A DNA stretch of 53,331 nt, from assembly GCF_002150785.1 (NCBI RefSeq), contig NZ_MTAZ01000053.1:1-53331 (forward strand), written 5' to 3'. A model generated the notes under the pieces. The model made no database searches. It worked only from the letters and a program-made list of their open reading frames with translations, and was not told where the DNA came from. The translations under genes were made by a program, and so were the position numbers. Positions 1 to 53,331 of the stretch are shown piece after piece (positions within the stretch are counted from its first letter, which is position 1; each line of letters opens with the position of its first letter). Source of the stretch: Arenibacter amylolyticus (lineage in GTDB: Bacteria; Bacteroidota; Bacteroidia; Flavobacteriales; Flavobacteriaceae).

Positions 1-41
1 TTCACCACCTAGCGAATTACCATGCACGGCACACTACAAAA

Positions 42-67
42 AAACCCGACAATTCCTTGTCGGGTTT
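42..67 (-). terminator. Rho-independent terminator of the OmpA/lipocalin operon
   Basis: A perfect 10-bp stem (42-51 with 58-67) with a 6-nt loop. Read on the minus strand it is followed by a run of T residues (complement of the A-run at 38-44). It lies about 20 bases after the stop of the OmpA-like gene, so it most likely ends that transcript. Confidence 0.85.
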
Positions 68-89
68 ATACTTAAATACTGGTAAGTTA

Positions 90-782
90 CTAGTTAGTTT
101 GCCTACGAGCCTCTTCTTTTAAAGCCTCATTGGCCACAATTGCCAACTCTACCCTGCGGTTCTTAGCTCTTCCTTCTGCAGTTGAATTATCTGCCTTGGG
201 TTGAGTTAATCCGTACCACTTGGTAGTTAGTCTGCTACCCGAAACCCCATTGGCTACCAAATAATTGGTAACAGCTTGGGCGCGCAGCTTGGACAAGTTG
301 AGGTTATATGCTGCGCTACCTGTACTATCTGTATGCCCTTCCACCAAAATATTAGTGTCTGGATACTCCAACAATACTTTAACTAATTTATCTAAAGTAA
401 CGGCAGAAGCAGTATTAACAGCAGACTTATTGGTATCAAAATACACCCCTCCATCCTCACTGAAGGTTACATTTATACCCTCACCAACACGGGTAACATC
501 GGCTCCTGGAATCTCTTCTTCGATTCGTTCTGCCTGTCGGTCCATCCTATCCCCAATATATCCACCGGCAACTCCACCTACTACAGCACCAATAATAGCA
601 CCCAAAGCAGTGTTGTTACCTTTCCCTACATTATTCCCGATTACTCCTCCGATTACAGCTCCACCTGCAGCACCGCCAGCAGCACCTCTTTGTTTGTGAT
701 TTGTATTTTTAAGGGCAGTACAACTACCAAGGGTTGCCATAATCATTATTAAGGACAAACTACTAACTACTATTTTTCTCAT
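90..782 (-). CDS. OmpA family lipoprotein with glycine zipper
   Basis: A 230-residue outer-membrane lipoprotein expected to bind peptidoglycan through its C-terminal OmpA domain. The N-terminus is a lipoprotein signal with the lipobox LGSC (Cys at about residue 21). Residues about 33-75 are a Gly/Ala-rich zipper (repeated GAAGG and GGVIG), a segment that packs in or on a membrane. Residues about 110-220 hold the OmpA-like domain with the motif VEGHTDSTG, the LSKLRA helix and the RRVELAI end. The gene is coupled to the lipocalin-like gene upstream: the sequence TAATG holds both the stop of that gene and this start, sharing one base. The pair ends at the terminator at 42-67. Anchoring the outer membrane to the wall is inferred from the family. 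Confidence 0.9.
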   Translation of the reverse strand: MRKIVVSSLSLIMIMATLGSCTALKNTNHKQRGAAGGAAGGAVIGGVIGNNVGKGNNTALGAIIGAVVGGVAGGYIGDRMDRQAERIEEEIPGADVTRVGEGINVTFSEDGGVYFDTNKSAVNTASAVTLDKLVKVLLEYPDTNILVEGHTDSTGSAAYNLNLSKLRAQAVTNYLVANGVSGSRLTTKWYGLTQPKADNSTAEGRAKNRRVELAIVANEALKEEARRQTN

Positions 783-1273
783 TATTCATCGTTTTTAATA
801 AATTCATAAACTACGGTAACTGGAGTTCCATCTACCATTACTTTAGACTCTAGCCTCATATAACTCTCGCTTAAGGAAACAATATCTAATCTATATCCCT
901 TTCCACCGGAAATATCCTTGTATCTATCATCGATAAATTTAAACTGAAGTTGAGCATTCATTCCTTCACGCTCATAAATAGACCATCTAATAAATTGCTC
1001 TTCCTGACCGCATTCCGCACGATTGGCTAAAACATAGCTACCCGTACTATTGTTGTTTCTAAAGAACCAACTACTGCCCTCAAAACAATCATCAGATGCA
1101 TGGTTAAACAATTGGGACTTAAAATTACCTGGGGCTCCTGTATAAGAAACACTGTTCAAGATCCAATAACCATTAATGGTTTTCCTATCCTTCATCGCGG
1201 ATTTGGATACCGAACAGGACGATACTAATCCTACGGCCAAGAACAGTACAAAAAATGACTTTTTAAAATGCAT
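782..1273 (-). CDS. Lipocalin-like lipoprotein
   Basis: A 163-residue predicted lipoprotein. The frame is open to 1366, but I place the start at the ATG at 1271-1273 because a clean lipoprotein signal begins there (MHFKKSFFVLFLAVGL, lipobox VSSC) and the 31 residues before it do not look like a signal. The mature part begins with an NGYWILNSV-type strand characteristic of lipocalin-like proteins of Bacteroidota and has two cysteines (in DDCFEG and AECGQE) that could form a disulfide. It is first in a two-gene operon with the OmpA-like gene (overlap TAATG). The ligand is unknown. The pairing of a lipocalin-like and an OmpA-like lipoprotein suggests an envelope role, which is inference. Confidence 0.8.
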   Translation of the reverse strand: MHFKKSFFVLFLAVGLVSSCSVSKSAMKDRKTINGYWILNSVSYTGAPGNFKSQLFNHASDDCFEGSSWFFRNNNSTGSYVLANRAECGQEEQFIRWSIYEREGMNAQLQFKFIDDRYKDISGGKGYRLDIVSLSESYMRLESKVMVDGTPVTVVYEFIKNDE

Positions 1274-1600
1274 AATTCTTTTAGTATTTAAATGATTAAT
1301 GTTACGTATATACGCAGCAAACAGACAAAAAGTATACCTAAAAATCCTAAATGAAACTAAATCCAAGCTAACAGCTTCTATAGGAAAGTATTAACGCCTA
1401 AAATAATTATAGATACAACAATTTGGTAAGCAAACTTAAGGACATTTCCCCTGTAAAATTGACTGAAAACATAGAAATTAGTGCTCTAAACACCCTTGAA
1501 ACTATGAGATTCCTTAAAATTAATAAAGGGAAGCGCTGCTTCCCTCTATTTTAAAAACCATTTATGCCTAATAGGTAGTTCTAGTAAAAGTTAATTATGC
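1274..1600. other. Intergenic region, 327 bp
   Basis: Lies between the gdh-gre operon end and the lipocalin-like start, all on the minus strand. It holds the hairpin at 1527-1545 and must contain the promoter of the lipocalin/OmpA operon. I find no convincing TAnnTTTG core on the minus strand. Nothing else is evident. Confidence 0.5.
1527..1545 (-). terminator. Probable terminator after gre
   Basis: A perfect 8-bp stem (AGGGAAGC / GCTTCCCT) with a 3-nt loop, 56 bases after the stop of the GreA/Rnk-like gene. On the minus strand it is followed by a T/A-rich stretch rather than a pure T-run, so the call is moderate. Confidence 0.6.
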
Positions 1601-2020
1601 CTAGAGTAGCACATCGGAATTAATTGAATTTGGTTGCTGTTTCACCTCTGCAACCTTTAGGGTTTGAAGACCATTTCTAAACTCCCAAACAATATCGTCC
1701 CCTTTGGCATACCCCATAACCGCTGCCCCCATGGGAGTTAAAATTGAAATTTTACTATTTTTAAAGTCCCCTTCCGAGGGTATTACCAATTGAAATTTAT
1801 TGGTAAAGCCATTTTGCCCTTCAATAGTAACCAAAGAATTAAAGCGAATGACATCAGTGGGCATATTTTCCTCACTGTATACAATAGCCGATTTTAGTTC
1901 ATCGGTTAATTTTTGAATGCTGCTTTTATAGGTATTGTCCGGATAGTACCCTGAGACATTTACCAAACGCTTCAATAAAACGAATTCTTTTTTTTCCAAA
2001 ACTAGATTTCCGTACTTCAT
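1601..2020 (-). CDS. GreA/GreB-type transcription factor, Rnk-like
   Basis: A 139-residue protein with the C-terminal FKBP-like domain of GreA/GreB/Rnk, recognisable by ISILTPMGAAVMGYAKGD at about residues 91-108 followed by a VWEF strand. The N-terminal part is short (about 50 residues) and lacks the long acidic coiled coil of true GreA (about 158 residues). This makes it closer to Rnk-like factors, which bind RNA polymerase near the secondary channel without classical cleavage activity. It follows glutamate dehydrogenase by 22 bp on the same strand and is probably cotranscribed with it. A role in adjusting transcription is a family-level statement; nothing here shows its specific target. 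Confidence 0.8.
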   Translation of the reverse strand: MKYGNLVLEKKEFVLLKRLVNVSGYYPDNTYKSSIQKLTDELKSAIVYSEENMPTDVIRFNSLVTIEGQNGFTNKFQLVIPSEGDFKNSKISILTPMGAAVMGYAKGDDIVWEFRNGLQTLKVAEVKQQPNSINSDVLL

Positions 2021-2042
2021 GTTACATATGTTTTTAAATTAT

Positions 2043-3326
2043 TTATGGAAAAATCCCTCTTTGCAGGTATGCTTTTTCCAATCTTTCTATAGCTATCATA
2101 AAGGCAGCGGTACGCATATCTCCCTGCCTTTCCTGGCCTTTATCGTAGACCTTATCAAAGACCTCTTTCATTTTTTTGTCGAGCCTGGTCATCACATCTT
2201 CCAATTGCCAATACTCTCCGTTTCTATTTTGAAGCCATTCATAATAACTGGCCATCACTCCCCCACAATTACATAAAATGTCTGGTAAAACGCCAATCCC
2301 CCTATTCAACAAAATTTCTTCGCCTTCTACATCGGTAGGTCCATTAGCACCTTCTGCAATAAGAAATGCTTTTATTTTACCAGCGTTGTCCGCGGTTATT
2401 TGATTCCCTAGGGCTGCTGGGATACATATATCGCAATCCAACTCAAAAAAGTGGTCTTTGTCCAATGCGGAAGCCTCTGGGAAATTTAATATGCTCCCAT
2501 TATTTTGCTCCATATACGCAGCCAACGCAGCTACCTTTATACCATTCTTATTGGTTATACTACCAAAGGCATCTTGTACACCAACTAGTTTGGCACCCTC
2601 ATTCTCTAAAAAGTAGGCAGCCCAATACCCTACATTTCCAAAACCTTGCAGAATAAATCTTTTGTCTGCAAGACTAATCTTTTTCCTTTCGGCCCAGAAC
2701 TTAATGTTTAAAAAGACGCCATAGCCTGTGGCCCTGTCCCTTCCTTCCGATCCACCAGTTCCTATTGGTTTTCCAGTAACCACGTGCTGGTTCTTAGATC
2801 TTTCTGTTGGGGGTTTTGTAGACATATAAGTATCCAATATCCACGCCATGGTTTGGGCATTGGTATTTACATCAGGCGCGGGAATATCGTGTTCGGGACC
2901 AATATTATCTCCTAAGGCATACGTGAATCTTCTGGTGATTCGCTCTAATTCTGAAGTAGAATACTTGGAGGGATCTATCTTAAGTCCCCCCTTGGCGCCC
3001 CCATAAGGCAAGCCGGCCAAAGAGGTTTTCCATGTCATCCACATCGCTAAGGCCTTAGCAGTCTCTATATCTACAGTCGGATGATAGCGCAATCCACCCT
3101 TATACGGTCCTAGTGCGTTATTATGTTGTACCCGATAACCTGTGAATACTTCTATTTCCCCATTATCCATCTTAACCGGGAAGTGGATGATGAGCTCATT
3201 ATTGGTAATACTTAGAATCTTTCTAATATTACTATTTAACTCTATAATATCCGCAGCATGGTTAAATTGACGCATTACGTTCTCTAACATACCCTGCCTA
3301 GGCTGTTCCTTTACATTCGTTATCAT
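2043..3326 (-). CDS. gdhA: Glu/Leu/Phe/Val dehydrogenase, probably glutamate dehydrogenase
   Basis: A 427-residue amino-acid dehydrogenase that interconverts glutamate and 2-oxoglutarate plus ammonia with NAD(P). The substrate-binding domain shows GPYKGGLRYHP (K76), K100 in MTWKTSLAG and the catalytic PYGGAKGGL (K112). The Rossmann domain carries the dinucleotide-binding ILQGFGNVG at about residues 225-233. Length and motif order match the hexameric short-form enzymes (about 420-450 residues). The D/N pattern after the glycine-rich loop is ambiguous for NAD versus NADP. It is followed 22 bp later by the GreA/Rnk-like gene. Glutamate is the best guess for the substrate because no branched-chain specific signature stands out. 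Confidence 0.92.
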   Translation of the reverse strand: MITNVKEQPRQGMLENVMRQFNHAADIIELNSNIRKILSITNNELIIHFPVKMDNGEIEVFTGYRVQHNNALGPYKGGLRYHPTVDIETAKALAMWMTWKTSLAGLPYGGAKGGLKIDPSKYSTSELERITRRFTYALGDNIGPEHDIPAPDVNTNAQTMAWILDTYMSTKPPTERSKNQHVVTGKPIGTGGSEGRDRATGYGVFLNIKFWAERKKISLADKRFILQGFGNVGYWAAYFLENEGAKLVGVQDAFGSITNKNGIKVAALAAYMEQNNGSILNFPEASALDKDHFFELDCDICIPAALGNQITADNAGKIKAFLIAEGANGPTDVEGEEILLNRGIGVLPDILCNCGGVMASYYEWLQNRNGEYWQLEDVMTRLDKKMKEVFDKVYDKGQERQGDMRTAAFMIAIERLEKAYLQRGIFP

Positions 3327-3686
3327 AAAAAATTTTAATACGTTCTTACTTCCTTCCTTAAAATGAAGTGTGGATCCATGGACAATGATTCCGAATTGGA
3401 AAATTGAAATTCATTGCAAATCCAAATATGGTTTTTGTTTTTGGTAAGCACGCAAGTGTGGTAAAACTTACAACTAGGGCATATTCCGTTACTCTTTCCC
3501 ATATTTCACTAATTTAGAGAAATAGCAAGGGCAAGTATAATGCCAATGATTATGTTGATTTAATTAATAACCTTCAATCCCTTATTTTACAGCCGGTTGC
3601 GCGTAGCGACGGTGACAACGCTACCATGGTGTAGCTAGGGAGATATCCCCCGATGGGGAAAAAATACCCAGTATGAAATTTAGGGT
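3327..3686. other. Intergenic region, 360 bp, with two short hairpins
   Basis: Lies between the gdh start and the response-regulator stop. It must hold the gdh promoter, although no TAnnTTTG core is visible on the minus strand. At 3603-3624 there is a 6-bp inverted repeat (GTAGCG / CGCTAC), and at 3646-3659 a 5-bp one (TCCCC / GGGGA). Both are GC-richer than their surroundings. Neither is followed by a T-run on the minus strand, so I do not call them terminators. No gene is visible. Confidence 0.4.
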
Positions 3687-5021
3687 TTAACGAATTTTTT
3701 GACGCAGTGTCTTTCGGTCTATCTCTAAAATTTCGGCCGCCTTGGATTTGTTGTTCCCCGTGGCTTCCAGAACTTTTAGTATGTAGTTTTTTTCCACTTC
3801 CCGTAAAGGAAGCAGCTTGTCATCGGGAAAATGGATTTTATACTTAATGGAATCGGGAAGATCCCCCAACTCAATCTTCTTATCGCACATAATTACCGCC
3901 CGTTGCACCACATTTTCCAATTCCCTAATATTCCCTGGCCAATTGTATCGCACAAGCAGGTCTAATGCATCTTGAGAAATGCTTACTATCCTATCCTTAT
4001 ACTCTACCCCATATTTAAAAAGAAACTTATCTACCAAAAGGGCAATATCTTCCTTGCGATCCCTTAACGGCGGTACATTTATCTCTACCACGGTTAATCG
4101 ATAATACAAATCTTCCCTAAAGCTTCCTTTTTTTACCATAGCCTTAAGGTCGCTATTAGTGGCTGCTATTACGCGTAGATTAATTTTCTCCGATTTTTGA
4201 GACCCCACCTTTATCACCTCCTTTTCTTGGAGTACCCGCAGTAATTTGGATTGTACTGCTGGTGAGGCATTCCCCACTTCATCCAAAAAGAGCGTACCCT
4301 TATCTGCGGCTTGAAACAACCCCTGACGTTGTTCTTGTGCCCCGGTAAAAGCGCCTTTTGCATATCCAAACAACTCGGATTCTAACAAGCTTTCCGGGAT
4401 TGCGCCACAGTTCACCGCAATAAATGGTGCCCTAGAGAATTTCCCCATATAATGAACGGAACGCGCCACCAATTCCTTCCCGGTACCACTTTCCCCATTA
4501 ATCAGCACGGTGGCCTTGTTATCCTTTACCCTATCTATAATAGAGGTGACTGTCTTAATGGCCTTGGACCTCCCAATGAGCTCGCCATAACTTTCAATTT
4601 CCGGCCTATCTATGGAGGCAGACCTTACTATATTTCCTGTATCACTTCCCTTTGCCGCAAAGCTTTTTGTGACGGCCTGCCGCAGCTCTTCCTTGGTAAA
4701 TGGTTTAACTAGATAATCCATGGCGCCCGACTTTAAGACCGTGAGGGCATCATCTACCGAAGGGTAGCCCGTTACCACCAATTTTGGAAGCTTGGGGTAA
4801 TGCTCGGACACATAGTTTATTAATTGCATCCCATCTACATCGGGCATCCGTAGGTCTGTAATTAATAAATCTATTTTGGAATCCTTTAAAATAGCGAGTG
4901 CTTCCTTTACGGATACGGCTTTAAAAGCATGGTAGTTAAACGATTGTAGATGCCTGTGTAGGAGTTCTAGTATGTCTATGTCATCATCAACAATTAGTAC
5001 GTTTTCTTTTTTAAAGCCCAT
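3687..5021 (-). CDS. Sigma-54-dependent response regulator, NtrC family
   Basis: A 444-residue three-domain regulator. Receiver domain 1-120: acidic pocket VDDD, phospho-acceptor D56 (LLITD), T84 and K106. AAA+ domain about 146-370: Walker A GESGTGKE (176-183) and the sigma-54-contacting loop GAFTGA (223-228), intact, so it should activate RNA polymerase holding sigma-54. C-terminal Fis-type helix-turn-helix about 410-444 (NKSKAAEILEIDRKTLRQKI). The gene starts 3 bp after the stop of the histidine kinase, its evident partner. Both follow the 2-oxoacid dehydrogenase E1 gene. Target promoters are unknown; I saw no good sigma-54 -24/-12 site in the nearby intergenic regions. Confidence 0.95.
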   Translation of the reverse strand: MGFKKENVLIVDDDIDILELLHRHLQSFNYHAFKAVSVKEALAILKDSKIDLLITDLRMPDVDGMQLINYVSEHYPKLPKLVVTGYPSVDDALTVLKSGAMDYLVKPFTKEELRQAVTKSFAAKGSDTGNIVRSASIDRPEIESYGELIGRSKAIKTVTSIIDRVKDNKATVLINGESGTGKELVARSVHYMGKFSRAPFIAVNCGAIPESLLESELFGYAKGAFTGAQEQRQGLFQAADKGTLFLDEVGNASPAVQSKLLRVLQEKEVIKVGSQKSEKINLRVIAATNSDLKAMVKKGSFREDLYYRLTVVEINVPPLRDRKEDIALLVDKFLFKYGVEYKDRIVSISQDALDLLVRYNWPGNIRELENVVQRAVIMCDKKIELGDLPDSIKYKIHFPDDKLLPLREVEKNYILKVLEATGNNKSKAAEILEIDRKTLRQKIR

Positions 5022-5024
5022 CTG

Positions 5025-6122
5025 CTACTTTTTAGGAAATTGAATCACAAATATAGTCCCTTTGGGTATATTGGGACGGTACTCAATAGTTCCTCTGTGG
5101 CTTTTTACAATACCGTGCACCACGCTTAATCCAAGCCCTGATCCTTCCCCAGTTGGCTTGGTGCTATAAAAGGGTTCAAAAACCTTTTCACGGATGCTTG
5201 GCGCTATTCCCGGACCTTGATCCTCAATAAGCATCTCTACACCATCCTCCTTCTCTGTAATAAATAGGCGGATTACACTTCTTTGTGGGGCAAAGTAAAT
5301 GGCATTCAGCATTAAATTAAAGACCACCTGGGTCAGCTGTATGGCATCTACCCTTAGGAAAATAGACTCCCCACTAAAACTAAGCTCCCCTTTTATTTTT
5401 TTACTTTTTAAGCTGGGCTGCATAAGATTAAACGCATCGGATACAATAGGCACTATATTTACCAAGTCCATCTGCTGGGGCATTTCACAGGCAAAAAACA
5501 TTAATTTTTTCACCACTTCTCGTGAAAATATGGCGCTGTTGATAATCTTGTCTAAATCCCTGTTCGCCTCCGAATCCTCTTTTATCCTTGCTTTTAGTAG
5601 CTCGGAAAACCCTAGGATATTGGCAAGTGGAGTATTTAGCTCATGAGCCATTCCCGCTGTGATCTCTCCCAAAATACTTAACCGATCTGTATGCTCCATT
5701 TTTCGTTTAACCAAGTCTTCCTTGTCTTTAATCTGTTTCCGCTCCAACAGATTGCCCACTTCCATACAAATGTTCTGCAAGAGCTTCTTCTCTTCTAATA
5801 AAAAGTTGGAAACAGCATACGAAGGGGAAGGATAGGCTACTTGGATATACCCCACCTTCTTGTTAAAAACTTCTACGTTCGATTTTAGGGCCACGTTGCG
5901 CTGTGGAAAATGATCGGTTTTCATGGAGTATTGATCAGTAACCAATGCTATATGGGCATCCTTATTATGTCTAAAAGCCTTTTGCAAACACCTCATAATC
6001 CCTTTTAAGGCATCTTCCATCTGATCATAATCGCAATTAACGATGATAGAGGTAACCTCGTACATACAGGTCAATTCCTTAATACGCTCCTTTAGCTTCT
6101 CCTCTGCGGGATTTACAGCCAT
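5025..6122 (-). CDS. Soluble sensor histidine kinase
   Basis: A 365-residue kinase with no membrane segment, so it should act in the cytoplasm. Residues about 10-130 form a GAF-like sensory region flanked by helices. The HisKA helix holds the phospho-acceptor H160 in MAHELNTPL. The HATPase domain shows the N box (LMLNAIYFAP), G1 (EDQGPGIAP) and G2 (GEGSGLGLSVVHGIV). The H-box and ATPase features resemble NtrB-type kinases, which pair with sigma-54 activators like the one encoded 3 bp downstream. It starts 24 bp after the stop of the E1 dehydrogenase gene, which suggests an operon of metabolic enzyme, sensor and regulator. The signal is unknown; a small molecule binding the GAF-like region is an inference. 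Confidence 0.93.
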   Translation of the reverse strand: MAVNPAEEKLKERIKELTCMYEVTSIIVNCDYDQMEDALKGIMRCLQKAFRHNKDAHIALVTDQYSMKTDHFPQRNVALKSNVEVFNKKVGYIQVAYPSPSYAVSNFLLEEKKLLQNICMEVGNLLERKQIKDKEDLVKRKMEHTDRLSILGEITAGMAHELNTPLANILGFSELLKARIKEDSEANRDLDKIINSAIFSREVVKKLMFFACEMPQQMDLVNIVPIVSDAFNLMQPSLKSKKIKGELSFSGESIFLRVDAIQLTQVVFNLMLNAIYFAPQRSVIRLFITEKEDGVEMLIEDQGPGIAPSIREKVFEPFYSTKPTGEGSGLGLSVVHGIVKSHRGTIEYRPNIPKGTIFVIQFPKK

Positions 6123-6146
6123 TTTTTTTGTGATTAATAGATTTCT

Positions 6147-8123
6147 TTAATATTTCAACAAAGTTAGGAGTTCTGATGCAAATCGCGATTTAGGAAGGTA
6201 GGTATCTTCCAAGTTTTTGGCAAATGGAATGGGCGTATCCAAACTAGCCACCCTCTTAACGGGAGCATCTAAGTATTCAAAACAGTTTTCCATAACCATT
6301 GCAGAAATGTCGCTCGCCACACCACCAAAGAGACTGTCTTCCTGCAAGATAATTACTTTCCCTGTTTTTTTTACCGATTGGTATACAGCCTTCATATCCA
6401 AAGGTTGTAAGGTACGTAGATCTAATAGGTCTGCTTTTACATTGGGATGACTGTCCAAAACCTCCAAGGCCCAATGTACCCCCATACCATAGGTAACTAT
6501 GGTAATTTCCTCTCCCTGCCGTAAAAGGGCGGCCTCCCCAAAAGGAAGGGTGTAATAGGCTGTGGGCACCTCTTGATACTTACTTCTATAAAGTGCCTTA
6601 TGTTCAAAAAACAACACTGGATTGGGATCGTTTATGGCGGTTGCTAAAAGCCCTTTGGCGTCATAAGGGAATGCAGGGTACACCACCTTAAGCCCCGGGG
6701 TTTTGGTAAACCAAGCCTCATTGGTCTGGGAGTGAAAGGGTCCAGCCCCTACTCCGGCCCCACAAGGCATGCGAATAACTACGTCCGCATTTTGTCCCCA
6801 ACGATAGTGAACCTTGGCCAAGTAGTTAACAATTGGATTAAAACCAGTACTTACAAAATCGGCAAATTGCATTTCTACAACCGCCTTGGTTTGTCTTATG
6901 GAAAGCCCCATAGCCATAGATACTATAATAGATTCACAGATAGGGGTGTTTCTTACCCGATCTTTTCCAAATTGATCCAGAAATCCTTCGGTAACTTTAA
7001 AAACACCTCCGTAATCTGCAATATCCTGCCCCATTATCACCAAATCCCCATGTTTCTCCATGGATTGCCTTAAACCCTCCGAAATAGCATCGACAAGCCT
7101 TATATTGGCAGTTTCAGAATTTGGCGCCACCTCTTCATAATTAGACTCTTTATACAAGTCATTAATTTCTGTGTTTGCATCCGATACTATAGGGGGTTGA
7201 TCAAAAGCTATTTTTAAATGTTGATCTATTTCAGCTTGGTATTCCTCCTTAAAGGAATTGATCATCTCATTATTCAATATTTTTTCTTTTAAGAGATAGT
7301 TCTCATACGTCACCAAGGGGTCTTTCTTTTCCCAAGTATTCAACAACTCCTCGGGGACATATTTTGTGCCACTAGCTTCTTCATGGCCCCGCATCCTAAA
7401 GGTTTTAAACTCTATCATTACTGGCCTGGGGTTCTCCCTAATGCTCTTACACAATTCAGAAACCTTAGTGTATACTTCCTCTACATTATTTCCATCCAGG
7501 ATATGCGATTCCATTCCGTATCCTACCGCCCTATCTGCCAAGTGCTCACAGTTGTATTGCTCCTTAGTAGGGGTAGACAAGGCATAACCATTATTTTCTA
7601 TACAGAACAACACAGGCAGACTCCATACGGAAGCAAGATTTAAGGCTTCGTGAAAATCCCCTTCACTAGTTCCCCCTTCACCGGTAAACACCGCAGTTAC
7701 CTTCTTTTCTCCCTGGATCAACTCCGCCAAGGCAATTCCATTGGCAACTCCCATTTGTGGTCCTAAATGCGAGATCATCCCCACTACTTTGAACTCTTGA
7801 GAGCCAAAATGAAAGCTTCTATCCCTTCCTTTTGTAAATCCGCCTGCCTTTCCCTGCCATTGAGCAAAAAGTCGGTGCAAGGGTATATCCCTTGTGGTAA
7901 AGACTCCTAGATTACGGTGCATAGGAAGGATAAACTCTTCCGCAGTCAAGGCACTGGCTACACCAATATTGATAGCCTCCTGACCCATACCGCTAAACCA
8001 TTTTGAAATTTTTCCCTGCCGCAGTAAGAGCAACATCTTTTCCTCAATCAACCGGGGCTTCAGCATACGTTGATACAGTGCTACTTGCGTATCCTTATCA
8101 ATACCTAACTTATTAAACTGCAT
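6147..8123 (-). CDS. 2-oxoacid dehydrogenase E1, fused alpha and beta subunits
   Basis: A 658-residue thiamine-diphosphate enzyme, the decarboxylating E1 part of a branched-chain 2-oxoacid dehydrogenase or related complex. The alpha half (about 1-320) carries the ThDP/Mg motif from GEGGTSEGD to ENNGYA (about 148-180). The beta half (about 343-658) carries the transketolase-type pyrimidine domain (MGQDIADYGGVF) and a C-terminal domain (VTYGMGVHWALE). Such single-chain E1 proteins are common in Bacteroidota. No E2 or E3 gene lies in this window. The two-component pair follows after 24 bp. Substrate is probably branched-chain 2-oxoacids (2-oxoisovalerate), but pyruvate or other 2-oxoacids cannot be excluded by eye. 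Confidence 0.9.
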   Translation of the reverse strand: MQFNKLGIDKDTQVALYQRMLKPRLIEEKMLLLLRQGKISKWFSGMGQEAINIGVASALTAEEFILPMHRNLGVFTTRDIPLHRLFAQWQGKAGGFTKGRDRSFHFGSQEFKVVGMISHLGPQMGVANGIALAELIQGEKKVTAVFTGEGGTSEGDFHEALNLASVWSLPVLFCIENNGYALSTPTKEQYNCEHLADRAVGYGMESHILDGNNVEEVYTKVSELCKSIRENPRPVMIEFKTFRMRGHEEASGTKYVPEELLNTWEKKDPLVTYENYLLKEKILNNEMINSFKEEYQAEIDQHLKIAFDQPPIVSDANTEINDLYKESNYEEVAPNSETANIRLVDAISEGLRQSMEKHGDLVIMGQDIADYGGVFKVTEGFLDQFGKDRVRNTPICESIIVSMAMGLSIRQTKAVVEMQFADFVSTGFNPIVNYLAKVHYRWGQNADVVIRMPCGAGVGAGPFHSQTNEAWFTKTPGLKVVYPAFPYDAKGLLATAINDPNPVLFFEHKALYRSKYQEVPTAYYTLPFGEAALLRQGEEITIVTYGMGVHWALEVLDSHPNVKADLLDLRTLQPLDMKAVYQSVKKTGKVIILQEDSLFGGVASDISAMVMENCFEYLDAPVKRVASLDTPIPFAKNLEDTYLPKSRFASELLTLLKY

Positions 8124-8221
8124 GTTATATATTTACTGTTTTATGGATAATAATTTATAAATGTAACGAAAGCCTAAAACAAAGACCAACAATATATGAA
8201 GAAGATTGTCTTATTATTTAT

Positions 8222-8229
8222 TAACTTTG
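8222..8229 (+). promoter_or_regulatory. TAnnTTTG -7 element
   Basis: TAACTTTG lies 20 bases before the start of the oxygenase gene and matches the Bacteroidota -7 consensus. No TTG at the usual spacing is present upstream, so the -33 element is weak. Confidence 0.6.
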
Positions 8230-8248
8230 ATTTATCTAAATAAAAGAA

Positions 8249-9199
8249 ATGAGTACTATACCAAGCGTAAACTTAGAAGATTTTATTTCGGGAGATCCTG
8301 CCCGGAAGGAGAAATTTATAAAAGAGATTGGCAGCGCCTTTGAAGATATTGGATTTGTTGCTTTAAGCGGACACTTTTTATCGGACAAATTGGTGGAAGA
8401 CCTATATGACGAGATCAAAAAGTTTTTTAACCTACCACAAGAAGTCAAAAACAAATATGAAATAGAGGGCATTGGAGGACAAAGAGGCTACACCTCTTTT
8501 GGTAAGGAACATGCCAAGGGGAGAAAGGAAGGCGACCTTAAAGAATTTTGGCATTTTGGCCAATATGTGGAAGATGACCCAAAATTGGAAAAGGAGTATC
8601 CTAGCAATGTTAGGGTGACAGAACTGGATAAATTTAATGAAGTAGGCAAGGAAACCTATAAAATGCTGGAAAAAACAGCTAAATACGTACTCAGGGCCTT
8701 GGCTCTTCACTTGGACCTGGAAGAAACGTATTTTGACAATTATATTAAGAATGGAAACTCCATTTTAAGACCCATTCATTACCCTCCCATTACAGATGAA
8801 CCAAAAAATGCGGTAAGGGCAGCAGCACATGGAGACATTAATCTAATCACCCTATTAATGGGAGCTCATGGAAAAGGCCTGCAGGTAAAAAACCATGAAG
8901 GAGAATGGGTAGATGCCATTGCCAAGCCAGACCAATTAATGATTAATGTAGGGGATATGCTTTCGCGACTTAGCAACAATAAATTGAAGTCTACCATCCA
9001 CCAAGTAGTGAATCCGCCAAAAGAATTATGGGGTACTTCTAGGTATTCCGTTCCGTTCTTTATGCATCCAATAAGTGAAATGCCCCTAAACTGCCTAGAG
9101 AATTGTATAGATGAATCCCATCCCAAACTTTATGAGGATATTACTGCAGGCGAGTTTTTACACCAACGCTTAATAGAACTTGGATTGATCAAAGCCTAG
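8249..9199 (+). CDS. 2-oxoglutarate/Fe(II) oxygenase, isopenicillin N synthase family
   Basis: A 316-residue double-stranded beta-helix oxygenase. The iron triad is H194-x-D196 and H251, and the R265-Y-S267 motif is the usual 2-oxoglutarate anchor. The N-terminal region (VNLEDFISGDPARKEKF, GFVALSGH) is the typical DIOX_N fold. Substrate cannot be told: the family includes gibberellin and flavonoid oxygenases, ethylene-forming enzymes and many uncharacterised bacterial members. It is divergent from the E1 dehydrogenase gene (125 bp between starts), with a -7 element at 8222. The next gene (SUI1-like) starts 77 bp after its stop. Confidence 0.88.
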   Translation: MSTIPSVNLEDFISGDPARKEKFIKEIGSAFEDIGFVALSGHFLSDKLVEDLYDEIKKFFNLPQEVKNKYEIEGIGGQRGYTSFGKEHAKGRKEGDLKEFWHFGQYVEDDPKLEKEYPSNVRVTELDKFNEVGKETYKMLEKTAKYVLRALALHLDLEETYFDNYIKNGNSILRPIHYPPITDEPKNAVRAAAHGDINLITLLMGAHGKGLQVKNHEGEWVDAIAKPDQLMINVGDMLSRLSNNKLKSTIHQVVNPPKELWGTSRYSVPFFMHPISEMPLNCLENCIDESHPKLYEDITAGEFLHQRLIELGLIKA

Positions 9200-9276
9200 C
9201 GGCAAGGAGGTGTAGAACACAACAAATAACCAGCATACCAAGAATTATTATTATCATATAACGTAGTCAGTAGAAG

Positions 9277-9606
9277 ATGGACTTAAAAGACCAACTTAAA
9301 AATTTATTTCCCGATCATCAGGTCGAAGAAAGTGAGGACGAAAAGCAGGAAGAAAATGGGATTTGGTTGCAGGACGACCCCATTATCTGTAAATATGAAA
9401 AGCGAAAGGGAAAACCCATCACTATATTAGAAGGGTATAACGGAGCAGACAGTGATTTTAAAAAGCTCGCTAAGGAATTAAAAACCAAACTTAGTGTGGG
9501 TGGTTCCGTAAAGGGCGACACCATAATCATACAGGGGGATTTCAGGGATAAAATCATGGAATTGCTTAAAAATAAGGGGTTTAAGGTAAAGCGTGTGGGA
9601 GGTTAG
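9277..9606 (+). CDS. SUI1/eIF1-like translation initiation factor
   Basis: A 109-residue protein with an acidic, probably disordered N-terminus (about 1-35) and a C-terminal SUI1 domain: KGKPITILEGYNG, then KKLAKELKTKLSVGGSVKGDTIIIQGD and a basic end. The pattern matches bacterial YciH-type relatives of eukaryotic eIF1, where the loop and the VGGSVK segment contact the ribosomal small subunit. In bacteria it is not essential, and its role in start-site fidelity or stress translation is not settled. It stands alone between the oxygenase and the DUF1835 gene. Confidence 0.9.
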   Translation: MDLKDQLKNLFPDHQVEESEDEKQEENGIWLQDDPIICKYEKRKGKPITILEGYNGADSDFKKLAKELKTKLSVGGSVKGDTIIIQGDFRDKIMELLKNKGFKVKRVGG

Positions 9607-9674
9607 AATTTTGTTAATTATTTCATGATATTAAGATATTATGTTACATTTAATAGTTACAACCTAAACTACCA

Positions 9675-10613
9675 ATGAAAATGAGTTCCCAATTACACAT
9701 CACAAACGGTGATAATTTCACCAAAAAACTGCAAGGCCTTAAACTTGGCGGGGAAATTATTACCTGGCGCGAAATGTTGTGCGAAGGCAAGACCGAATCC
9801 AATGTAGGCAGTGAATCCTTTTGGAAAACCAGATTTGAGTTTTTAAACAAAAATTATAAGGTAACCAAATCCTGGTTTATTGAAAAAACCCTAAAGGAAT
9901 ATCGCTCCCTGTGCAACCATAAATATCAAGATCAAATTGTGCTGTGGTTTGAATACGATCTATTTTGCCAAATCAATATGCTAGCTGTTATCTCTTGGTT
10001 AAAGACCAATAGGCCTTTTGCTGAGATCTCCTTGGTGTGTAGTGGAAAAGAAGATGCATCGGACAAGCTTTATAGCTTAAATGAGCTGAGCGATGAGGAA
10101 GTTTTGAAGTTATACGAAAAGCGTACCTTCCTAACCCAGGACGATGTGGAGTATGCAGATTATGTTTGGCAGCTCTATTGTAGCGATAATCCAATTCGTT
10201 TGGAGAACTTAAAGGATTTCAGCAATTTCCAATTTACCTATTTGGAATCGGCCATTAGAGCGCATTTGATGCGTTTTCCTACCATAGAAAACGGATTGAA
10301 CGAAGTGGAAAATAACATCCTTCGATTGGCCAACAGCACTAAGCCTAAATCAAAATCCGAATTATTGACCACAGTACTTAACAACCAAGGACTCTATGGT
10401 TTTGGGGATACCCAATATACCCGACTCATTGATAAATTAAAACCCCTATTCCTATCCTTTAAGCCAGTTACATTATCTAAGACTGGAAATGAAATACTCT
10501 TGGGCAATACCAGTTATTATTCCTGCATACAGGACAACGATGTATTCTTGGGGGGAGCTTTAAAATATGGTTTTCTGTACAACTCCAAAACAAACAGAAT
10601 TCTAAAGTTATAG
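9675..10613 (+). CDS. DUF1835 domain protein
   Basis: A 312-residue cytoplasmic protein of unknown function. The start of DUF1835 is seen at LHITNGDNFTKKL and LGGEIITWREMLCEGKT, followed by the WFEYDLFCQINML segment typical of the family. No signal peptide or membrane segment is seen. Two start codons are close together (9675 and 9681, M-K-M); I keep the first. The stop is separated from the next start by a single base, so it is probably translated together with the nucleoside phosphorylase. Family members often sit near small metabolic enzymes in Bacteroidota and Firmicutes, but no biochemical role is known to me. Confidence 0.8.
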   Translation: MKMSSQLHITNGDNFTKKLQGLKLGGEIITWREMLCEGKTESNVGSESFWKTRFEFLNKNYKVTKSWFIEKTLKEYRSLCNHKYQDQIVLWFEYDLFCQINMLAVISWLKTNRPFAEISLVCSGKEDASDKLYSLNELSDEEVLKLYEKRTFLTQDDVEYADYVWQLYCSDNPIRLENLKDFSNFQFTYLESAIRAHLMRFPTIENGLNEVENNILRLANSTKPKSKSELLTTVLNNQGLYGFGDTQYTRLIDKLKPLFLSFKPVTLSKTGNEILLGNTSYYSCIQDNDVFLGGALKYGFLYNSKTNRILKL

Positions 10614-10614
10614 C

Positions 10615-11487
10615 ATGCAACTTACTGCCTCAGAGCTTGTGCTAAACGCCGATAATAGTGTTTACCACCTTAACCTACATCCCGAAGAACTTGCTACCAC
10701 CATTATTACGGTGGGTGACCCCGAACGCGTTCCGTTAATATCCCGATATTTTGACACCTTGGAGGTCAGTAAAATTAAAAGGGAATTCTGTACCCACACC
10801 GGGAGGATCGGCAAAAAATGGATAACCGTAATTTCCACGGGCATCGGAACCGATAATATTGATATTGTCCTTAACGAATTGGATGCGTTGGTAAATATAG
10901 ATTTCAACAGCAGAATGGTTAAAAAGGAAAAAACCCAATTAGATATCATTCGTATTGGGACTTCAGGTGCTATACAACCAAATATTCCACTACATTCCTT
11001 TATAATGAGCGATTATGCAATAGGCTTGGATAGTCTCCTTCATTTTTATGATAGTGAACATGTACAGCATCCCGCTATTCAACAGGCGTTTTTAGCGCAT
11101 TGCAATTGGTTAAAGGATAAATCTACCCCCTATGTGGTTCGTTGTGATGAGGAATTAGCGAAAAAGTTTACCGGCAAGCAGATGATTTCTGGTTTCACAG
11201 CCACTAATGTGGGCTTCTACGGTCCCCAAGGTAGGGTATTGCGCTTGCCCTTACAAGACGCCGAGATGAATCAGAAAATAGGTAGTTTTGACTACCAAGG
11301 CATGCAGATAACCAATATGGAAATGGAAACTGCCGGTATTTACGGACTTGCTAAGCTATTAGGCCATAGAGCCGTTTCACTTAATTGCATTCTAGCCAAT
11401 AGAACTACCGGAGAGTTTTCCAAGGATCCCCAAAAAGCAACCCAAAATCTTGTTACCTATGCTCTAGAGCGCATTTTAGAAAATTGA
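10615..11487 (+). CDS. Nucleoside phosphorylase, uridine phosphorylase-like
   Basis: A 290-residue PNP/UDP superfamily enzyme that splits a nucleoside with phosphate into a base and ribose-1-phosphate. Seen motifs: phosphate-binding GDPERVPLI near residue 33, FCTHTG, GTSGAIQPNIP at about 118, and the ribose/base-binding ITNMEMETAGIYGLAKLLG near residue 235. The acidic MEMET motif is the ribose-contacting glutamate of the family. The EFCTHTG loop and total length (about 250-290) fit uridine phosphorylase-like members of Bacteroidota. Preceded by the DUF1835 gene with a 1-base gap. Role: pyrimidine or purine nucleoside salvage. Confidence 0.87.
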   Translation: MQLTASELVLNADNSVYHLNLHPEELATTIITVGDPERVPLISRYFDTLEVSKIKREFCTHTGRIGKKWITVISTGIGTDNIDIVLNELDALVNIDFNSRMVKKEKTQLDIIRIGTSGAIQPNIPLHSFIMSDYAIGLDSLLHFYDSEHVQHPAIQQAFLAHCNWLKDKSTPYVVRCDEELAKKFTGKQMISGFTATNVGFYGPQGRVLRLPLQDAEMNQKIGSFDYQGMQITNMEMETAGIYGLAKLLGHRAVSLNCILANRTTGEFSKDPQKATQNLVTYALERILEN

Positions 11488-11538
11488 TATCCCGCATCGC
11501 TACTAGGGATTTAATGGATTTATTTAAGAAAGCATTGG

Positions 11539-11546
11539 TATCTTTG
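11539..11546 (+). promoter_or_regulatory. TAnnTTTG -7 element
   Basis: TATCTTTG lies 42 bases before the TTG start of the solute-binding-like gene and is the likely promoter core for it. Its position supports transcription of the gene on its own. Confidence 0.6.
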
Positions 11547-11588
11547 TAGTACTTTAATTTAGTACAAACTTCCAAAACACACATCATT

Positions 11589-12437
11589 TTGAAAAAGATA
11601 AACATAATAGGTGTTCCTGAACATTTTAATTTCCCTTGGCATTTGGCCATTGAGGAAGGCGCATTTAAATCTAGGGGAATCGACTTAGAGTGGACAGATA
11701 TTCCGGAAGGAACAGGAAAAATGGCTCAAATGCTACAGGAGGGAACTGCAGATTTAGCCATTATTCTAACCGAAGGGGTAGTGAAAAGTATTTCTGAAGG
11801 CAATCCCGTGAAAATTGTTCAAGAATATATTGCCAGTCCCCTATTATGGGGCATTCACGTTGCCCATGGCAGTGCATTTAACAGCTTGGAAGATCTGCAA
11901 GGGAAAACAGCTGCTATTAGCAGGTTTGGCAGTGGCAGTCATTTAATGGCTTATGTAAACGCACAAAATATTGGCTGGAACACCGAGGATCTTAAGTTTA
12001 AGGTGGTAGATAATCTAGAAGGAGCAGTAGCTGCTCTTACCCAAGGAACGGCCGACTATTTTATGTGGGAACGTTTTACCACAAAGCCATTGGTAGATCA
12101 ACAGATATTTAAAAGAATTACAGACTGTCCTACCCCATGGCCGTGTTTTGTGGTAGCAGCTACAGATGCATTTATAACCGATAATTCTGGCATTTTACAA
12201 CACATACTCGAGGTAATAAACACCTACACGGAAGATTTTAAAAATATTCCGAGCATAGACAAAACCCTATCCAACAACTATGGGCAGCAGCTAGAGGATA
12301 TTCAGCACTGGCTTTCCCTTACTAGATGGAGTCAGAAAAAATTGGATGAAACCACTTTGAAATCGGTTCAGGACACCTTGTTAAATCTAAAACTTATAGA
12401 AGGAGTCTTACCGCATAGCTCAGTGATACACAGTTAA
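11589..12437 (+). CDS. Periplasmic-binding-protein-like protein without signal peptide
   Basis: A 282-residue protein of the NMT1/SsuA type II solute-binding fold: an opening strand IIGVPEHF, the helix WHLAIEEGAFKSRGIDLEW, and the hinge-crossing LQGKTAAISRFGSGSH. It starts with TTG at 11589; the conserved N-terminal strand begins right after it, and the -7 element at 11539 fits. No signal peptide, lipobox or linked permease or ATPase gene is seen, so it does not look like a normal ABC transporter receptor. It may act in the cytoplasm as an enzyme or sensor, as MqnA- and THI5-type relatives of this fold do; that is inference. A terminator follows at 12448. Confidence 0.8.
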   Translation: MKKINIIGVPEHFNFPWHLAIEEGAFKSRGIDLEWTDIPEGTGKMAQMLQEGTADLAIILTEGVVKSISEGNPVKIVQEYIASPLLWGIHVAHGSAFNSLEDLQGKTAAISRFGSGSHLMAYVNAQNIGWNTEDLKFKVVDNLEGAVAALTQGTADYFMWERFTTKPLVDQQIFKRITDCPTPWPCFVVAATDAFITDNSGILQHILEVINTYTEDFKNIPSIDKTLSNNYGQQLEDIQHWLSLTRWSQKKLDETTLKSVQDTLLNLKLIEGVLPHSSVIHS

Positions 12438-12447
12438 AGAAAACACC

Positions 12448-12483
12448 AGTCCATAACGCTTAGTAGCGCTATGGACTGTTTTT
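12448..12483. terminator. Bidirectional terminator between two convergent genes
   Basis: A 13-bp stem with one mismatch (12448-12460 with 12465-12477) and a 4-nt loop. It is followed on the plus strand by GTTTTTATC. On the minus strand it trails into a T-containing stretch and can serve the uracil-DNA glycosylase gene, whose stop is 13 bases away. Confidence 0.85.
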
Positions 12484-12495
12484 ATCAGGATTTTT

Positions 12496-13161
12496 CTACC
12501 AATCTATAGGCTGCAAACCACTTTTCACTAAAAGCTCATTGGTTTTCCCAAAATGCTTGTTTCCAAACCAATACCCCCTATTAGCACTAAGTGGTGAAGG
12601 ATGTCCCGAGGTTAATACATGGTGCTTTTGGGCGTCTATTAATTTTATTTTTTTCTTTGCATACCCACCCCATAATAAAAACACCAAACCAGTTTTCTCC
12701 TGCGATAATTTAGAAATGACGGCATCTGTAAAGGTTTCCCATCCCTTTCCCTGATGGCTTCCGGCATGATGGGCCCTTACCGTTAGCGTAGCATTTAGTA
12801 ATAATACACCCTGTTTTGCCCATTTTTCCAAATTACCGCTTTCCGGAATTGGTTTTTGCTGGTCTTCTTTGAGTTCCTTAAATATATTCACCAATGAAGG
12901 TGGGTGTGGCATTCCATCATTTACGGAAAAACAAAGTCCGTTAGCCAAACCTTGTCCGTGATAAGGGTCCTGCCCTATTAATACCACTTTGGTATCTTTT
13001 AACAAGCAGTGATTAAAGGCCGCGAAGATCTGCGACTCTGGCGGAAAGCACTGGTGCTCCGTGTACTCCTTCCTAACAAATGATTGAAGCTCCCTAAAAT
13101 AAAGTTGGTTAAACTCGCTATTCAATAGCTGATGCCAATTAGGATCTAGGTTACCATACAT
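12496..13161 (-). CDS. ung: Uracil-DNA glycosylase, family 1
   Basis: A 221-residue DNA repair enzyme that removes uracil from DNA. All family-1 motifs are present: water-activating GQDPYHG (63-69, catalytic D65), LLLNATLTV (about 120-128), and the HPSPLSA minor-groove loop (catalytic H187). Length matches the usual 220-230 residues. The gene is convergent with the solute-binding-like gene and shares the terminator at 12448-12483. It is cytoplasmic and appears to be transcribed alone. Confidence 0.97.
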   Translation of the reverse strand: MYGNLDPNWHQLLNSEFNQLYFRELQSFVRKEYTEHQCFPPESQIFAAFNHCLLKDTKVVLIGQDPYHGQGLANGLCFSVNDGMPHPPSLVNIFKELKEDQQKPIPESGNLEKWAKQGVLLLNATLTVRAHHAGSHQGKGWETFTDAVISKLSQEKTGLVFLLWGGYAKKKIKLIDAQKHHVLTSGHPSPLSANRGYWFGNKHFGKTNELLVKSGLQPIDW

Positions 13162-13393
13162 AAGCAGTCAAATATGTTTTTTAAAATTAAGAAGGGCTTT
13201 AGGCAGTAACCCCTTAAAATATGAATCCGCTAATCTAACAAAATTTGACCAATGACAAATTTATGGCGTACCCGAAGTTTAGGAAGCTAAGGAAAACTAT
13301 CTTATCTTGTTGTACTTGGAATAAATAATAATTAGGAAGCAGAATAAACCTTTTTGCTTTTTTGGAGTCCAACAATAGAACTCAAGTTAATAC

Positions 13394-13939
13394 ATGGTGA
13401 TTGCAGAAGAAGTTTTGGTATTGCAATTAAAGCAAGAAGGCACACGCTCAAAGGCTTTTGAAATCTTGGTGAACACCTATAAAGAACAATTGTATTGGCA
13501 CATTAGAAGGATTGTACTAGATCATGACCATACAGACGATGTGTTACAAAACACTTTCATTAAAGTTTTTAGGAACATTGAGGGCTTTAAAGGTGAGAGC
13601 AAATTGTATACTTGGATGTATAGAATTGCCACTAATGAGGCCTTGCGATTTTTAAAGTTGGAAGCCCAGAAATTAAAAATTAGCAATGAGGAGTTAATGG
13701 ATTACACCTTAGGGAATTTAAAGGCTGACGTGTATTTTGATGGCGACGAAATACAATTGAGATTGCAACAGGCAATTGCCAAACTTCCCGAAAAACAGAA
13801 GCTAGTATTCAATATGAAGTATTTCCAGGAACTTAAATACGAAGAAATTTCAGAGATATTGGAAACCTCCGTAGGTGGATTAAAGGCATCCTATCATTTG
13901 GCAACAAAGAAGATTGAGGCATATTTAAGGGAGCATTAA
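13394..13939 (+). CDS. ECF RNA polymerase sigma factor
   Basis: A 181-residue sigma-70 family member of the ECF group. Region 2 spans about residues 20-90, with the core-binding/DNA-melting segment DDVLQNTFIKVFRNI and YTWMYRIATNEAL. Region 4 spans about 125-178 (LPEKQKLVFNMKY, YEEISEILETSVGGLKASYHLA). It is followed by a membrane-anchored anti-sigma-like gene after 33 bp and a periplasmic sensor-like gene, forming a typical envelope-sensing triad. No canonical TAnnTTTG core is visible upstream, which would fit autoregulation from a sigma-specific promoter, though this is inference. Confidence 0.93.
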   Translation: MVIAEEVLVLQLKQEGTRSKAFEILVNTYKEQLYWHIRRIVLDHDHTDDVLQNTFIKVFRNIEGFKGESKLYTWMYRIATNEALRFLKLEAQKLKISNEELMDYTLGNLKADVYFDGDEIQLRLQQAIAKLPEKQKLVFNMKYFQELKYEEISEILETSVGGLKASYHLATKKIEAYLREH

Positions 13940-13972
13940 ACCTTCTGCCCAAAATAAGGTCTAAATAAAAGC

Positions 13973-14479
13973 ATGAAACAAGTTAATGAACATAGTGGTT
14001 TTAACGTTCCCGAAGGCTATTTTGACACCCTCACCGATAGGGTATTCTCCAAAATGCAAATGGAGAAGGTAAATAGTACCGAAAACGAGGACTTTAAATT
14101 ACCAGAAGGGTATTTTAATACGCTCACTGACAAAATCCTTCTTAAGATAGAAACAGAGAAGGAGGTTCCCGTTAGATCATTAAAAAGATGGTATTATGCA
14201 GCCGCCTCTATTGCAGCAATACTCCTTATAATGCTTAGTTTCCCATGGAATAAAACAGCCAACAATAATGAGAATATCTTGGCTATTACCGATATAGAAA
14301 ACTACTTGGAATTAGATGGTTGGGGTGGTTCATCCTATGAGCTCACAGAAATGTTCCTAGACAACGATTTGGAGTTAAGTGCCCTACCGGATAACCAACT
14401 AGACCAGGAAAGTGTAATAGAATATTTAAGTGCCAACATAGTGGATTTGGAAGAATTAAATTGGAACAATGATGATTAA
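13973..14479 (+). CDS. Putative anti-sigma membrane protein with duplicated PEGYF motif
   Basis: A 168-residue single-pass protein. The N-terminal cytoplasmic part holds two near copies of one unit: residues 10-32 and 41-63 (F-x-V/L-PEGYF-D/N-TLTD-R/K-V/I), period 31. A membrane helix follows at about 74-92, then an acidic outer part containing two IENYLELD / VIEYLSAN-like segments. PEGYF-type units occur in small membrane proteins next to ECF sigma genes in Bacteroidota. The gene is placed between the sigma factor and the periplasmic sensor, so anti-sigma function is the best guess, but it is not a classical zinc anti-sigma (no HxxxCxxC). It overlaps the next gene by 11 bases. Confidence 0.7.
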   Translation: MKQVNEHSGFNVPEGYFDTLTDRVFSKMQMEKVNSTENEDFKLPEGYFNTLTDKILLKIETEKEVPVRSLKRWYYAAASIAAILLIMLSFPWNKTANNNENILAITDIENYLELDGWGGSSYELTEMFLDNDLELSALPDNQLDQESVIEYLSANIVDLEELNWNNDD

Positions 14480-14936
14480 AAAAATACGCATAGTACTACC
14501 CGTTTTTTGGTTGATGACCCTTGTGGCTTCAAATGCCCAAGGAAAGCATGATTGGGATAAGATAAAATCCTATAAGATTGCTTTTATCACAGAGCGCCTA
14601 ACCCTTAGCCCGAAGGAAGCACAAGACTTTTGGCCCCTCTATAACGAATATGAGGCCCAAAAAATTGAATTTCATAAAAAGGAGCATCAGGAAATTAAAG
14701 ACAAAATAAAGAATTTGGATGCACTTTCTTCAAAGGAGGCAGATGCGCTCTTAAATCAGATGAAAAAATTAGAGGAAGAAAAACACCGTGCACACAAGGC
14801 GTATGTAGAGCGGGTCTCTAACACTATCTCTGCAAAAAAGACCATCATTCTTTTGCAGTCGGAAGAAGCCTTTAAACGACAGTTGATAAGGCAATATAGA
14901 AAGAAACGCGGGGAAGATTCGGGAGCAGATAACTAA
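14469..14936 (+). CDS. Periplasmic sensor of ECF-type sigma factor, Spy/CpxP-like
   Basis: A 155-residue exported helical protein. Signal peptide about 1-24 ending at NAQG. The mature part is almost wholly helical and charged, with ITERLTLSPKEAQDFWPLYNEYEAQK at about 39-64. This is an LTxxQ-like hairpin motif (LTLSPKEAQ) as in Spy, CpxP and the CnrX/ZraP group of periplasmic sensors or chaperones. The start overlaps the previous gene by 11 bases (ATGATG; the second ATG at 14472 is equally possible), so it is translationally coupled to the anti-sigma-like gene. By analogy with CnrYXH it may sense envelope stress or metal and signal to the anti-sigma; that is inference. Confidence 0.78.
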   Translation: MMIKKIRIVLPVFWLMTLVASNAQGKHDWDKIKSYKIAFITERLTLSPKEAQDFWPLYNEYEAQKIEFHKKEHQEIKDKIKNLDALSSKEADALLNQMKKLEEEKHRAHKAYVERVSNTISAKKTIILLQSEEAFKRQLIRQYRKKRGEDSGADN

Positions 14937-15014
14937 TCAGTCTCAACCCTCAGAAATCAAGAAGGATTTTTGTAAATAATTGCTATTTATGTTTTATCCA
15001 TAAAACTTGCCCAC

Positions 15015-16052
15015 TTACTTAAAGGTTAATTTAGCAATTCTATTTGCCCCAGCTGCATAGGCTACGGAATCATTTAAAAAACGTAGGGTATAAAATGACT
15101 CATCGGATAGCTGCTTCCAGTTTTCTCCACTATCATGGGAATAGGCAATCCCCTTAAATCCGATTGCCACTAATTCTTTTCCCTCAGAGTTGGGAATATA
15201 TTGCACACAACTTCTATAATCCGGTAAGTTACCACTAGCAACCAAATTCCACGTTTTCCCCCCATCAAAAGTAACTGCCTTATTTTTTAGATTGCTCTCT
15301 GGATCCGTATAGTCCCCACCTATTATAAACCCTGTTTTTTCGTCATAAAAATCAACGGAAAAGATTCCTTGGGTTGATTTCTCACTAAGAATGGGAGTAG
15401 AAATAATTTCCCAAGACCTTCCTTTATCTCCTGAATAATAAATATTCCCAGTAGTTGTAGCAATCCAGGTTTTGTCTCCCATCACCTTTATGTTGGTATT
15501 ACTAGCTGCAAAGGCTCCTTCACCTTCTTTGGCTTTTGGAAGAGACGAGCAGGCTAATTTTTTCCAGCTAATACCTCCGTCTCGCGTAATTATTATTGAA
15601 AGACACCCCTCCATACTATCCCCAACTGCAATCCCCTCCCTATTATTCCAAAAAGTCATGGCATTGTAGAACACCTTATCGTCCTCCTCCTTATACACCA
15701 ACTCCATAGTGCCCGTATCACCTGTTTTATATAACAGGGCCGGATTGCCAACAGAAAGCATAAAAAAGTCCGTAGCGGTATGTGCCACTGCTCTAAACTC
15801 TGGAGCAACGGAATCGTACAACTGGGTATTTACCCTTGCATGTTCACTTTCAAGGTCTAATAAACCAAAGGCACCTTTATTGGCAGCAAAGGCCAAGCTT
15901 TTACCATCCATCAATTCTATAGCTCTGATGCTTAATGAATCGGTTAAAACAGTTTTAATATCTACTGAAGTAAAAACCTTTGACTCTTCCTTTTGCGCAC
16001 AGGAAACCATCAGCAATAGTAACAAAACAGGGATAAATCTGGTCATGCTCAT
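15015..16052 (-). CDS. Ycf48/BNR-repeat beta-propeller lipoprotein
   Basis: A 345-residue lipoprotein; signal with lipobox MVSC (Cys about 18). The mature protein is a propeller with several Asp-box repeats S/D-x-D-x-G-x-x-W: DGGISWKK, DKGRSWEI, DGGKTWNL and DSGENWKQ, spaced about 45-60 residues. This is the pattern of Ycf48/HCF136-like and BNR/sialidase-like proteins. No sialidase arginine triad or FRIP motif is evident, so a glycosidase role is not supported. It is divergent from the RNA methyltransferase (66 bp between starts). Function unknown; protein binding or assembly is typical of the fold. Confidence 0.82.
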   Translation of the reverse strand: MSMTRFIPVLLLLLMVSCAQKEESKVFTSVDIKTVLTDSLSIRAIELMDGKSLAFAANKGAFGLLDLESEHARVNTQLYDSVAPEFRAVAHTATDFFMLSVGNPALLYKTGDTGTMELVYKEEDDKVFYNAMTFWNNREGIAVGDSMEGCLSIIITRDGGISWKKLACSSLPKAKEGEGAFAASNTNIKVMGDKTWIATTTGNIYYSGDKGRSWEIISTPILSEKSTQGIFSVDFYDEKTGFIIGGDYTDPESNLKNKAVTFDGGKTWNLVASGNLPDYRSCVQYIPNSEGKELVAIGFKGIAYSHDSGENWKQLSDESFYTLRFLNDSVAYAAGANRIAKLTFK

Positions 16053-16091
16053 AATTTTTAGTAAAAATAATAGGAATAGCTTCTAATACAA

Positions 16092-16099
16092 TACCTTTG
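16092..16099 (+). promoter_or_regulatory. TAnnTTTG -7 element
   Basis: TACCTTTG lies 20 bases before the ATG of the RNA methyltransferase gene and is the likely promoter core. Confidence 0.6.
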
Positions 16100-16118
16100 C
16101 AATCTTAATTTTTTATAA

Positions 16119-17336
16119 ATGCGATTACACAGAAATCTAGTATTTGCAGTTGTTGATGCCCTTAATCTTATATTTAATGAGGGCGAATATGCAGATAAGG
16201 TAGTAGAAAAAGTACTAAAATACGATAAGCGCTGGGGCGCACGGGATAGAGGTTTTATTGCCGAAACCACCTATGATATGGTGCGTTGGAAAAGGCTTTA
16301 TGCAGAAATTGCCGAGGTAAAGGCGCCATACAGTAGGCCCAACCTATTTAGAATGTTTGCTGTTTGGGCAGTTCTAAAAGGAATTCGACTTCCAGATTGG
16401 AAGCAAATAGAACCAACCCCTGAAAGAAGGATTAAAGGTAAGTTTGATGAACTTTCCAAAATCAGAAAATTTAGGGAATCCGTTCCAGACTGGATGGACG
16501 AGATGGCCGTTAAAGCCCTAGGAGAAGACCTGTGGACCAAGGAAATTGCAGCTCTAAATCAGCAAGCCGACGTTATCCTTCGCGTAAACACTTTAAAAAC
16601 CGATAAGGAAACCCTAAAGAATTCACTTCGTGAAGCTGGGATAGAAACGGAAAGTTTACGAGGATACCCAGATGCCTTAAAACTGGTTGAGCGAAGCAAT
16701 GTATTTATCACCGAACCCTTTAAAATGGGCTGGTTTGAAGTACAGGATGCATCGTCACAATTGGTAGCTCCGTTTTTGGATATACAACCCGGACAGCGAG
16801 TTGTGGATACTTGTGCTGGTGCAGGAGGCAAAACCCTCCACCTAGCTGCCTTAATGGAGAATAAGGGGCAATTGATTTCCTTGGACATCTATGGAAATAA
16901 GCTAAAAGAGCTTAAAAGAAGAGCCAAGAGAGCTGGGGCACACAATGTGGAAACCAGACTTATTGAAACCACCAAGGTAATTAAGAAGTTAACCAATACC
17001 GCAGATCGCGTACTTATAGACGCTCCTTGTACCGGACTTGGTGTTCTTAAGAGAAACCCAGATGCAAAATGGAAATTGCAACCAGAATTTCTTGAAAAAA
17101 TTATGGGTACCCAGCAAGATATTCTACAAGATTACAGTCGCATCGTTAAACCTGGCGGTAAGCTAGTTTATGCCACCTGTTCTATCCTACCGCAGGAAAA
17201 CATCCTGCAGGTAAAGAAATTCCTTAGGTCTGAGGCTGGAAAAGATTTTAGCCTAATTAAGGATACCAAAATCTATGCCTCCAAAACAGGCTACGACGGA
17301 TTCTATATGGCGCAATTAGAGAAGAATCCCGCATAA
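16119..17336 (+). CDS. RsmB/NOP family RNA (cytosine-5) methyltransferase
   Basis: A 405-residue SAM-dependent methyltransferase acting on rRNA or tRNA cytosine C5. The N-terminal region (about 1-140) resembles the NusB-like helical domain of RsmB. The catalytic domain shows the SAM loop DTCAGAGGKT (230-239), acidic end ISLDIYGN, motif IV DAPCTGLG (C304) and motif VI YATCSILPQEN (nucleophile C354). Both cysteines of the C5 mechanism are present. The protein is shorter than E. coli RsmB (about 430). The gene ends 11 bases before a strong terminator. The exact target cytosine cannot be told. Confidence 0.92.
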   Translation: MRLHRNLVFAVVDALNLIFNEGEYADKVVEKVLKYDKRWGARDRGFIAETTYDMVRWKRLYAEIAEVKAPYSRPNLFRMFAVWAVLKGIRLPDWKQIEPTPERRIKGKFDELSKIRKFRESVPDWMDEMAVKALGEDLWTKEIAALNQQADVILRVNTLKTDKETLKNSLREAGIETESLRGYPDALKLVERSNVFITEPFKMGWFEVQDASSQLVAPFLDIQPGQRVVDTCAGAGGKTLHLAALMENKGQLISLDIYGNKLKELKRRAKRAGAHNVETRLIETTKVIKKLTNTADRVLIDAPCTGLGVLKRNPDAKWKLQPEFLEKIMGTQQDILQDYSRIVKPGGKLVYATCSILPQENILQVKKFLRSEAGKDFSLIKDTKIYASKTGYDGFYMAQLEKNPA

Positions 17337-17347
17337 GGATGCCACTA

Positions 17348-17389
17348 AAACAAACGATCCCCGATGCAAACATCGGGGATCGTTTGTTT
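17348..17389. terminator. Strong bidirectional terminator with a 19-bp perfect stem
   Basis: A perfect 19-bp inverted repeat (17348-17366 with 17371-17389) with a 4-nt loop. It lies between the RNA methyltransferase stop on the plus strand and the His-rich gene stop on the minus strand, and the stem ends in A/T tracts, so it can work in both directions. Confidence 0.92.
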
Positions 17390-17427
17390 ATAAGGCTATG
17401 TAAAAACCTTCTCAGGTTATACACCTA

Positions 17428-17874
17428 TTAAATTCCAACTCGTATAATAGCATTGGGCATTCTCACCCCAACCCCTGTTCTTATAGTAGTTCCTCTATAA
17501 GGCCTATGAGGGCGGTAGTGCGCATTATGGTAATAGTAGAAAGAAGCATGACTGTGGTAATGGCTACTGTGGTGACAGTGAGCGTTACAATGCTGCCTGT
17601 GCTCCGCATAAGCGTCTCTTTTACCTTTTAGATAAGCTTTATAGGCTTTTCTGTTGCGCTTCTTAAGTTTCCGCTCATATGCCTTCTGCTCTTCCCAAAA
17701 CTCCTCTTCCTCTGCTTCAGCCAATTGTAGGGATTGTTCATACTCTGCATCTTCCATACCACGCTGCTCATAGTAAGATGGGCTATCTTTTTCATCCGTA
17801 TCTTTTTCTTGGGCAAAAGCACCAACTGTTATGAATAACAGACTCAACAATGATAAAAAATTAATTCTCTTCAT
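17428..17874 (-). CDS. Secreted His-rich protein of unknown function
   Basis: A 148-residue protein. I take the ATG at 17872-17874, where a clear signal peptide starts (MKRINFLSLLSLLFITVGAFAQ). The mature N-terminal half is acidic and coiled (EAEEEEFWEEQKAYERK), then basic (KLKKRNRKAYKAYLKGKRD). The C-terminal half has a stretch of His, Tyr, Ser and two Cys (residues about 93-125) suggestive of metal binding, then an Arg/Gly tail. I recognise no family. A His-rich secreted protein upstream of an acyl-CoA dehydrogenase has no obvious partner; the cation transporter lies 2 kb away on the opposite strand. Metal buffering is only a guess. Confidence 0.65.
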   Translation of the reverse strand: MKRINFLSLLSLLFITVGAFAQEKDTDEKDSPSYYEQRGMEDAEYEQSLQLAEAEEEEFWEEQKAYERKLKKRNRKAYKAYLKGKRDAYAEHRQHCNAHCHHSSHYHSHASFYYYHNAHYRPHRPYRGTTIRTGVGVRMPNAIIRVGI

Positions 17875-17980
17875 AATTGTAATTATTATTTTTCGAACCT
17901 TCCCGTTCGAAGCGTTGATTTGTATTTGAAACAACTAAAAGAGAAAAAACCCTACCTACTTCCTCAACAAACTATGTACT

Positions 17981-19789
17981 TTAAAAATAATCTCCCCCAG
18001 CTTTTAGGGTTAACCCATCTTTATGCATTATGATATCAGCTAGTGCATTGGTTTTTATCAACTTGTACTTAAAGTAAAACTTCATAGCGTGAATTTTACT
18101 TTGATAGAATGGGGTAGAATAGGTTTTGTCCTTAGCTCGCAGGTCGGATTCGGCTTTTAACGCGATATCTAGCCATACCCAACCAAGCACTAAATTCCCC
18201 ATAAATTCCATAAACACCGTGGCATCCGCTAGAAAACGTTCATAATCTCCTTGTTTGGCAATAGGCATTAAATAGGCGGTTACCTCTTGTATCAACTTAA
18301 TTTTATCACCTAATATTTTAGCATAGGGAATTAACGAATCCATGGCAATTGCCTCGGTAATGGTAGTATGTATTTCATTTAGCAAAAACTCCAAAGCTTT
18401 CCCATTATCCATAAGTACCTTGCGCCCCAAGAGGTCCTGAGACTGTATTCCCGTTGTTCCCTCGTAAATACTATAAATCCGAATATCCCTGTAATATTGT
18501 TGCAGTATATAATCTGAGCAGAAACCATAGCCCCCCAGCACCTGAAGTCCGTTACTTACTGCCCTTGCTCCTGCCTCGGAGGGATATGTTTTTACAATGG
18601 GCGTTATAATTTCCAAAAGGTATTCGTACTTCTTTTTAGTCTCGGAATCTTTTTTGGCAAGCGCTAGATCGTGATACTTTGCGGCCAACAATATGAGACC
18701 TAAGGAACCTTCGGCAATTGTCTTTTGCAGTAACAACATGCGCCTTACATCTGGGTGTTCTATTATTAAACACGGTTTCTCCATAGGGTCTTTTTTGCCA
18801 GAACTACGGAGTTTTCTGCCTTGTGTACGTTCTCTTGCGTAGGCGAGTGAGGCCTGGTAAGCCGCCATCGCTATTGCTCCAGCTCCCCTACCTACCCCAA
18901 TCCGAGCGTCGTTCATCATTTGGAACATATATTTTAATCCCTGGTGTGCTTCTCCTACCAACCATCCCCTACAGTTATTATGGTCCCCAAACCCCAAATG
19001 CGTGGTAGCAAAACCACGTTGCCCCATTTTCTCAAAATCGGCCAAAGTGCTTACATCGTTTTTTACAAGCTCGCCGCCCTCTAGCCGTAATTTTGGCACT
19101 ACAAATAAAGAAATTCCCTTGGTACCTGCGGGTGCTCCCTCTATACGGGCCAATACCAGGTGAACAATATTTTCCACATAGGGGTAATCGCCCCCTGAAA
19201 TAAATATTTTTTGCCCCTTTATCAGATGATACCCCTTCTGCTGGGGTATGGCCTTGGTAGTAATATCCGACAAGGAGCTGCCAGCATCGGGTTCTGTGAG
19301 GCACATAGTACCTCCCCACTCGCCCGACAGCATTTTTGAGATATAGGTTTCCTTTAGATCGCTATTACCAAAATGGGTGATTAGCTCCGCAGCTCCCAAG
19401 GTTAGGGTGAGGTGTCCGGGGAGGTGATTATTAGCCGCATCCATCACGTACATAGCTGCTGTATGTACTATAAATGGTAGCTGCAATCCGCCTATCTCAT
19501 AATCGAAAGGACCACAGATTAAACCCATTTCTCCCCCCTTCTTCATTATCACCCCCACCTGCTTATGCACCATCACTTCCCCCTCCCTAAACTCGGCAGG
19601 AAATTGGTCCATCTCTCTAAAAAACGGAAACAGTTCACGATCGGAAAATTCCTTTACCGCATCCAAAAACAACTCCATGGATTCCATATTGTGATCCTGA
19701 TACCGCTCCAATTGTAACAAGGAGGGAAGTCCGTGTACCTTGTCCAATAAATATTTTAGGGTCAGAAAATCGATGTATTGCGCTGCCAT
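17981..19789 (-). CDS. Acyl-CoA dehydrogenase, large DmdC-like type
   Basis: A 602-residue FAD-dependent dehydrogenase. I place the start at the ATG at 19787-19789 (MAAQYIDFLTLKYLL), 54 bases inside the open frame, because conserved sequence begins there. It has an N-terminal helical extension, the FAD motif CLTEPDAGSSLSDI and IFISGGD, the ARIGVGRGAGAIA segment, and a C-terminal extra domain after the EGTTGIQSQDLLGRKV motif. Ordinary acyl-CoA dehydrogenases have about 380-400 residues. This long form is shared with DmdC (3-methylmercaptopropionyl-CoA dehydrogenase) and related fatty-acyl enzymes. Substrate is uncertain. It is divergent from the cation transporter. Confidence 0.88.
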   Translation of the reverse strand: MAAQYIDFLTLKYLLDKVHGLPSLLQLERYQDHNMESMELFLDAVKEFSDRELFPFFREMDQFPAEFREGEVMVHKQVGVIMKKGGEMGLICGPFDYEIGGLQLPFIVHTAAMYVMDAANNHLPGHLTLTLGAAELITHFGNSDLKETYISKMLSGEWGGTMCLTEPDAGSSLSDITTKAIPQQKGYHLIKGQKIFISGGDYPYVENIVHLVLARIEGAPAGTKGISLFVVPKLRLEGGELVKNDVSTLADFEKMGQRGFATTHLGFGDHNNCRGWLVGEAHQGLKYMFQMMNDARIGVGRGAGAIAMAAYQASLAYARERTQGRKLRSSGKKDPMEKPCLIIEHPDVRRMLLLQKTIAEGSLGLILLAAKYHDLALAKKDSETKKKYEYLLEIITPIVKTYPSEAGARAVSNGLQVLGGYGFCSDYILQQYYRDIRIYSIYEGTTGIQSQDLLGRKVLMDNGKALEFLLNEIHTTITEAIAMDSLIPYAKILGDKIKLIQEVTAYLMPIAKQGDYERFLADATVFMEFMGNLVLGWVWLDIALKAESDLRAKDKTYSTPFYQSKIHAMKFYFKYKLIKTNALADIIMHKDGLTLKAGGDYF

Positions 19790-19912
19790 AGTATAGATTG
19801 GTTTGGTTAATATCCTTACTAAGATAAAATATAATCGATCCAAATCCCATCCCTTCTCCTATCATTCCCTTGCAAGCATAAAAATCTAAGGTACTATATC
19901 AATTAAGTCCGC

Positions 19913-19920
19913 TATCTTTG
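19913..19920 (+). promoter_or_regulatory. TAnnTTTG -7 element that decides the CDF start
   Basis: TATCTTTG. The in-frame TTG at 19918 that would extend the transporter gene lies inside this element, upstream of the expected transcript start at about 19927, so it cannot be the translation start. The next in-frame TTG is at 19945. Confidence 0.6.
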
Positions 19921-19944
19921 GGGATTAAAACTCACTATTCAGGA

Positions 19945-20811
19945 TTGAAGAACGAAAATAAAGCCATAAAGACCATTTATTTTAGTATTGCCGGGAGTTT
20001 ATTATTGGCAATTATAAAGGCCTTGGCAGGCTTTTTTGGAAACTCTTATGCGTTAATAGCGGATGCTATAGAGTCTACCACCGATATATTCTCTTCCCTC
20101 TTGGTGCTTTTTGGCTTAAAGTATGCCAAAAGACCAGCAGACGAAAACCACCCTTATGGCCATGGTAAAATAGAACCCCTTATTACCTTTATGGTAGTTG
20201 GTTTTTTACTATTATCAGCAGGTTTAATCGCCTACACCAGTATACAGAATATACAAACCCCTCACTTACCCCCTAAGCCGTGGACCTTGGCAGTCCTAGC
20301 GGGTATCATTGTATGGAAGGAAGTATCCTTTAGACTTGTGCTCAAAAAAAGTATTGCTACCAACAGCTCCTCCCTAAAAGCGGATGCTTGGCACCATAGA
20401 AGTGATGCCATCACCTCGATAATGGCGTTTATAGGTATCTCCATTGCCCTCTTATTAGGGGATGGCTTTGAAACTGCCGATGATTGGGCAGCCTTATTTG
20501 CGGCCGGCTTCATTATTTACAATAGCTATTTGATATTCCGTCCTGCATTAGGTGAGGTGATGGACGAACATAGGTACGACGACCTGATTGAGGAGATAAG
20601 AGTAGTTTCGGCAGGTGTAAAAGGGGTTCTGGGAACCGAAAAATGCTTTGTAAGAAAGACAGGCACTAGATACCATGTAGATCTTCATGCCTTGGTTGAT
20701 GGGAAAATAAGCGTAACGGAAGGTCACGCTATATCCCACCTACTAAAAGACACCCTGATGAGTAAAATACCGAATCTAGATAACGTATTAATCCATATTG
20801 AACCTAAATAA
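19945..20811 (+). CDS. Cation diffusion facilitator transporter
   Basis: A 288-residue inner-membrane transporter exporting divalent cations (Zn, Fe, Mn or Co) against protons. I take TTG 19945 (KNENKAIKTIYFS) as start because the earlier TTG at 19918 falls within a promoter core. It has six predicted helices between about residue 10 and 200. The metal-site motifs are SYALIADAIES in helix 2, ENHPYGHGKIEP and the helix 5 WHHRSDAI (H and D ligands). A cytoplasmic C-terminal domain follows (RVVSAGVKGVLGTEKCFVRK, VDLHALVDG). It is divergent from the acyl-CoA dehydrogenase. Which cation it moves is not clear. Confidence 0.92.
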   Translation: MKNENKAIKTIYFSIAGSLLLAIIKALAGFFGNSYALIADAIESTTDIFSSLLVLFGLKYAKRPADENHPYGHGKIEPLITFMVVGFLLLSAGLIAYTSIQNIQTPHLPPKPWTLAVLAGIIVWKEVSFRLVLKKSIATNSSSLKADAWHHRSDAITSIMAFIGISIALLLGDGFETADDWAALFAAGFIIYNSYLIFRPALGEVMDEHRYDDLIEEIRVVSAGVKGVLGTEKCFVRKTGTRYHVDLHALVDGKISVTEGHAISHLLKDTLMSKIPNLDNVLIHIEPK

Positions 20812-21049
20812 TACCTAAAGTTGCCTCCCTTTTGATTGTATACTGAAAGGTTCTTCCTGAGTCCTAAATCCTAGGCATCCCTCCAAAATGAGGAAACCAA
20901 TAAATTGTAGAAACTGAGAGAAGAATTCCAAGCCGATTTGGTATAAAGAACGTCATCAAAATCCCCCTTTTCACCCCACTTTTCCATTTATTACCAACTA
21001 CCCTAAAAAACTGTTGATCAATCCCCTTAAAAATTACAGTTTAAAACCG

Positions 21050-21057
21050 TAAATTTG
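21050..21057 (+). promoter_or_regulatory. TAnnTTTG -7 element of purL
   Basis: TAAATTTG, 33 bases before the purL ATG, matches the consensus. No TTG at usual spacing (the nearest is at 21014). The 278-bp region between the CDF gene and purL shows no riboswitch or other feature that I can recognise. Confidence 0.6.
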
Positions 21058-21089
21058 TGCCTTTCTTAATCATACAATTTATAAACTAG

Positions 21090-24000
21090 ATGATTCATTT
21101 CTTCGGAGACCTCGACACCAAAGTATTTGCGGTACAAACCAAGCAAGATCTGTTACAGGAAGATATTTTAAAACTTAGCTGGTTGTTTGGTAATCAGCCC
21201 AAAATAATAGCGGCGTCCTTAGACGCCTTTTTTGTTGGTCCTAGGGCAGCCATGATTACTCCATGGAGTACCAATGCCACGGAAATCACCCAAAACATGG
21301 GGATATCCGGGATAATAAGAATTGAGGAGTTTGTAGCTTCTACCAAGGAGTTTAAAGACTACGACCCCATGCTGTCTCAAAAATACAGTTCCTTAGATCA
21401 GGATATTTTTAAGGTAGACGTTCAGCCTGCCCCTATCTTGGAGATAGAGGACATTGCTGCCTACAATGAGCAGGAAGGCTTGGCCTTAAACGAGGAGGAA
21501 GTGGAATACCTAGAGCAAATGTCTCAGAAGATTGGACGTAAACTAACCGATTCCGAAGTTTTTGGATTTAGTCAGGTTAACTCCGAACACTGTAGACATA
21601 AGATATTTAACGGCACCTTTATTATAGATGGTGAAGAAAAGCCGTCCTCCCTATTCCAGCTAATTAAAAAGACCTCCAAGGAGAATCCAGGGGATATTGT
21701 ATCGGCCTATAAAGATAATGTGGCCTTTATTAAAGGGCCTAAAGCGGTACAATTTGCCCCGAAATCTGCAGACAAGCCCGACTTCTATGAAGAAAGCGAA
21801 TTCGATTCTGTGATTTCGCTAAAAGCGGAAACCCATAACTTCCCTACAACGGTAGAACCCTTTAACGGGGCAGCTACTGGTGCAGGGGGTGAAATACGCG
21901 ACCGTCTTGCTGGTGGTAAAGGATCACTTCCCTTGGCAGGTACGGCAGTGTACATGACCGCTTACTCCAGGTTGGAAGAAAACAGACCTTGGGAGAAGGC
22001 TATGGAAGAAAGGGAATGGTTGTACCAAACCCCTATGGACATCCTGATAAAAGCCTCTAACGGAGCTTCAGATTTCGGAAATAAATTTGGTCAGCCTTTA
22101 ATTGCCGGTTCGGTACTCACATTTGAACATGAAGAGGACGCTCGTAAATTAGGTTTCGACAAAGTAATAATGCAGGCTGGTGGAATAGGATATGGAAAAG
22201 CAGAGCAAGCGTTGAAGGACGAACCAAAATCTGGGGATAAGATAGTTATCCTTGGTGGTGACAACTACCGAATTGGGATGGGTGGTGCTGCAGTTTCCAG
22301 TGCCAATACCGGAGAATTTGGTTCAACGATTGAACTAAACGCCATTCAGCGTTCTAACCCTGAAATGCAAAAAAGGGCCGCCAATGCTATTAGGGGTATG
22401 GTAGAGGCAAAAAACAACCCTATTGTTTCCATTCACGATCACGGTGCTGGAGGGCATTTAAACTGTCTTTCCGAATTAGTGGAAGACACAGGCGGACAGA
22501 TAGATTTGGATAAACTCCCTGTTGGAGATCCTACCTTATCGGCTAAGGAAACCATTGGGAACGAATCCCAAGAGAGAATGGGATTGGTAATCGGGAAGCA
22601 AGACATAGACATGCTGCAACGTATTGCAGATAGGGAAAGATCCCCCATGTATAAAGTAGGAGAGGTCACTGGCGATAAACGTTTTACCTTCGAATCTAGC
22701 ACTACAGGTGAAAAACCAATGGACTTGGACCTTTCCGACATGTTTGGAAGCTCTCCAAAGACCATTATGACAGATACTACCATTAATAGGGAGTACGCTG
22801 CTCCTTCTTATTCTTTGGAGCATTTCCACGAGTACTTGGAAAACGTACTTCAGTTAGAAGCAGTTGCCTCCAAGGATTGGCTTACCAACAAGGTAGACCG
22901 TTGTGTGGGAGGAAGAGTTGCCAAGCAACAATGTGTAGGACCTCTTCAACTACCCTTGAACAATTGCGGAGTAATGGCCTTAGATTTTAAAGGAAAGGAA
23001 GGAATTGCAACCTCTATTGGGCACTCCCCCATTTCCGGATTAATAGACCCTACCGCTGGAAGCAAAAACAGTATAGCAGAAGCCTTAACCAATATTGTTT
23101 GGGCGCCGTTAAAAGACGGACTCTCTTCTGTTTCATTATCCGCAAACTGGATGTGGCCGTGTAACAATGAAGGGGAAGATGCCAGATTGTATGAAGCGGT
23201 ATCTGCGGTTTCCGATTTTTCTATCGCATTGGGCATTAATGTACCTACCGGGAAAGATTCGCTTTCTATGAAACAGCGTTATAAGAACGATGAGGTAATT
23301 GCACCCGGAACAGTAATCATCTCCGCTGCTGCCAACTGTAACGATATTAATAAGGTAGTGGAGCCCGTTTTACAAAAAAATGGAGGAGATATTTATTATA
23401 TCAACTTATCGGAAGATAGTCACAAATTAGGCGGATCTTCTTTTGCTCAAGTTTTCAATACTATTGGCAACGAAGCACCTTCCGTACTGAACGCCCAGAA
23501 CTTTAAAAACACCTTTAACACTATACAAACCTTAATTGGGGATGGGAAAATCCTTGCTGGGCATGACGTGGCCTCAGGCGGTTTAATTACTACGCTCTTA
23601 GAACTCTGTTTTGCAGATCAACAACTAGGTGCTAATTTAGATCTAAGCCCTATCTCGGAAGCCGATACCATTAAGGTGTTATTTGCCGAAAATTCAGGAA
23701 TCGTTTTCCAGGCAAAGGACGCCTCCGTAGAAGCGGTACTTAAGGAAGCCGGAATCACCTTTTATAATATTGGTTCTGTTACCGAAGAAGCCACGCTAAC
23801 CATTAAGAATAATGAGGTGGAATTAGGGCTGAATATCGAATCATTAAGGGATACTTGGTTTAAAACCTCCTACTTGTTAGATCAACGACAAACAGCCAAT
23901 AATTTGGCGAAAGATCGTTATGACAACTATAAGAAGCAGCCTTTAAAATATAGCTTCCCATCTCATTTTGATGGAAAAGCACCACAAATACCTGCCGCTG

Positions 24001-24758
24001 GAAATAGACCAAAAGCAGCTATTTTGAGGGAAAAAGGAAGTAATTCTGAACGAGAAATGGCCAACGCTATGTATTTGGCCGGATTTGATGTTAAGGACGT
24101 TCATATGACCGACTTAATATCAGGTAGAGAAACCTTGGAGGATATTCAATTTATTGGCGCTGTAGGCGGATTCTCTAACTCCGATGTATTGGGAAGTGCC
24201 AAAGGTTGGGCCGGAGCGTTTAAGTACAACGAAAAAGCCAACAAAGCATTGAAGGCATTCTTTGATAGGCCAGACACCTTATCTGTTGGGATCTGTAATG
24301 GCTGTCAATTATTCATGGAATTGGAGTTGATCAACCCAGATCATGAAACCCATGGTAAAATGACCTATAACGATTCTAAGAAGCACGAGAGCGGATTTAG
24401 TTCCGTGACCATCCAGAAAAATAACTCTGTGATGCTTTCTACCTTAGAAGGTGCCAAACTAGGAGTTTGGATATCTCATGGGGAAGGGAAATTTAGCCTA
24501 CCCCTATCGCAGGAAAACTATCAGATTGTAGCCCAATACGGCTATGAAGGATATCCGGCAAATCCCAATGGCAGTGATTACAATACTGCCATGATGTGTG
24601 ATAAGACTGGGAGACATTTAGTTACCATGCCCCATATAGAACGGTCTATATTCCAATGGAACTGGCCTTACTACCCCAAGGATAGAAAAGATGAAGTTTC
24701 TCCTTGGTTAGAAGCATTTGTAAACGCTAGAAAATGGTTGGAGAAGAACGCTAAGTAA
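21090..24758 (+). CDS. purL: Phosphoribosylformylglycinamidine synthase, single-chain
   Basis: A 1222-residue enzyme for step 4 of purine synthesis (FGAR plus glutamine to FGAM). The PurS-like N-terminal part is about 1-150. Then come a linker and two ATP-grasp-like AIR-synthase units with conserved NSEHCRHK (about 169), KAETHNFPT, and CNNEGEDARLY. The C-terminal glutaminase domain holds the nucleophile C1069 in GICNGCQ and the SHGEGKF element. Length fits the long PurL type of Proteobacteria and Bacteroidota (about 1220-1300) rather than the split PurQLS. Stop is followed by a terminator at 24782. Confidence 0.97.
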   Translation: MIHFFGDLDTKVFAVQTKQDLLQEDILKLSWLFGNQPKIIAASLDAFFVGPRAAMITPWSTNATEITQNMGISGIIRIEEFVASTKEFKDYDPMLSQKYSSLDQDIFKVDVQPAPILEIEDIAAYNEQEGLALNEEEVEYLEQMSQKIGRKLTDSEVFGFSQVNSEHCRHKIFNGTFIIDGEEKPSSLFQLIKKTSKENPGDIVSAYKDNVAFIKGPKAVQFAPKSADKPDFYEESEFDSVISLKAETHNFPTTVEPFNGAATGAGGEIRDRLAGGKGSLPLAGTAVYMTAYSRLEENRPWEKAMEEREWLYQTPMDILIKASNGASDFGNKFGQPLIAGSVLTFEHEEDARKLGFDKVIMQAGGIGYGKAEQALKDEPKSGDKIVILGGDNYRIGMGGAAVSSANTGEFGSTIELNAIQRSNPEMQKRAANAIRGMVEAKNNPIVSIHDHGAGGHLNCLSELVEDTGGQIDLDKLPVGDPTLSAKETIGNESQERMGLVIGKQDIDMLQRIADRERSPMYKVGEVTGDKRFTFESSTTGEKPMDLDLSDMFGSSPKTIMTDTTINREYAAPSYSLEHFHEYLENVLQLEAVASKDWLTNKVDRCVGGRVAKQQCVGPLQLPLNNCGVMALDFKGKEGIATSIGHSPISGLIDPTAGSKNSIAEALTNIVWAPLKDGLSSVSLSANWMWPCNNEGEDARLYEAVSAVSDFSIALGINVPTGKDSLSMKQRYKNDEVIAPGTVIISAAANCNDINKVVEPVLQKNGGDIYYINLSEDSHKLGGSSFAQVFNTIGNEAPSVLNAQNFKNTFNTIQTLIGDGKILAGHDVASGGLITTLLELCFADQQLGANLDLSPISEADTIKVLFAENSGIVFQAKDASVEAVLKEAGITFYNIGSVTEEATLTIKNNEVELGLNIESLRDTWFKTSYLLDQRQTANNLAKDRYDNYKKQPLKYSFPSHFDGKAPQIPAAGNRPKAAILREKGSNSEREMANAMYLAGFDVKDVHMTDLISGRETLEDIQFIGAVGGFSNSDVLGSAKGWAGAFKYNEKANKALKAFFDRPDTLSVGICNGCQLFMELELINPDHETHGKMTYNDSKKHESGFSSVTIQKNNSVMLSTLEGAKLGVWISHGEGKFSLPLSQENYQIVAQYGYEGYPANPNGSDYNTAMMCDKTGRHLVTMPHIERSIFQWNWPYYPKDRKDEVSPWLEAFVNARKWLEKNAK

Positions 24759-24781
24759 TTCTCATTTATCAATTTTAATAC

Positions 24782-24823
24782 AAATTACCCCGTTGGACAT
24801 TTCCTTCGGGGTAATTTATTTTT
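24782..24823 (+). terminator. Terminator of purL
   Basis: A perfect 11-bp stem (24782-24792 with 24807-24817) with a 14-nt loop followed by T-rich sequence to 24823, 24 bases after the purL stop. Confidence 0.9.
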
Positions 24824-25025
24824 AGAGCCTAGTTGATGTTGTTCAGTAAAATTAGTTTTACCGAATATTTACCATATTTCTTAAATAGTTTATGACCGAA
24901 AAATCATTACTTTTAAAAGTTCCTGATTTTTCATTTCTAGGTTTTATGAACGTTGATTGATCATATATACGCCTAGTTCTTAATTATCCATATTTCAGGA
25001 ATTTGAATTCTAAACAGCTTATAAA

Positions 25026-25841
25026 TTGAAGAAAACCACCAACTATAAAGCCATAAATAGAGCCTCTTGGAATAACCGGGTAGAAACACATTTAAGTTCG
25101 GCATTCTATGACCTTAATGGTTTTCTAAATGGAAAATCGTCCTTAAAATCAATAGAACTAGACTTGTTGGGCAATGTGAAGGGTAAAAGTATACTTCATT
25201 TGCAGTGTCACTTTGGTCAAGATACCATCTCTCTTAGCCGTTTAGGAGCACATGCTACAGGTATAGATCTGTCTGACAAAGCAATTGAGGCTGCCAAGAA
25301 AATTGCCGCTGATACAAACTCCAAAACAACTTTTATTTGTTGCGATATATATGATTTACCAAAACATTTAAAAAAACGATTTGATATTGTTTTTACAAGC
25401 TATGGAACCATTGGATGGTTACCCGATTTAAGTGAATGGTCGGAAATTATTTCTCGATTTCTAAAACCGGGTGGAAAGTTTGTATTCGTAGAATTTCATC
25501 CTGTAGTATGGATGTTTGATGACAATTTTGAAAAAATTGGCTATAATTACTTCAACTCAGGAGCAATTGTAGAAACAGAACAAGGAACTTATGCCGATAA
25601 AAATGCAGGAATTGAACAGGAGTATGTAATGTGGAACCACAGCTTAAGCGAAGTGATCCATAACCTACTTATGGCGGGACTAGAAATTAAAGCATTTGAG
25701 GAATTTGATTACTCACCTTATAATTGTTTCAATCATACCGTAGAAATAGCACCTGGGAAATTCAGAATAAAACACCTGGAAAATAAGATTCCAATGGTCT
25801 ATTCCTTAGTCGCAACTAAAAAAAATACTTCCTCAGAATAA
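25026..25841 (+). CDS. Class I SAM-dependent methyltransferase
   Basis: A 271-residue methyltransferase with a Rossmann SAM site: GKSILHLQCHFGQDTISLSRLGA (about 52-74, motif I), acidic GIDLSDKAIE, and later FTSYGTIGWLPDL (motif IV) and LKPGGKFVFVEF (motif post-II). It starts with TTG at 25026, since the conserved NRASWNNRVETH element begins soon after and no upstream ATG is in frame. Target substrate is unknown; small-molecule methyltransferases of this type (Methyltransf_11/25) include ubiquinone/menaquinone and toxin-modifying enzymes. It does not look linked to neighbours. Confidence 0.85.
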   Translation: MKKTTNYKAINRASWNNRVETHLSSAFYDLNGFLNGKSSLKSIELDLLGNVKGKSILHLQCHFGQDTISLSRLGAHATGIDLSDKAIEAAKKIAADTNSKTTFICCDIYDLPKHLKKRFDIVFTSYGTIGWLPDLSEWSEIISRFLKPGGKFVFVEFHPVVWMFDDNFEKIGYNYFNSGAIVETEQGTYADKNAGIEQEYVMWNHSLSEVIHNLLMAGLEIKAFEEFDYSPYNCFNHTVEIAPGKFRIKHLENKIPMVYSLVATKKNTSSE

Positions 25842-25936
25842 TAAAAGGTTAGTCGCACATAGTTTTCCCTCTAATACATTAATGCCCTTTTTTTTACTAC
25901 CTGTTACTGATATCCCATAAAACGCTTGGTTTTAAA

Positions 25937-25944
25937 TATCTTTG
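25937..25944 (+). promoter_or_regulatory. TAnnTTTG -7 element
   Basis: TATCTTTG, 39 bases before the ATG at 25983. It excludes the in-frame TTG at 25926 as a start because that would lie upstream of transcription. Confidence 0.6.
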
Positions 25945-25982
25945 GGGCGTATAATCCATCAAATCATATTCAAAAAGACTCT

Positions 25983-26699
25983 ATGGGAATTTATGACTTA
26001 TTGATCAAATCCACGGAAATAAAGCTTTCCTTGGATGATATCCATTTTAGCCAAGAGAACAAGAAAAGTTTAAATCAGTTATTAAACGAGTTTAAGCATT
26101 TTGAAGCTTTAAAGGAGTACGATTTGCCCATCGATAATAAGATATTATTGCACGGCCATACAGGATGCGGAAAAACGGCCACCGCAAAGGCAATAGCCAA
26201 GCAATTAAATAAGGATATCATTATCCTTAATTTAGGGGGAATAGTATCTTCCCGCTTAGGAGAAACAGCTAAGAATGTTACCAATATTTTCCAACGGGCC
26301 CGAAGGGAAAAAGCAGTACTTTTTATAGATGAATTCGATTTTTTGGGAAAACTAAGAGACTATGATGAAAAGGATTCTGGAGAAATGAAGCGCTTGGTAA
26401 ATACGGTTATTCAGTTAATCGATTATCTTTCCAATGACACCCTACTTATAGCAGCAACCAACCATTTGGAGGTAATAGATAAGGCCATCTTACGGCGATT
26501 TCAATTAAGGCTAAAGTTTACCCTTCCCTCCAAAAGCGAGCTAGATAGTTATTACGACGAATTGCTAATCAACTATCCAACAGCATTCCGAAAAATTACA
26601 AGGAAATATGACATTTCCTATGCCGAAGCACAGGACATTATCCATAGGGAAGTGAAAAAACTAATTATAGAAAGGGAAGAAAGCAAAGAGCAAAAATAA
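25983..26699 (+). CDS. AAA family ATPase, 238 residues
   Basis: An AAA+ ATPase of the classical clade. The start ATG 25983 is chosen because the -7 element at 25937 lies downstream of the earlier in-frame TTG. Walker A GHTGCGKT (58-65), Walker B VLFIDEFD (112-119, D116 E117), sensor 1 N160 in AATNH, and the Arg pair R171/R172. The N-terminal 50 residues are a short alpha linker. There is no protease domain or substrate adaptor domain. The protein resembles the ATPase part of FtsH/proteasomal ATPase relatives and single-domain remodellers. Partners unknown; next gene is convergent. Confidence 0.82.
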   Translation: MGIYDLLIKSTEIKLSLDDIHFSQENKKSLNQLLNEFKHFEALKEYDLPIDNKILLHGHTGCGKTATAKAIAKQLNKDIIILNLGGIVSSRLGETAKNVTNIFQRARREKAVLFIDEFDFLGKLRDYDEKDSGEMKRLVNTVIQLIDYLSNDTLLIAATNHLEVIDKAILRRFQLRLKFTLPSKSELDSYYDELLINYPTAFRKITRKYDISYAEAQDIIHREVKKLIIEREESKEQK

Positions 26700-26743
26700 G
26701 GTTCTTAGTTTTTTTGCAAACATTACCCCTTTATCTATAAAAA

Positions 26744-26788
26744 TAAAAAAACCCGCAGTCCTCTTTTCCAGATTCAATGGGCTTTTTT
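26744..26788. terminator. Possible imperfect bidirectional terminator
   Basis: An A-run plus CCC (26744-26753) faces GGG plus a C and T-run (26779-26788) with one mismatch and a loop of about 25 bases. It lies between convergent genes. The loop is long and the stem is A/T-dominated, so the call is weak. Confidence 0.35.
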
Positions 26789-26853
26789 GGTATCAACTTA
26801 ATGTTCTTGCCTCCCAATCCTATAGTTCAGTTTGGTTGGCTTATATCCTATTC

Positions 26854-27960
26854 TTATTTTGAATAGCTTGTATAGATCGCCTTCTCCAGGGCCTCCCAAT
26901 GTTCGGCAGTCATACGTTCTGGAGTAAATAGGCAAATCCCTGTAGCTCCATTTTCCATAGACGCTCTTATGGCAGTGCCTATCTCGGAAGGTAGTAATCC
27001 GTGATTTTCAGGATCATTTTCCTCTGTTTTAGTTTCTGGAGTAGGACATATAAACAATCCGCTATAAATAGGTTTTTGATTGTTTACAGCAGCCACTTCC
27101 TCTTTGGTAACCTCCCCTACCCATTCTGGACCTTTTAGGTAAAAGTCGTTATAGTTCATAGGATATACAGCGTCCAAATTCCATTTATCCCATTCTTGTC
27201 TAACCAGCTTTTTGGAAATACTGGGACCTGGAAAAACAGCAGCATTTAATTTTTTCCCTTTTCCATGAACTACTTCGGCGATATTGTTTACCACATTGGT
27301 AATCAAATTATACCTAAACTGCTTCCATTCGGCAACTTGGGAAGGATCTTCCACCTCCTTAATATCTATTCTGGATTCTTCTTTAAAATCTGCAACACAG
27401 TCGTCACAATAGCAATAATCAGCCACGGGATACTCTTCATTCATCACCAAGCCGTACTTGTCCCAAAGCCCTTCGGCAAGAATAACATCAGGAAAGCGGA
27501 TATAATCTAAATGAATTCCGTCTACTTCCGCTACATCCGCAATACTCCCATATAATTCGGCCAAAAATTGATGCGTTCCCTCCTTATTAGGGCAGAGAAA
27601 TTTATAATAGGGAACATAAGCAGGTTTCTCAAAGGCAGATTCACCATTCCTATTGATTGCATATAGTTCCGGGGCTAGTTTTGGGTTTTCACCCTGTACC
27701 ATAGTGGGCACCCAGGTATGGAATTCCAATCCGGCTTCCTTTACCAATTTCCCCACCCTTTTGTAGGTTTCTGGATCTTGCCCCCCATTGTACATTAATC
27801 CGTCAATTCCCTTTTGCTTATAATCCTTAAAGGTATTCAGCAACTCCTGATCGGTGGCCTCACCAGGCCCTCCAGTCCATGCATAGACCGGAATTTTTGA
27901 TTTCTCCGCGCAAGAATACAGCGTAAAAACTACCATCAAGGCGGCAAATAATTTTTTCAT
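26854..27960 (-). CDS. Lipoprotein of the glycosyl-hydrolase-10-like (DUF187) family
   Basis: A 368-residue outer-membrane or periplasmic lipoprotein (lipobox LYSC, Cys about 17) with a TIM-barrel-like sequence. Characteristic segments are KGIDGLMYNGG, FHTWVPTM, the strand VDGIHLDYIRFPD (about 143-155), YPMNYNDFY and GATGICLFTPE. The GIHLDYIRFP element is typical of GHL10 (formerly DUF187) proteins, related to glycoside hydrolases. Cysteines in DYCYCDDCVADF look like a metal-binding or disulfide site, also common in the group. Substrate unknown; polysaccharide or peptidoglycan breakdown is inferred. It is divergent from the acyl-CoA ligase, with a long 472-bp intergenic region. Confidence 0.75.
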   Translation of the reverse strand: MKKLFAALMVVFTLYSCAEKSKIPVYAWTGGPGEATDQELLNTFKDYKQKGIDGLMYNGGQDPETYKRVGKLVKEAGLEFHTWVPTMVQGENPKLAPELYAINRNGESAFEKPAYVPYYKFLCPNKEGTHQFLAELYGSIADVAEVDGIHLDYIRFPDVILAEGLWDKYGLVMNEEYPVADYCYCDDCVADFKEESRIDIKEVEDPSQVAEWKQFRYNLITNVVNNIAEVVHGKGKKLNAAVFPGPSISKKLVRQEWDKWNLDAVYPMNYNDFYLKGPEWVGEVTKEEVAAVNNQKPIYSGLFICPTPETKTEENDPENHGLLPSEIGTAIRASMENGATGICLFTPERMTAEHWEALEKAIYTSYSK

Positions 27961-28432
27961 ATACGTAATTTAAAGGTTAAAATATGTCATTTAAGTATGC
28001 GTTTTCAAAATAATCAAAAATCCCACTATAATGAAAGTGGAATCCGCTATATTTTATAGGTCCTCTAAATAAAATCCATTAATTTTTCATTCGTTTATAA
28101 TAGGCCCTTGTTACCTTAATTACTCTTTATAATTACCAATCTATAGATGTGGGCGTGTACTCCTAAAGATTTATCATACATAATTGTAATTTAGGGAATA
28201 ATGTACTTCATAACTTGTTTAAGGTAACCCCATATAATTAGTCAAAGAAACCCATTACCATGTCAAAAATCAGCCATTATTAAGGTAAGCATAACCATTT
28301 TTATCGATTCAGATATTGGTTGGTTTGATAATAATAATGTAAATTCAGCAGTTATAAATAACCATTTTTACGAATGTGATTTTATTATATGGGTCCATTC
28401 CCTTAATTTGCCAAACCATTAGTTTATAAAAT
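27961..28432. other. 472-bp divergent intergenic region with repeated motifs
   Basis: The longest non-coding stretch of the window, between the GHL10-like lipoprotein and the acyl-CoA ligase. It holds GTTACCTTAA at 28110-28119 and its exact reverse complement at 28219-28228, with a further TTAAGGTAA copy at 28280-28288. The 13-mer ATAACCATTTTTA occurs at 28291-28303 and again at 28358-28370. A small hairpin (CCACT / AGTGG) lies at about 28023-28039. No TAnnTTTG core is present near the ligase. The repeats may be regulator sites, which is inference. Confidence 0.45.
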
Positions 28433-30205
28433 ATGCAAGAAATTACCCGTCTTTTTGATTTCCCCTATTATCAATTGGAGAAATATAACCTAAAAAAATC
28501 TTTAGTAACCAAATACCAGGGAACATGGATTGCCACTTCTTCCCAAGAGTATGTGGACAAGGCAAATCAAATGAGTAGAGCTTTGCTCCGATTGGGAATT
28601 AAAGCAAATGATAAGATTGCCTTGATATCCATGAACAACAGAACGGAATGGAATATCATGGATATCGCTATTCTGCAATTGGGCGCACAAACTGTCCCAA
28701 TCTACCCTACCGTTTCCGAAAACGATTACGAATATGTTCTTAATCATTCCGAGGCCAGCCACTGCTTTGTTTCTTGTAAGGAGGTATACGATAAGTTGGC
28801 ATCTGTTAGAGGTAATACGCCCCATTTAAAAGAGGTGTATTCCTTTGATAAATTGGATGAATGTAAAAACTGGGACGAACTTTTAACATTGGGGGAAGAT
28901 ACTTCCAATCAGCCAGCGGTAGAGGAACATAAAAACTCGGTACAGCCACATGATCTGGCAACCTTAATCTACACCTCAGGAACCACAGGAAAGCCTAAAG
29001 GTGTGATGCTAACCCATGATAATGTGGTAAGTAATGCGATAGAAAGCTCCAAAAGATTTCCCATTACCCCTGGAAATACAACGGGACTTAGTTTTTTACC
29101 CCTATGCCATATCTATGAGCGCATGGTAATCTATCTCTACCAATATATGGGAGTCTCCATTCATTACGCAGAGTCCATGGATAAAATTGCCGATAATATC
29201 AAGGAAGTGGCTCCACATGTTATGACTGCTGTTCCTAGGGTTTTGGAAAAGGTATACAACTCTATCATTGCCAAAGGAACCGCATTAACCGGGATTAAAA
29301 AAATGCTGTTTTTCTGGGCCGTCGATGTCGGATTAAAATATAAACCATACGGACAAAACGGATGGTGGTACGAGTGGCAATTAAAGCTGGCGAGAAAATT
29401 GATTTTTAGCAAGTGGAAAGAAGGCCTTGGAGGCAACCTAATGCTGGTAGCTTCCGGAAGTGCAGCCTTACAACCCCGCTTGGCGAGAATATTCAATGCA
29501 GCCGAGATGGGAGTCATGGAAGGGTATGGACTTACAGAGACCTCCCCGGTGATTGCCGTTAACGATATGCGCAACGGCGGATTTAAAATAGGCACCGTTG
29601 GTAAATTATTGGATCGCACTGAGGTAAAAATAGCCGAAGATGGGGAAATTTGTGTAAAAGGTCCGCAAGTAATGCTAGGCTATTATAAGGATAAGGAGAA
29701 AACCGATCAGGTGTTAGAAAACGGGTACTTCCATACTGGAGATATTGGCGAAATAGATTCTGAAGGATTTTTAAAGATCACAGACCGAAAGAAAGAGATG
29801 TTTAAAACCTCTGGTGGGAAATATGTAGCCCCTCAAATATTGGAAAACCGCTTTAAACAATCCCGATTTATAGAACAGATCATGGTAGTGGGAGAAGGCG
29901 AGAAAATGCCCGCCGCCCTAATTCAACCCGACTTCGCATTTGTTAGGGATTGGGCCAAAATTCATCAAATTGAATTAGGTGACAATGAAGACTTGATAAC
30001 CAATGAAAAAGTTTTGGCACGCTACCAAGAGGAAATAGACCTGGCCAATGAAAAATTCGCTAAATGGGAAAAAGTCAAGCAGTTTAGATTAACTCCCGAT
30101 GTATGGAGTATAGAAGAAGGCCACCTTACCCCTACCCTAAAATTGAAAAGAAAAATAATCAAGGAAAAATACAAGGTTCTTTACAACGATATCTACGGAC
30201 ATTAA
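28433..30205 (+). CDS. fadD: Long-chain acyl-CoA ligase
   Basis: A 590-residue AMP-forming ligase that activates fatty acids with ATP and CoA. It shows the P-loop TSGTTGKPKG (181-190), the YGLTETSP adenylate motif, the TGDIG / DRKKEMFKTSGGKYVAP segment, and the C-terminal domain. N-terminal residues lack a signal or transmembrane segment, consistent with peripheral membrane localisation. Neighbours make a fatty-acid degradation function likely: MarR regulator and FadN-FadA-FadE follow, though a terminator at 30233 separates them. A member of the large FadD15-like group in Bacteroidota; chain-length specificity is not visible. Confidence 0.88.
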   Translation: MQEITRLFDFPYYQLEKYNLKKSLVTKYQGTWIATSSQEYVDKANQMSRALLRLGIKANDKIALISMNNRTEWNIMDIAILQLGAQTVPIYPTVSENDYEYVLNHSEASHCFVSCKEVYDKLASVRGNTPHLKEVYSFDKLDECKNWDELLTLGEDTSNQPAVEEHKNSVQPHDLATLIYTSGTTGKPKGVMLTHDNVVSNAIESSKRFPITPGNTTGLSFLPLCHIYERMVIYLYQYMGVSIHYAESMDKIADNIKEVAPHVMTAVPRVLEKVYNSIIAKGTALTGIKKMLFFWAVDVGLKYKPYGQNGWWYEWQLKLARKLIFSKWKEGLGGNLMLVASGSAALQPRLARIFNAAEMGVMEGYGLTETSPVIAVNDMRNGGFKIGTVGKLLDRTEVKIAEDGEICVKGPQVMLGYYKDKEKTDQVLENGYFHTGDIGEIDSEGFLKITDRKKEMFKTSGGKYVAPQILENRFKQSRFIEQIMVVGEGEKMPAALIQPDFAFVRDWAKIHQIELGDNEDLITNEKVLARYQEEIDLANEKFAKWEKVKQFRLTPDVWSIEEGHLTPTLKLKRKIIKEKYKVLYNDIYGH

Positions 30206-30232
30206 AAGAATTCCTACTATCCAGTAATACTC

Positions 30233-30264
30233 AGCTCCTTATATCTATAAGGAGCTTTTTTTAT
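30233..30264 (+). terminator. Terminator of the acyl-CoA ligase gene
   Basis: A 9-bp perfect stem (30233-30241 with 30248-30256, extendable to 11 bp) with a short loop followed by T-rich sequence to about 30264. It separates fadD from the MarR-fadN transcript. Confidence 0.88.
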
Positions 30265-30283
30265 GCCTTTATTTTTTTACAAC

Positions 30284-30307
30284 ATTTATTATGCATGCAT
30301 AATAAAT
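30284..30307. promoter_or_regulatory. 24-bp perfect palindrome, likely MarR operator
   Basis: The half-site ATTTATTATGCA is followed immediately by its exact reverse complement TGCATAATAAAT, with no spacer. It sits 6 bases upstream of the -7 element at 30313 and covers the region where the -33 element should be. This is the position expected for an autoregulatory operator of the MarR family, whose dimers bind palindromes of about 16-24 bp. Binding itself is inferred. Confidence 0.7.
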
Positions 30308-30312
30308 TTTCC

Positions 30313-30320
30313 TATATTTG
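30313..30320 (+). promoter_or_regulatory. TAnnTTTG -7 element of marR-fadN
   Basis: TATATTTG, 20 bases before the marR ATG and just downstream of the palindrome. Confidence 0.65.
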
Positions 30321-30339
30321 GGACACTGGCAAAAAATAA

Positions 30340-30792
30340 ATGAAAGATATAACAATAGATTATGCGTTACGGGCCACTTGGCAAGCAGTAACTAAAATGT
30401 ATAATGAAGAGGCTAAAAAGTTTGAAAGCACCATGGCCGTGGGTTTTACCTTATTGAGTATAGATCCCAAAACAGGAACTCCTTCCACCGCCTTAGGGCC
30501 AAAAATGGGTATGGAAGCCACCAGTTTGTCCAGAATTCTAAAAAGTATGGAGCAAAAGGGATTGATTGTACGTAAACCTAATCCCAATGATGGCAGAGGG
30601 GTACTGATTCACCTAACAGATTTTGGAAGGGAAAAAAGGGACGATTCCAAAGCTGTGGTACTCCGGTTTAATGAAACGGTACGCTCCCATGTTTCCGAAG
30701 AAAAGCTAGATGCCTTTTTTGAGGTTACCGAGCTGATTAACCGTTTAGTCTCCGAAAAGAAAATTTATCCTAAAAAGACCATAACTAATTAA
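30340..30792 (+). CDS. MarR family regulator of the fad operon
   Basis: A 150-residue DNA-binding repressor candidate. Winged-helix segments: GFTLLSIDPKTGTPSTALGPKMGMEATSLSRILKSMEQKGLIVRKPNPNDGRG is recognisable in pieces (ATSLSRILKSMEQKGLI recognition helix about 65-82; wing RKPNPNDGRGVLIHLTDFG). The fadN start is 11 bases after its stop, so it is in operon with the beta-oxidation genes it probably controls. A 24-bp palindrome overlaps its promoter. By analogy with other fatty-acid regulators (FadR, PsrA, FabT), an acyl-CoA effector is expected, but this is inference. Confidence 0.88.
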   Translation: MKDITIDYALRATWQAVTKMYNEEAKKFESTMAVGFTLLSIDPKTGTPSTALGPKMGMEATSLSRILKSMEQKGLIVRKPNPNDGRGVLIHLTDFGREKRDDSKAVVLRFNETVRSHVSEEKLDAFFEVTELINRLVSEKKIYPKKTITN

Positions 30793-30803
30793 TATTAAAA
30801 TTG

Positions 30804-33209
30804 ATGAAAAGACATATTAAAAAGGTAGCAGTAATTGGCTCCGGTATTATGGGAAGTGGAATTGCATGCCATTTTGCCAATATAGGTGTAGAAGTATTGC
30901 TATTGGATATTGTTCCTAGGGAACTCAATGAGAAAGAGAAAGCTAGCGGACTCACCTTAGAGGATAAGGTAGTTCGCAATAGATTGGTGAACAATTCCCT
31001 GAAAACCGCACTTAGTTCCAAGCCCTCCCCTATTTACCATCAAAAATTTGCCCAGCGTATCGTTACAGGAAACCTAGAAGATGATATTGCTAAAGTGGGT
31101 AATGTTGATTGGATTATTGAGGTGGTGGTAGAACGATTGGATATTAAGAAAAAAGTGTTCGAGAATCTGGAAAAACACAGGAAACCAGGAACCTTAATTA
31201 CCAGTAATACCTCTGGTATTCCCATAAAATTTATGAGTGAGGGAAGAAGTGAGGATTTCCAAAAACACTTCTGTGGAACCCACTTTTTTAATCCAGCCAG
31301 ATACTTAAAATTGTTCGAAATTATCCCAGGACCCAAAACCTCTCCGGAAGTCTTGGAGTTTTTAAATGGGTATGGGGAACGGTTTTTAGGAAAGACTTCT
31401 GTTATAGCTAAGGACACCCCCGCCTTTATTGGTAACCGGATCGGCATCTTTGGCATCCAAAGCCTATTCCATATGGTAAAGGAAATGGATCTTACCGTAG
31501 AAGAGGTAGATAAATTAACAGGCCCTGTAATAGGTAGACCTAAGTCTGCCACCTTCCGTACGGTAGATGTTGTAGGCTTGGATACCTTGGTACACGTAGC
31601 CAATGGTATCCATGAGAATTGCCCTAAGGATGAACGGCACCAGCTGTTTCAGCTTCCCGACTTCATCAATACTATGATGGAGAACAACTGGTTGGGTAGT
31701 AAAACAGGGCAAGGATTCTACAAGAAAATAAAAAATGAGGACGGTTCTAGTGAAATAAAGACCTTAGACCTCAATACCATGGAATACAGGTCCAAGAAAA
31801 GGGCCAATTTTGCTACTTTAGAACTTACCAAGACCATAGACAAGGTAGTAGACCGCTATAAAGTATTGGTAGGTGGAAAAGATAAGGCCGGGGAATTTTA
31901 TAGAAAAAGTTTCGCTGCTCTTTTCGCCTATGTTTCCAATAGGATTCCTGAAATAGCCGATGACCTTTATAAAATAGATGATGCCATGAAGGCCGGATTT
32001 GGCTGGGAGCATGGGCCGTTTCAAATCTGGGATGCCATTGGGGTCCAAGAAGGCTTGGAAATGATTAAAAGCGAAGGATTATCTGCAGCCCCATGGGTTA
32101 CAGATATGATGGAGTCCAATTCTAAATCGTTTTATACGGTGAAGGAGGGCGCTACCTATTATTATAACATCCAATCTAAAAAATCGGAAAAGGTACCTGG
32201 TCAAGATGCCTTTATTATCCTAGACAACATTCGCAAGTCTAACCAAGTTTTCAAAAACAGCGGAGTAGTTGTGGAAGATCTAGGGGATGGAATCTTAAAT
32301 GTAGAGTTCCAATCCAAAATGAACACCATTGGCGGCGATGTATTGGCCGGATTAAATAAAGCCATTGACATAGCAGAAAAAGATTTCCAAGGTTTGGTGG
32401 TGGGGAACCAAGCCCCTAATTTTTCGGTTGGTGCCAATATCGGAATGATTTTTATGATGGCTGTAGAACAGGAGTATGACGAGCTGAATATGGCCATTAA
32501 AATGTTCCAGGACACCATGATGCGGATGCGATACTCTGCTATTCCTACGGTATCTGCTCCTCATGGAATGACCTTGGGAGGAGGTTGTGAGCTCACCTTA
32601 CATGCAGACAAGGTAGTAGCCGCCGCAGAGACCTATATAGGACTAGTAGAATTTGGCGTAGGAGTTATCCCAGGTGGTGGTGGATCCAAGGAGTTTGCCC
32701 TCCGTGCCCAAGACACTTTTAAAAAGAACGATGTGGAACTCAACGTGCTACAAGAATATTTCCTAACCATTGGTATGGCTAAAGTTTCCACTTCTGCCTA
32801 CGAAGCCTACGATCTTGGAATTTTACAGCATGGCAAGGATATCGTAGTGGTTAATAAAGACCGACAAATAGCTACTGCCAAGGCTCATGCCCAGCTAATG
32901 GCAGAGGCCGGATACACTCAACCCATTAAGCGAAAGGATATAAAAGTACTGGGAAAGCAAGCACTTGGAATGTTCTTGGTGGGAACCGATGCCATGGAAG
33001 ATAGCAATTATATTAGTGAACACGATAAGAAAATAGCCGATAAGCTAGCCTATGTTATGGCAGGTGGAGATCTTTCCGAACCTACCTTGGTATCAGAACA
33101 GTATTTATTGGATCTGGAAAGGGAGGCCTTTCTTTCCCTATGTACGGAACGAAAAACCCTGGAAAGAATTCAGCATATGCTAAAGACTGGGAAGCCCTTG
33201 AGAAATTAA
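30804..33209 (+). CDS. fadN: 3-hydroxyacyl-CoA dehydrogenase/enoyl-CoA hydratase, FadN type
   Basis: An 801-residue two-step beta-oxidation enzyme. I start at ATG 30804 (the TTG at 30801 directly before it is not needed). The N-terminal dehydrogenase comes first: NAD loop VAVIGSGIMGSGIA (about 8-21), GTHFFNPARYLKL and DTPAFIGNRI. The C-terminal hydratase follows from about residue 485: oxyanion segment SVGANIGM, GMTLGGGCELTLHA and LVEFGVGVIPGGGG. Both hydratase glutamates (in GGCEL and in LVEFG) are present. Domain order dehydrogenase-hydratase is that of B. subtilis FadN, the reverse of E. coli FadB. fadA and fadE follow; the inserted element interrupts the fadN-fadA junction. Confidence 0.93.
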   Translation: MKRHIKKVAVIGSGIMGSGIACHFANIGVEVLLLDIVPRELNEKEKASGLTLEDKVVRNRLVNNSLKTALSSKPSPIYHQKFAQRIVTGNLEDDIAKVGNVDWIIEVVVERLDIKKKVFENLEKHRKPGTLITSNTSGIPIKFMSEGRSEDFQKHFCGTHFFNPARYLKLFEIIPGPKTSPEVLEFLNGYGERFLGKTSVIAKDTPAFIGNRIGIFGIQSLFHMVKEMDLTVEEVDKLTGPVIGRPKSATFRTVDVVGLDTLVHVANGIHENCPKDERHQLFQLPDFINTMMENNWLGSKTGQGFYKKIKNEDGSSEIKTLDLNTMEYRSKKRANFATLELTKTIDKVVDRYKVLVGGKDKAGEFYRKSFAALFAYVSNRIPEIADDLYKIDDAMKAGFGWEHGPFQIWDAIGVQEGLEMIKSEGLSAAPWVTDMMESNSKSFYTVKEGATYYYNIQSKKSEKVPGQDAFIILDNIRKSNQVFKNSGVVVEDLGDGILNVEFQSKMNTIGGDVLAGLNKAIDIAEKDFQGLVVGNQAPNFSVGANIGMIFMMAVEQEYDELNMAIKMFQDTMMRMRYSAIPTVSAPHGMTLGGGCELTLHADKVVAAAETYIGLVEFGVGVIPGGGGSKEFALRAQDTFKKNDVELNVLQEYFLTIGMAKVSTSAYEAYDLGILQHGKDIVVVNKDRQIATAKAHAQLMAEAGYTQPIKRKDIKVLGKQALGMFLVGTDAMEDSNYISEHDKKIADKLAYVMAGGDLSEPTLVSEQYLLDLEREAFLSLCTERKTLERIQHMLKTGKPLRN

Positions 33210-33214
33210 ACTTT

Positions 33215-33246
33215 TTAGTAGTGAGTAGTTAGTATTGAGTAGTTAG
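33215..33246 (+). repeat. Left inverted-repeat arm of the IVS-like element
   Basis: Three segments pair with the right arm: 33215-33220, 33224-33239 (16 bp, perfect) and 33241-33246. They are separated by a 3x4 internal loop on the outside and a bulge on the inside. The repeats of the unit AGTAGTTAGTATTGAG are also internally degenerate (AGTAG recurs). Confidence 0.8.
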
Positions 33247-33252
33247 ATTGTA

Positions 33253-33579
33253 ATGCATAAAGTTGAGAGTTTAAAAATATGGCGAAAGTCTATGGATTTA
33301 TCTAAATCCATCTATCAACTTGTTTCAGAGTTACCCTCCGATGAAAAATATGGGCTTAATTCTCAAATAAAACGGAGTTTTATCTCAATTCCTTCAAATA
33401 TAGCAGAGGGTGCGGGAAGAAATTCTAATAAAGAGTTTAAACATTTTTTGGCAATTGCAAATGGACCGACCTATGAATTGCAAACCCAATTAATACTCCT
33501 AGGAGAGCTAAATTTAGTGACAAAAGAAAAAGTGCAACCAATTATTGATAAATGTATCGAAATTCAAAAAACACTATAA
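33253..33579 (+). CDS. Four-helix-bundle protein, 23S rRNA intervening-sequence (S23) family
   Basis: A 108-residue all-helical protein. Family marks are the opening VESLKIWRKSMDLSKSIYQL, the YGLNSQIKRSFISIPSNIAEGAGR core and the helix EFKHFLAIANGPTYELQTQL. The usual length is about 115-125. Such proteins were first noticed inside intervening sequences of 23S rRNA genes and are also found at dispersed genomic sites in Bacteroidota; their molecular function is not established. Here the gene sits between fadN and fadA inside a pair of inverted repeats, transcribed in the same direction. It has no role in beta-oxidation that the sequence suggests. It looks intact, not decayed. Confidence 0.9.
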   Translation: MHKVESLKIWRKSMDLSKSIYQLVSELPSDEKYGLNSQIKRSFISIPSNIAEGAGRNSNKEFKHFLAIANGPTYELQTQLILLGELNLVTKEKVQPIIDKCIEIQKTL

Positions 33580-33589
33580 ATCATAATAT

Positions 33590-33636
33590 CTCAATACTAA
33601 CTTCTCAATACTCAATACTAACTACTTTGTACTAAG
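33590..33636 (-). repeat. Right inverted-repeat arm with CTCAATA tandem units
   Basis: Contains three CTCAATA units (33590, 33604, 33611). The last begins the perfect 16-bp complement (33611-33626) of the left arm 33224-33239, and TACTAA at 33631-33636 complements the outer left segment. The extra unit makes an 8-nt bulge in the predicted RNA stem. An AAGTACTT palindrome lies at 33635-33642. Confidence 0.8.
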
Positions 33637-33653
33637 TACTTAATACTTATTAA

Positions 33654-34844
33654 ATGAAAACAGCATATATAGTAAAAGCATATAGAACAGCGGTAGGAAA
33701 GGCACCAAGAGGGGTCTTCCGTTTTAAACGAACCGATGAATTGGCAGCGGAAACCATCGAATATATGATGAAAGAACTGCCACAATTGGACAAAAAACGA
33801 ATTGATGACGTAATTGTAGGGAACGCCATGCCAGAAGGCTCTCAGGGTCTAAATATGGCCCGACTCATATCTTTGATGGGGTTAGACATCGTAGATGTTC
33901 CCGGGGTGACCGTCAATCGTTTTTGTGCCTCTGGGATTGAAACCATAGGAGTAGCCACCGCCAAGATTCAGGCCGGGATGGCCGATTGTATCATTGCAGG
34001 AGGTGCCGAAAGCATGAGTGCGGTCCCTATGACGGGCTACAAAACGGAGCTGAACTACGACTTGGCAAAATCTGGTCACGAAGATTATTACTGGGGAATG
34101 GGGAATACGGCCGAAGCCGTTGCCAAGCAGTTTAAGGTATCTAGGGAGGATCAGGACGAGTTTGCCTACCAATCTCATATGAAAGCCCTAAGGGCACAGG
34201 CAGAAGATCGCTTCCAGAGTCAGATTGTACCCATAGATGTAGAGCAGGTGTACGTAGACGAGAATGGAAAGAAAGCCACTAAAAACTACACGGTTACCAA
34301 AGATGAAGGTCCGCGTAAAGGAACCAATTTGGAGGCCTTAGCAAAGCTCCGCCCAGTATTTGCCGCCGGAGGGAGCGTTACCGCCGGGAACTCGTCCCAA
34401 ATGAGTGATGGAGCAGCCTTTGTAATGGTAATGAGTGAGGAGATGGTCAAGGAATTAAACTTAGAGCCGATTGCCAGATTGGTAAATTATGCGGCCGCAG
34501 GGGTAGAACCGCGGATTATGGGCATTGGTCCGGTAAAAGCAATTCCAAAAGCATTAAAACAAGCGGGATTAAAGCAAGACGATGTATCTCTAATTGAACT
34601 CAACGAGGCTTTTGCCTCCCAATCTATCGCCGTAATAAGGGAATTAGACCTTAATCCAGACATCGTGAATGTAAACGGTGGCGCCATCGCCCTTGGTCAC
34701 CCCCTAGGTTGTACTGGAGCAAAGCTATCCGTACAATTGTTCGATGAAATGAGAAAGCGGGATATGAAAGGTAAATATGGTATGGTAACCATGTGTGTGG
34801 GAACCGGACAAGGAGCAGCTGGTATTTTTGAGTTCCTTAATTAG
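33654..34844 (+). CDS. fadA: Acetyl-CoA acyltransferase (3-ketoacyl-CoA thiolase)
   Basis: A 396-residue thiolase catalysing the last step of beta-oxidation. The nucleophile C91 lies in [10 protein letters not shown]. The catalytic H349 is in [11 protein letters not shown] and the base C381 is in [11 protein letters not shown]. All three residues are present, and the length matches (about 390). It lies just after the IVS-like element; the fadE gene follows 105 bp downstream. The stop-to-start distance from fadN is 444 bp, because of the inserted element. Function is inferred from the operon and motifs; biosynthetic versus degradative thiolase cannot be separated by eye, but the fad context favours degradation. 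Confidence 0.94.
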
Positions 34845-34949
34845 AAAGGTTTTCTAAATAATAGTAATATCAACAAACAATAATTAATGTTAAACTATAA
34901 AAACCCCAGAACACCTGTGATTTAAAAGGCAGGTAGGGAAAAATGGCCT

Positions 34950-36755
34950 ATGGAAACTACAAATAAAGAAATCTTACGGGGAGGTCAGTTCCTTGTAAAA
35001 GAAACTAAATGTGAAGATGTTTTTACCTTGGAGGATCTCTCCGAGGAGCAAAAGATGATGCGGGAGAGCACAAAGGAATTTGTGGATAGGGAACTTTGGG
35101 CTCATTGGGAGCGTTTTGAAAAAAGGGATTACGCCTATACGGAAGAAGTAATGCGCAAGGCAGGGGAACTTGGACTCCTAAGTGTGGCCGTACCAGAAGC
35201 CTATGGTGGCATGGGCATGGGTTTTGTATCCACCATGTTGGTGTGCGATTATATTTCTGGAGCAACTGGATCTTTTAGCACCGCATTTGGCGCCCATACG
35301 GGGATAGGAACCATGCCAATTACCCTATATGGTACCGAGGAACAAAAACAAAAATACGTTCCCAAATTGGCTTCCGGGGAATGGTTTGGCGCTTACTGCC
35401 TTACGGAACCAGGTGCTGGCTCCGATGCCAATTCCGGAAAAACAAAAGCTGTGCTTACGGACGATGGGAAACACTACCTTATCTCCGGACAAAAAATGTG
35501 GATTTCCAATGCGGGATTCTGTAATTTATTCATTGTTTTTGCGCGAATTGAGGACGATAAGAATATTACCGGCTTTATAGTAGAAAACGACCCCAGAAAT
35601 GGCATTAGCATGGGTGAGGAAGAAAAGAAATTAGGAATCCACTCCTCCTCTACCCGACAGGTATTTTTTAACGAAACCAAGGTTCCGGTAGAAAATATGT
35701 TATCGGAGCGCGGCAATGGCTTTAAGATAGCTATGAACGCTTTAAATATTGGAAGAATTAAATTGGCAGCGGCCTGTTTGGAAGCACAAAGACGTGTAAT
35801 TGGTGAGGCTACGAAATATGCCAACGAAAGAATTCAGTTTAAAACTCCCATCGTAAATTTTGGTGCCATAAAAGCAAAACTCGCCGATATGGCCACCAAT
35901 TGCTACGCAGATGAAGCTGCTAGCTATAGGGCTGCTAAGAATATTGAAGATAGGATAGCTATGCGCCTGGCAGCTGGAAACACACACCAAGAAGCAGAAT
36001 TAAAGGGCGTGGAAGAATATGCTATTGAATGTTCTATCCTAAAAGTAGCGGTTTCAGAAGACGTACAAAACACCACGGACGAAGGGATCCAGATTTTTGG
36101 GGGAATGGGCTTTTCTGCCGATACACCTATGGAATCTGCCTGGAGGGATGCCCGTATTGCTAGGATATACGAGGGCACCAATGAAATAAATAGAATGTTG
36201 GTGGTAGGAATGCTGGTTAAAAAAGCCATGAAAGGCCATGTAGACTTATTGGGGCCAGCAACCCAGGTAGGCGAAGAACTTATGGGAATCCCATCTTTTG
36301 AGGCTCCCGATTTTTCGGAATTGTTTGCCGAGGAAAAGGACTTGGTGGCGCGACTCAAAAAGGTGTTTTTAATGGTTGCAGGAAGTGCTGTTCAAAAATA
36401 CGGTCCAGATTTGGAAAACCATCAGCAATTAATGTTATCGGCTGCAGATATCCTAATCGAAATCTATATGGCAGAATCTACCATCTTGAGAACGGAGAAA
36501 AATGCGAAACGTTTTGGGGAAGAGGCGCAGGCCACTCAAATTGCCATGTCTAGATTGTATTTGTACAATGCGGTAGATACTATTATTAGAAAAGGTAAAG
36601 AGGCAATTGTTTCATTTGCCGAAGGCGATGAACAACGCATGATGCTTATGGGACTCAGACGATTTACCAAGTATACCAATCAGCCCAATGTAGTTGCCCT
36701 ACGAAACCAAATTGCCGAAAGGGTAGCCGCGGATAATGGTTATAAATTCGACTAA
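34950..36755 (+). CDS. fadE: Acyl-CoA dehydrogenase (long, FadE-like)
   Basis: A 601-residue FAD flavoprotein catalysing the first beta-oxidation step. Seen: GLLSVAVPEAYGGMG (N-terminal domain), FAD-binding YCLTEPGAGSDANSGK and KMWISNAG, FNETKVPVENML, and IEGT-type motif RIYEGTNEINRMLVVGM near residue 410. Residues beyond about 450 form a C-terminal extra helical domain. Length fits B. subtilis FadE (594) more than short enzymes. A catalytic glutamate is consistent with the IYEGTNE motif. It ends the fad transcript; the terminator begins 21 bases after the stop. The electron acceptor (ETF) is not encoded in this window. Confidence 0.93.
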   Translation: METTNKEILRGGQFLVKETKCEDVFTLEDLSEEQKMMRESTKEFVDRELWAHWERFEKRDYAYTEEVMRKAGELGLLSVAVPEAYGGMGMGFVSTMLVCDYISGATGSFSTAFGAHTGIGTMPITLYGTEEQKQKYVPKLASGEWFGAYCLTEPGAGSDANSGKTKAVLTDDGKHYLISGQKMWISNAGFCNLFIVFARIEDDKNITGFIVENDPRNGISMGEEEKKLGIHSSSTRQVFFNETKVPVENMLSERGNGFKIAMNALNIGRIKLAAACLEAQRRVIGEATKYANERIQFKTPIVNFGAIKAKLADMATNCYADEAASYRAAKNIEDRIAMRLAAGNTHQEAELKGVEEYAIECSILKVAVSEDVQNTTDEGIQIFGGMGFSADTPMESAWRDARIARIYEGTNEINRMLVVGMLVKKAMKGHVDLLGPATQVGEELMGIPSFEAPDFSELFAEEKDLVARLKKVFLMVAGSAVQKYGPDLENHQQLMLSAADILIEIYMAESTILRTEKNAKRFGEEAQATQIAMSRLYLYNAVDTIIRKGKEAIVSFAEGDEQRMMLMGLRRFTKYTNQPNVVALRNQIAERVAADNGYKFD

Positions 36756-36776
36756 TTAACATTTAACAAAATGTAA

Positions 36777-36803
36777 AAAGCCGCTCCTTTCTGGAGCGGC
36801 TTT
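36777..36803. terminator. Bidirectional terminator, fad operon / dipeptidyl-peptidase
   Basis: A perfect 11-bp stem (36777-36787 with 36793-36803), a 5-nt loop, GC-rich core, and A/T tracts on both sides. It lies between the convergent fadE and dipeptidyl-peptidase genes. Confidence 0.93.
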
Positions 36804-36849
36804 ATTATTTATATATAGCGCTGAGTAAAAGTTAACTATGAGCGCCTAC

Positions 36850-38895
36850 CTAATTAACAGCTTCAAGAACTTGCGCCTTTAAAAAGTGAAACTTATCTGC
36901 ATATTCCAACATCTGAGATTCAAAGTTATCGGGCTGTGTTACCTTAACATCGGTAATTTCGCCAGCATCATCTACCTCCGCTACCAACACTGGATTTACA
37001 AATCCACTATAAGGAGCAGATGAAAATTGTGAATTCCTTTCCAACACTTCTGCATGGATCGCTTGGTCTACTTTTACCCCGTATCCTTCTACCAAATCTT
37101 GGGCAGCTTTAAAATCGCCTTCAGATTTCATTCGTTGCGTTTCCTGCAATAACTGACCAAACAATTCCCTTAATTTCTGATAGTCGTTAATATTGAAATA
37201 GGTCTTCCCATCTCTAGTAATCTTTTCAATTACATTATCGGCTTTTCCTTTCTCGTAAGCCCAAGCAGAAACCCACTGCCGGTTCACCATATGATCCTCC
37301 TCTATGTCGTCCCCAAGATTAATTCTGATCAACTGAGTCATTAAGCCATTTCGGATATAACCGTCATAGGCTGCTTTCCCCACTTTCTCCCAATCGTCTA
37401 CCAAACCAAGCTCCTGCAATTTAGGATCCATCAAATAGTAGAGTCCAATTAGGTCTGCTCTCCCCTCTTCAATGGTAGAAGCGTAATTTTTAAGGGTCTC
37501 TTTTGGCTGACCAATTCCCGGATTAATCTGTCCCGATGCATGACCTATAACCTCGTGTAGTGCTGTATGCAGCTTATCTGCTATTTCCCCGTATTGTTTT
37601 TCCAAAGCCACTTCCTCCTCGTCATTGGCAAATTCTTTTAACCTGCCAGTACCACCAGCATGGTTATAGGCATTAATGATATTGCCTAAGGAAACCGATT
37701 TACTGCCGTGTTGCTGCCTAATCCAGTTGTTGTTGGGAAGGTTTACCCCTATTGGTGTACTAGGGGATGCATCCCCTGCTTCGCCAGCAACATTTACAGT
37801 TTTATAGGAAACACCTACTACTTCCTTCTTTTTATGCTCTTGCAACAAGGGGGCATTATCCTCAAACCACTGCGCATTTTCGGATAAAACAGACATTTGT
37901 CTAGACATTTCAAAGTCTTTGATCTGCACAATGGACTCATAGGAACCTTTATATCCTTTTGGATCGTTATACACCTCTATAAAACCATTAATCCAATCTA
38001 TATTCCCAGAGGTGGTAGTAGCCCACTCTATACAGTACTGATCCCAGGTGTCCAAACTTCCGGTTTTATAATACTCAATGAGAAGTCCCAGGGTCTTTGC
38101 CTGCTTTTCGTTCTCTGCTACTTCCTGGGCTTTTTCTAACCATTTAATAATTTCGTCGATCGCCTCTCCATAGAGTCCGCCAGACTTCCAGACCTTTTCA
38201 ACCAATTGTCCGTTTTCCTTAACTAATTTAGAATTCAATCCAGTCTCTACTGGTTGGCCCTTTGGTCCTTTATAGGCTTTTTTATAAAAGGCTTCTACCT
38301 CCGCATCGGTGATAGACGGATCGTAAAAATTAACCGCTGAGGAAGCAACTATATCCACTCCTTTCTTCTTGTTCACCTTTTTGTTATCCTTATCATTGAA
38401 AATTACGTCAAAGGCTTCCCCTTGCAGCTCTGTATCGGTTTCTGCCAGAAGGAATTTTAAATACTCAGAAGAGAATTCGGGTTTAATCTTATCGTTGGAA
38501 TAGTGATGATGTATTCCGTTAGAAAACCACAATCGCTTAAGATAAACCTCAAAAGCCATCCAATCTGCCGTGTTTTTATCCCCTGTATAGTTGGTGTAAA
38601 TAGATTCCAAGGCATTTCTGATGGCAAGATTATGTCGGTAATTCTGATCCCATATGATATCCCTACCCGATAATCCGGCCTGCGTAAGGTAATAGACCAA
38701 TTTTTTTTCCTTAAGGCTTAATTCGTCAAAACCAGGAATCTGATACCTTAATATTTTAATATCGGCAAACTGATCCACCGAATAATCGAAAGCCTGTTCT
38801 GTTTCCAAAACGGGTTTGTCTACCTCTTTTTTTTCATTGCAGGATACAAATGCACCCAGCAATAAGGCGCTAACTGCCATTAATTTAATATTCAT
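36850..38895 (-). CDS. Dipeptidyl-peptidase III-like lipoprotein, M49
   Basis: A 681-residue metallopeptidase that removes dipeptides from N-termini. Lipoprotein signal with FVSC (Cys about 19), so it acts in the periplasm or at the outer membrane. The zinc site is the M49 six-residue motif HEVIGH (447-452, H447, E448, H452) plus the second motif EEGRAD (476-481). Bacteroides DPP III is cytoplasmic; lipidated forms like this occur in Flavobacteria. It may take part in peptide use. A 10-bp inverted repeat with one mismatch (38897-38906 with 38918-38927) lies directly before its start. Confidence 0.9.
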   Translation of the reverse strand: MNIKLMAVSALLLGAFVSCNEKKEVDKPVLETEQAFDYSVDQFADIKILRYQIPGFDELSLKEKKLVYYLTQAGLSGRDIIWDQNYRHNLAIRNALESIYTNYTGDKNTADWMAFEVYLKRLWFSNGIHHHYSNDKIKPEFSSEYLKFLLAETDTELQGEAFDVIFNDKDNKKVNKKKGVDIVASSAVNFYDPSITDAEVEAFYKKAYKGPKGQPVETGLNSKLVKENGQLVEKVWKSGGLYGEAIDEIIKWLEKAQEVAENEKQAKTLGLLIEYYKTGSLDTWDQYCIEWATTTSGNIDWINGFIEVYNDPKGYKGSYESIVQIKDFEMSRQMSVLSENAQWFEDNAPLLQEHKKKEVVGVSYKTVNVAGEAGDASPSTPIGVNLPNNNWIRQQHGSKSVSLGNIINAYNHAGGTGRLKEFANDEEEVALEKQYGEIADKLHTALHEVIGHASGQINPGIGQPKETLKNYASTIEEGRADLIGLYYLMDPKLQELGLVDDWEKVGKAAYDGYIRNGLMTQLIRINLGDDIEEDHMVNRQWVSAWAYEKGKADNVIEKITRDGKTYFNINDYQKLRELFGQLLQETQRMKSEGDFKAAQDLVEGYGVKVDQAIHAEVLERNSQFSSAPYSGFVNPVLVAEVDDAGEITDVKVTQPDNFESQMLEYADKFHFLKAQVLEAVN

Positions 38896-38896
38896 A

Positions 38897-38927
38897 ACAC
38901 CGATATTTATTTTGGTTATATTGGTGT
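38897..38927 (-). promoter_or_regulatory. Inverted repeat before the dipeptidyl-peptidase gene
   Basis: ACACCGATAT (38897-38906) faces ATATTGGTGT (38918-38927) with one mismatch. It begins 1 base upstream of the start codon and would form a hairpin in the leader of the minus-strand mRNA or an operator in DNA. Either reading is inferred. Confidence 0.35.
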
Positions 38928-39016
38928 AAAATTAACGATTCAGCATTTAAGGATAGGTGTTGCCCCCAATTTATTTAAGGTGATTTTCGGTGAAATGTAA
39001 CCAAAAAGGACAGCAT

Positions 39017-40834
39017 TTAAGTGTTTTTATGCTCCATAGACTCCATGAGATCCTCTTCACTATGCTTTTTAGAAAAGTTCATCGCACATTCTATTAAGGC
39101 TAAATGAGAATAGGCCTGCGGAAAGTTTCCTAACAATCTTTTAGTCTCAAAATCAATATCTTCACTAAACAGACCTAAATGATTACTATAGCTTAATAAC
39201 TGGTCAAAATGTGCCATCGCTTTTTCTTCCTCTCCAATTTTGAACAGGCTATTTATAAACCAAAAAGTACAAATGGTGAACGAGGACGATGGGATTCCAA
39301 AATCGTCTTCGTTCTTATAACGAAATAGCAATCCATCATGACATAAATCCTTTTCTATGGCATGCACCGTACTAACATATTTAGGATCTTTGGCATCTAT
39401 AAATCCGTAAGACTCCATTAATAACACTGAGGCATCCATATGGGGCGAGCCATAAGACTGTGTAAAGGCTTTTTTCTCCTCATTCCAGGCCTTCTCATAG
39501 ATATCCTCCCTAATTTCCTTTTCCAGGGCGCGCCATTTTTCAAGCTTATTTTCCTTCCCAAAGAATTCGGCCACTTTAATAGCCCTATCTACAGCCGTCC
39601 AGCATAAAACCTTGGAAAAGGTAAAATGTTGGTCTTCTGCCCTAAATTCCCAAATCCCCTTGTCTGGCTCCTGCCAGTGTTTGCCAACGATCCATACAAT
39701 ACCTTTGGTGATGCTCCAAAGCTCCTCTCCATTTTCAATATCTGTTCTAAACTCCATCAACTGCGTATAAATAACATCCATCAAGATGCCATATATATCG
39801 TTTTGTCGCTGCTTATAGGCGGCATTCCCCACCCTTACCGGGGTAGACCCCATATAACCGCTTAAATGATCTAAGGTTTGCTCCGTGAGTTTCTTCTCCT
39901 TATTAATGCCATACATAATTTGCAGCTTCTCGTCCTTATCTGGCATTAAATCGATTATAAATTGCAGGTATCTCTTGGCAATATTCATGTGGCCCAATTT
40001 AGACACCACCTTAATCACCATGGAAGCATCTCGAATCCAGCAAAAACGGTAATCCCAATTTCTTACCTCCCCTATAGTTTCGGGCAAGGAAGTGGTAGCG
40101 GCCGCCAATACGGCGCCAGATTTATCATAGCAAAGCATTTTAAGGGTAAGGGCACTTCGCTTTATCTGTTCTCTGTATTTTTTGTAGGTAGGCGTAGTAA
40201 ACGACCAATTAAGCCAATATACCTTGGTACGTTCCAATTCTAGGTATACTTTTTCTAGGTTAGGGGTCAGTATTTTTTCATTGTATCCCAAAAGAAAGTA
40301 CCCATCTTCTTCCAGGCGTATCTCCCCCCCATCCATCACCACTTGCTTATCGAAAGACGTATAAAGAAAAACCGTATCGAACTTCACATCTTTGGTAAGA
40401 CTTGCTATAAAGTTCTTTTTTATAAAGGACGTGGTCTCGCCTTGAGCATATTCCAATTTTGGATTATAATGCACCCTAAATACTGGATTTCCATAGACAT
40501 AACGGATATACCTAATGATTTCGGGAGGCGCGTAGTATCCACCTTCCAATCGGTGGTACCGAGGCATAAAATCGAGCACCTCAAAAATATTCACTCCGTC
40601 CGAATATCGGGTCACCAAAATTGCAGTGTCTGGAATATATTCTTGATTAATAGAGTAATTGTCATCTACCAGAATCTCGAAACTCCCTCCCTTTTTCTCG
40701 TCCAAAAGCTTGGCGAAAATAGAGGGCGAATCAAACTCAGGCAAGCAACACCAATCCAATGATCCGTGCTTGGAAATCAATGCTGCGCTTCTACAATTAC
40801 CTATTATACCATAATCCAAATTGTTCAATACCAT
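39017..40834 (-). CDS. Glycoside hydrolase family 15 protein, probably trehalase or glucoamylase-like
   Basis: A 605-residue cytoplasmic protein (no signal peptide). The N-terminal Trehalase-like domain is marked by YGIIGNCRSAALISKHGSLDWCCLPEF, typical of actinobacterial and flavobacterial GH15 proteins. The catalytic (alpha/alpha)6 barrel has GEVRNWDYRFCWIRDASM at about 256-273, YGSPHMDASVLLM and CTFWFINSLFKIG. Both general acid and base lie in this barrel but I cannot assign them with certainty. It is divergent from the trehalose synthase/phosphatase gene, 97 bp between starts, so trehalose turnover is a plausible substrate context. Glucoamylase or dextrin hydrolase are alternatives. Confidence 0.88.
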   Translation of the reverse strand: MVLNNLDYGIIGNCRSAALISKHGSLDWCCLPEFDSPSIFAKLLDEKKGGSFEILVDDNYSINQEYIPDTAILVTRYSDGVNIFEVLDFMPRYHRLEGGYYAPPEIIRYIRYVYGNPVFRVHYNPKLEYAQGETTSFIKKNFIASLTKDVKFDTVFLYTSFDKQVVMDGGEIRLEEDGYFLLGYNEKILTPNLEKVYLELERTKVYWLNWSFTTPTYKKYREQIKRSALTLKMLCYDKSGAVLAAATTSLPETIGEVRNWDYRFCWIRDASMVIKVVSKLGHMNIAKRYLQFIIDLMPDKDEKLQIMYGINKEKKLTEQTLDHLSGYMGSTPVRVGNAAYKQRQNDIYGILMDVIYTQLMEFRTDIENGEELWSITKGIVWIVGKHWQEPDKGIWEFRAEDQHFTFSKVLCWTAVDRAIKVAEFFGKENKLEKWRALEKEIREDIYEKAWNEEKKAFTQSYGSPHMDASVLLMESYGFIDAKDPKYVSTVHAIEKDLCHDGLLFRYKNEDDFGIPSSSFTICTFWFINSLFKIGEEEKAMAHFDQLLSYSNHLGLFSEDIDFETKRLLGNFPQAYSHLALIECAMNFSKKHSEEDLMESMEHKNT

Positions 40835-40931
40835 AAAAAACTAGTTCTAAAGGTTCAAAAAATAGGAAATACCCATGATTTTGTCGAAATTTAGGAAAAA
40901 TTAATAGCAAATTAACCTAAAAACTCATTTT

Positions 40932-43145
40932 ATGTCTAAAACTATCATAATCTCAAACAGGTTACCCGTTCAATTAAAAATTGATGATCGGCAAATCACA
41001 GCCACCCCCAGTGTTGGAGGATTGGCTACTGGAATGAAATCTGTACATGCTGGGGGAGATAGTCTTTGGATTGGGTGGAGTGGCTTAACGGATGAGGAAA
41101 TCCCAGATGGTCTGTCTCCAGCAATAGATGAAGCCCTAGCGAAGCACGGATCTTCCAAGGTAAGCTTAACTGAGGAGGAAGTAGACGGATTTTATTATGG
41201 GTTTAGTAATCGTACCATTTGGCCACTCTATCATTATTTTCTAGAATATTCCGAGTTTGAACTGGATAGCTGGAATATTTATAAGTCCGTGAACCAAAAA
41301 TTTGCCGATGCCATTCTGGATAAAGCCGGGGATGATGATATTATATGGGTACATGACTACCAATTGATGCTTGTCCCCCAGATGGTTAGAGAGCAACGCC
41401 CCAACATCTCTATAGGTTTCTTTCTACATATTCCCTTTCCTTCTTATGAGATTTTTAGAACCCTACCATGGCGTAAAGAAGTACTGCAAGGCCTATTAGG
41501 AGCAGATCTAATAGGGTTTCACACCTATGATTACGAGCGACATTTTTTAAGTTCGGTTAGACGACTATTGCGTCTAGAAGTAAGCTTTAATGACATTCAC
41601 TTGGACGATAGGGTTATAAAAGTGGACTCCTTTCCAATGGGCATCGATTATAAAAAGTTTAGTGAGGCTGCTAAAAAGCATCATGAAAATAAGGAAGAAG
41701 ATAAGTCCGAACTGCAAAAACGTCTAGATCGGCACAAACAAAATCAGCCGGAGGCCAAGTTTATCCTTTCTATAGACCGATTAGATTATTCCAAAGGCAT
41801 TGCCAAACGTCTAAAGGCTTTCGAATATTTTTTAAACAAACACCCTCAGTACAAAGAAAAGGTTAGACTCATTGTCTTGGCTGTTCCCTCTAGATCTAAC
41901 GTGCCTCAATACCAATTACTGAAAAAGGAAATAGACGAGCTGGTAGGGCGAATCAATGGGGAATTTTCCACTGTGAGCTGGACCCCTATCTGGTATTTTT
42001 ATCGTTCCATGCCATTTAACAATCTAATAGACCTATATACTTCCAGTGATATTGCTTGGTTAACCCCCATCCGGGATGGTATGAACTTGGTAGCCAAAGA
42101 ATATATCGCCACCAGAACAGATAAGACCGGAGTGCTTATTCTGAGTGAGATGGCAGGCTCTGCCAACGAAATGAACGAATCCCTTCTTATCAACCCAAAT
42201 AACTTTGAAGAAATATCAGATGCTCTCCTACAGGCGATTACCATGCCCGCGGAAGAACAGCAAGCAAGAAATAGTGTATTACAGAAAAGGTTAGAGCGAT
42301 ACAACGTAGAGAAATGGGCGAACGACTTTATGAATTCCCTGATGGAGCAAAAGAAAAATGAATCTCAACATAAATCGCGAAGGCTATCTACTAATAGAAC
42401 CAATAGAATAGTAGAGAAATACCGCGCTGCTAACAGGAAACTATTGTTTTTGGATTATGACGGAACCCTGGCCGGATTTCAGAACGACCCACAAAAAGCA
42501 AGTCCGGACAAGGAGTTGTATGTTCTACTGGATAAGCTTGCAGCCATGAAAAATACCGATATGTATTTAATAAGCGGGAGAGACAAAGAAACTTTCTCCA
42601 AATGGTTTTTACCCAACAAGTACAATATGATAGTAGAGCACGGCGTATGGATTTCGCAAAATGGAGAGGATTTTAGAATGCTGGAAAATGTTAAAAAAGA
42701 CTGGATGGATAAGATTCTTCCCGTATTGGAGTCTTTTGTAGATAGGACCCCAGGTAGTTTTATAGAACAAAAGAACTACTCTTTGGCATGGCATTACCGG
42801 AATACAGACCCCGATTTTGGCCTGAAACGTGCCACAGAACTAAACACCGTACTTACCAGCCTTATTGCCAATGATGACCTAAGTGTTCTAAACGGTAACA
42901 AGGTCATGGAAATAAAGAGCAGCAATGTAAACAAAGGACGTGCCGCCATGCGGGTATTCTCCGAAAAGGAGTACGATTTTGTTTTTGCTATAGGGGATGA
43001 CTGGACCGATGAGTTTATGTTCCAAGAACTCCCAGATTGGGCTACTACAGTAAAGGTGGGGCGCCACAAGACCCAAGCCAATTTTTATGTGGACGGAATT
43101 TCCAAAGTAAGAGAATTAATTGAAAGGTTTACGGAAGAAAACTGA
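40932..43145 (+). CDS. otsAB: Bifunctional trehalose-6-phosphate synthase/phosphatase
   Basis: A 737-residue fusion making trehalose from UDP-glucose and glucose-6-phosphate, then dephosphorylating. The OtsA GT20 part (about 1-475) carries VHDYQLMLVPQM, the donor site DRLDYSKGIAKRL and RDGMNLVAKEY. The linker ends at about 500. The OtsB HAD phosphatase part (about 503-737) begins with LFLDYDGTL (nucleophile D508, D510) and has GDDWTDEFMF. It is divergent from the GH15 gene. It is cytoplasmic, likely for osmoprotection or storage. Single-chain OtsAB is common in Bacteroidota and eukaryotes but rare in enterobacteria. Confidence 0.95.
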   Translation: MSKTIIISNRLPVQLKIDDRQITATPSVGGLATGMKSVHAGGDSLWIGWSGLTDEEIPDGLSPAIDEALAKHGSSKVSLTEEEVDGFYYGFSNRTIWPLYHYFLEYSEFELDSWNIYKSVNQKFADAILDKAGDDDIIWVHDYQLMLVPQMVREQRPNISIGFFLHIPFPSYEIFRTLPWRKEVLQGLLGADLIGFHTYDYERHFLSSVRRLLRLEVSFNDIHLDDRVIKVDSFPMGIDYKKFSEAAKKHHENKEEDKSELQKRLDRHKQNQPEAKFILSIDRLDYSKGIAKRLKAFEYFLNKHPQYKEKVRLIVLAVPSRSNVPQYQLLKKEIDELVGRINGEFSTVSWTPIWYFYRSMPFNNLIDLYTSSDIAWLTPIRDGMNLVAKEYIATRTDKTGVLILSEMAGSANEMNESLLINPNNFEEISDALLQAITMPAEEQQARNSVLQKRLERYNVEKWANDFMNSLMEQKKNESQHKSRRLSTNRTNRIVEKYRAANRKLLFLDYDGTLAGFQNDPQKASPDKELYVLLDKLAAMKNTDMYLISGRDKETFSKWFLPNKYNMIVEHGVWISQNGEDFRMLENVKKDWMDKILPVLESFVDRTPGSFIEQKNYSLAWHYRNTDPDFGLKRATELNTVLTSLIANDDLSVLNGNKVMEIKSSNVNKGRAAMRVFSEKEYDFVFAIGDDWTDEFMFQELPDWATTVKVGRHKTQANFYVDGISKVRELIERFTEEN

Positions 43146-43252
43146 TTGGGAAATCGCTAGATGCACCTAAAAGGAAAAGAAGGTATCCTAGTGGACTCCC
43201 TATAATTTTCATTCTCAACCAAAATTAAATAACCAAATCTCAAAATTGAACC

Positions 43253-44584
43253 ATGAAATTACTGTTTACCCCCGTTTTATTATTGATGATCACTTTTGCT
43301 AAAGCGCAGACGGATCAACGCTTGTACGATATCATTGATGCGGTCTCTGCTGAGCGGTTAGAAAACGATATAAGTACCCTCGCCAATTTTGGTACCAGGC
43401 ATACCCTTAGCGACACCGTTTCGGATACTCGTGGAATTGGTGCTGCCAGAAGGTGGATCAAAAAAGAGTTTGAAAGCATCTCCAGCAACTGTAATGGGTG
43501 TCTTGAAGTATCATTTCAAAAGAACCTTATTAAGAAAGGTGAAAATCAGCGTATTGTTCACGACACCTGGGTGGTGAATGTGGTAGCCATCCAAAGAGGC
43601 ACTACTTTCCCCAACCGGTATATTATTATAAGCGGGGATATAGATTCTCGTGTTAGTGACCCCAATAACTTCTCTTCAGACTCCCCAGGTGCCAATGACA
43701 ATGCCAGTGGAATGGCAGGTGCGCTAGAGGCTGCCAGGGTCCTTACAAACTATCAATTTCACAGTAGTATTATTTACTTAGGTCTTTCTGGAGAAGAACA
43801 AGGCTTATTAGGCGGACAAGGCTTTGCAAAACATGCCAAAGAGCAGGGGTGGAATATCATTGGTGTCTTTAACAACGACATGATAGGAAATATTAAGGGT
43901 GTAGATGGCATCATCAGTAATACAGATTTTAGGATATTTTCTGAACCTGTCCCACCCACAGAAACAGAAGAGGAACGCAGGCGACGTAGGTTTTATGGAG
44001 GCGAGGTAGATGGGATAAGTAGGCAATTGGCACGCTATGTACATAAAAATGTGCAAACCTACATGCCAGAAATGAATCCGATGATGATTTACAGACTGGA
44101 TCGTTTTGGACGCGGCGGACACCATAGGCCTTTTAACGATGAAGGCTACGCCGGTATACGGATTATGGAGGCCCATGAAAATTACACCCAACAACATCAG
44201 GATATTAGAGTAGAGAATGGTATTGCCTATGGAGATGTCCTAGAACACGTCAATTTTAATTATGCCAGAAAATTAACAGCTGTAAACGCCATTAATCTTG
44301 CGTCTCTGGCTTGGGCCCCTCCCGCCCCTCAAGAAGTGGGAATAGGCGGGATAGTGGCCCCCTCGGCCATATTACAATGGAGTCCGGTGAAAAATGCTAA
44401 GGGTTATAAAATTTACTGGAGAGATACCACCTCCCCAACCTGGGACCATAGCCGATATGTAGGCGATGTTACTAATTATACACTGGAAGGAGTAGTTATT
44501 GATAATTATTATTTTGGAGTGTCGGCCGTTGGAGAAAACGACCTAGAAAGTGTGGTGGTTTTTCCGAACAAGATTATTAGATAA
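43253..44584 (+). CDS. Secreted M28-type metallopeptidase with C-terminal FN3-like domain
   Basis: A 443-residue exported zinc peptidase (signal peptide about 1-18, ending FAKA). Metal ligands by position: D129-I-D131 where most M28 enzymes have H-x-D, D149 in PGANDNASG, E181-E182 in SGEEQG, D209 in NNDMIGN and H308 near EAHENY. D replacing the first His is unusual (see findings) and may be a subfamily trait. Residues about 352-443 look like an FN3-type beta domain (APPAPQEV, LQWSPVKNAKGYKIYWRD). No T9SS C-terminal signal is obvious. Substrate peptides unknown. Confidence 0.86.
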   Translation: MKLLFTPVLLLMITFAKAQTDQRLYDIIDAVSAERLENDISTLANFGTRHTLSDTVSDTRGIGAARRWIKKEFESISSNCNGCLEVSFQKNLIKKGENQRIVHDTWVVNVVAIQRGTTFPNRYIIISGDIDSRVSDPNNFSSDSPGANDNASGMAGALEAARVLTNYQFHSSIIYLGLSGEEQGLLGGQGFAKHAKEQGWNIIGVFNNDMIGNIKGVDGIISNTDFRIFSEPVPPTETEEERRRRRFYGGEVDGISRQLARYVHKNVQTYMPEMNPMMIYRLDRFGRGGHHRPFNDEGYAGIRIMEAHENYTQQHQDIRVENGIAYGDVLEHVNFNYARKLTAVNAINLASLAWAPPAPQEVGIGGIVAPSAILQWSPVKNAKGYKIYWRDTTSPTWDHSRYVGDVTNYTLEGVVIDNYYFGVSAVGENDLESVVVFPNKIIR

Positions 44585-44710
44585 CAAATTGGACATTAAA
44601 TACCGTTTGTAATATAGGTTAGTAATAACTAGGATAAAGTCTTGTTATGTTTAAGCTTTGCCAAGCGCGGTCTAAAGACTATGTGAATAGATTTTACATT
44701 GGGCAATAGT

Positions 44711-44827
44711 TCAATTACCTAGTACATCGGCCTCCAAAATACCTGAGGTATTCCTTCCACCTACTACAAATCTAACCACCAAATGGGTTAATCCTAGGGA
44801 TTCACCAATAGCTCCCTGTGGAAGACT
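44711..44827 (-). pseudogene. Possible coding remnant, 38 codons, no start
   Basis: On the minus strand, 38 codons stand open between a TAA (44828-44830) and a TGA (44711-44713), with a protein-like composition (begins SLPQGAIGESLG, ends SGILEADVLGN) rich in Gly and Val. No ATG begins it. I do not recognise the sequence. It could be chance, but its composition looks more like a real strand-rich protein than noise. Confidence 0.2.
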
Positions 44828-44850
44828 TTAGCCAAAACAGCTTGTAGATA

Positions 44851-44883
44851 TTGTTTTTGTATAAAAATAAAACAATAAATTTG
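44851..44883 (+). promoter_or_regulatory. TTG-N22-TAnnTTTG promoter of the M1 peptidase gene
   Basis: TTG at 44851-44853, then 22 bases, then TAAATTTG at 44876-44883. This is the best two-part match to the Bacteroidota promoter consensus in the window (a TTG at 44857-44859 gives N16 instead). Transcription should begin about 44890, some 66 bases before the start codon. Confidence 0.75.
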
Positions 44884-44955
44884 TGGGAAAGGACTTTACT
44901 TTGTCCATTATGAGTTAATAATACAACTGCTAACAGTACAATCATCTAATACAAT

Positions 44956-46578
44956 ATGCACAAACTTTTCACCCTATTACTTTTAAGTGTTTTTTTAAAT
45001 GTCTTTGGACAAGACCCAGTATTTACCGAACAAGATACCCTACGCGGCAGTATTACCCCGCAAAGGGCGTGGTGGGATGTAGACTTTTACCACTTAAAAT
45101 TAGAAGTGAAACCAGATGAGAAATTTATTTCGGGAAGCAATCTAGTACGTTATACGGTATTAAACGAATCCCAAGAGCTACAAATAGACTTACAAGCCCC
45201 ATTAAAAATAGAAAAGGTAGAACAAGATGGGAAACGCTTACATGTTCGTTCCAATGGGAATGCACATTTTATCCAATTAAAAAAACGGCAACATAAGGGG
45301 GCGGTGAATGAACTAACCGTTTATTATTCTGGACACCCTAAGGAAGCGGAGAATGCCCCTTGGGATGGTGGATTCTCTTGGAAAAAAGACGCCAATGGGA
45401 AGCATTTTATAGGGTCTTCCTGTCAAGGGCTGGGTGCTAGCGTATGGTGGCCTAATAAGGACCATATGTATGATGAGGTAGACAGCATGGCCATCAGCGT
45501 TACTGTTCCCAAAGGATTGATGAATATTTCTAACGGGCAATTGAAGCAAGTAGAAGAACACGAGAAAACCACCACTTACCATTGGTATGTGAAGAATCCG
45601 ATTAACAATTATGGTGTAAATGTTAATATTGGCGACTATGTGCATTTTGGTGAGACCTACGAGGGGGAGAATGGCACTTTAAACCTGGATTATTATGTAT
45701 TGGCGGGGAACTTGGAAAAAGCTAAAAAGCAATTTATACAGGCGCCAATGACGCTTAGGGCCTTTGAACATTGGTTTGGCCCCTACCCTTTTTATGAAGA
45801 TGGGTACAAACTGGTACAGGCTCCGTATTTAGGTATGGAACACCAGAGTTCGGTCACCTATGGAAACGAATTTAAGAATGGCTATTTAGGTCGTGACCTG
45901 TCTGGTACAGGATGGGGCCTAAAGTTCGATTTTATCTTGGTCCACGAGTCGGGACACGAATGGTTTGCCAACAATATTACCTATAAGGATATCGCAGATA
46001 TGTGGATCCATGAAAGTTTTACCGCTTATTCTGAGAGTTTGTATCTAGACTACCATTTTGGCAAAAAAGCAGGGGCAGAATATGTGGTAGGAACAAGAAG
46101 CGGTATTGCCAATGATATTCCCATCATAGGCCCTTACAATGTAAACAAAAGCGGTTCTGGGGATATGTACTATAAAGGCGCTAATATGCTACATACACTG
46201 CGACAATTGTTGGAGGATGATGAAAAATGGAGGACCATTTTAAGAGGATTAAACAGGGATTTTTATCATCAGACCGTGACCACGGCGCAAATTGAAAATT
46301 ATCTTAGCACCCATACTGGTATAGACCTAGGTAAATTTTTTGACCAGTACCTGCGAACCACAAAAATCCCACAGCTGCAGTACAAGGTAACAGCTAAGGA
46401 CATTCAATTTAGGTATACGGATATAGTGGATGGTTTTGATATGCCAATAAAAATTACTGTGGATGCCCAAGAAACCTGGATCTTTCCCACCGCTGAATGG
46501 AAAACAAAATCCTTTGACAAGGAAGTAATGACTGTAGCGGTTGATCCAAACTTTTTTGTTAAGTCAACAAAAATGTAA
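44956..46578 (+). CDS. Secreted M1 family aminopeptidase
   Basis: A 540-residue exported zinc aminopeptidase (signal peptide about 1-18, ends FGQD). GMEHQSSVTYG holds the substrate-binding G-x-ME-H form of the GAMEN motif. Zinc site: HESGH (330-334), followed 18 residues later by E353 in HESFTAYSE. The C-terminal part ends soon after the catalytic domain with a short beta domain. Typical M1 enzymes are 800-900 residues; this shorter form without the large C-terminal helical domain is common in Flavobacteriaceae and does not look like a truncation. Confidence 0.93.
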   Translation: MHKLFTLLLLSVFLNVFGQDPVFTEQDTLRGSITPQRAWWDVDFYHLKLEVKPDEKFISGSNLVRYTVLNESQELQIDLQAPLKIEKVEQDGKRLHVRSNGNAHFIQLKKRQHKGAVNELTVYYSGHPKEAENAPWDGGFSWKKDANGKHFIGSSCQGLGASVWWPNKDHMYDEVDSMAISVTVPKGLMNISNGQLKQVEEHEKTTTYHWYVKNPINNYGVNVNIGDYVHFGETYEGENGTLNLDYYVLAGNLEKAKKQFIQAPMTLRAFEHWFGPYPFYEDGYKLVQAPYLGMEHQSSVTYGNEFKNGYLGRDLSGTGWGLKFDFILVHESGHEWFANNITYKDIADMWIHESFTAYSESLYLDYHFGKKAGAEYVVGTRSGIANDIPIIGPYNVNKSGSGDMYYKGANMLHTLRQLLEDDEKWRTILRGLNRDFYHQTVTTAQIENYLSTHTGIDLGKFFDQYLRTTKIPQLQYKVTAKDIQFRYTDIVDGFDMPIKITVDAQETWIFPTAEWKTKSFDKEVMTVAVDPNFFVKSTKM

Positions 46579-46731
46579 GGAATCACTGATTAAGTCCACT
46601 TAGACAAAACAATTTCGCTATTTATTGTTTAAAATTAATGAAAGCGTTGAATTAGACAGGAAGGTAAAAATCACCTGTAAACAAGAAATCATTTATTAAC
46701 TTTAACAAGTATCTTAAAAATCACCCAAAAT

Positions 46732-47466
46732 ATGGATGTAAATCTGGCTGTATTAATCGATGGCGACAATATTCCGTCTGCGTATGTAAAGGAAATGATG
46801 GAGGAAATTGCCAAATACGGCAATCCTACTATAAAACGAATTTATGGGGATTGGACCAATCCCAAACTATCAAAATGGAAAAAGCTATTGTTGGAAAATG
46901 CCATTACCCCTATTCAGCAATATGCCTATACTACAGGGAAGAACGCTACGGACTCTGCAATGATCATCGATGCAATGGACATCCTTTACAGCAATAAAGT
47001 AAGTGGTTTTTGCATTGTTTCTAGCGACAGTGACTTTACGCGATTGGCAACTAGATTAAGGGAGGCTGGGATGAATGTAATTGGAATTGGGGAGAGAAAA
47101 ACCCCTAATCCATTCATTGTGGCCTGTGACCGTTTCATTTATATTGAGATTCTGAAGAATCAGGCAGAAGAGAGCAGTTCTGAATCTGAAGATCGCAGAA
47201 AAAGCAAGAAATCTGACGTAGATAAGATCACCGCCAAAGAAATCAAATTAATTGCCGCTACCATTTCTGATGTGGCTGATGACGATGGTTGGGCATTTTT
47301 AGGGGACGTGGGCAGCCTTTTACAAAAAAAGCAACCCAATTTCGACTCTAGGAATTACGGATTTCAAAAACTGACCCCTCTAATTAAATCTATCAAGCAA
47401 TTTGAGGTAGACCAACGGGAAAATGTAAAGGGGCGATTTAAACTAATTTATGTTCGGAATAAATAG
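46732..47466 (+). CDS. NYN domain protein with C-terminal OST-HTH/LOTUS domain
   Basis: A 244-residue predicted RNA-processing protein. The NYN/PIN-like nuclease domain is about 1-150: LAVLIDGDNIP (D10, D12), TDSAMIIDAMDIL (D74) and SSDSDFTRLA (D99, D101). These acidic residues form the expected metal site, so nuclease activity is possible. The LOTUS-like helix-turn-helix is about 165-240 (AKEIKLIAATISDVADDDGWAFLGDVGSLL). An acidic/basic linker separates them (EESSSESEDRRKSKKSD). NYN-LOTUS proteins are seen in bacteria and in animal germ-line factors (MARF1, TDRD5/7). The downstream DUF2490 gene starts 3-27 bases after its stop. Confidence 0.88.
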   Translation: MDVNLAVLIDGDNIPSAYVKEMMEEIAKYGNPTIKRIYGDWTNPKLSKWKKLLLENAITPIQQYAYTTGKNATDSAMIIDAMDILYSNKVSGFCIVSSDSDFTRLATRLREAGMNVIGIGERKTPNPFIVACDRFIYIEILKNQAEESSSESEDRRKSKKSDVDKITAKEIKLIAATISDVADDDGWAFLGDVGSLLQKKQPNFDSRNYGFQKLTPLIKSIKQFEVDQRENVKGRFKLIYVRNK

Positions 47467-47493
47467 GCGATGCTAAACACTATGAATTTAAGT

Positions 47494-48168
47494 ATGAGGA
47501 AGATTATAGGCCTATGCCTATTGCTCCAAGCTTTAAACCTTAGTGCTCAAGAAGGCGGCGAACAAAAGTTGGGCTCCTGGTATAAATATGTGGGCAACAG
47601 CCTGCTGTCAGAGAAAGTTAGCCTACTTACCGAAGTACAGCTACGCTATTACGAGCAGGGGAAAAACTTTAACCAAAGCGTACTGCGGTCCGGAATAGAT
47701 TACAAATTTTCCGACAATGCCCATGTTTTTGTGGGATACACACATCGGGTTATAGACGATAGTTTTGAGGAGATTCCAGGAGAATCTAATATTAGGGAAC
47801 ATCGAATATCGGAGCAGTTTATACTGAAAAATAAGATCTGGGAAGTGCTTCTTCAGCACAGGTACGGACTTGAACAACGGTTTTTTGATTTTGGGGATCG
47901 CACAGAGGTGCAACACCGAGGTAGGTATCAATTGCAACTAACCCTTCCCCTTACCGATGTATTTTTTGTGAACTTATCCGAAGAGGTACTACTGAATTTA
48001 CAAGGGAATATTTTTGATCAGAACCGACTCTACGCAGGTCTTGGGATACATATAACCCACAACCTGAGTCTGGAAACTGGTTTTTTAAAGACCCATTTCT
48101 CCAATTATAACCATGAGAGGTTAGTGATAGGAGTTACCTTTAGTCCCAATCTAATAGGAGTATTTTAA
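47494..48168 (+). CDS. DUF2490 beta-barrel-like outer-membrane protein
   Basis: A 224-residue protein predicted to form outer-membrane beta-strands. Alternative ATGs exist at 47470 and 47482; I choose 47494 because a standard signal peptide begins there (MRKIIGLCLLLQALNLSAQ). Alternating aromatic strands (GSWYKYVGNSLLSEKVSLLTEVQLRYYE, HVFVGYTHRV, LGIHITHNLSLETGF) and a terminal hydrophobic strand match DUF2490 proteins of Bacteroidota. Function unknown. It follows the NYN-LOTUS gene closely and precedes the hydrolase-OsmC gene by 13 bases, so the three may be cotranscribed, but functional links are not apparent. Confidence 0.78.
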   Translation: MRKIIGLCLLLQALNLSAQEGGEQKLGSWYKYVGNSLLSEKVSLLTEVQLRYYEQGKNFNQSVLRSGIDYKFSDNAHVFVGYTHRVIDDSFEEIPGESNIREHRISEQFILKNKIWEVLLQHRYGLEQRFFDFGDRTEVQHRGRYQLQLTLPLTDVFFVNLSEEVLLNLQGNIFDQNRLYAGLGIHITHNLSLETGFLKTHFSNYNHERLVIGVTFSPNLIGVF

Positions 48169-48181
48169 AAAAAGTAACGCT

Positions 48182-49396
48182 ATGAATCTTCAGAAAATTT
48201 CTTTTACCAACATCCATGGGGAAACACTGGTAGGCCGTCTCGCTATGCCGGCCGATCAACACCCCCATAATTTTGTTCTTTTTGCCCACTGTTTCACCTG
48301 TAATAAAAACTTTTCCGCTATCCGAAATATTAGTCGCGCCCTAACCTCCAAAGGTTTTGGAGTGCTGCGGTTCGATTTTACTGGTTTAGGCGAAAGTGAG
48401 GGCGAGTTTGGCGATACCAATTTCTCCGGTAATGTAGCCGATCTGTTGGAAGCCACCAATTACTTAAAAGAACATCACGCTTCCCCATCAGTGATTATTG
48501 GCCATTCCTTGGGGGGAGCTGCTGCAATTTTAGCATCCCAGGAAATAAGTTCTATTAAGGCTATTGCCACTATAGGATCTCCTTCAGATCCCAAACATGT
48601 TACCCATATCTTTAAAGACCAATTGGAAACTATAAAAGACACTGGTGATGCTGAGGTAAATATTGGAGGGCGTAGTTTTACCATAAAAAATCAGTTTTTA
48701 AAAGATATTCAATCCCACACCTTAAAAGAGCGTATAAAAAGCAACAGAACAGCACTCCTAGTATTGCATTCCCCACAAGATTCAGTCGTGGGAATTAAAA
48801 ATGCGGAGGAAATATACCTAGCAGCTCATCACCCTAAGAGTTTTGTAAGCTTAGACGGAGCCGATCATCTATTGAGCAATGAGGAAGACGGTCATTATAC
48901 CGGGAATTTAATTGCAGCCTGGGCCCAACGCTATTTGGAAATTCCCCAAACCAAACCTGTAGATACCAAACATGAGGTGGTAGCAAGTCTAAATAAGGAA
49001 GACGGATTTACAACCGCAATGAAAATTGGCAACCATTATTTTACTGCCGATGAACCTGTTTCCTTTGGGGGGAACAATTTTGGGCCCTCACCGTACGAAT
49101 ATGTTTCGGCTGGACTATCTGCTTGTACGGCAATGACCATTCAGATGTATGCTAAAAGGAAAAAATGGCCCTTAGAAAATGTGGAAGTACATACCTCTTA
49201 TAAAAAGGTTCATATGGAAGATTGTGAAAACTGTGAGTCCAAAGACGCCAAAATAGATACTTTTGAAAGGGAAATACGATTAGCGGGTACCTTGGCAGCG
49301 CCCCAGATTGCAAAAATCTTGGAGATTGCCGATAAATGTCCCGTTCATCGAACCCTGGAAAATAAGGTCCATATAAACACCAAACTTCTTTCGTAA
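48182..49396 (+). CDS. Bifunctional alpha/beta-hydrolase - OsmC family protein
   Basis: A 404-residue fusion. The hydrolase part (about 1-255) has the nucleophile elbow GHSLGG (107-112, S109), an acidic residue in HSPQDSVVG and the catalytic His in DGADHLL. The OsmC part (about 265-404) has GGNNFGPSPYEYVSAGLSACTAMT with the peroxidatic Cys and DKCPVHRTLE with the second Cys. Reduction of organic peroxides is the usual OsmC role. This fusion is widespread in Bacteroidota and Proteobacteria; what the hydrolase contributes is unknown. It starts 13 bases after the DUF2490 stop. Confidence 0.9.
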   Translation: MNLQKISFTNIHGETLVGRLAMPADQHPHNFVLFAHCFTCNKNFSAIRNISRALTSKGFGVLRFDFTGLGESEGEFGDTNFSGNVADLLEATNYLKEHHASPSVIIGHSLGGAAAILASQEISSIKAIATIGSPSDPKHVTHIFKDQLETIKDTGDAEVNIGGRSFTIKNQFLKDIQSHTLKERIKSNRTALLVLHSPQDSVVGIKNAEEIYLAAHHPKSFVSLDGADHLLSNEEDGHYTGNLIAAWAQRYLEIPQTKPVDTKHEVVASLNKEDGFTTAMKIGNHYFTADEPVSFGGNNFGPSPYEYVSAGLSACTAMTIQMYAKRKKWPLENVEVHTSYKKVHMEDCENCESKDAKIDTFEREIRLAGTLAAPQIAKILEIADKCPVHRTLENKVHINTKLLS

Positions 49397-49501
49397 GGGA
49401 AGTCGCGCTTAAAACGTAATAAAATCATTTTTTAATTTTAGGTTGATGCCCCCTAAAATTATTCTTAACTTTATGTTTTTAAATTTTAAAACTAAAAACC
49501 T

Positions 49502-50089
49502 ATGAAGAAAATACAAATCTTATCCTTGAGTTTATTATTGTTTGCGAGCTATAGTTGCAAGGAAACAAAAAAAGAAGGCAAGGAAGCGATGGATGAAATT
49601 GAATCCAAAATGGAAAAAGTAACAGAGAATGAGGAAGTGAAGGTCCTTAAATTCTCTATGGAGCCAAAAAGCGGAAGCGATGTTAAAGGCGAAGTAACTT
49701 TTACCGAAGAAAATGGAACCGTTAGAATGGAGGCTACTATCACAGGATTAACTCCAGGAGAGCATGCCATCCATATTCACGAGAAAGCAGACTGCTCTGC
49801 CGAGGACGGTACGTCTACTGGCGGACACTGGAACCCTACCCATGCAAAACACGGAAAATGGGGAGATCCCGAAGGCTACCACCGTGGGGATATTGGAAAT
49901 ATCACTGCGGATGCCGATGGAACGGCTACCTTGGATTTTTCTACGGATGAATGGTGTTTAGGCTGTGAGGATGAAACCAAAAACCTAATCGGAAAAGCAG
50001 TAATTGTACACGAAGGTGTAGATGATTTTGAGACTCAACCTACCGGCGCTGCAGGAGGAAGAGTAAGTTGCGCAGGAATAATAAAGTAA
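49502..50089 (+). CDS. sodC: Cu/Zn superoxide dismutase lipoprotein
   Basis: A 195-residue lipoprotein (lipobox SYSC, Cys about 19), so the enzyme is tethered in the envelope. The charged linker (KKEGKEAMDEIESKME) is followed by the SOD fold. Copper/zinc ligands: HIHEKADC (two His), GGHWNPTHAKHG (bridging His and Zn His), YHRGDIGN (His, Asp) and VIVHEG (Cu His). Cysteines in KADCS and VSCAG form the family disulfide. It removes superoxide in the periplasm. A terminator follows at 50111. The OsmC-type gene lies upstream, so oxidative stress is a shared theme. Confidence 0.95.
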   Translation: MKKIQILSLSLLLFASYSCKETKKEGKEAMDEIESKMEKVTENEEVKVLKFSMEPKSGSDVKGEVTFTEENGTVRMEATITGLTPGEHAIHIHEKADCSAEDGTSTGGHWNPTHAKHGKWGDPEGYHRGDIGNITADADGTATLDFSTDEWCLGCEDETKNLIGKAVIVHEGVDDFETQPTGAAGGRVSCAGIIK

Positions 50090-50110
50090 TTTCCTTTAAG
50101 TGATTATTGG

Positions 50111-50139
50111 AAGGCTGTCCCATCGGGCAGCCTTTTTTT
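50111..50139 (+). terminator. Terminator of sodC
   Basis: Stem AAGGCTG/CAGCCTT with an inner CCC/GGG extension and one bulged base (50111-50134), followed by a T-run to 50139. Confidence 0.88.
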
Positions 50140-50235
50140 ATGGTTAATTATTAATGACCCCTTAGCCTAGACAAAGATTTCCTGAATTGATTTATTGGAA
50201 ATCTTATCGTAAATTCCTAGAGAAAACAGGGAACC

Positions 50236-51324
50236 ATGGAAAATAAAAGACGCATTTTTATCCAGAATACGGGAATAATTACCGCTACAGCTGCATTCTC
50301 CCCAAACATATTATTATCGGCCACTAGAAAATCTAACAAAAAGCTAGGCATTGCCCTGGTAGGTTTGGGTTATTATAGCAGGGATCTCCTGGCCCCTGCC
50401 CTTCTACTTACCAAGCACTGTGAGTTAAGGGGTATTGTGACGGGAAGCCCAGAAAAAATTCCAATATGGAAAGCCAAATACGGCATCAAAGATCAAAATA
50501 TTTATAACTACACTAATTTTGATAGCATTGCCAACAATCCGGATATAGATGTGGTATATGTGGTACTTCCCCCTTCCATGCATGCAGAATACACTATTAG
50601 GGCTGCCAATGCAGGGAAGCATGTGTGGTGCGAAAAACCAATGGCACCCACGGTGTCAGCCTGCGAGGCCATGATTAAAGCCTGTAAGGATAATAAGGTG
50701 AAATTGGCTATCGGCTACCGTTGCCAGCACGATCCAAATATTCAGGCATATATGAAGGTAGGTAAAGAGCGTCCCTTTGGAAAAATTAAAATGATTAACG
50801 CAGCTGCGGGTTATTTTGATGGGAGAGCGGATCATTGGAAACAAAGCAAGGAAATGGGTGGTGGTGCCATGGGTGATATGGGGGTATATGCCTTACAAGC
50901 GGCTAGATTAGCCACTGGAGAGGAGCCAATATCCGTGGTAGCACAAGCTTCCACTACCCGACCTGAAATTTATAAGGAAGTGGAAGAAACCATGATGTTT
51001 CAACTTACATTTCCAAGTGGGGCCTTGGCAGCATGCCAAACCAGCTTTGGAATCAATATGAACCATTTACATGTGGTCTACGAAAAAGGATGGTTAAAAA
51101 TGGAACCTCATTCCAGTTATCGTGGCAACAACGGAAGTATGTCTAACGGCACCCTCATAAACTATCCCATACCAAACCAACAGGCAAAGCAAATGGATAA
51201 TGATGCACTTGCTATTTTAAACAACACAGATATGTTGGTGCCAGGGGAAGAGGGGTTGCGTGATATTAATGTAGTGGAAGCTGTTTACAAATCGGCTCAA
51301 CAACAATGTGCCATAAAGATTTAG
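50236..51324 (+). CDS. Gfo/Idh/MocA family oxidoreductase with Tat-like signal
   Basis: A 362-residue NAD(P)-dependent oxidoreductase of the sugar/inositol dehydrogenase type. The N-terminus NKRRIFIQNTGIITATAAF is a twin-arginine-like export signal, so the enzyme is likely exported folded, with its cofactor. Rossmann motif IALVGLGYYSRDLL (about 39-52), the CEKPMAP motif (catalytic Lys, about 135-141), and GGGAMGDMGVYALQAAR (about 211-227) are present. It resembles glucose-fructose oxidoreductase. Substrate unknown. The start at 50236 fits the signal. No neighbouring sugar genes are seen. Confidence 0.87.
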   Translation: MENKRRIFIQNTGIITATAAFSPNILLSATRKSNKKLGIALVGLGYYSRDLLAPALLLTKHCELRGIVTGSPEKIPIWKAKYGIKDQNIYNYTNFDSIANNPDIDVVYVVLPPSMHAEYTIRAANAGKHVWCEKPMAPTVSACEAMIKACKDNKVKLAIGYRCQHDPNIQAYMKVGKERPFGKIKMINAAAGYFDGRADHWKQSKEMGGGAMGDMGVYALQAARLATGEEPISVVAQASTTRPEIYKEVEETMMFQLTFPSGALAACQTSFGINMNHLHVVYEKGWLKMEPHSSYRGNNGSMSNGTLINYPIPNQQAKQMDNDALAILNNTDMLVPGEEGLRDINVVEAVYKSAQQQCAIKI

Positions 51325-51657
51325 TAATTAAGATTTTAGGGCGTATTACTCCAAAATTTCAGGTCTTGAATAGCCATGTTCTTCATCAGGGTAGTTCAGC
51401 TATACAACCAGATTTTAGATTACCCTATATTTTCTTAACTAGTTGATTTAAAGTAGATTCTTTAATCCTATAACAACTTGCGAGGTATAGACTTCCAATA
51501 ATAGTTAATAAATTTATGTAACCAGATTCCCAAGATGACATCCAAGATACGGCACTTTAATGCGCTATCTATCTCAGCTTTATAAAAATATTTAGATTTT
51601 AGATGCGAAGTCGTTTAGTTTTTTTTGAATTGCCAGCTTAACATTAATTCAAAAATT
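51325..51657. other. 333-bp intergenic region, nothing recognised
   Basis: AT-rich sequence between the Gfo/Idh/MocA gene and the CPBP gene. I see no TAnnTTTG core at an acceptable distance, no hairpin with a T-run, and no small gene. It should contain the CPBP promoter. Confidence 0.4.
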
Positions 51658-52449
51658 ATGAGCAGGACCTTACAGGTAACTACAATTACATTTTTATTTT
51701 TCGGGATCTATTATTTACTCGATAGTTTATGGTTTCACGATTTAAGAGCATGGTTAAACAATGAGATTCACCAGATTGGAATAAGTCATTTTCTTGCATA
51801 TAGCCTCATGGGACTTCCAATATTTATAGGCACACAACTAATTCAACCCCGATGGAGCATAATCCAAAATCTAGGCCTTAATAAATCCTTTTGGAAAGGG
51901 ATGGTCTTTGCTATCATAGTGACCCTTCCCATGTTTATTGGCTTTGCTTTTGCATTTGAGTTTAATCATGATATATCCATCAATACCATACTAATTTCAC
52001 TGATATCTGCAGCATTATTTGAAGAGTTATATTTTAGGGGATTTTTGTTTGGGCAGTTATTTAGACACAGTAAATTAGGTTTTATACCTGCCGTATTTTT
52101 AGGAGCACTGTTGTTTGGGCTTATCCATTTGTACCAGAGTAATGAGCTTGGGGAACTCATAGGAATATTTTTAGTAACATTTTTTGGAGCTATCCTTTTT
52201 GCATGGGTATATGTAGAATGGGGGGTTAATATATGGGTCCCCATCTTTTTACACCTCTTCATGAATTTTTCTTGGGAGTTGTTTTCGGTTAGCGATAATG
52301 CCTTTGGCGACACCTATTCTAACATATTTCGCCTAGTCACAATAGCCCTCACCATACTTCTAACAATTCTTTACAAGAAAAGGAAGAATGAAAAATTAGC
52401 GGTTAATACATCCAGTATTTGGTGGAAACCCGAGGACAACCTCCTTTAA
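51658..52449 (+). CDS. CPBP family intramembrane metalloprotease
   Basis: A 263-residue inner-membrane protein with about 7 hydrophobic helices. The ATG at 51658 is preferred over the in-frame TTG at 51625, since the first helix follows it directly. CPBP (CAAX/Abi) motifs: EELYFRG (E122, E123, R127), FGLIH (H157) and HLFMNF (H199, N203). These are the glutamates, histidines and asparagine that form the catalytic site. Members act in protein maturation, bacteriocin immunity or stress; the role here is unknown. Convergent with the DUF2179 gene. Confidence 0.9.
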   Translation: MSRTLQVTTITFLFFGIYYLLDSLWFHDLRAWLNNEIHQIGISHFLAYSLMGLPIFIGTQLIQPRWSIIQNLGLNKSFWKGMVFAIIVTLPMFIGFAFAFEFNHDISINTILISLISAALFEELYFRGFLFGQLFRHSKLGFIPAVFLGALLFGLIHLYQSNELGELIGIFLVTFFGAILFAWVYVEWGVNIWVPIFLHLFMNFSWELFSVSDNAFGDTYSNIFRLVTIALTILLTILYKKRKNEKLAVNTSSIWWKPEDNLL

Positions 52450-52491
52450 TTACTCTCTAATTTGAAAGGTGGTTCACTCTGTGGTCCTCGC

Positions 52492-53094
52492 TTACTTTCG
52501 TTTCAGTTGCATCCACCTAAAGCCTATTCCCTTAGGAACCTCCTCTGAAATATCCGCTTCTTTTACCATTTTCACCCCTTCAATAGTATAGAATGCATTG
52601 GGATGGAATTTATTGACAGCCTCTAATAAATTATCGAGTAGATCTCTTTTTACAACTAGGAATACCACGTTTACTTTCCCAGTTTTCCCTTTGGCATCTA
52701 TCATGGAGTACCTCAATTTGTTCTGGTTAAGGTATTCCAATAGCTCATCTACAGGCTGCTTGGTAATTAACCTAAGAACTACCCTCCCTAAGGCTAGTCG
52801 TTCTTCTAAATACATCCCCACATAGGTGCCTGTCGCAAATCCGCTAGCATAGGCTAAATAGGAGAAAACGTTATCTATATTGCTTATAATTTGCCCAATG
52901 GCCAACAGCCATATCAAGGCTTCAAAAAAGCCAAGAAAGGGAGCTATATTTCTTTTTCCACTCATAACAAATATGATTCGGATAGTAGAAATGGAAACAT
53001 CCCCTATTCTTGCCACAAATATTAAAATAGGAATGATTACATAGTTGAGCACCCCCTCACTTACACCAAAAGTATTGTAAAAAAATTCTTCCAT
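52492..53094 (-). CDS. DUF5698/DUF2179 membrane protein (UPF0316-like)
   Basis: A 200-residue protein with three predicted membrane helices (about 15-35, 50-70, 75-95; IIPILIFVARIGDVSISTIRIIFVMSG and IAPFLGFFEALIWLLAIGQII) and a C-terminal soluble DUF2179 domain (VDELLEYLNQNKLRYSMIDAKGKTGKVNVVFLVVKRD). The arrangement matches the UPF0316/YebE family of Bacillus and others. Function unknown; DUF2179-type ferredoxin-like domains are thought to bind ligands such as nucleotides. Convergent with the CPBP gene. Confidence 0.85.
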   Translation of the reverse strand: MEEFFYNTFGVSEGVLNYVIIPILIFVARIGDVSISTIRIIFVMSGKRNIAPFLGFFEALIWLLAIGQIISNIDNVFSYLAYASGFATGTYVGMYLEERLALGRVVLRLITKQPVDELLEYLNQNKLRYSMIDAKGKTGKVNVVFLVVKRDLLDNLLEAVNKFHPNAFYTIEGVKMVKEADISEEVPKGIGFRWMQLKRK

Positions 53095-53301
53095 AATTTT
53101 AAAAAGTCATTCTAAAACGGGCTCTTATCGCCCTAACAATCTCGTTATCAACGGCCCAATTTGCAAAGATATTGATTCGGTTTACACGACATAATAAAAA
53201 ACAATAAACTTCTTATATGTCGTTATTGTTATTTACTAGACCTCTATAAACCTCTGTTTTCTAAAAGGGTCACCTATCCAATTTAGTAAAATCGAGTAGG
53301 A

Positions 53302-53324
53302 AGGTAGCCATTATTTGGCTACCT
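53302..53324. terminator. Hairpin at the window end, possible terminator
   Basis: A 9-bp stem AGGTAGCCA/TGGCTACCT with a 5-nt loop, extended by AGGA/TCCT across a bulged G (53298-53329). No T-run is visible before the window ends, so the role (terminator of a gene beyond the window, or another hairpin) is open. Confidence 0.4.
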
Positions 53325-53331
53325 GTCCTCT

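Follow-up and report, generated by a model that had tools for sequence, protein, structure and literature searches.

Why does a gene of the S23 family, known from intervening sequences (IVSs) of 23S rRNA, lie between fadN and fadA? In the available text of PMC4990558, IVSs with an S23p ORF are reported for Coxiella and also for Leptospira, Xanthomonas and Brucella, and their function and origin are called unclear. The window analysed here, a stretch of 53,331 nt, holds such a gene, framed by two repeat arrays, at the junction of two protein-coding genes of fatty-acid breakdown. We consider the element to be a selfish IVS of the 23S rRNA kind that resides in mRNA at operon junctions, a reading to which we give a probability of about two in three. 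The preliminary description of this DNA had proposed an S23/IVP element of IVS architecture within a protein operon, and our analysis supports that part of it.

All genes of the locus are on the forward strand. The upstream gene (30801 to 33209; stop codon TAA at 33207 to 33209) encodes an 802-aa fadN-like 3-hydroxyacyl-CoA dehydrogenase/enoyl-CoA hydratase. Its top NCBIfam match, NF052272 (E 6.7e-178), falls under that model's cut-off, and the gene, whose name we take over from the preliminary description, is presumably fadN. The downstream gene (33654 to 34844) encodes a 396-aa fadA-like acetyl-CoA C-acyltransferase (TIGR01930, E 1.5e-130). Between them are a left arm (33210 to 33252), the 108-aa S23 / 23S rRNA intervening-sequence protein (IVP) gene (33253 to 33579) and a right arm (33580 to 33653). 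One copy of ATTAAA (33205 to 33210) overlaps the fadN stop, and another (33649 to 33654) runs into the fadA start codon. The fadN stop, the S23 ORF, the fadA ATG at 33654 and both ATTAAA copies lie where they had been placed before; likewise, 438 nt separate the two copies, and removal of the element plus one copy leaves AAT TAA ATG. What had been missed is the heptad nature of both arms, in each of which a 7-nt unit recurs in degenerate form. From position 33215, the left arm reads TTAGTAG, TGAGTAG, TTAGTAT, TGAGTAG, TTAGATT. Identities at lags of 7 and 14 nt are 0.64 and 0.72 in the left arm and 0.63 and 0.70 in the right, and the arms are the only two stretches in the window where lag-7 identity reaches at least 0.64 over 28 nt. 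The next junction, between fadA and the acyl-CoA dehydrogenase gene (34845 to 34949), is free of heptads here.

The two arrays are complementary. An 18-bp perfect stem, with AGTAGTTAGTATTGAGTA on its 5' side (33224 to 33241) and its 3' side at 33609 to 33626, pairs in the minimum free energy (MFE) fold; the inverted repeat described earlier as 16 perfect bp plus 6 + 6 is in fact longer, with a perfect run of 18 bp and TTAGTA (6 bp) outside it. Among 300 dinucleotide shuffles, the longest perfect arm-arm run averaged 7.9 bp and never exceeded 13. The arm duplex energy is −38.3 kcal/mol, compared to −21.5 ± 3.4 for shuffled arms (best shuffle, −34.2). When a 466-nt stretch was folded, the arms paired together (z = −3.06), with 1 of 100 shuffles folding equally well. 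The element therefore has what an IVS has, terminal inverted repeats able to form a stem around the S23 ORF. It lies outside the 23S rRNA gene, between fadN and fadA, and Rfam gave no match at 32900 to 33900 with E up to 1; hence we call it IVS-like rather than a 23S IVS.

The S23 protein itself is a clear family member. It matches PF05635 (23S_rRNA_IVP) with E 5.5e-37 and 126.7 bits (cut-off 33.8) over model positions 1 to 104 of 106, and TIGR02436 of NCBIfam with E 6.5e-34. An AlphaFold2 model shows four helices (mean pLDDT 95.1) and resembles 2gsc (TM 0.89) and 2rld (TM 0.85) most closely in the PDB, which bears out the earlier assignment to the S23 four-helix bundles. Likeness to Avd is weak by sequence, with E values of 3.1e-4 (Pfam PF22296) and 1.1e-5 (NCBIfam NF033474), both under the curated cut-offs (25.7 bits versus 80 required for the latter, too low for Avd membership); the Avd structure 4dwl aligns to the model with a TM of 0.75.

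Is the heptad frame a peculiarity of this locus? We surveyed the flanks of S23 genes in a set skewed to Bacteroidota and the fad operon, in which the two largest site clusters contribute 51 and 21 of 162 elements. Among periods of 4 to 12 nt, the best was 7 in 134 of the 162 elements and at 50 of 64 sites; the lag-7 signal had P ≤ 0.05 in 131 elements and was not significant in 31. Lag-7 identity averaged 0.50 on both left (150) and right (132) flanks, compared to 0.31 after shuffling, while lags other than 7 and 14 stayed at baseline. The signal spans the gaps beside S23 and drops to baseline within S23 and the neighbouring genes. For gaps touching S23, lag 7 was best in 103/125 on the left and 83/108 on the right, and heptads were also found in 63 of 151 gaps near but not touching the gene. 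Control gaps from random 20-kb samples gave 22/137 in S23-bearing genomes versus 11/130 in genomes with no S23 match, a difference too weak to tie heptad arrays to genomic S23 content, and we dropped that argument. An enrichment of TAG, considered as an upstream stop, proved smaller than first impressions suggested and was likewise set aside. We propose 7-nt repeats beside the S23 ORF as a defining feature of IVS elements, one that the window element displays. In a literature search covering mainly open-access papers, none connected S23/IVP genes with heptad arrays or with the junctions of operons.

Pairing capacity extends across the survey as well. Arm duplexes were more stable with their own partner than with swapped partners (−36.9 versus −26.2 kcal/mol), and the local arm-match score was 15 for inverted, 7 for direct and 7 for swapped arms. 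Inverted matches exceeded direct ones at 48 of 64 sites and the reverse held at 11; arms were direct rather than inverted in 16 of 113 strong cases, and also at locus L291. For the window type, the consensus fold of 10 orthologues is weak (−19.9), and their stems contain no compensatory changes, the pairs being nearly invariant, so we abandoned compensatory change as proof of a conserved structure.

S23 genes are overwhelmingly found in the sense orientation within what look like operons. With both neighbours called, 162 of 170 lie between same-strand genes, compared to 135 of 276 random triples. Exceptions occur on cyanobacterial plasmids; of 15 plasmid copies, 3 are antisense to both neighbours and 2 lack the 7-nt signal. 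A search of 50,697 phage records gave no S23 match at E 1e-6. In Azospirillum lipoferum, an S23 element with inverted heptad arms sits inside the LSU (23S) rRNA gene. When 20 of the 80 S23 loci on named contigs were scanned with Rfam, none lay within rRNA, so our rRNA comparison rests on this one locus and one paper.

Such a near-absolute orientation bias, and insertions in both rRNA and mRNA, would be expected if excised IVS RNA re-entered transcripts and a reverse transcriptase supplied in trans then copied it, with the Avd fold of S23 (including the sub-cut-off NF033474 match) as a relic. We judge this highly improbable. No RVT_1 match (E 1e-6) was found in genomes G024, G023, G044, G036 and G045, which hold 15, 11, 10, 8 and 8 S23 copies, and the antisense plasmid copies also argue against it. 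Diversity-generating retroelements, whose Avd and bAvd accessory proteins share the four-helix fold, differ from S23 elements in the same respect, since several genomes with 8 to 15 S23 copies lack an RVT_1 match. In the window genome, the sole RVT_1 match is on contig C85, whereas the window is C52; the S23 gene thus has no reverse transcriptase nearby.

We then consider how the element came to occupy this junction. The preliminary description took it to have inserted recently into a tight operon junction, duplicating a 6-bp target, looked to further copies with matching ends as a check, and named as contrary evidence an occupied site with no empty allele, or the lack of a similar-ended copy. 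Within the genus, the contrary evidence is what we find. In each of the 18 genomes searched, the own genome among them, the junction holds an S23 gene, a remnant of one or, at the least, an insert of 107–168 nt; it is empty in none of the 17 genus mates. ATTAAA was found on both sides in none of nine other window-type orthologues, and the pair is probably a chance match. Recent insertion with duplication was consequently dropped. The tight junction fared better: the fadN-fadA gap measures just 3–13 nt in 20 of the 43 other family genera examined, although, contrary to the duplication reading, these empty sites do not have a gap of zero. As for further copies, the window genome has four, 28–52% identical to the window S23; none with the same ends was found, and in L002, the one whose flanks were inspected, the arms differ.

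These data also bear on a MITE-like non-autonomous transposon that depends for movement on a transposase or Y1/REP nuclease supplied in trans, as suggested by the inverted ends and two-sided ATTAAA of the window. We regard this as barely credible, given that the flanking repeat is not kept in orthologues, that arms vary in sequence between elements and that the own genome lacks a close second copy. Moreover, Y1_Tnp has no match (E 1e-6) in the own genome or in G044, G045, G030 and G041 (6–10 S23 copies each). A requirement for a helper reverse transcriptase or Y1 nuclease is unsupported, as S23-rich genomes exist with no match to RVT_1 or Y1_Tnp.

Alternatively, S23 and its stem may have been recruited and kept to tune the fad operon through mRNA processing or stability. 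This operon is indeed a recurrent site: of the 91 S23 copies in family genomes, 10 fall within 3.5 kb downstream of fadN, and the fadA–acyl-CoA dehydrogenase junction has an S23 match in 8 of 43 other genera. The dN/dS of the window-type S23 is low (0.05–0.18 where computable), indicating purifying selection, albeit weaker than that on fadA (0.01–0.02). Against a host function are the empty junctions in 20 of 43 genera, decay of the element in at least 5 of 17 genus mates and the replacement of the window type at fadN-fadA by S23 types of 34–52% identity. Elsewhere, S23 genes adjoin sdhB, folD, panB and a radical-SAM gene or lie in CRISPR operons, neighbours too varied for a common function to be apparent. 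We therefore find a host-useful insert quite improbable.

Evidence for movement between species comes from identity limited to the element. In 6 of 8 chosen species pairs, identity within the element exceeds that of either flank (for instance, 0.975 versus 0.877/0.882 and 0.993 versus 0.928/0.916); pairs G004/G015 and G007/G016 show no excess. Synonymous difference was 0.09 for S23, compared to 0.56 for fadN and 0.47 for fadA, and element-limited identity recurs at a second junction, sdhA-sdhB. Among 67 informative same-site pairs, S23 differed at synonymous positions by less than half as much as its neighbours in 11, which are non-independent and drawn from two site clusters, and by more than both neighbours in 8. 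Mapping 61 junctions onto a fadA tree required at least 24 state changes. This element-limited identity, together with the exchange of one S23 type for an unrelated one at a single junction, supports mobility. Many S23 relatives with a heptad frame in operons appear to spread between species as a small unit.

Could that unit be a neutral passenger, moved solely by homologous recombination between related species after DNA uptake, with arrays made by polymerase slippage and sense orientation left by selection against harmful placements? Short flank tracts do travel with the element (∼40 nt of fadA in G006/G009, ∼80 nt in G007/G001 and >100 nt at the right-hand end of the sdhA-sdhB element), the unit encodes neither a transposase nor a nuclease, and antisense copies are found on plasmids. 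Slippage, moreover, has been proposed as the origin of heptanucleotide repeats (Mrazek 2007, as cited in the available texts of PMC4679880 and PMC4692102). However, identity blocks stop ∼0–100 nt from the element, whereas recombination across an unrelated insert would be expected to bring longer flanks. Slippage alone explains neither the complementarity of the arms nor the association of arrays with S23. Finally, S23 pairs at least 60% identical share arm sequence even at different sites (median score 15, versus 10 for pairs under 40%). We consider a wholly passive insert unlikely.

The selfish-IVS reading suggests the following course of events. The element would be a transcribed unit of ∼440 nt, with its S23/IVP gene between two inverted 7-nt arrays, tolerated in sense orientation at intercistronic junctions much as IVSs are at certain 23S rRNA helices. 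The three genes fadN, S23 and fadA are probably co-transcribed as one operon; in that transcript, the arrays would pair into a long imperfect stem around the S23 ORF. RNase III most likely cuts this stem, which would split the message into pieces that carry fadN, S23 and fadA separately. The S23 protein, an Avd-fold four-helix bundle, would be under purifying selection while the element spreads, and probably promotes that spread by acting on the element's own arms. Transfer between species would be into the matching junction, with little flank carried, and later decay would leave array remnants with no ORF.

Arrays of the window motif also exist without an S23 gene, and that they mostly stand alone counts against the selfish-IVS reading. 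Allowing one mismatch, AGTATTGAGTATTG has 23 matches in the own genome versus 1 for the reversed control; in 30 other genera, it exceeds the control by at least 5 in six and is near it in the remainder. Of 13 own-genome places examined for window-motif arrays, 9 have a heptad stretch and 4 do not, and at one (L010) an inverted partner is clearly present no more than 700 nt away. A broader possibility, tentative and somewhat doubtful, is that 23S rRNA IVSs are the best-seen members of a large mobile family living mainly in mRNAs, in which S23 recognises or builds the 7-nt end arrays and drives homing-like spread to matching junctions, and ORF loss leaves heptad arrays behind. If so, loss of the ORF would explain why heptanucleotide repeats, as has long been noted, abound in cyanobacteria, Xanthomonas and Bacteroidota. 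A constant 7-nt ruler that flanks S23 genes, both those in mRNA and at least one in 23S rRNA, joins the IVS and heptad puzzles and offers a testable protein. It would also point to a further kind of insertion, potentially cutting polycistronic messages; should RNase III cut the stems, expression would be rewired inside housekeeping operons across whole bacterial families.

How do these elements compare with known systems? REP/BIME and MITEs are short inverted-repeat units between genes. S23 elements resemble them in this, but have no common end sequence and no kept target duplication, and several carriers have no detected Y1 nuclease. Cyanobacterial STRRs are heptameric simple repeats. Described heptameric repeats include TAACTGA (PMC4679880), GGGAATC of Xanthomonas and GGGGA(C/T)T of Nostoc (PMC4692102), with no settled cause given in the available texts. 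Like S23 arms, they have 7-nt units and are mostly intergenic, largely between same-strand genes; inverted pairs number 70 and 75 in two Xanthomonas genomes and are few in Nostoc (PMC4692102). Unlike S23 elements, they are described without a gene, and neither 'S23' nor 'helix bundle' occurs in the portions of these two papers that were searched. The closest likeness is to 23S rRNA IVSs. These share with the window element a sense S23 ORF within a transcribed unit of about 430 nt, stem-forming terminal inverted repeats, a decay-prone ORF and a spread thought to be horizontal. In Coxiella, heptameric repeats precede S23p (available text of PMC4990558), and the Coxiella and Azospirillum IVSs both have 7-nt repeats in common with the window element. 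The difference lies in the host transcript, which for the window element would be an operon mRNA, with the insertion between cistrons.

The gap between the fadN stop and the fadA start (33209 to 33654, 444 nt) holds one ORF of note, at 33253-33579. Its product matches PF05635, the family of 23S rRNA intervening-sequence proteins (S23), at 126.7 bits in a profile search (cut-off 33.8). The predicted fold is a four-helix bundle (mean pLDDT 95.1), and the nearest structures to this model are those of S23 proteins (2gsc, 2rld), with Avd (4dwl) more distant. The 43-nt and 74-nt gaps flanking the gene are complementary, with 18 bp of perfect pairing, compared to a maximum of 13 in 300 dinucleotide shuffles of these arms, and they pair with each other in the predicted fold of the whole fadN–fadA gap stretch. 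These data bear out the preliminary description of an S23-family gene within inverted repeats at this junction. Each arm consists of a degenerate array of a 7-nt unit (heptad); at the same 7-nt threshold, these two are the only such stretches in the window. Directly upstream of fadN lies a gene for a MarR-family protein (30340-30792), possibly the regulator of the fad operon.

This arrangement recurs in S23 genes generally. Our survey comprised 178 different full-length genes from 240 hits, after removal of 41 partial or broken genes and 21 duplicates. For 170 of these, genes of at least 100 aa are called on both sides, and 162 of the 170 are flanked on both sides by genes of the same strand. 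Among the remainder, six lie before a convergent gene, one after a divergent gene, and one is antisense to both neighbors. Random gene triples, by comparison, lie all on one strand in 135/276 cases (20-kb regions) in S23-bearing genomes and in 141/289 cases in genomes without an S23 match. Selection could account for this sense bias: genes downstream may be less affected when the inserted ORF is translated in their own direction.

The 162 same-strand elements have gaps with medians of 51 and 46 nt. Mean lag-7 identity, the self-match of a sequence shifted by 7 nt, is 0.50 in both flanks versus 0.31 in shuffled sequences; mean lag-14 identity is 0.48 and 0.455, and the remaining lags are at baseline. 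The lag-7 signal starts to rise at the upstream stop codon and is at baseline within the S23 ORF and within the next gene. Among lags 4–12, 7 is best in 134/162 elements (50/64 with one count per site), with lag-7 P values ≤0.05 in 131/162 elements and ≤0.01 in 42/64 sites. Considered singly, 103/125 left and 83/108 right S23 gaps have 7 as the best lag, compared to 22/137 random gaps in S23-bearing genomes and 11/130 in genomes without an S23 match. Other gaps at the S23 loci, not adjacent to the gene, are intermediate (63/151), perhaps reflecting ORF-less arrays and second S23 sites close by. The heptad unit varies widely (AGTATTG, TAGACTC, AAGTACC, GGTCAGT, AACAATG, GTTTCTG and others), and some elements have a period of 8 or 9 nt. 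The second S23 copy of the window's own genome (contig C58) is framed by arrays at ~1230-1420 and ~1830-2030, read by eye as 8-nt rather than 7-nt units (CATAACTT / GTTATCAA type). In many elements, the stop of the upstream gene may come from the first heptad. Among the 162 elements, TAG is that stop in 66/131 cases (17/44 sites), compared to 29/162 for the S23 genes and 42/135 for the downstream genes, a modest excess at best.

The median pairing energy of an element's own left and right flanks is –36.9 kcal/mol, versus –26.2 for left flanks with the right flanks of other elements. Among 178 elements, own pairing is stronger than all 25 swaps in 37% and stronger than ≥90% of them in 58%, a comparison that is conservative because the swaps include relatives. 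Median local alignment scores of the arms are 15 inverted, 7 direct and 7 swapped; with one element per site, inverted exceeds direct in 48/64 and falls below it in 11/64 (P = 2e-6). Although the motif differs between elements, the arms thus remain complementary: they covary as whole units. No compensatory change in the stem was found among ten window-type orthologues. Of the strong arm cases, 16/113 are direct rather than inverted. On one cyanobacterial plasmid (L291, 120 nt each side of the S23 gene at 2501-2860), the left array of AAAAGCT, over ~100 nt, and the right array of AAAAGCC are direct, making the usual stem impossible for them.

We read the fadN–fadA junction in the window's genome, in 17 further genomes of the genus and in 43 additional genera of the family. 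These 43 gave the best matches among 141 other genomes with a fadN match, with four passed over for short contigs or incomplete genomes. Within the genus, 10 of 18 genomes carry an S23 gene here: the window's own, two at 83–85% identity to it, one at 52% and six at 34–38%, one of which (G015) has an early stop near the gene end. Three genus copies have a frameshift or stop, and two have large internal deletions. Another 3/18 genomes have an insert of 107–168 nt with no recognizable S23. Of the other 43 genera, 8 have S23 at the junction, 15 have an ORF-less insert (32–138 nt) and 20 have an empty junction of 3–13 nt. The preliminary description had predicted a very short gap in close relatives; such gaps exist in the other genera, and none of the 18 genus genomes has one. 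The next junction, between fadA and an acyl-CoA dehydrogenase gene, has an S23 match in 8/43 other genera, and 10/91 S23 copies lie within the 3.5 kb that follow fadN, each of them on the fadN strand. The fad junctions are a hotspot for S23. Four loci with an insert after fadN (L095, L107, L080, L094) carry a small palindrome (CGCAA-CTAG/CTAA-TTGCG type) across the fadN stop codon; it was not seen at the empty sites among those read.

S23 elements can be younger than their own flanks. Element identity exceeds that of both flanks in 6 of 8 chosen species pairs: G006/G009 (0.975 versus 0.877 and 0.882), G007/G001 (0.993 versus 0.928 and 0.916), G007/G004 (0.963 versus 0.865 and 0.831), G007/G015, G001/G004 and G013/G016, the pairs among G007, G001, G004 and G015 being mutually non-independent. 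No excess is seen for G004/G015 (0.949 versus 0.952 and 0.956) or G007/G016 (0.876 versus 0.908 and 0.893). Synonymous difference is 0.09 for S23, compared to 0.56 for fadN and 0.47 for fadA. In an older pair, the window's genome and G009, synonymous differences reach 0.62, 0.60 and 0.68, and hence the element is not slow-evolving by nature. A second junction, which we take to be sdhA–sdhB in view of a Fer2_3 domain match at this site in another locus (L151), gives an element identity of 0.982 with flanks of 0.878 and 0.885 (L053/L050). The junction so named (L042-L046, L050, L053, L056) is a second hotspot, with two S23 types in one genus that appear to occupy the same junction. More broadly, 67 of 221 same-site pairs were informative; the synonymous difference of S23 is less than half that of the neighbors in 11 and above both in 8. 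Arms of S23 pairs at least 60% identical at different sites have a median similarity score of 15 (155 pairs), versus 10 for pairs <40% identical (400 sampled pairs), with a P value of 1e-26 that is overstated because pairs share members. Similar S23 genes at different sites carry similar arms, and the gene and its arms thus move or evolve as one.

Elements are also lost. Scoring 61 junctions as S23, remnant, ORF-less insert or empty on a fadA tree whose bootstrap had not settled, we obtained a minimum of 24 state changes, fewer than the shuffled mean of 32.2, indicating some inheritance of the states; for S23, 6 changes are required by the well-supported branches alone. One deleted S23 copy (L071) retains both arms, illustrating a route by which an element loses its ORF. 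Lag-7 P values are ≤0.03 in 7/14 ORF-less inserts tested, with 7 the best lag in five of those seven, and 2/5 short genus-mate junctions are positive by the same test. The window's genome also has heptad arrays with neither S23 nor a clear inverted partner (C58:6619-6667, C13:40300 and C13:42876), the latter two between same-strand genes; all three may be remains of S23 elements.

These data establish the anatomy, placement and pairing capacity of the elements, along with element-limited identity and decay. The window-type S23 protein is under purifying selection, weaker than that on fadA (dN/dS 0.05–0.18 versus 0.01–0.02). In a putative mechanism, the element would be co-transcribed with the fad operon, RNase III would cut the arm stem in the operon mRNA, and the S23 protein may act on its own arrays. 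Profile searches found neither a reverse transcriptase nor a Y1 nuclease in several S23-rich genomes.

We read 17 of the 22 plasmid records that gave an S23 match (L305 was left unscored). Heptad flanks are present at P = 0.003 in 13/15 annotated plasmid copies, including two near-identical copies from one strain, and absent in two (L295, L301). Three antisense copies lie on cyanobacterial plasmids. Cyanobacterial plasmid S23 genes also occur within CRISPR operons (L289 2498-2866, L291 2501-2860, L301 1983-2339), where in Anabaena sp. 90 and Pseudanabaena galeata they lie between cas6 and cas4 (type I-D), and in Picosynechococcus the S23 gene separates cas10 from a cmr3-family gene (type III-B).

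S23 genes, intervening sequences (IVSs) of 23S rRNA and heptamer repeats are already known; a literature search found no paper linking S23 genes to heptad arms or operon junctions. One study reports inverted pairs of heptamers in two Xanthomonas genomes (70 and 75) and few such pairs in Nostoc (PMC4692102). On an Azospirillum lipoferum plasmid, one S23 copy lies inside a 23S rRNA gene (the Rfam LSU match spans it), framed by AGAGGAC GGATGAC AGAGGAC GGAGGAC on the left and GTCCTCT GTCTTCT GTCATCC GTCTTCT on the right, an inverted heptad pair. For the Coxiella IVS, another study describes tandem GACAGAT heptamers, in strain-variable number, upstream of S23p, and RNase III cutting of the stem (PMC4990558). 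These two rRNA elements thus share a single anatomy with the mRNA elements. By this anatomy, the window element is IVS-like; by its location, it is not a 23S IVS.
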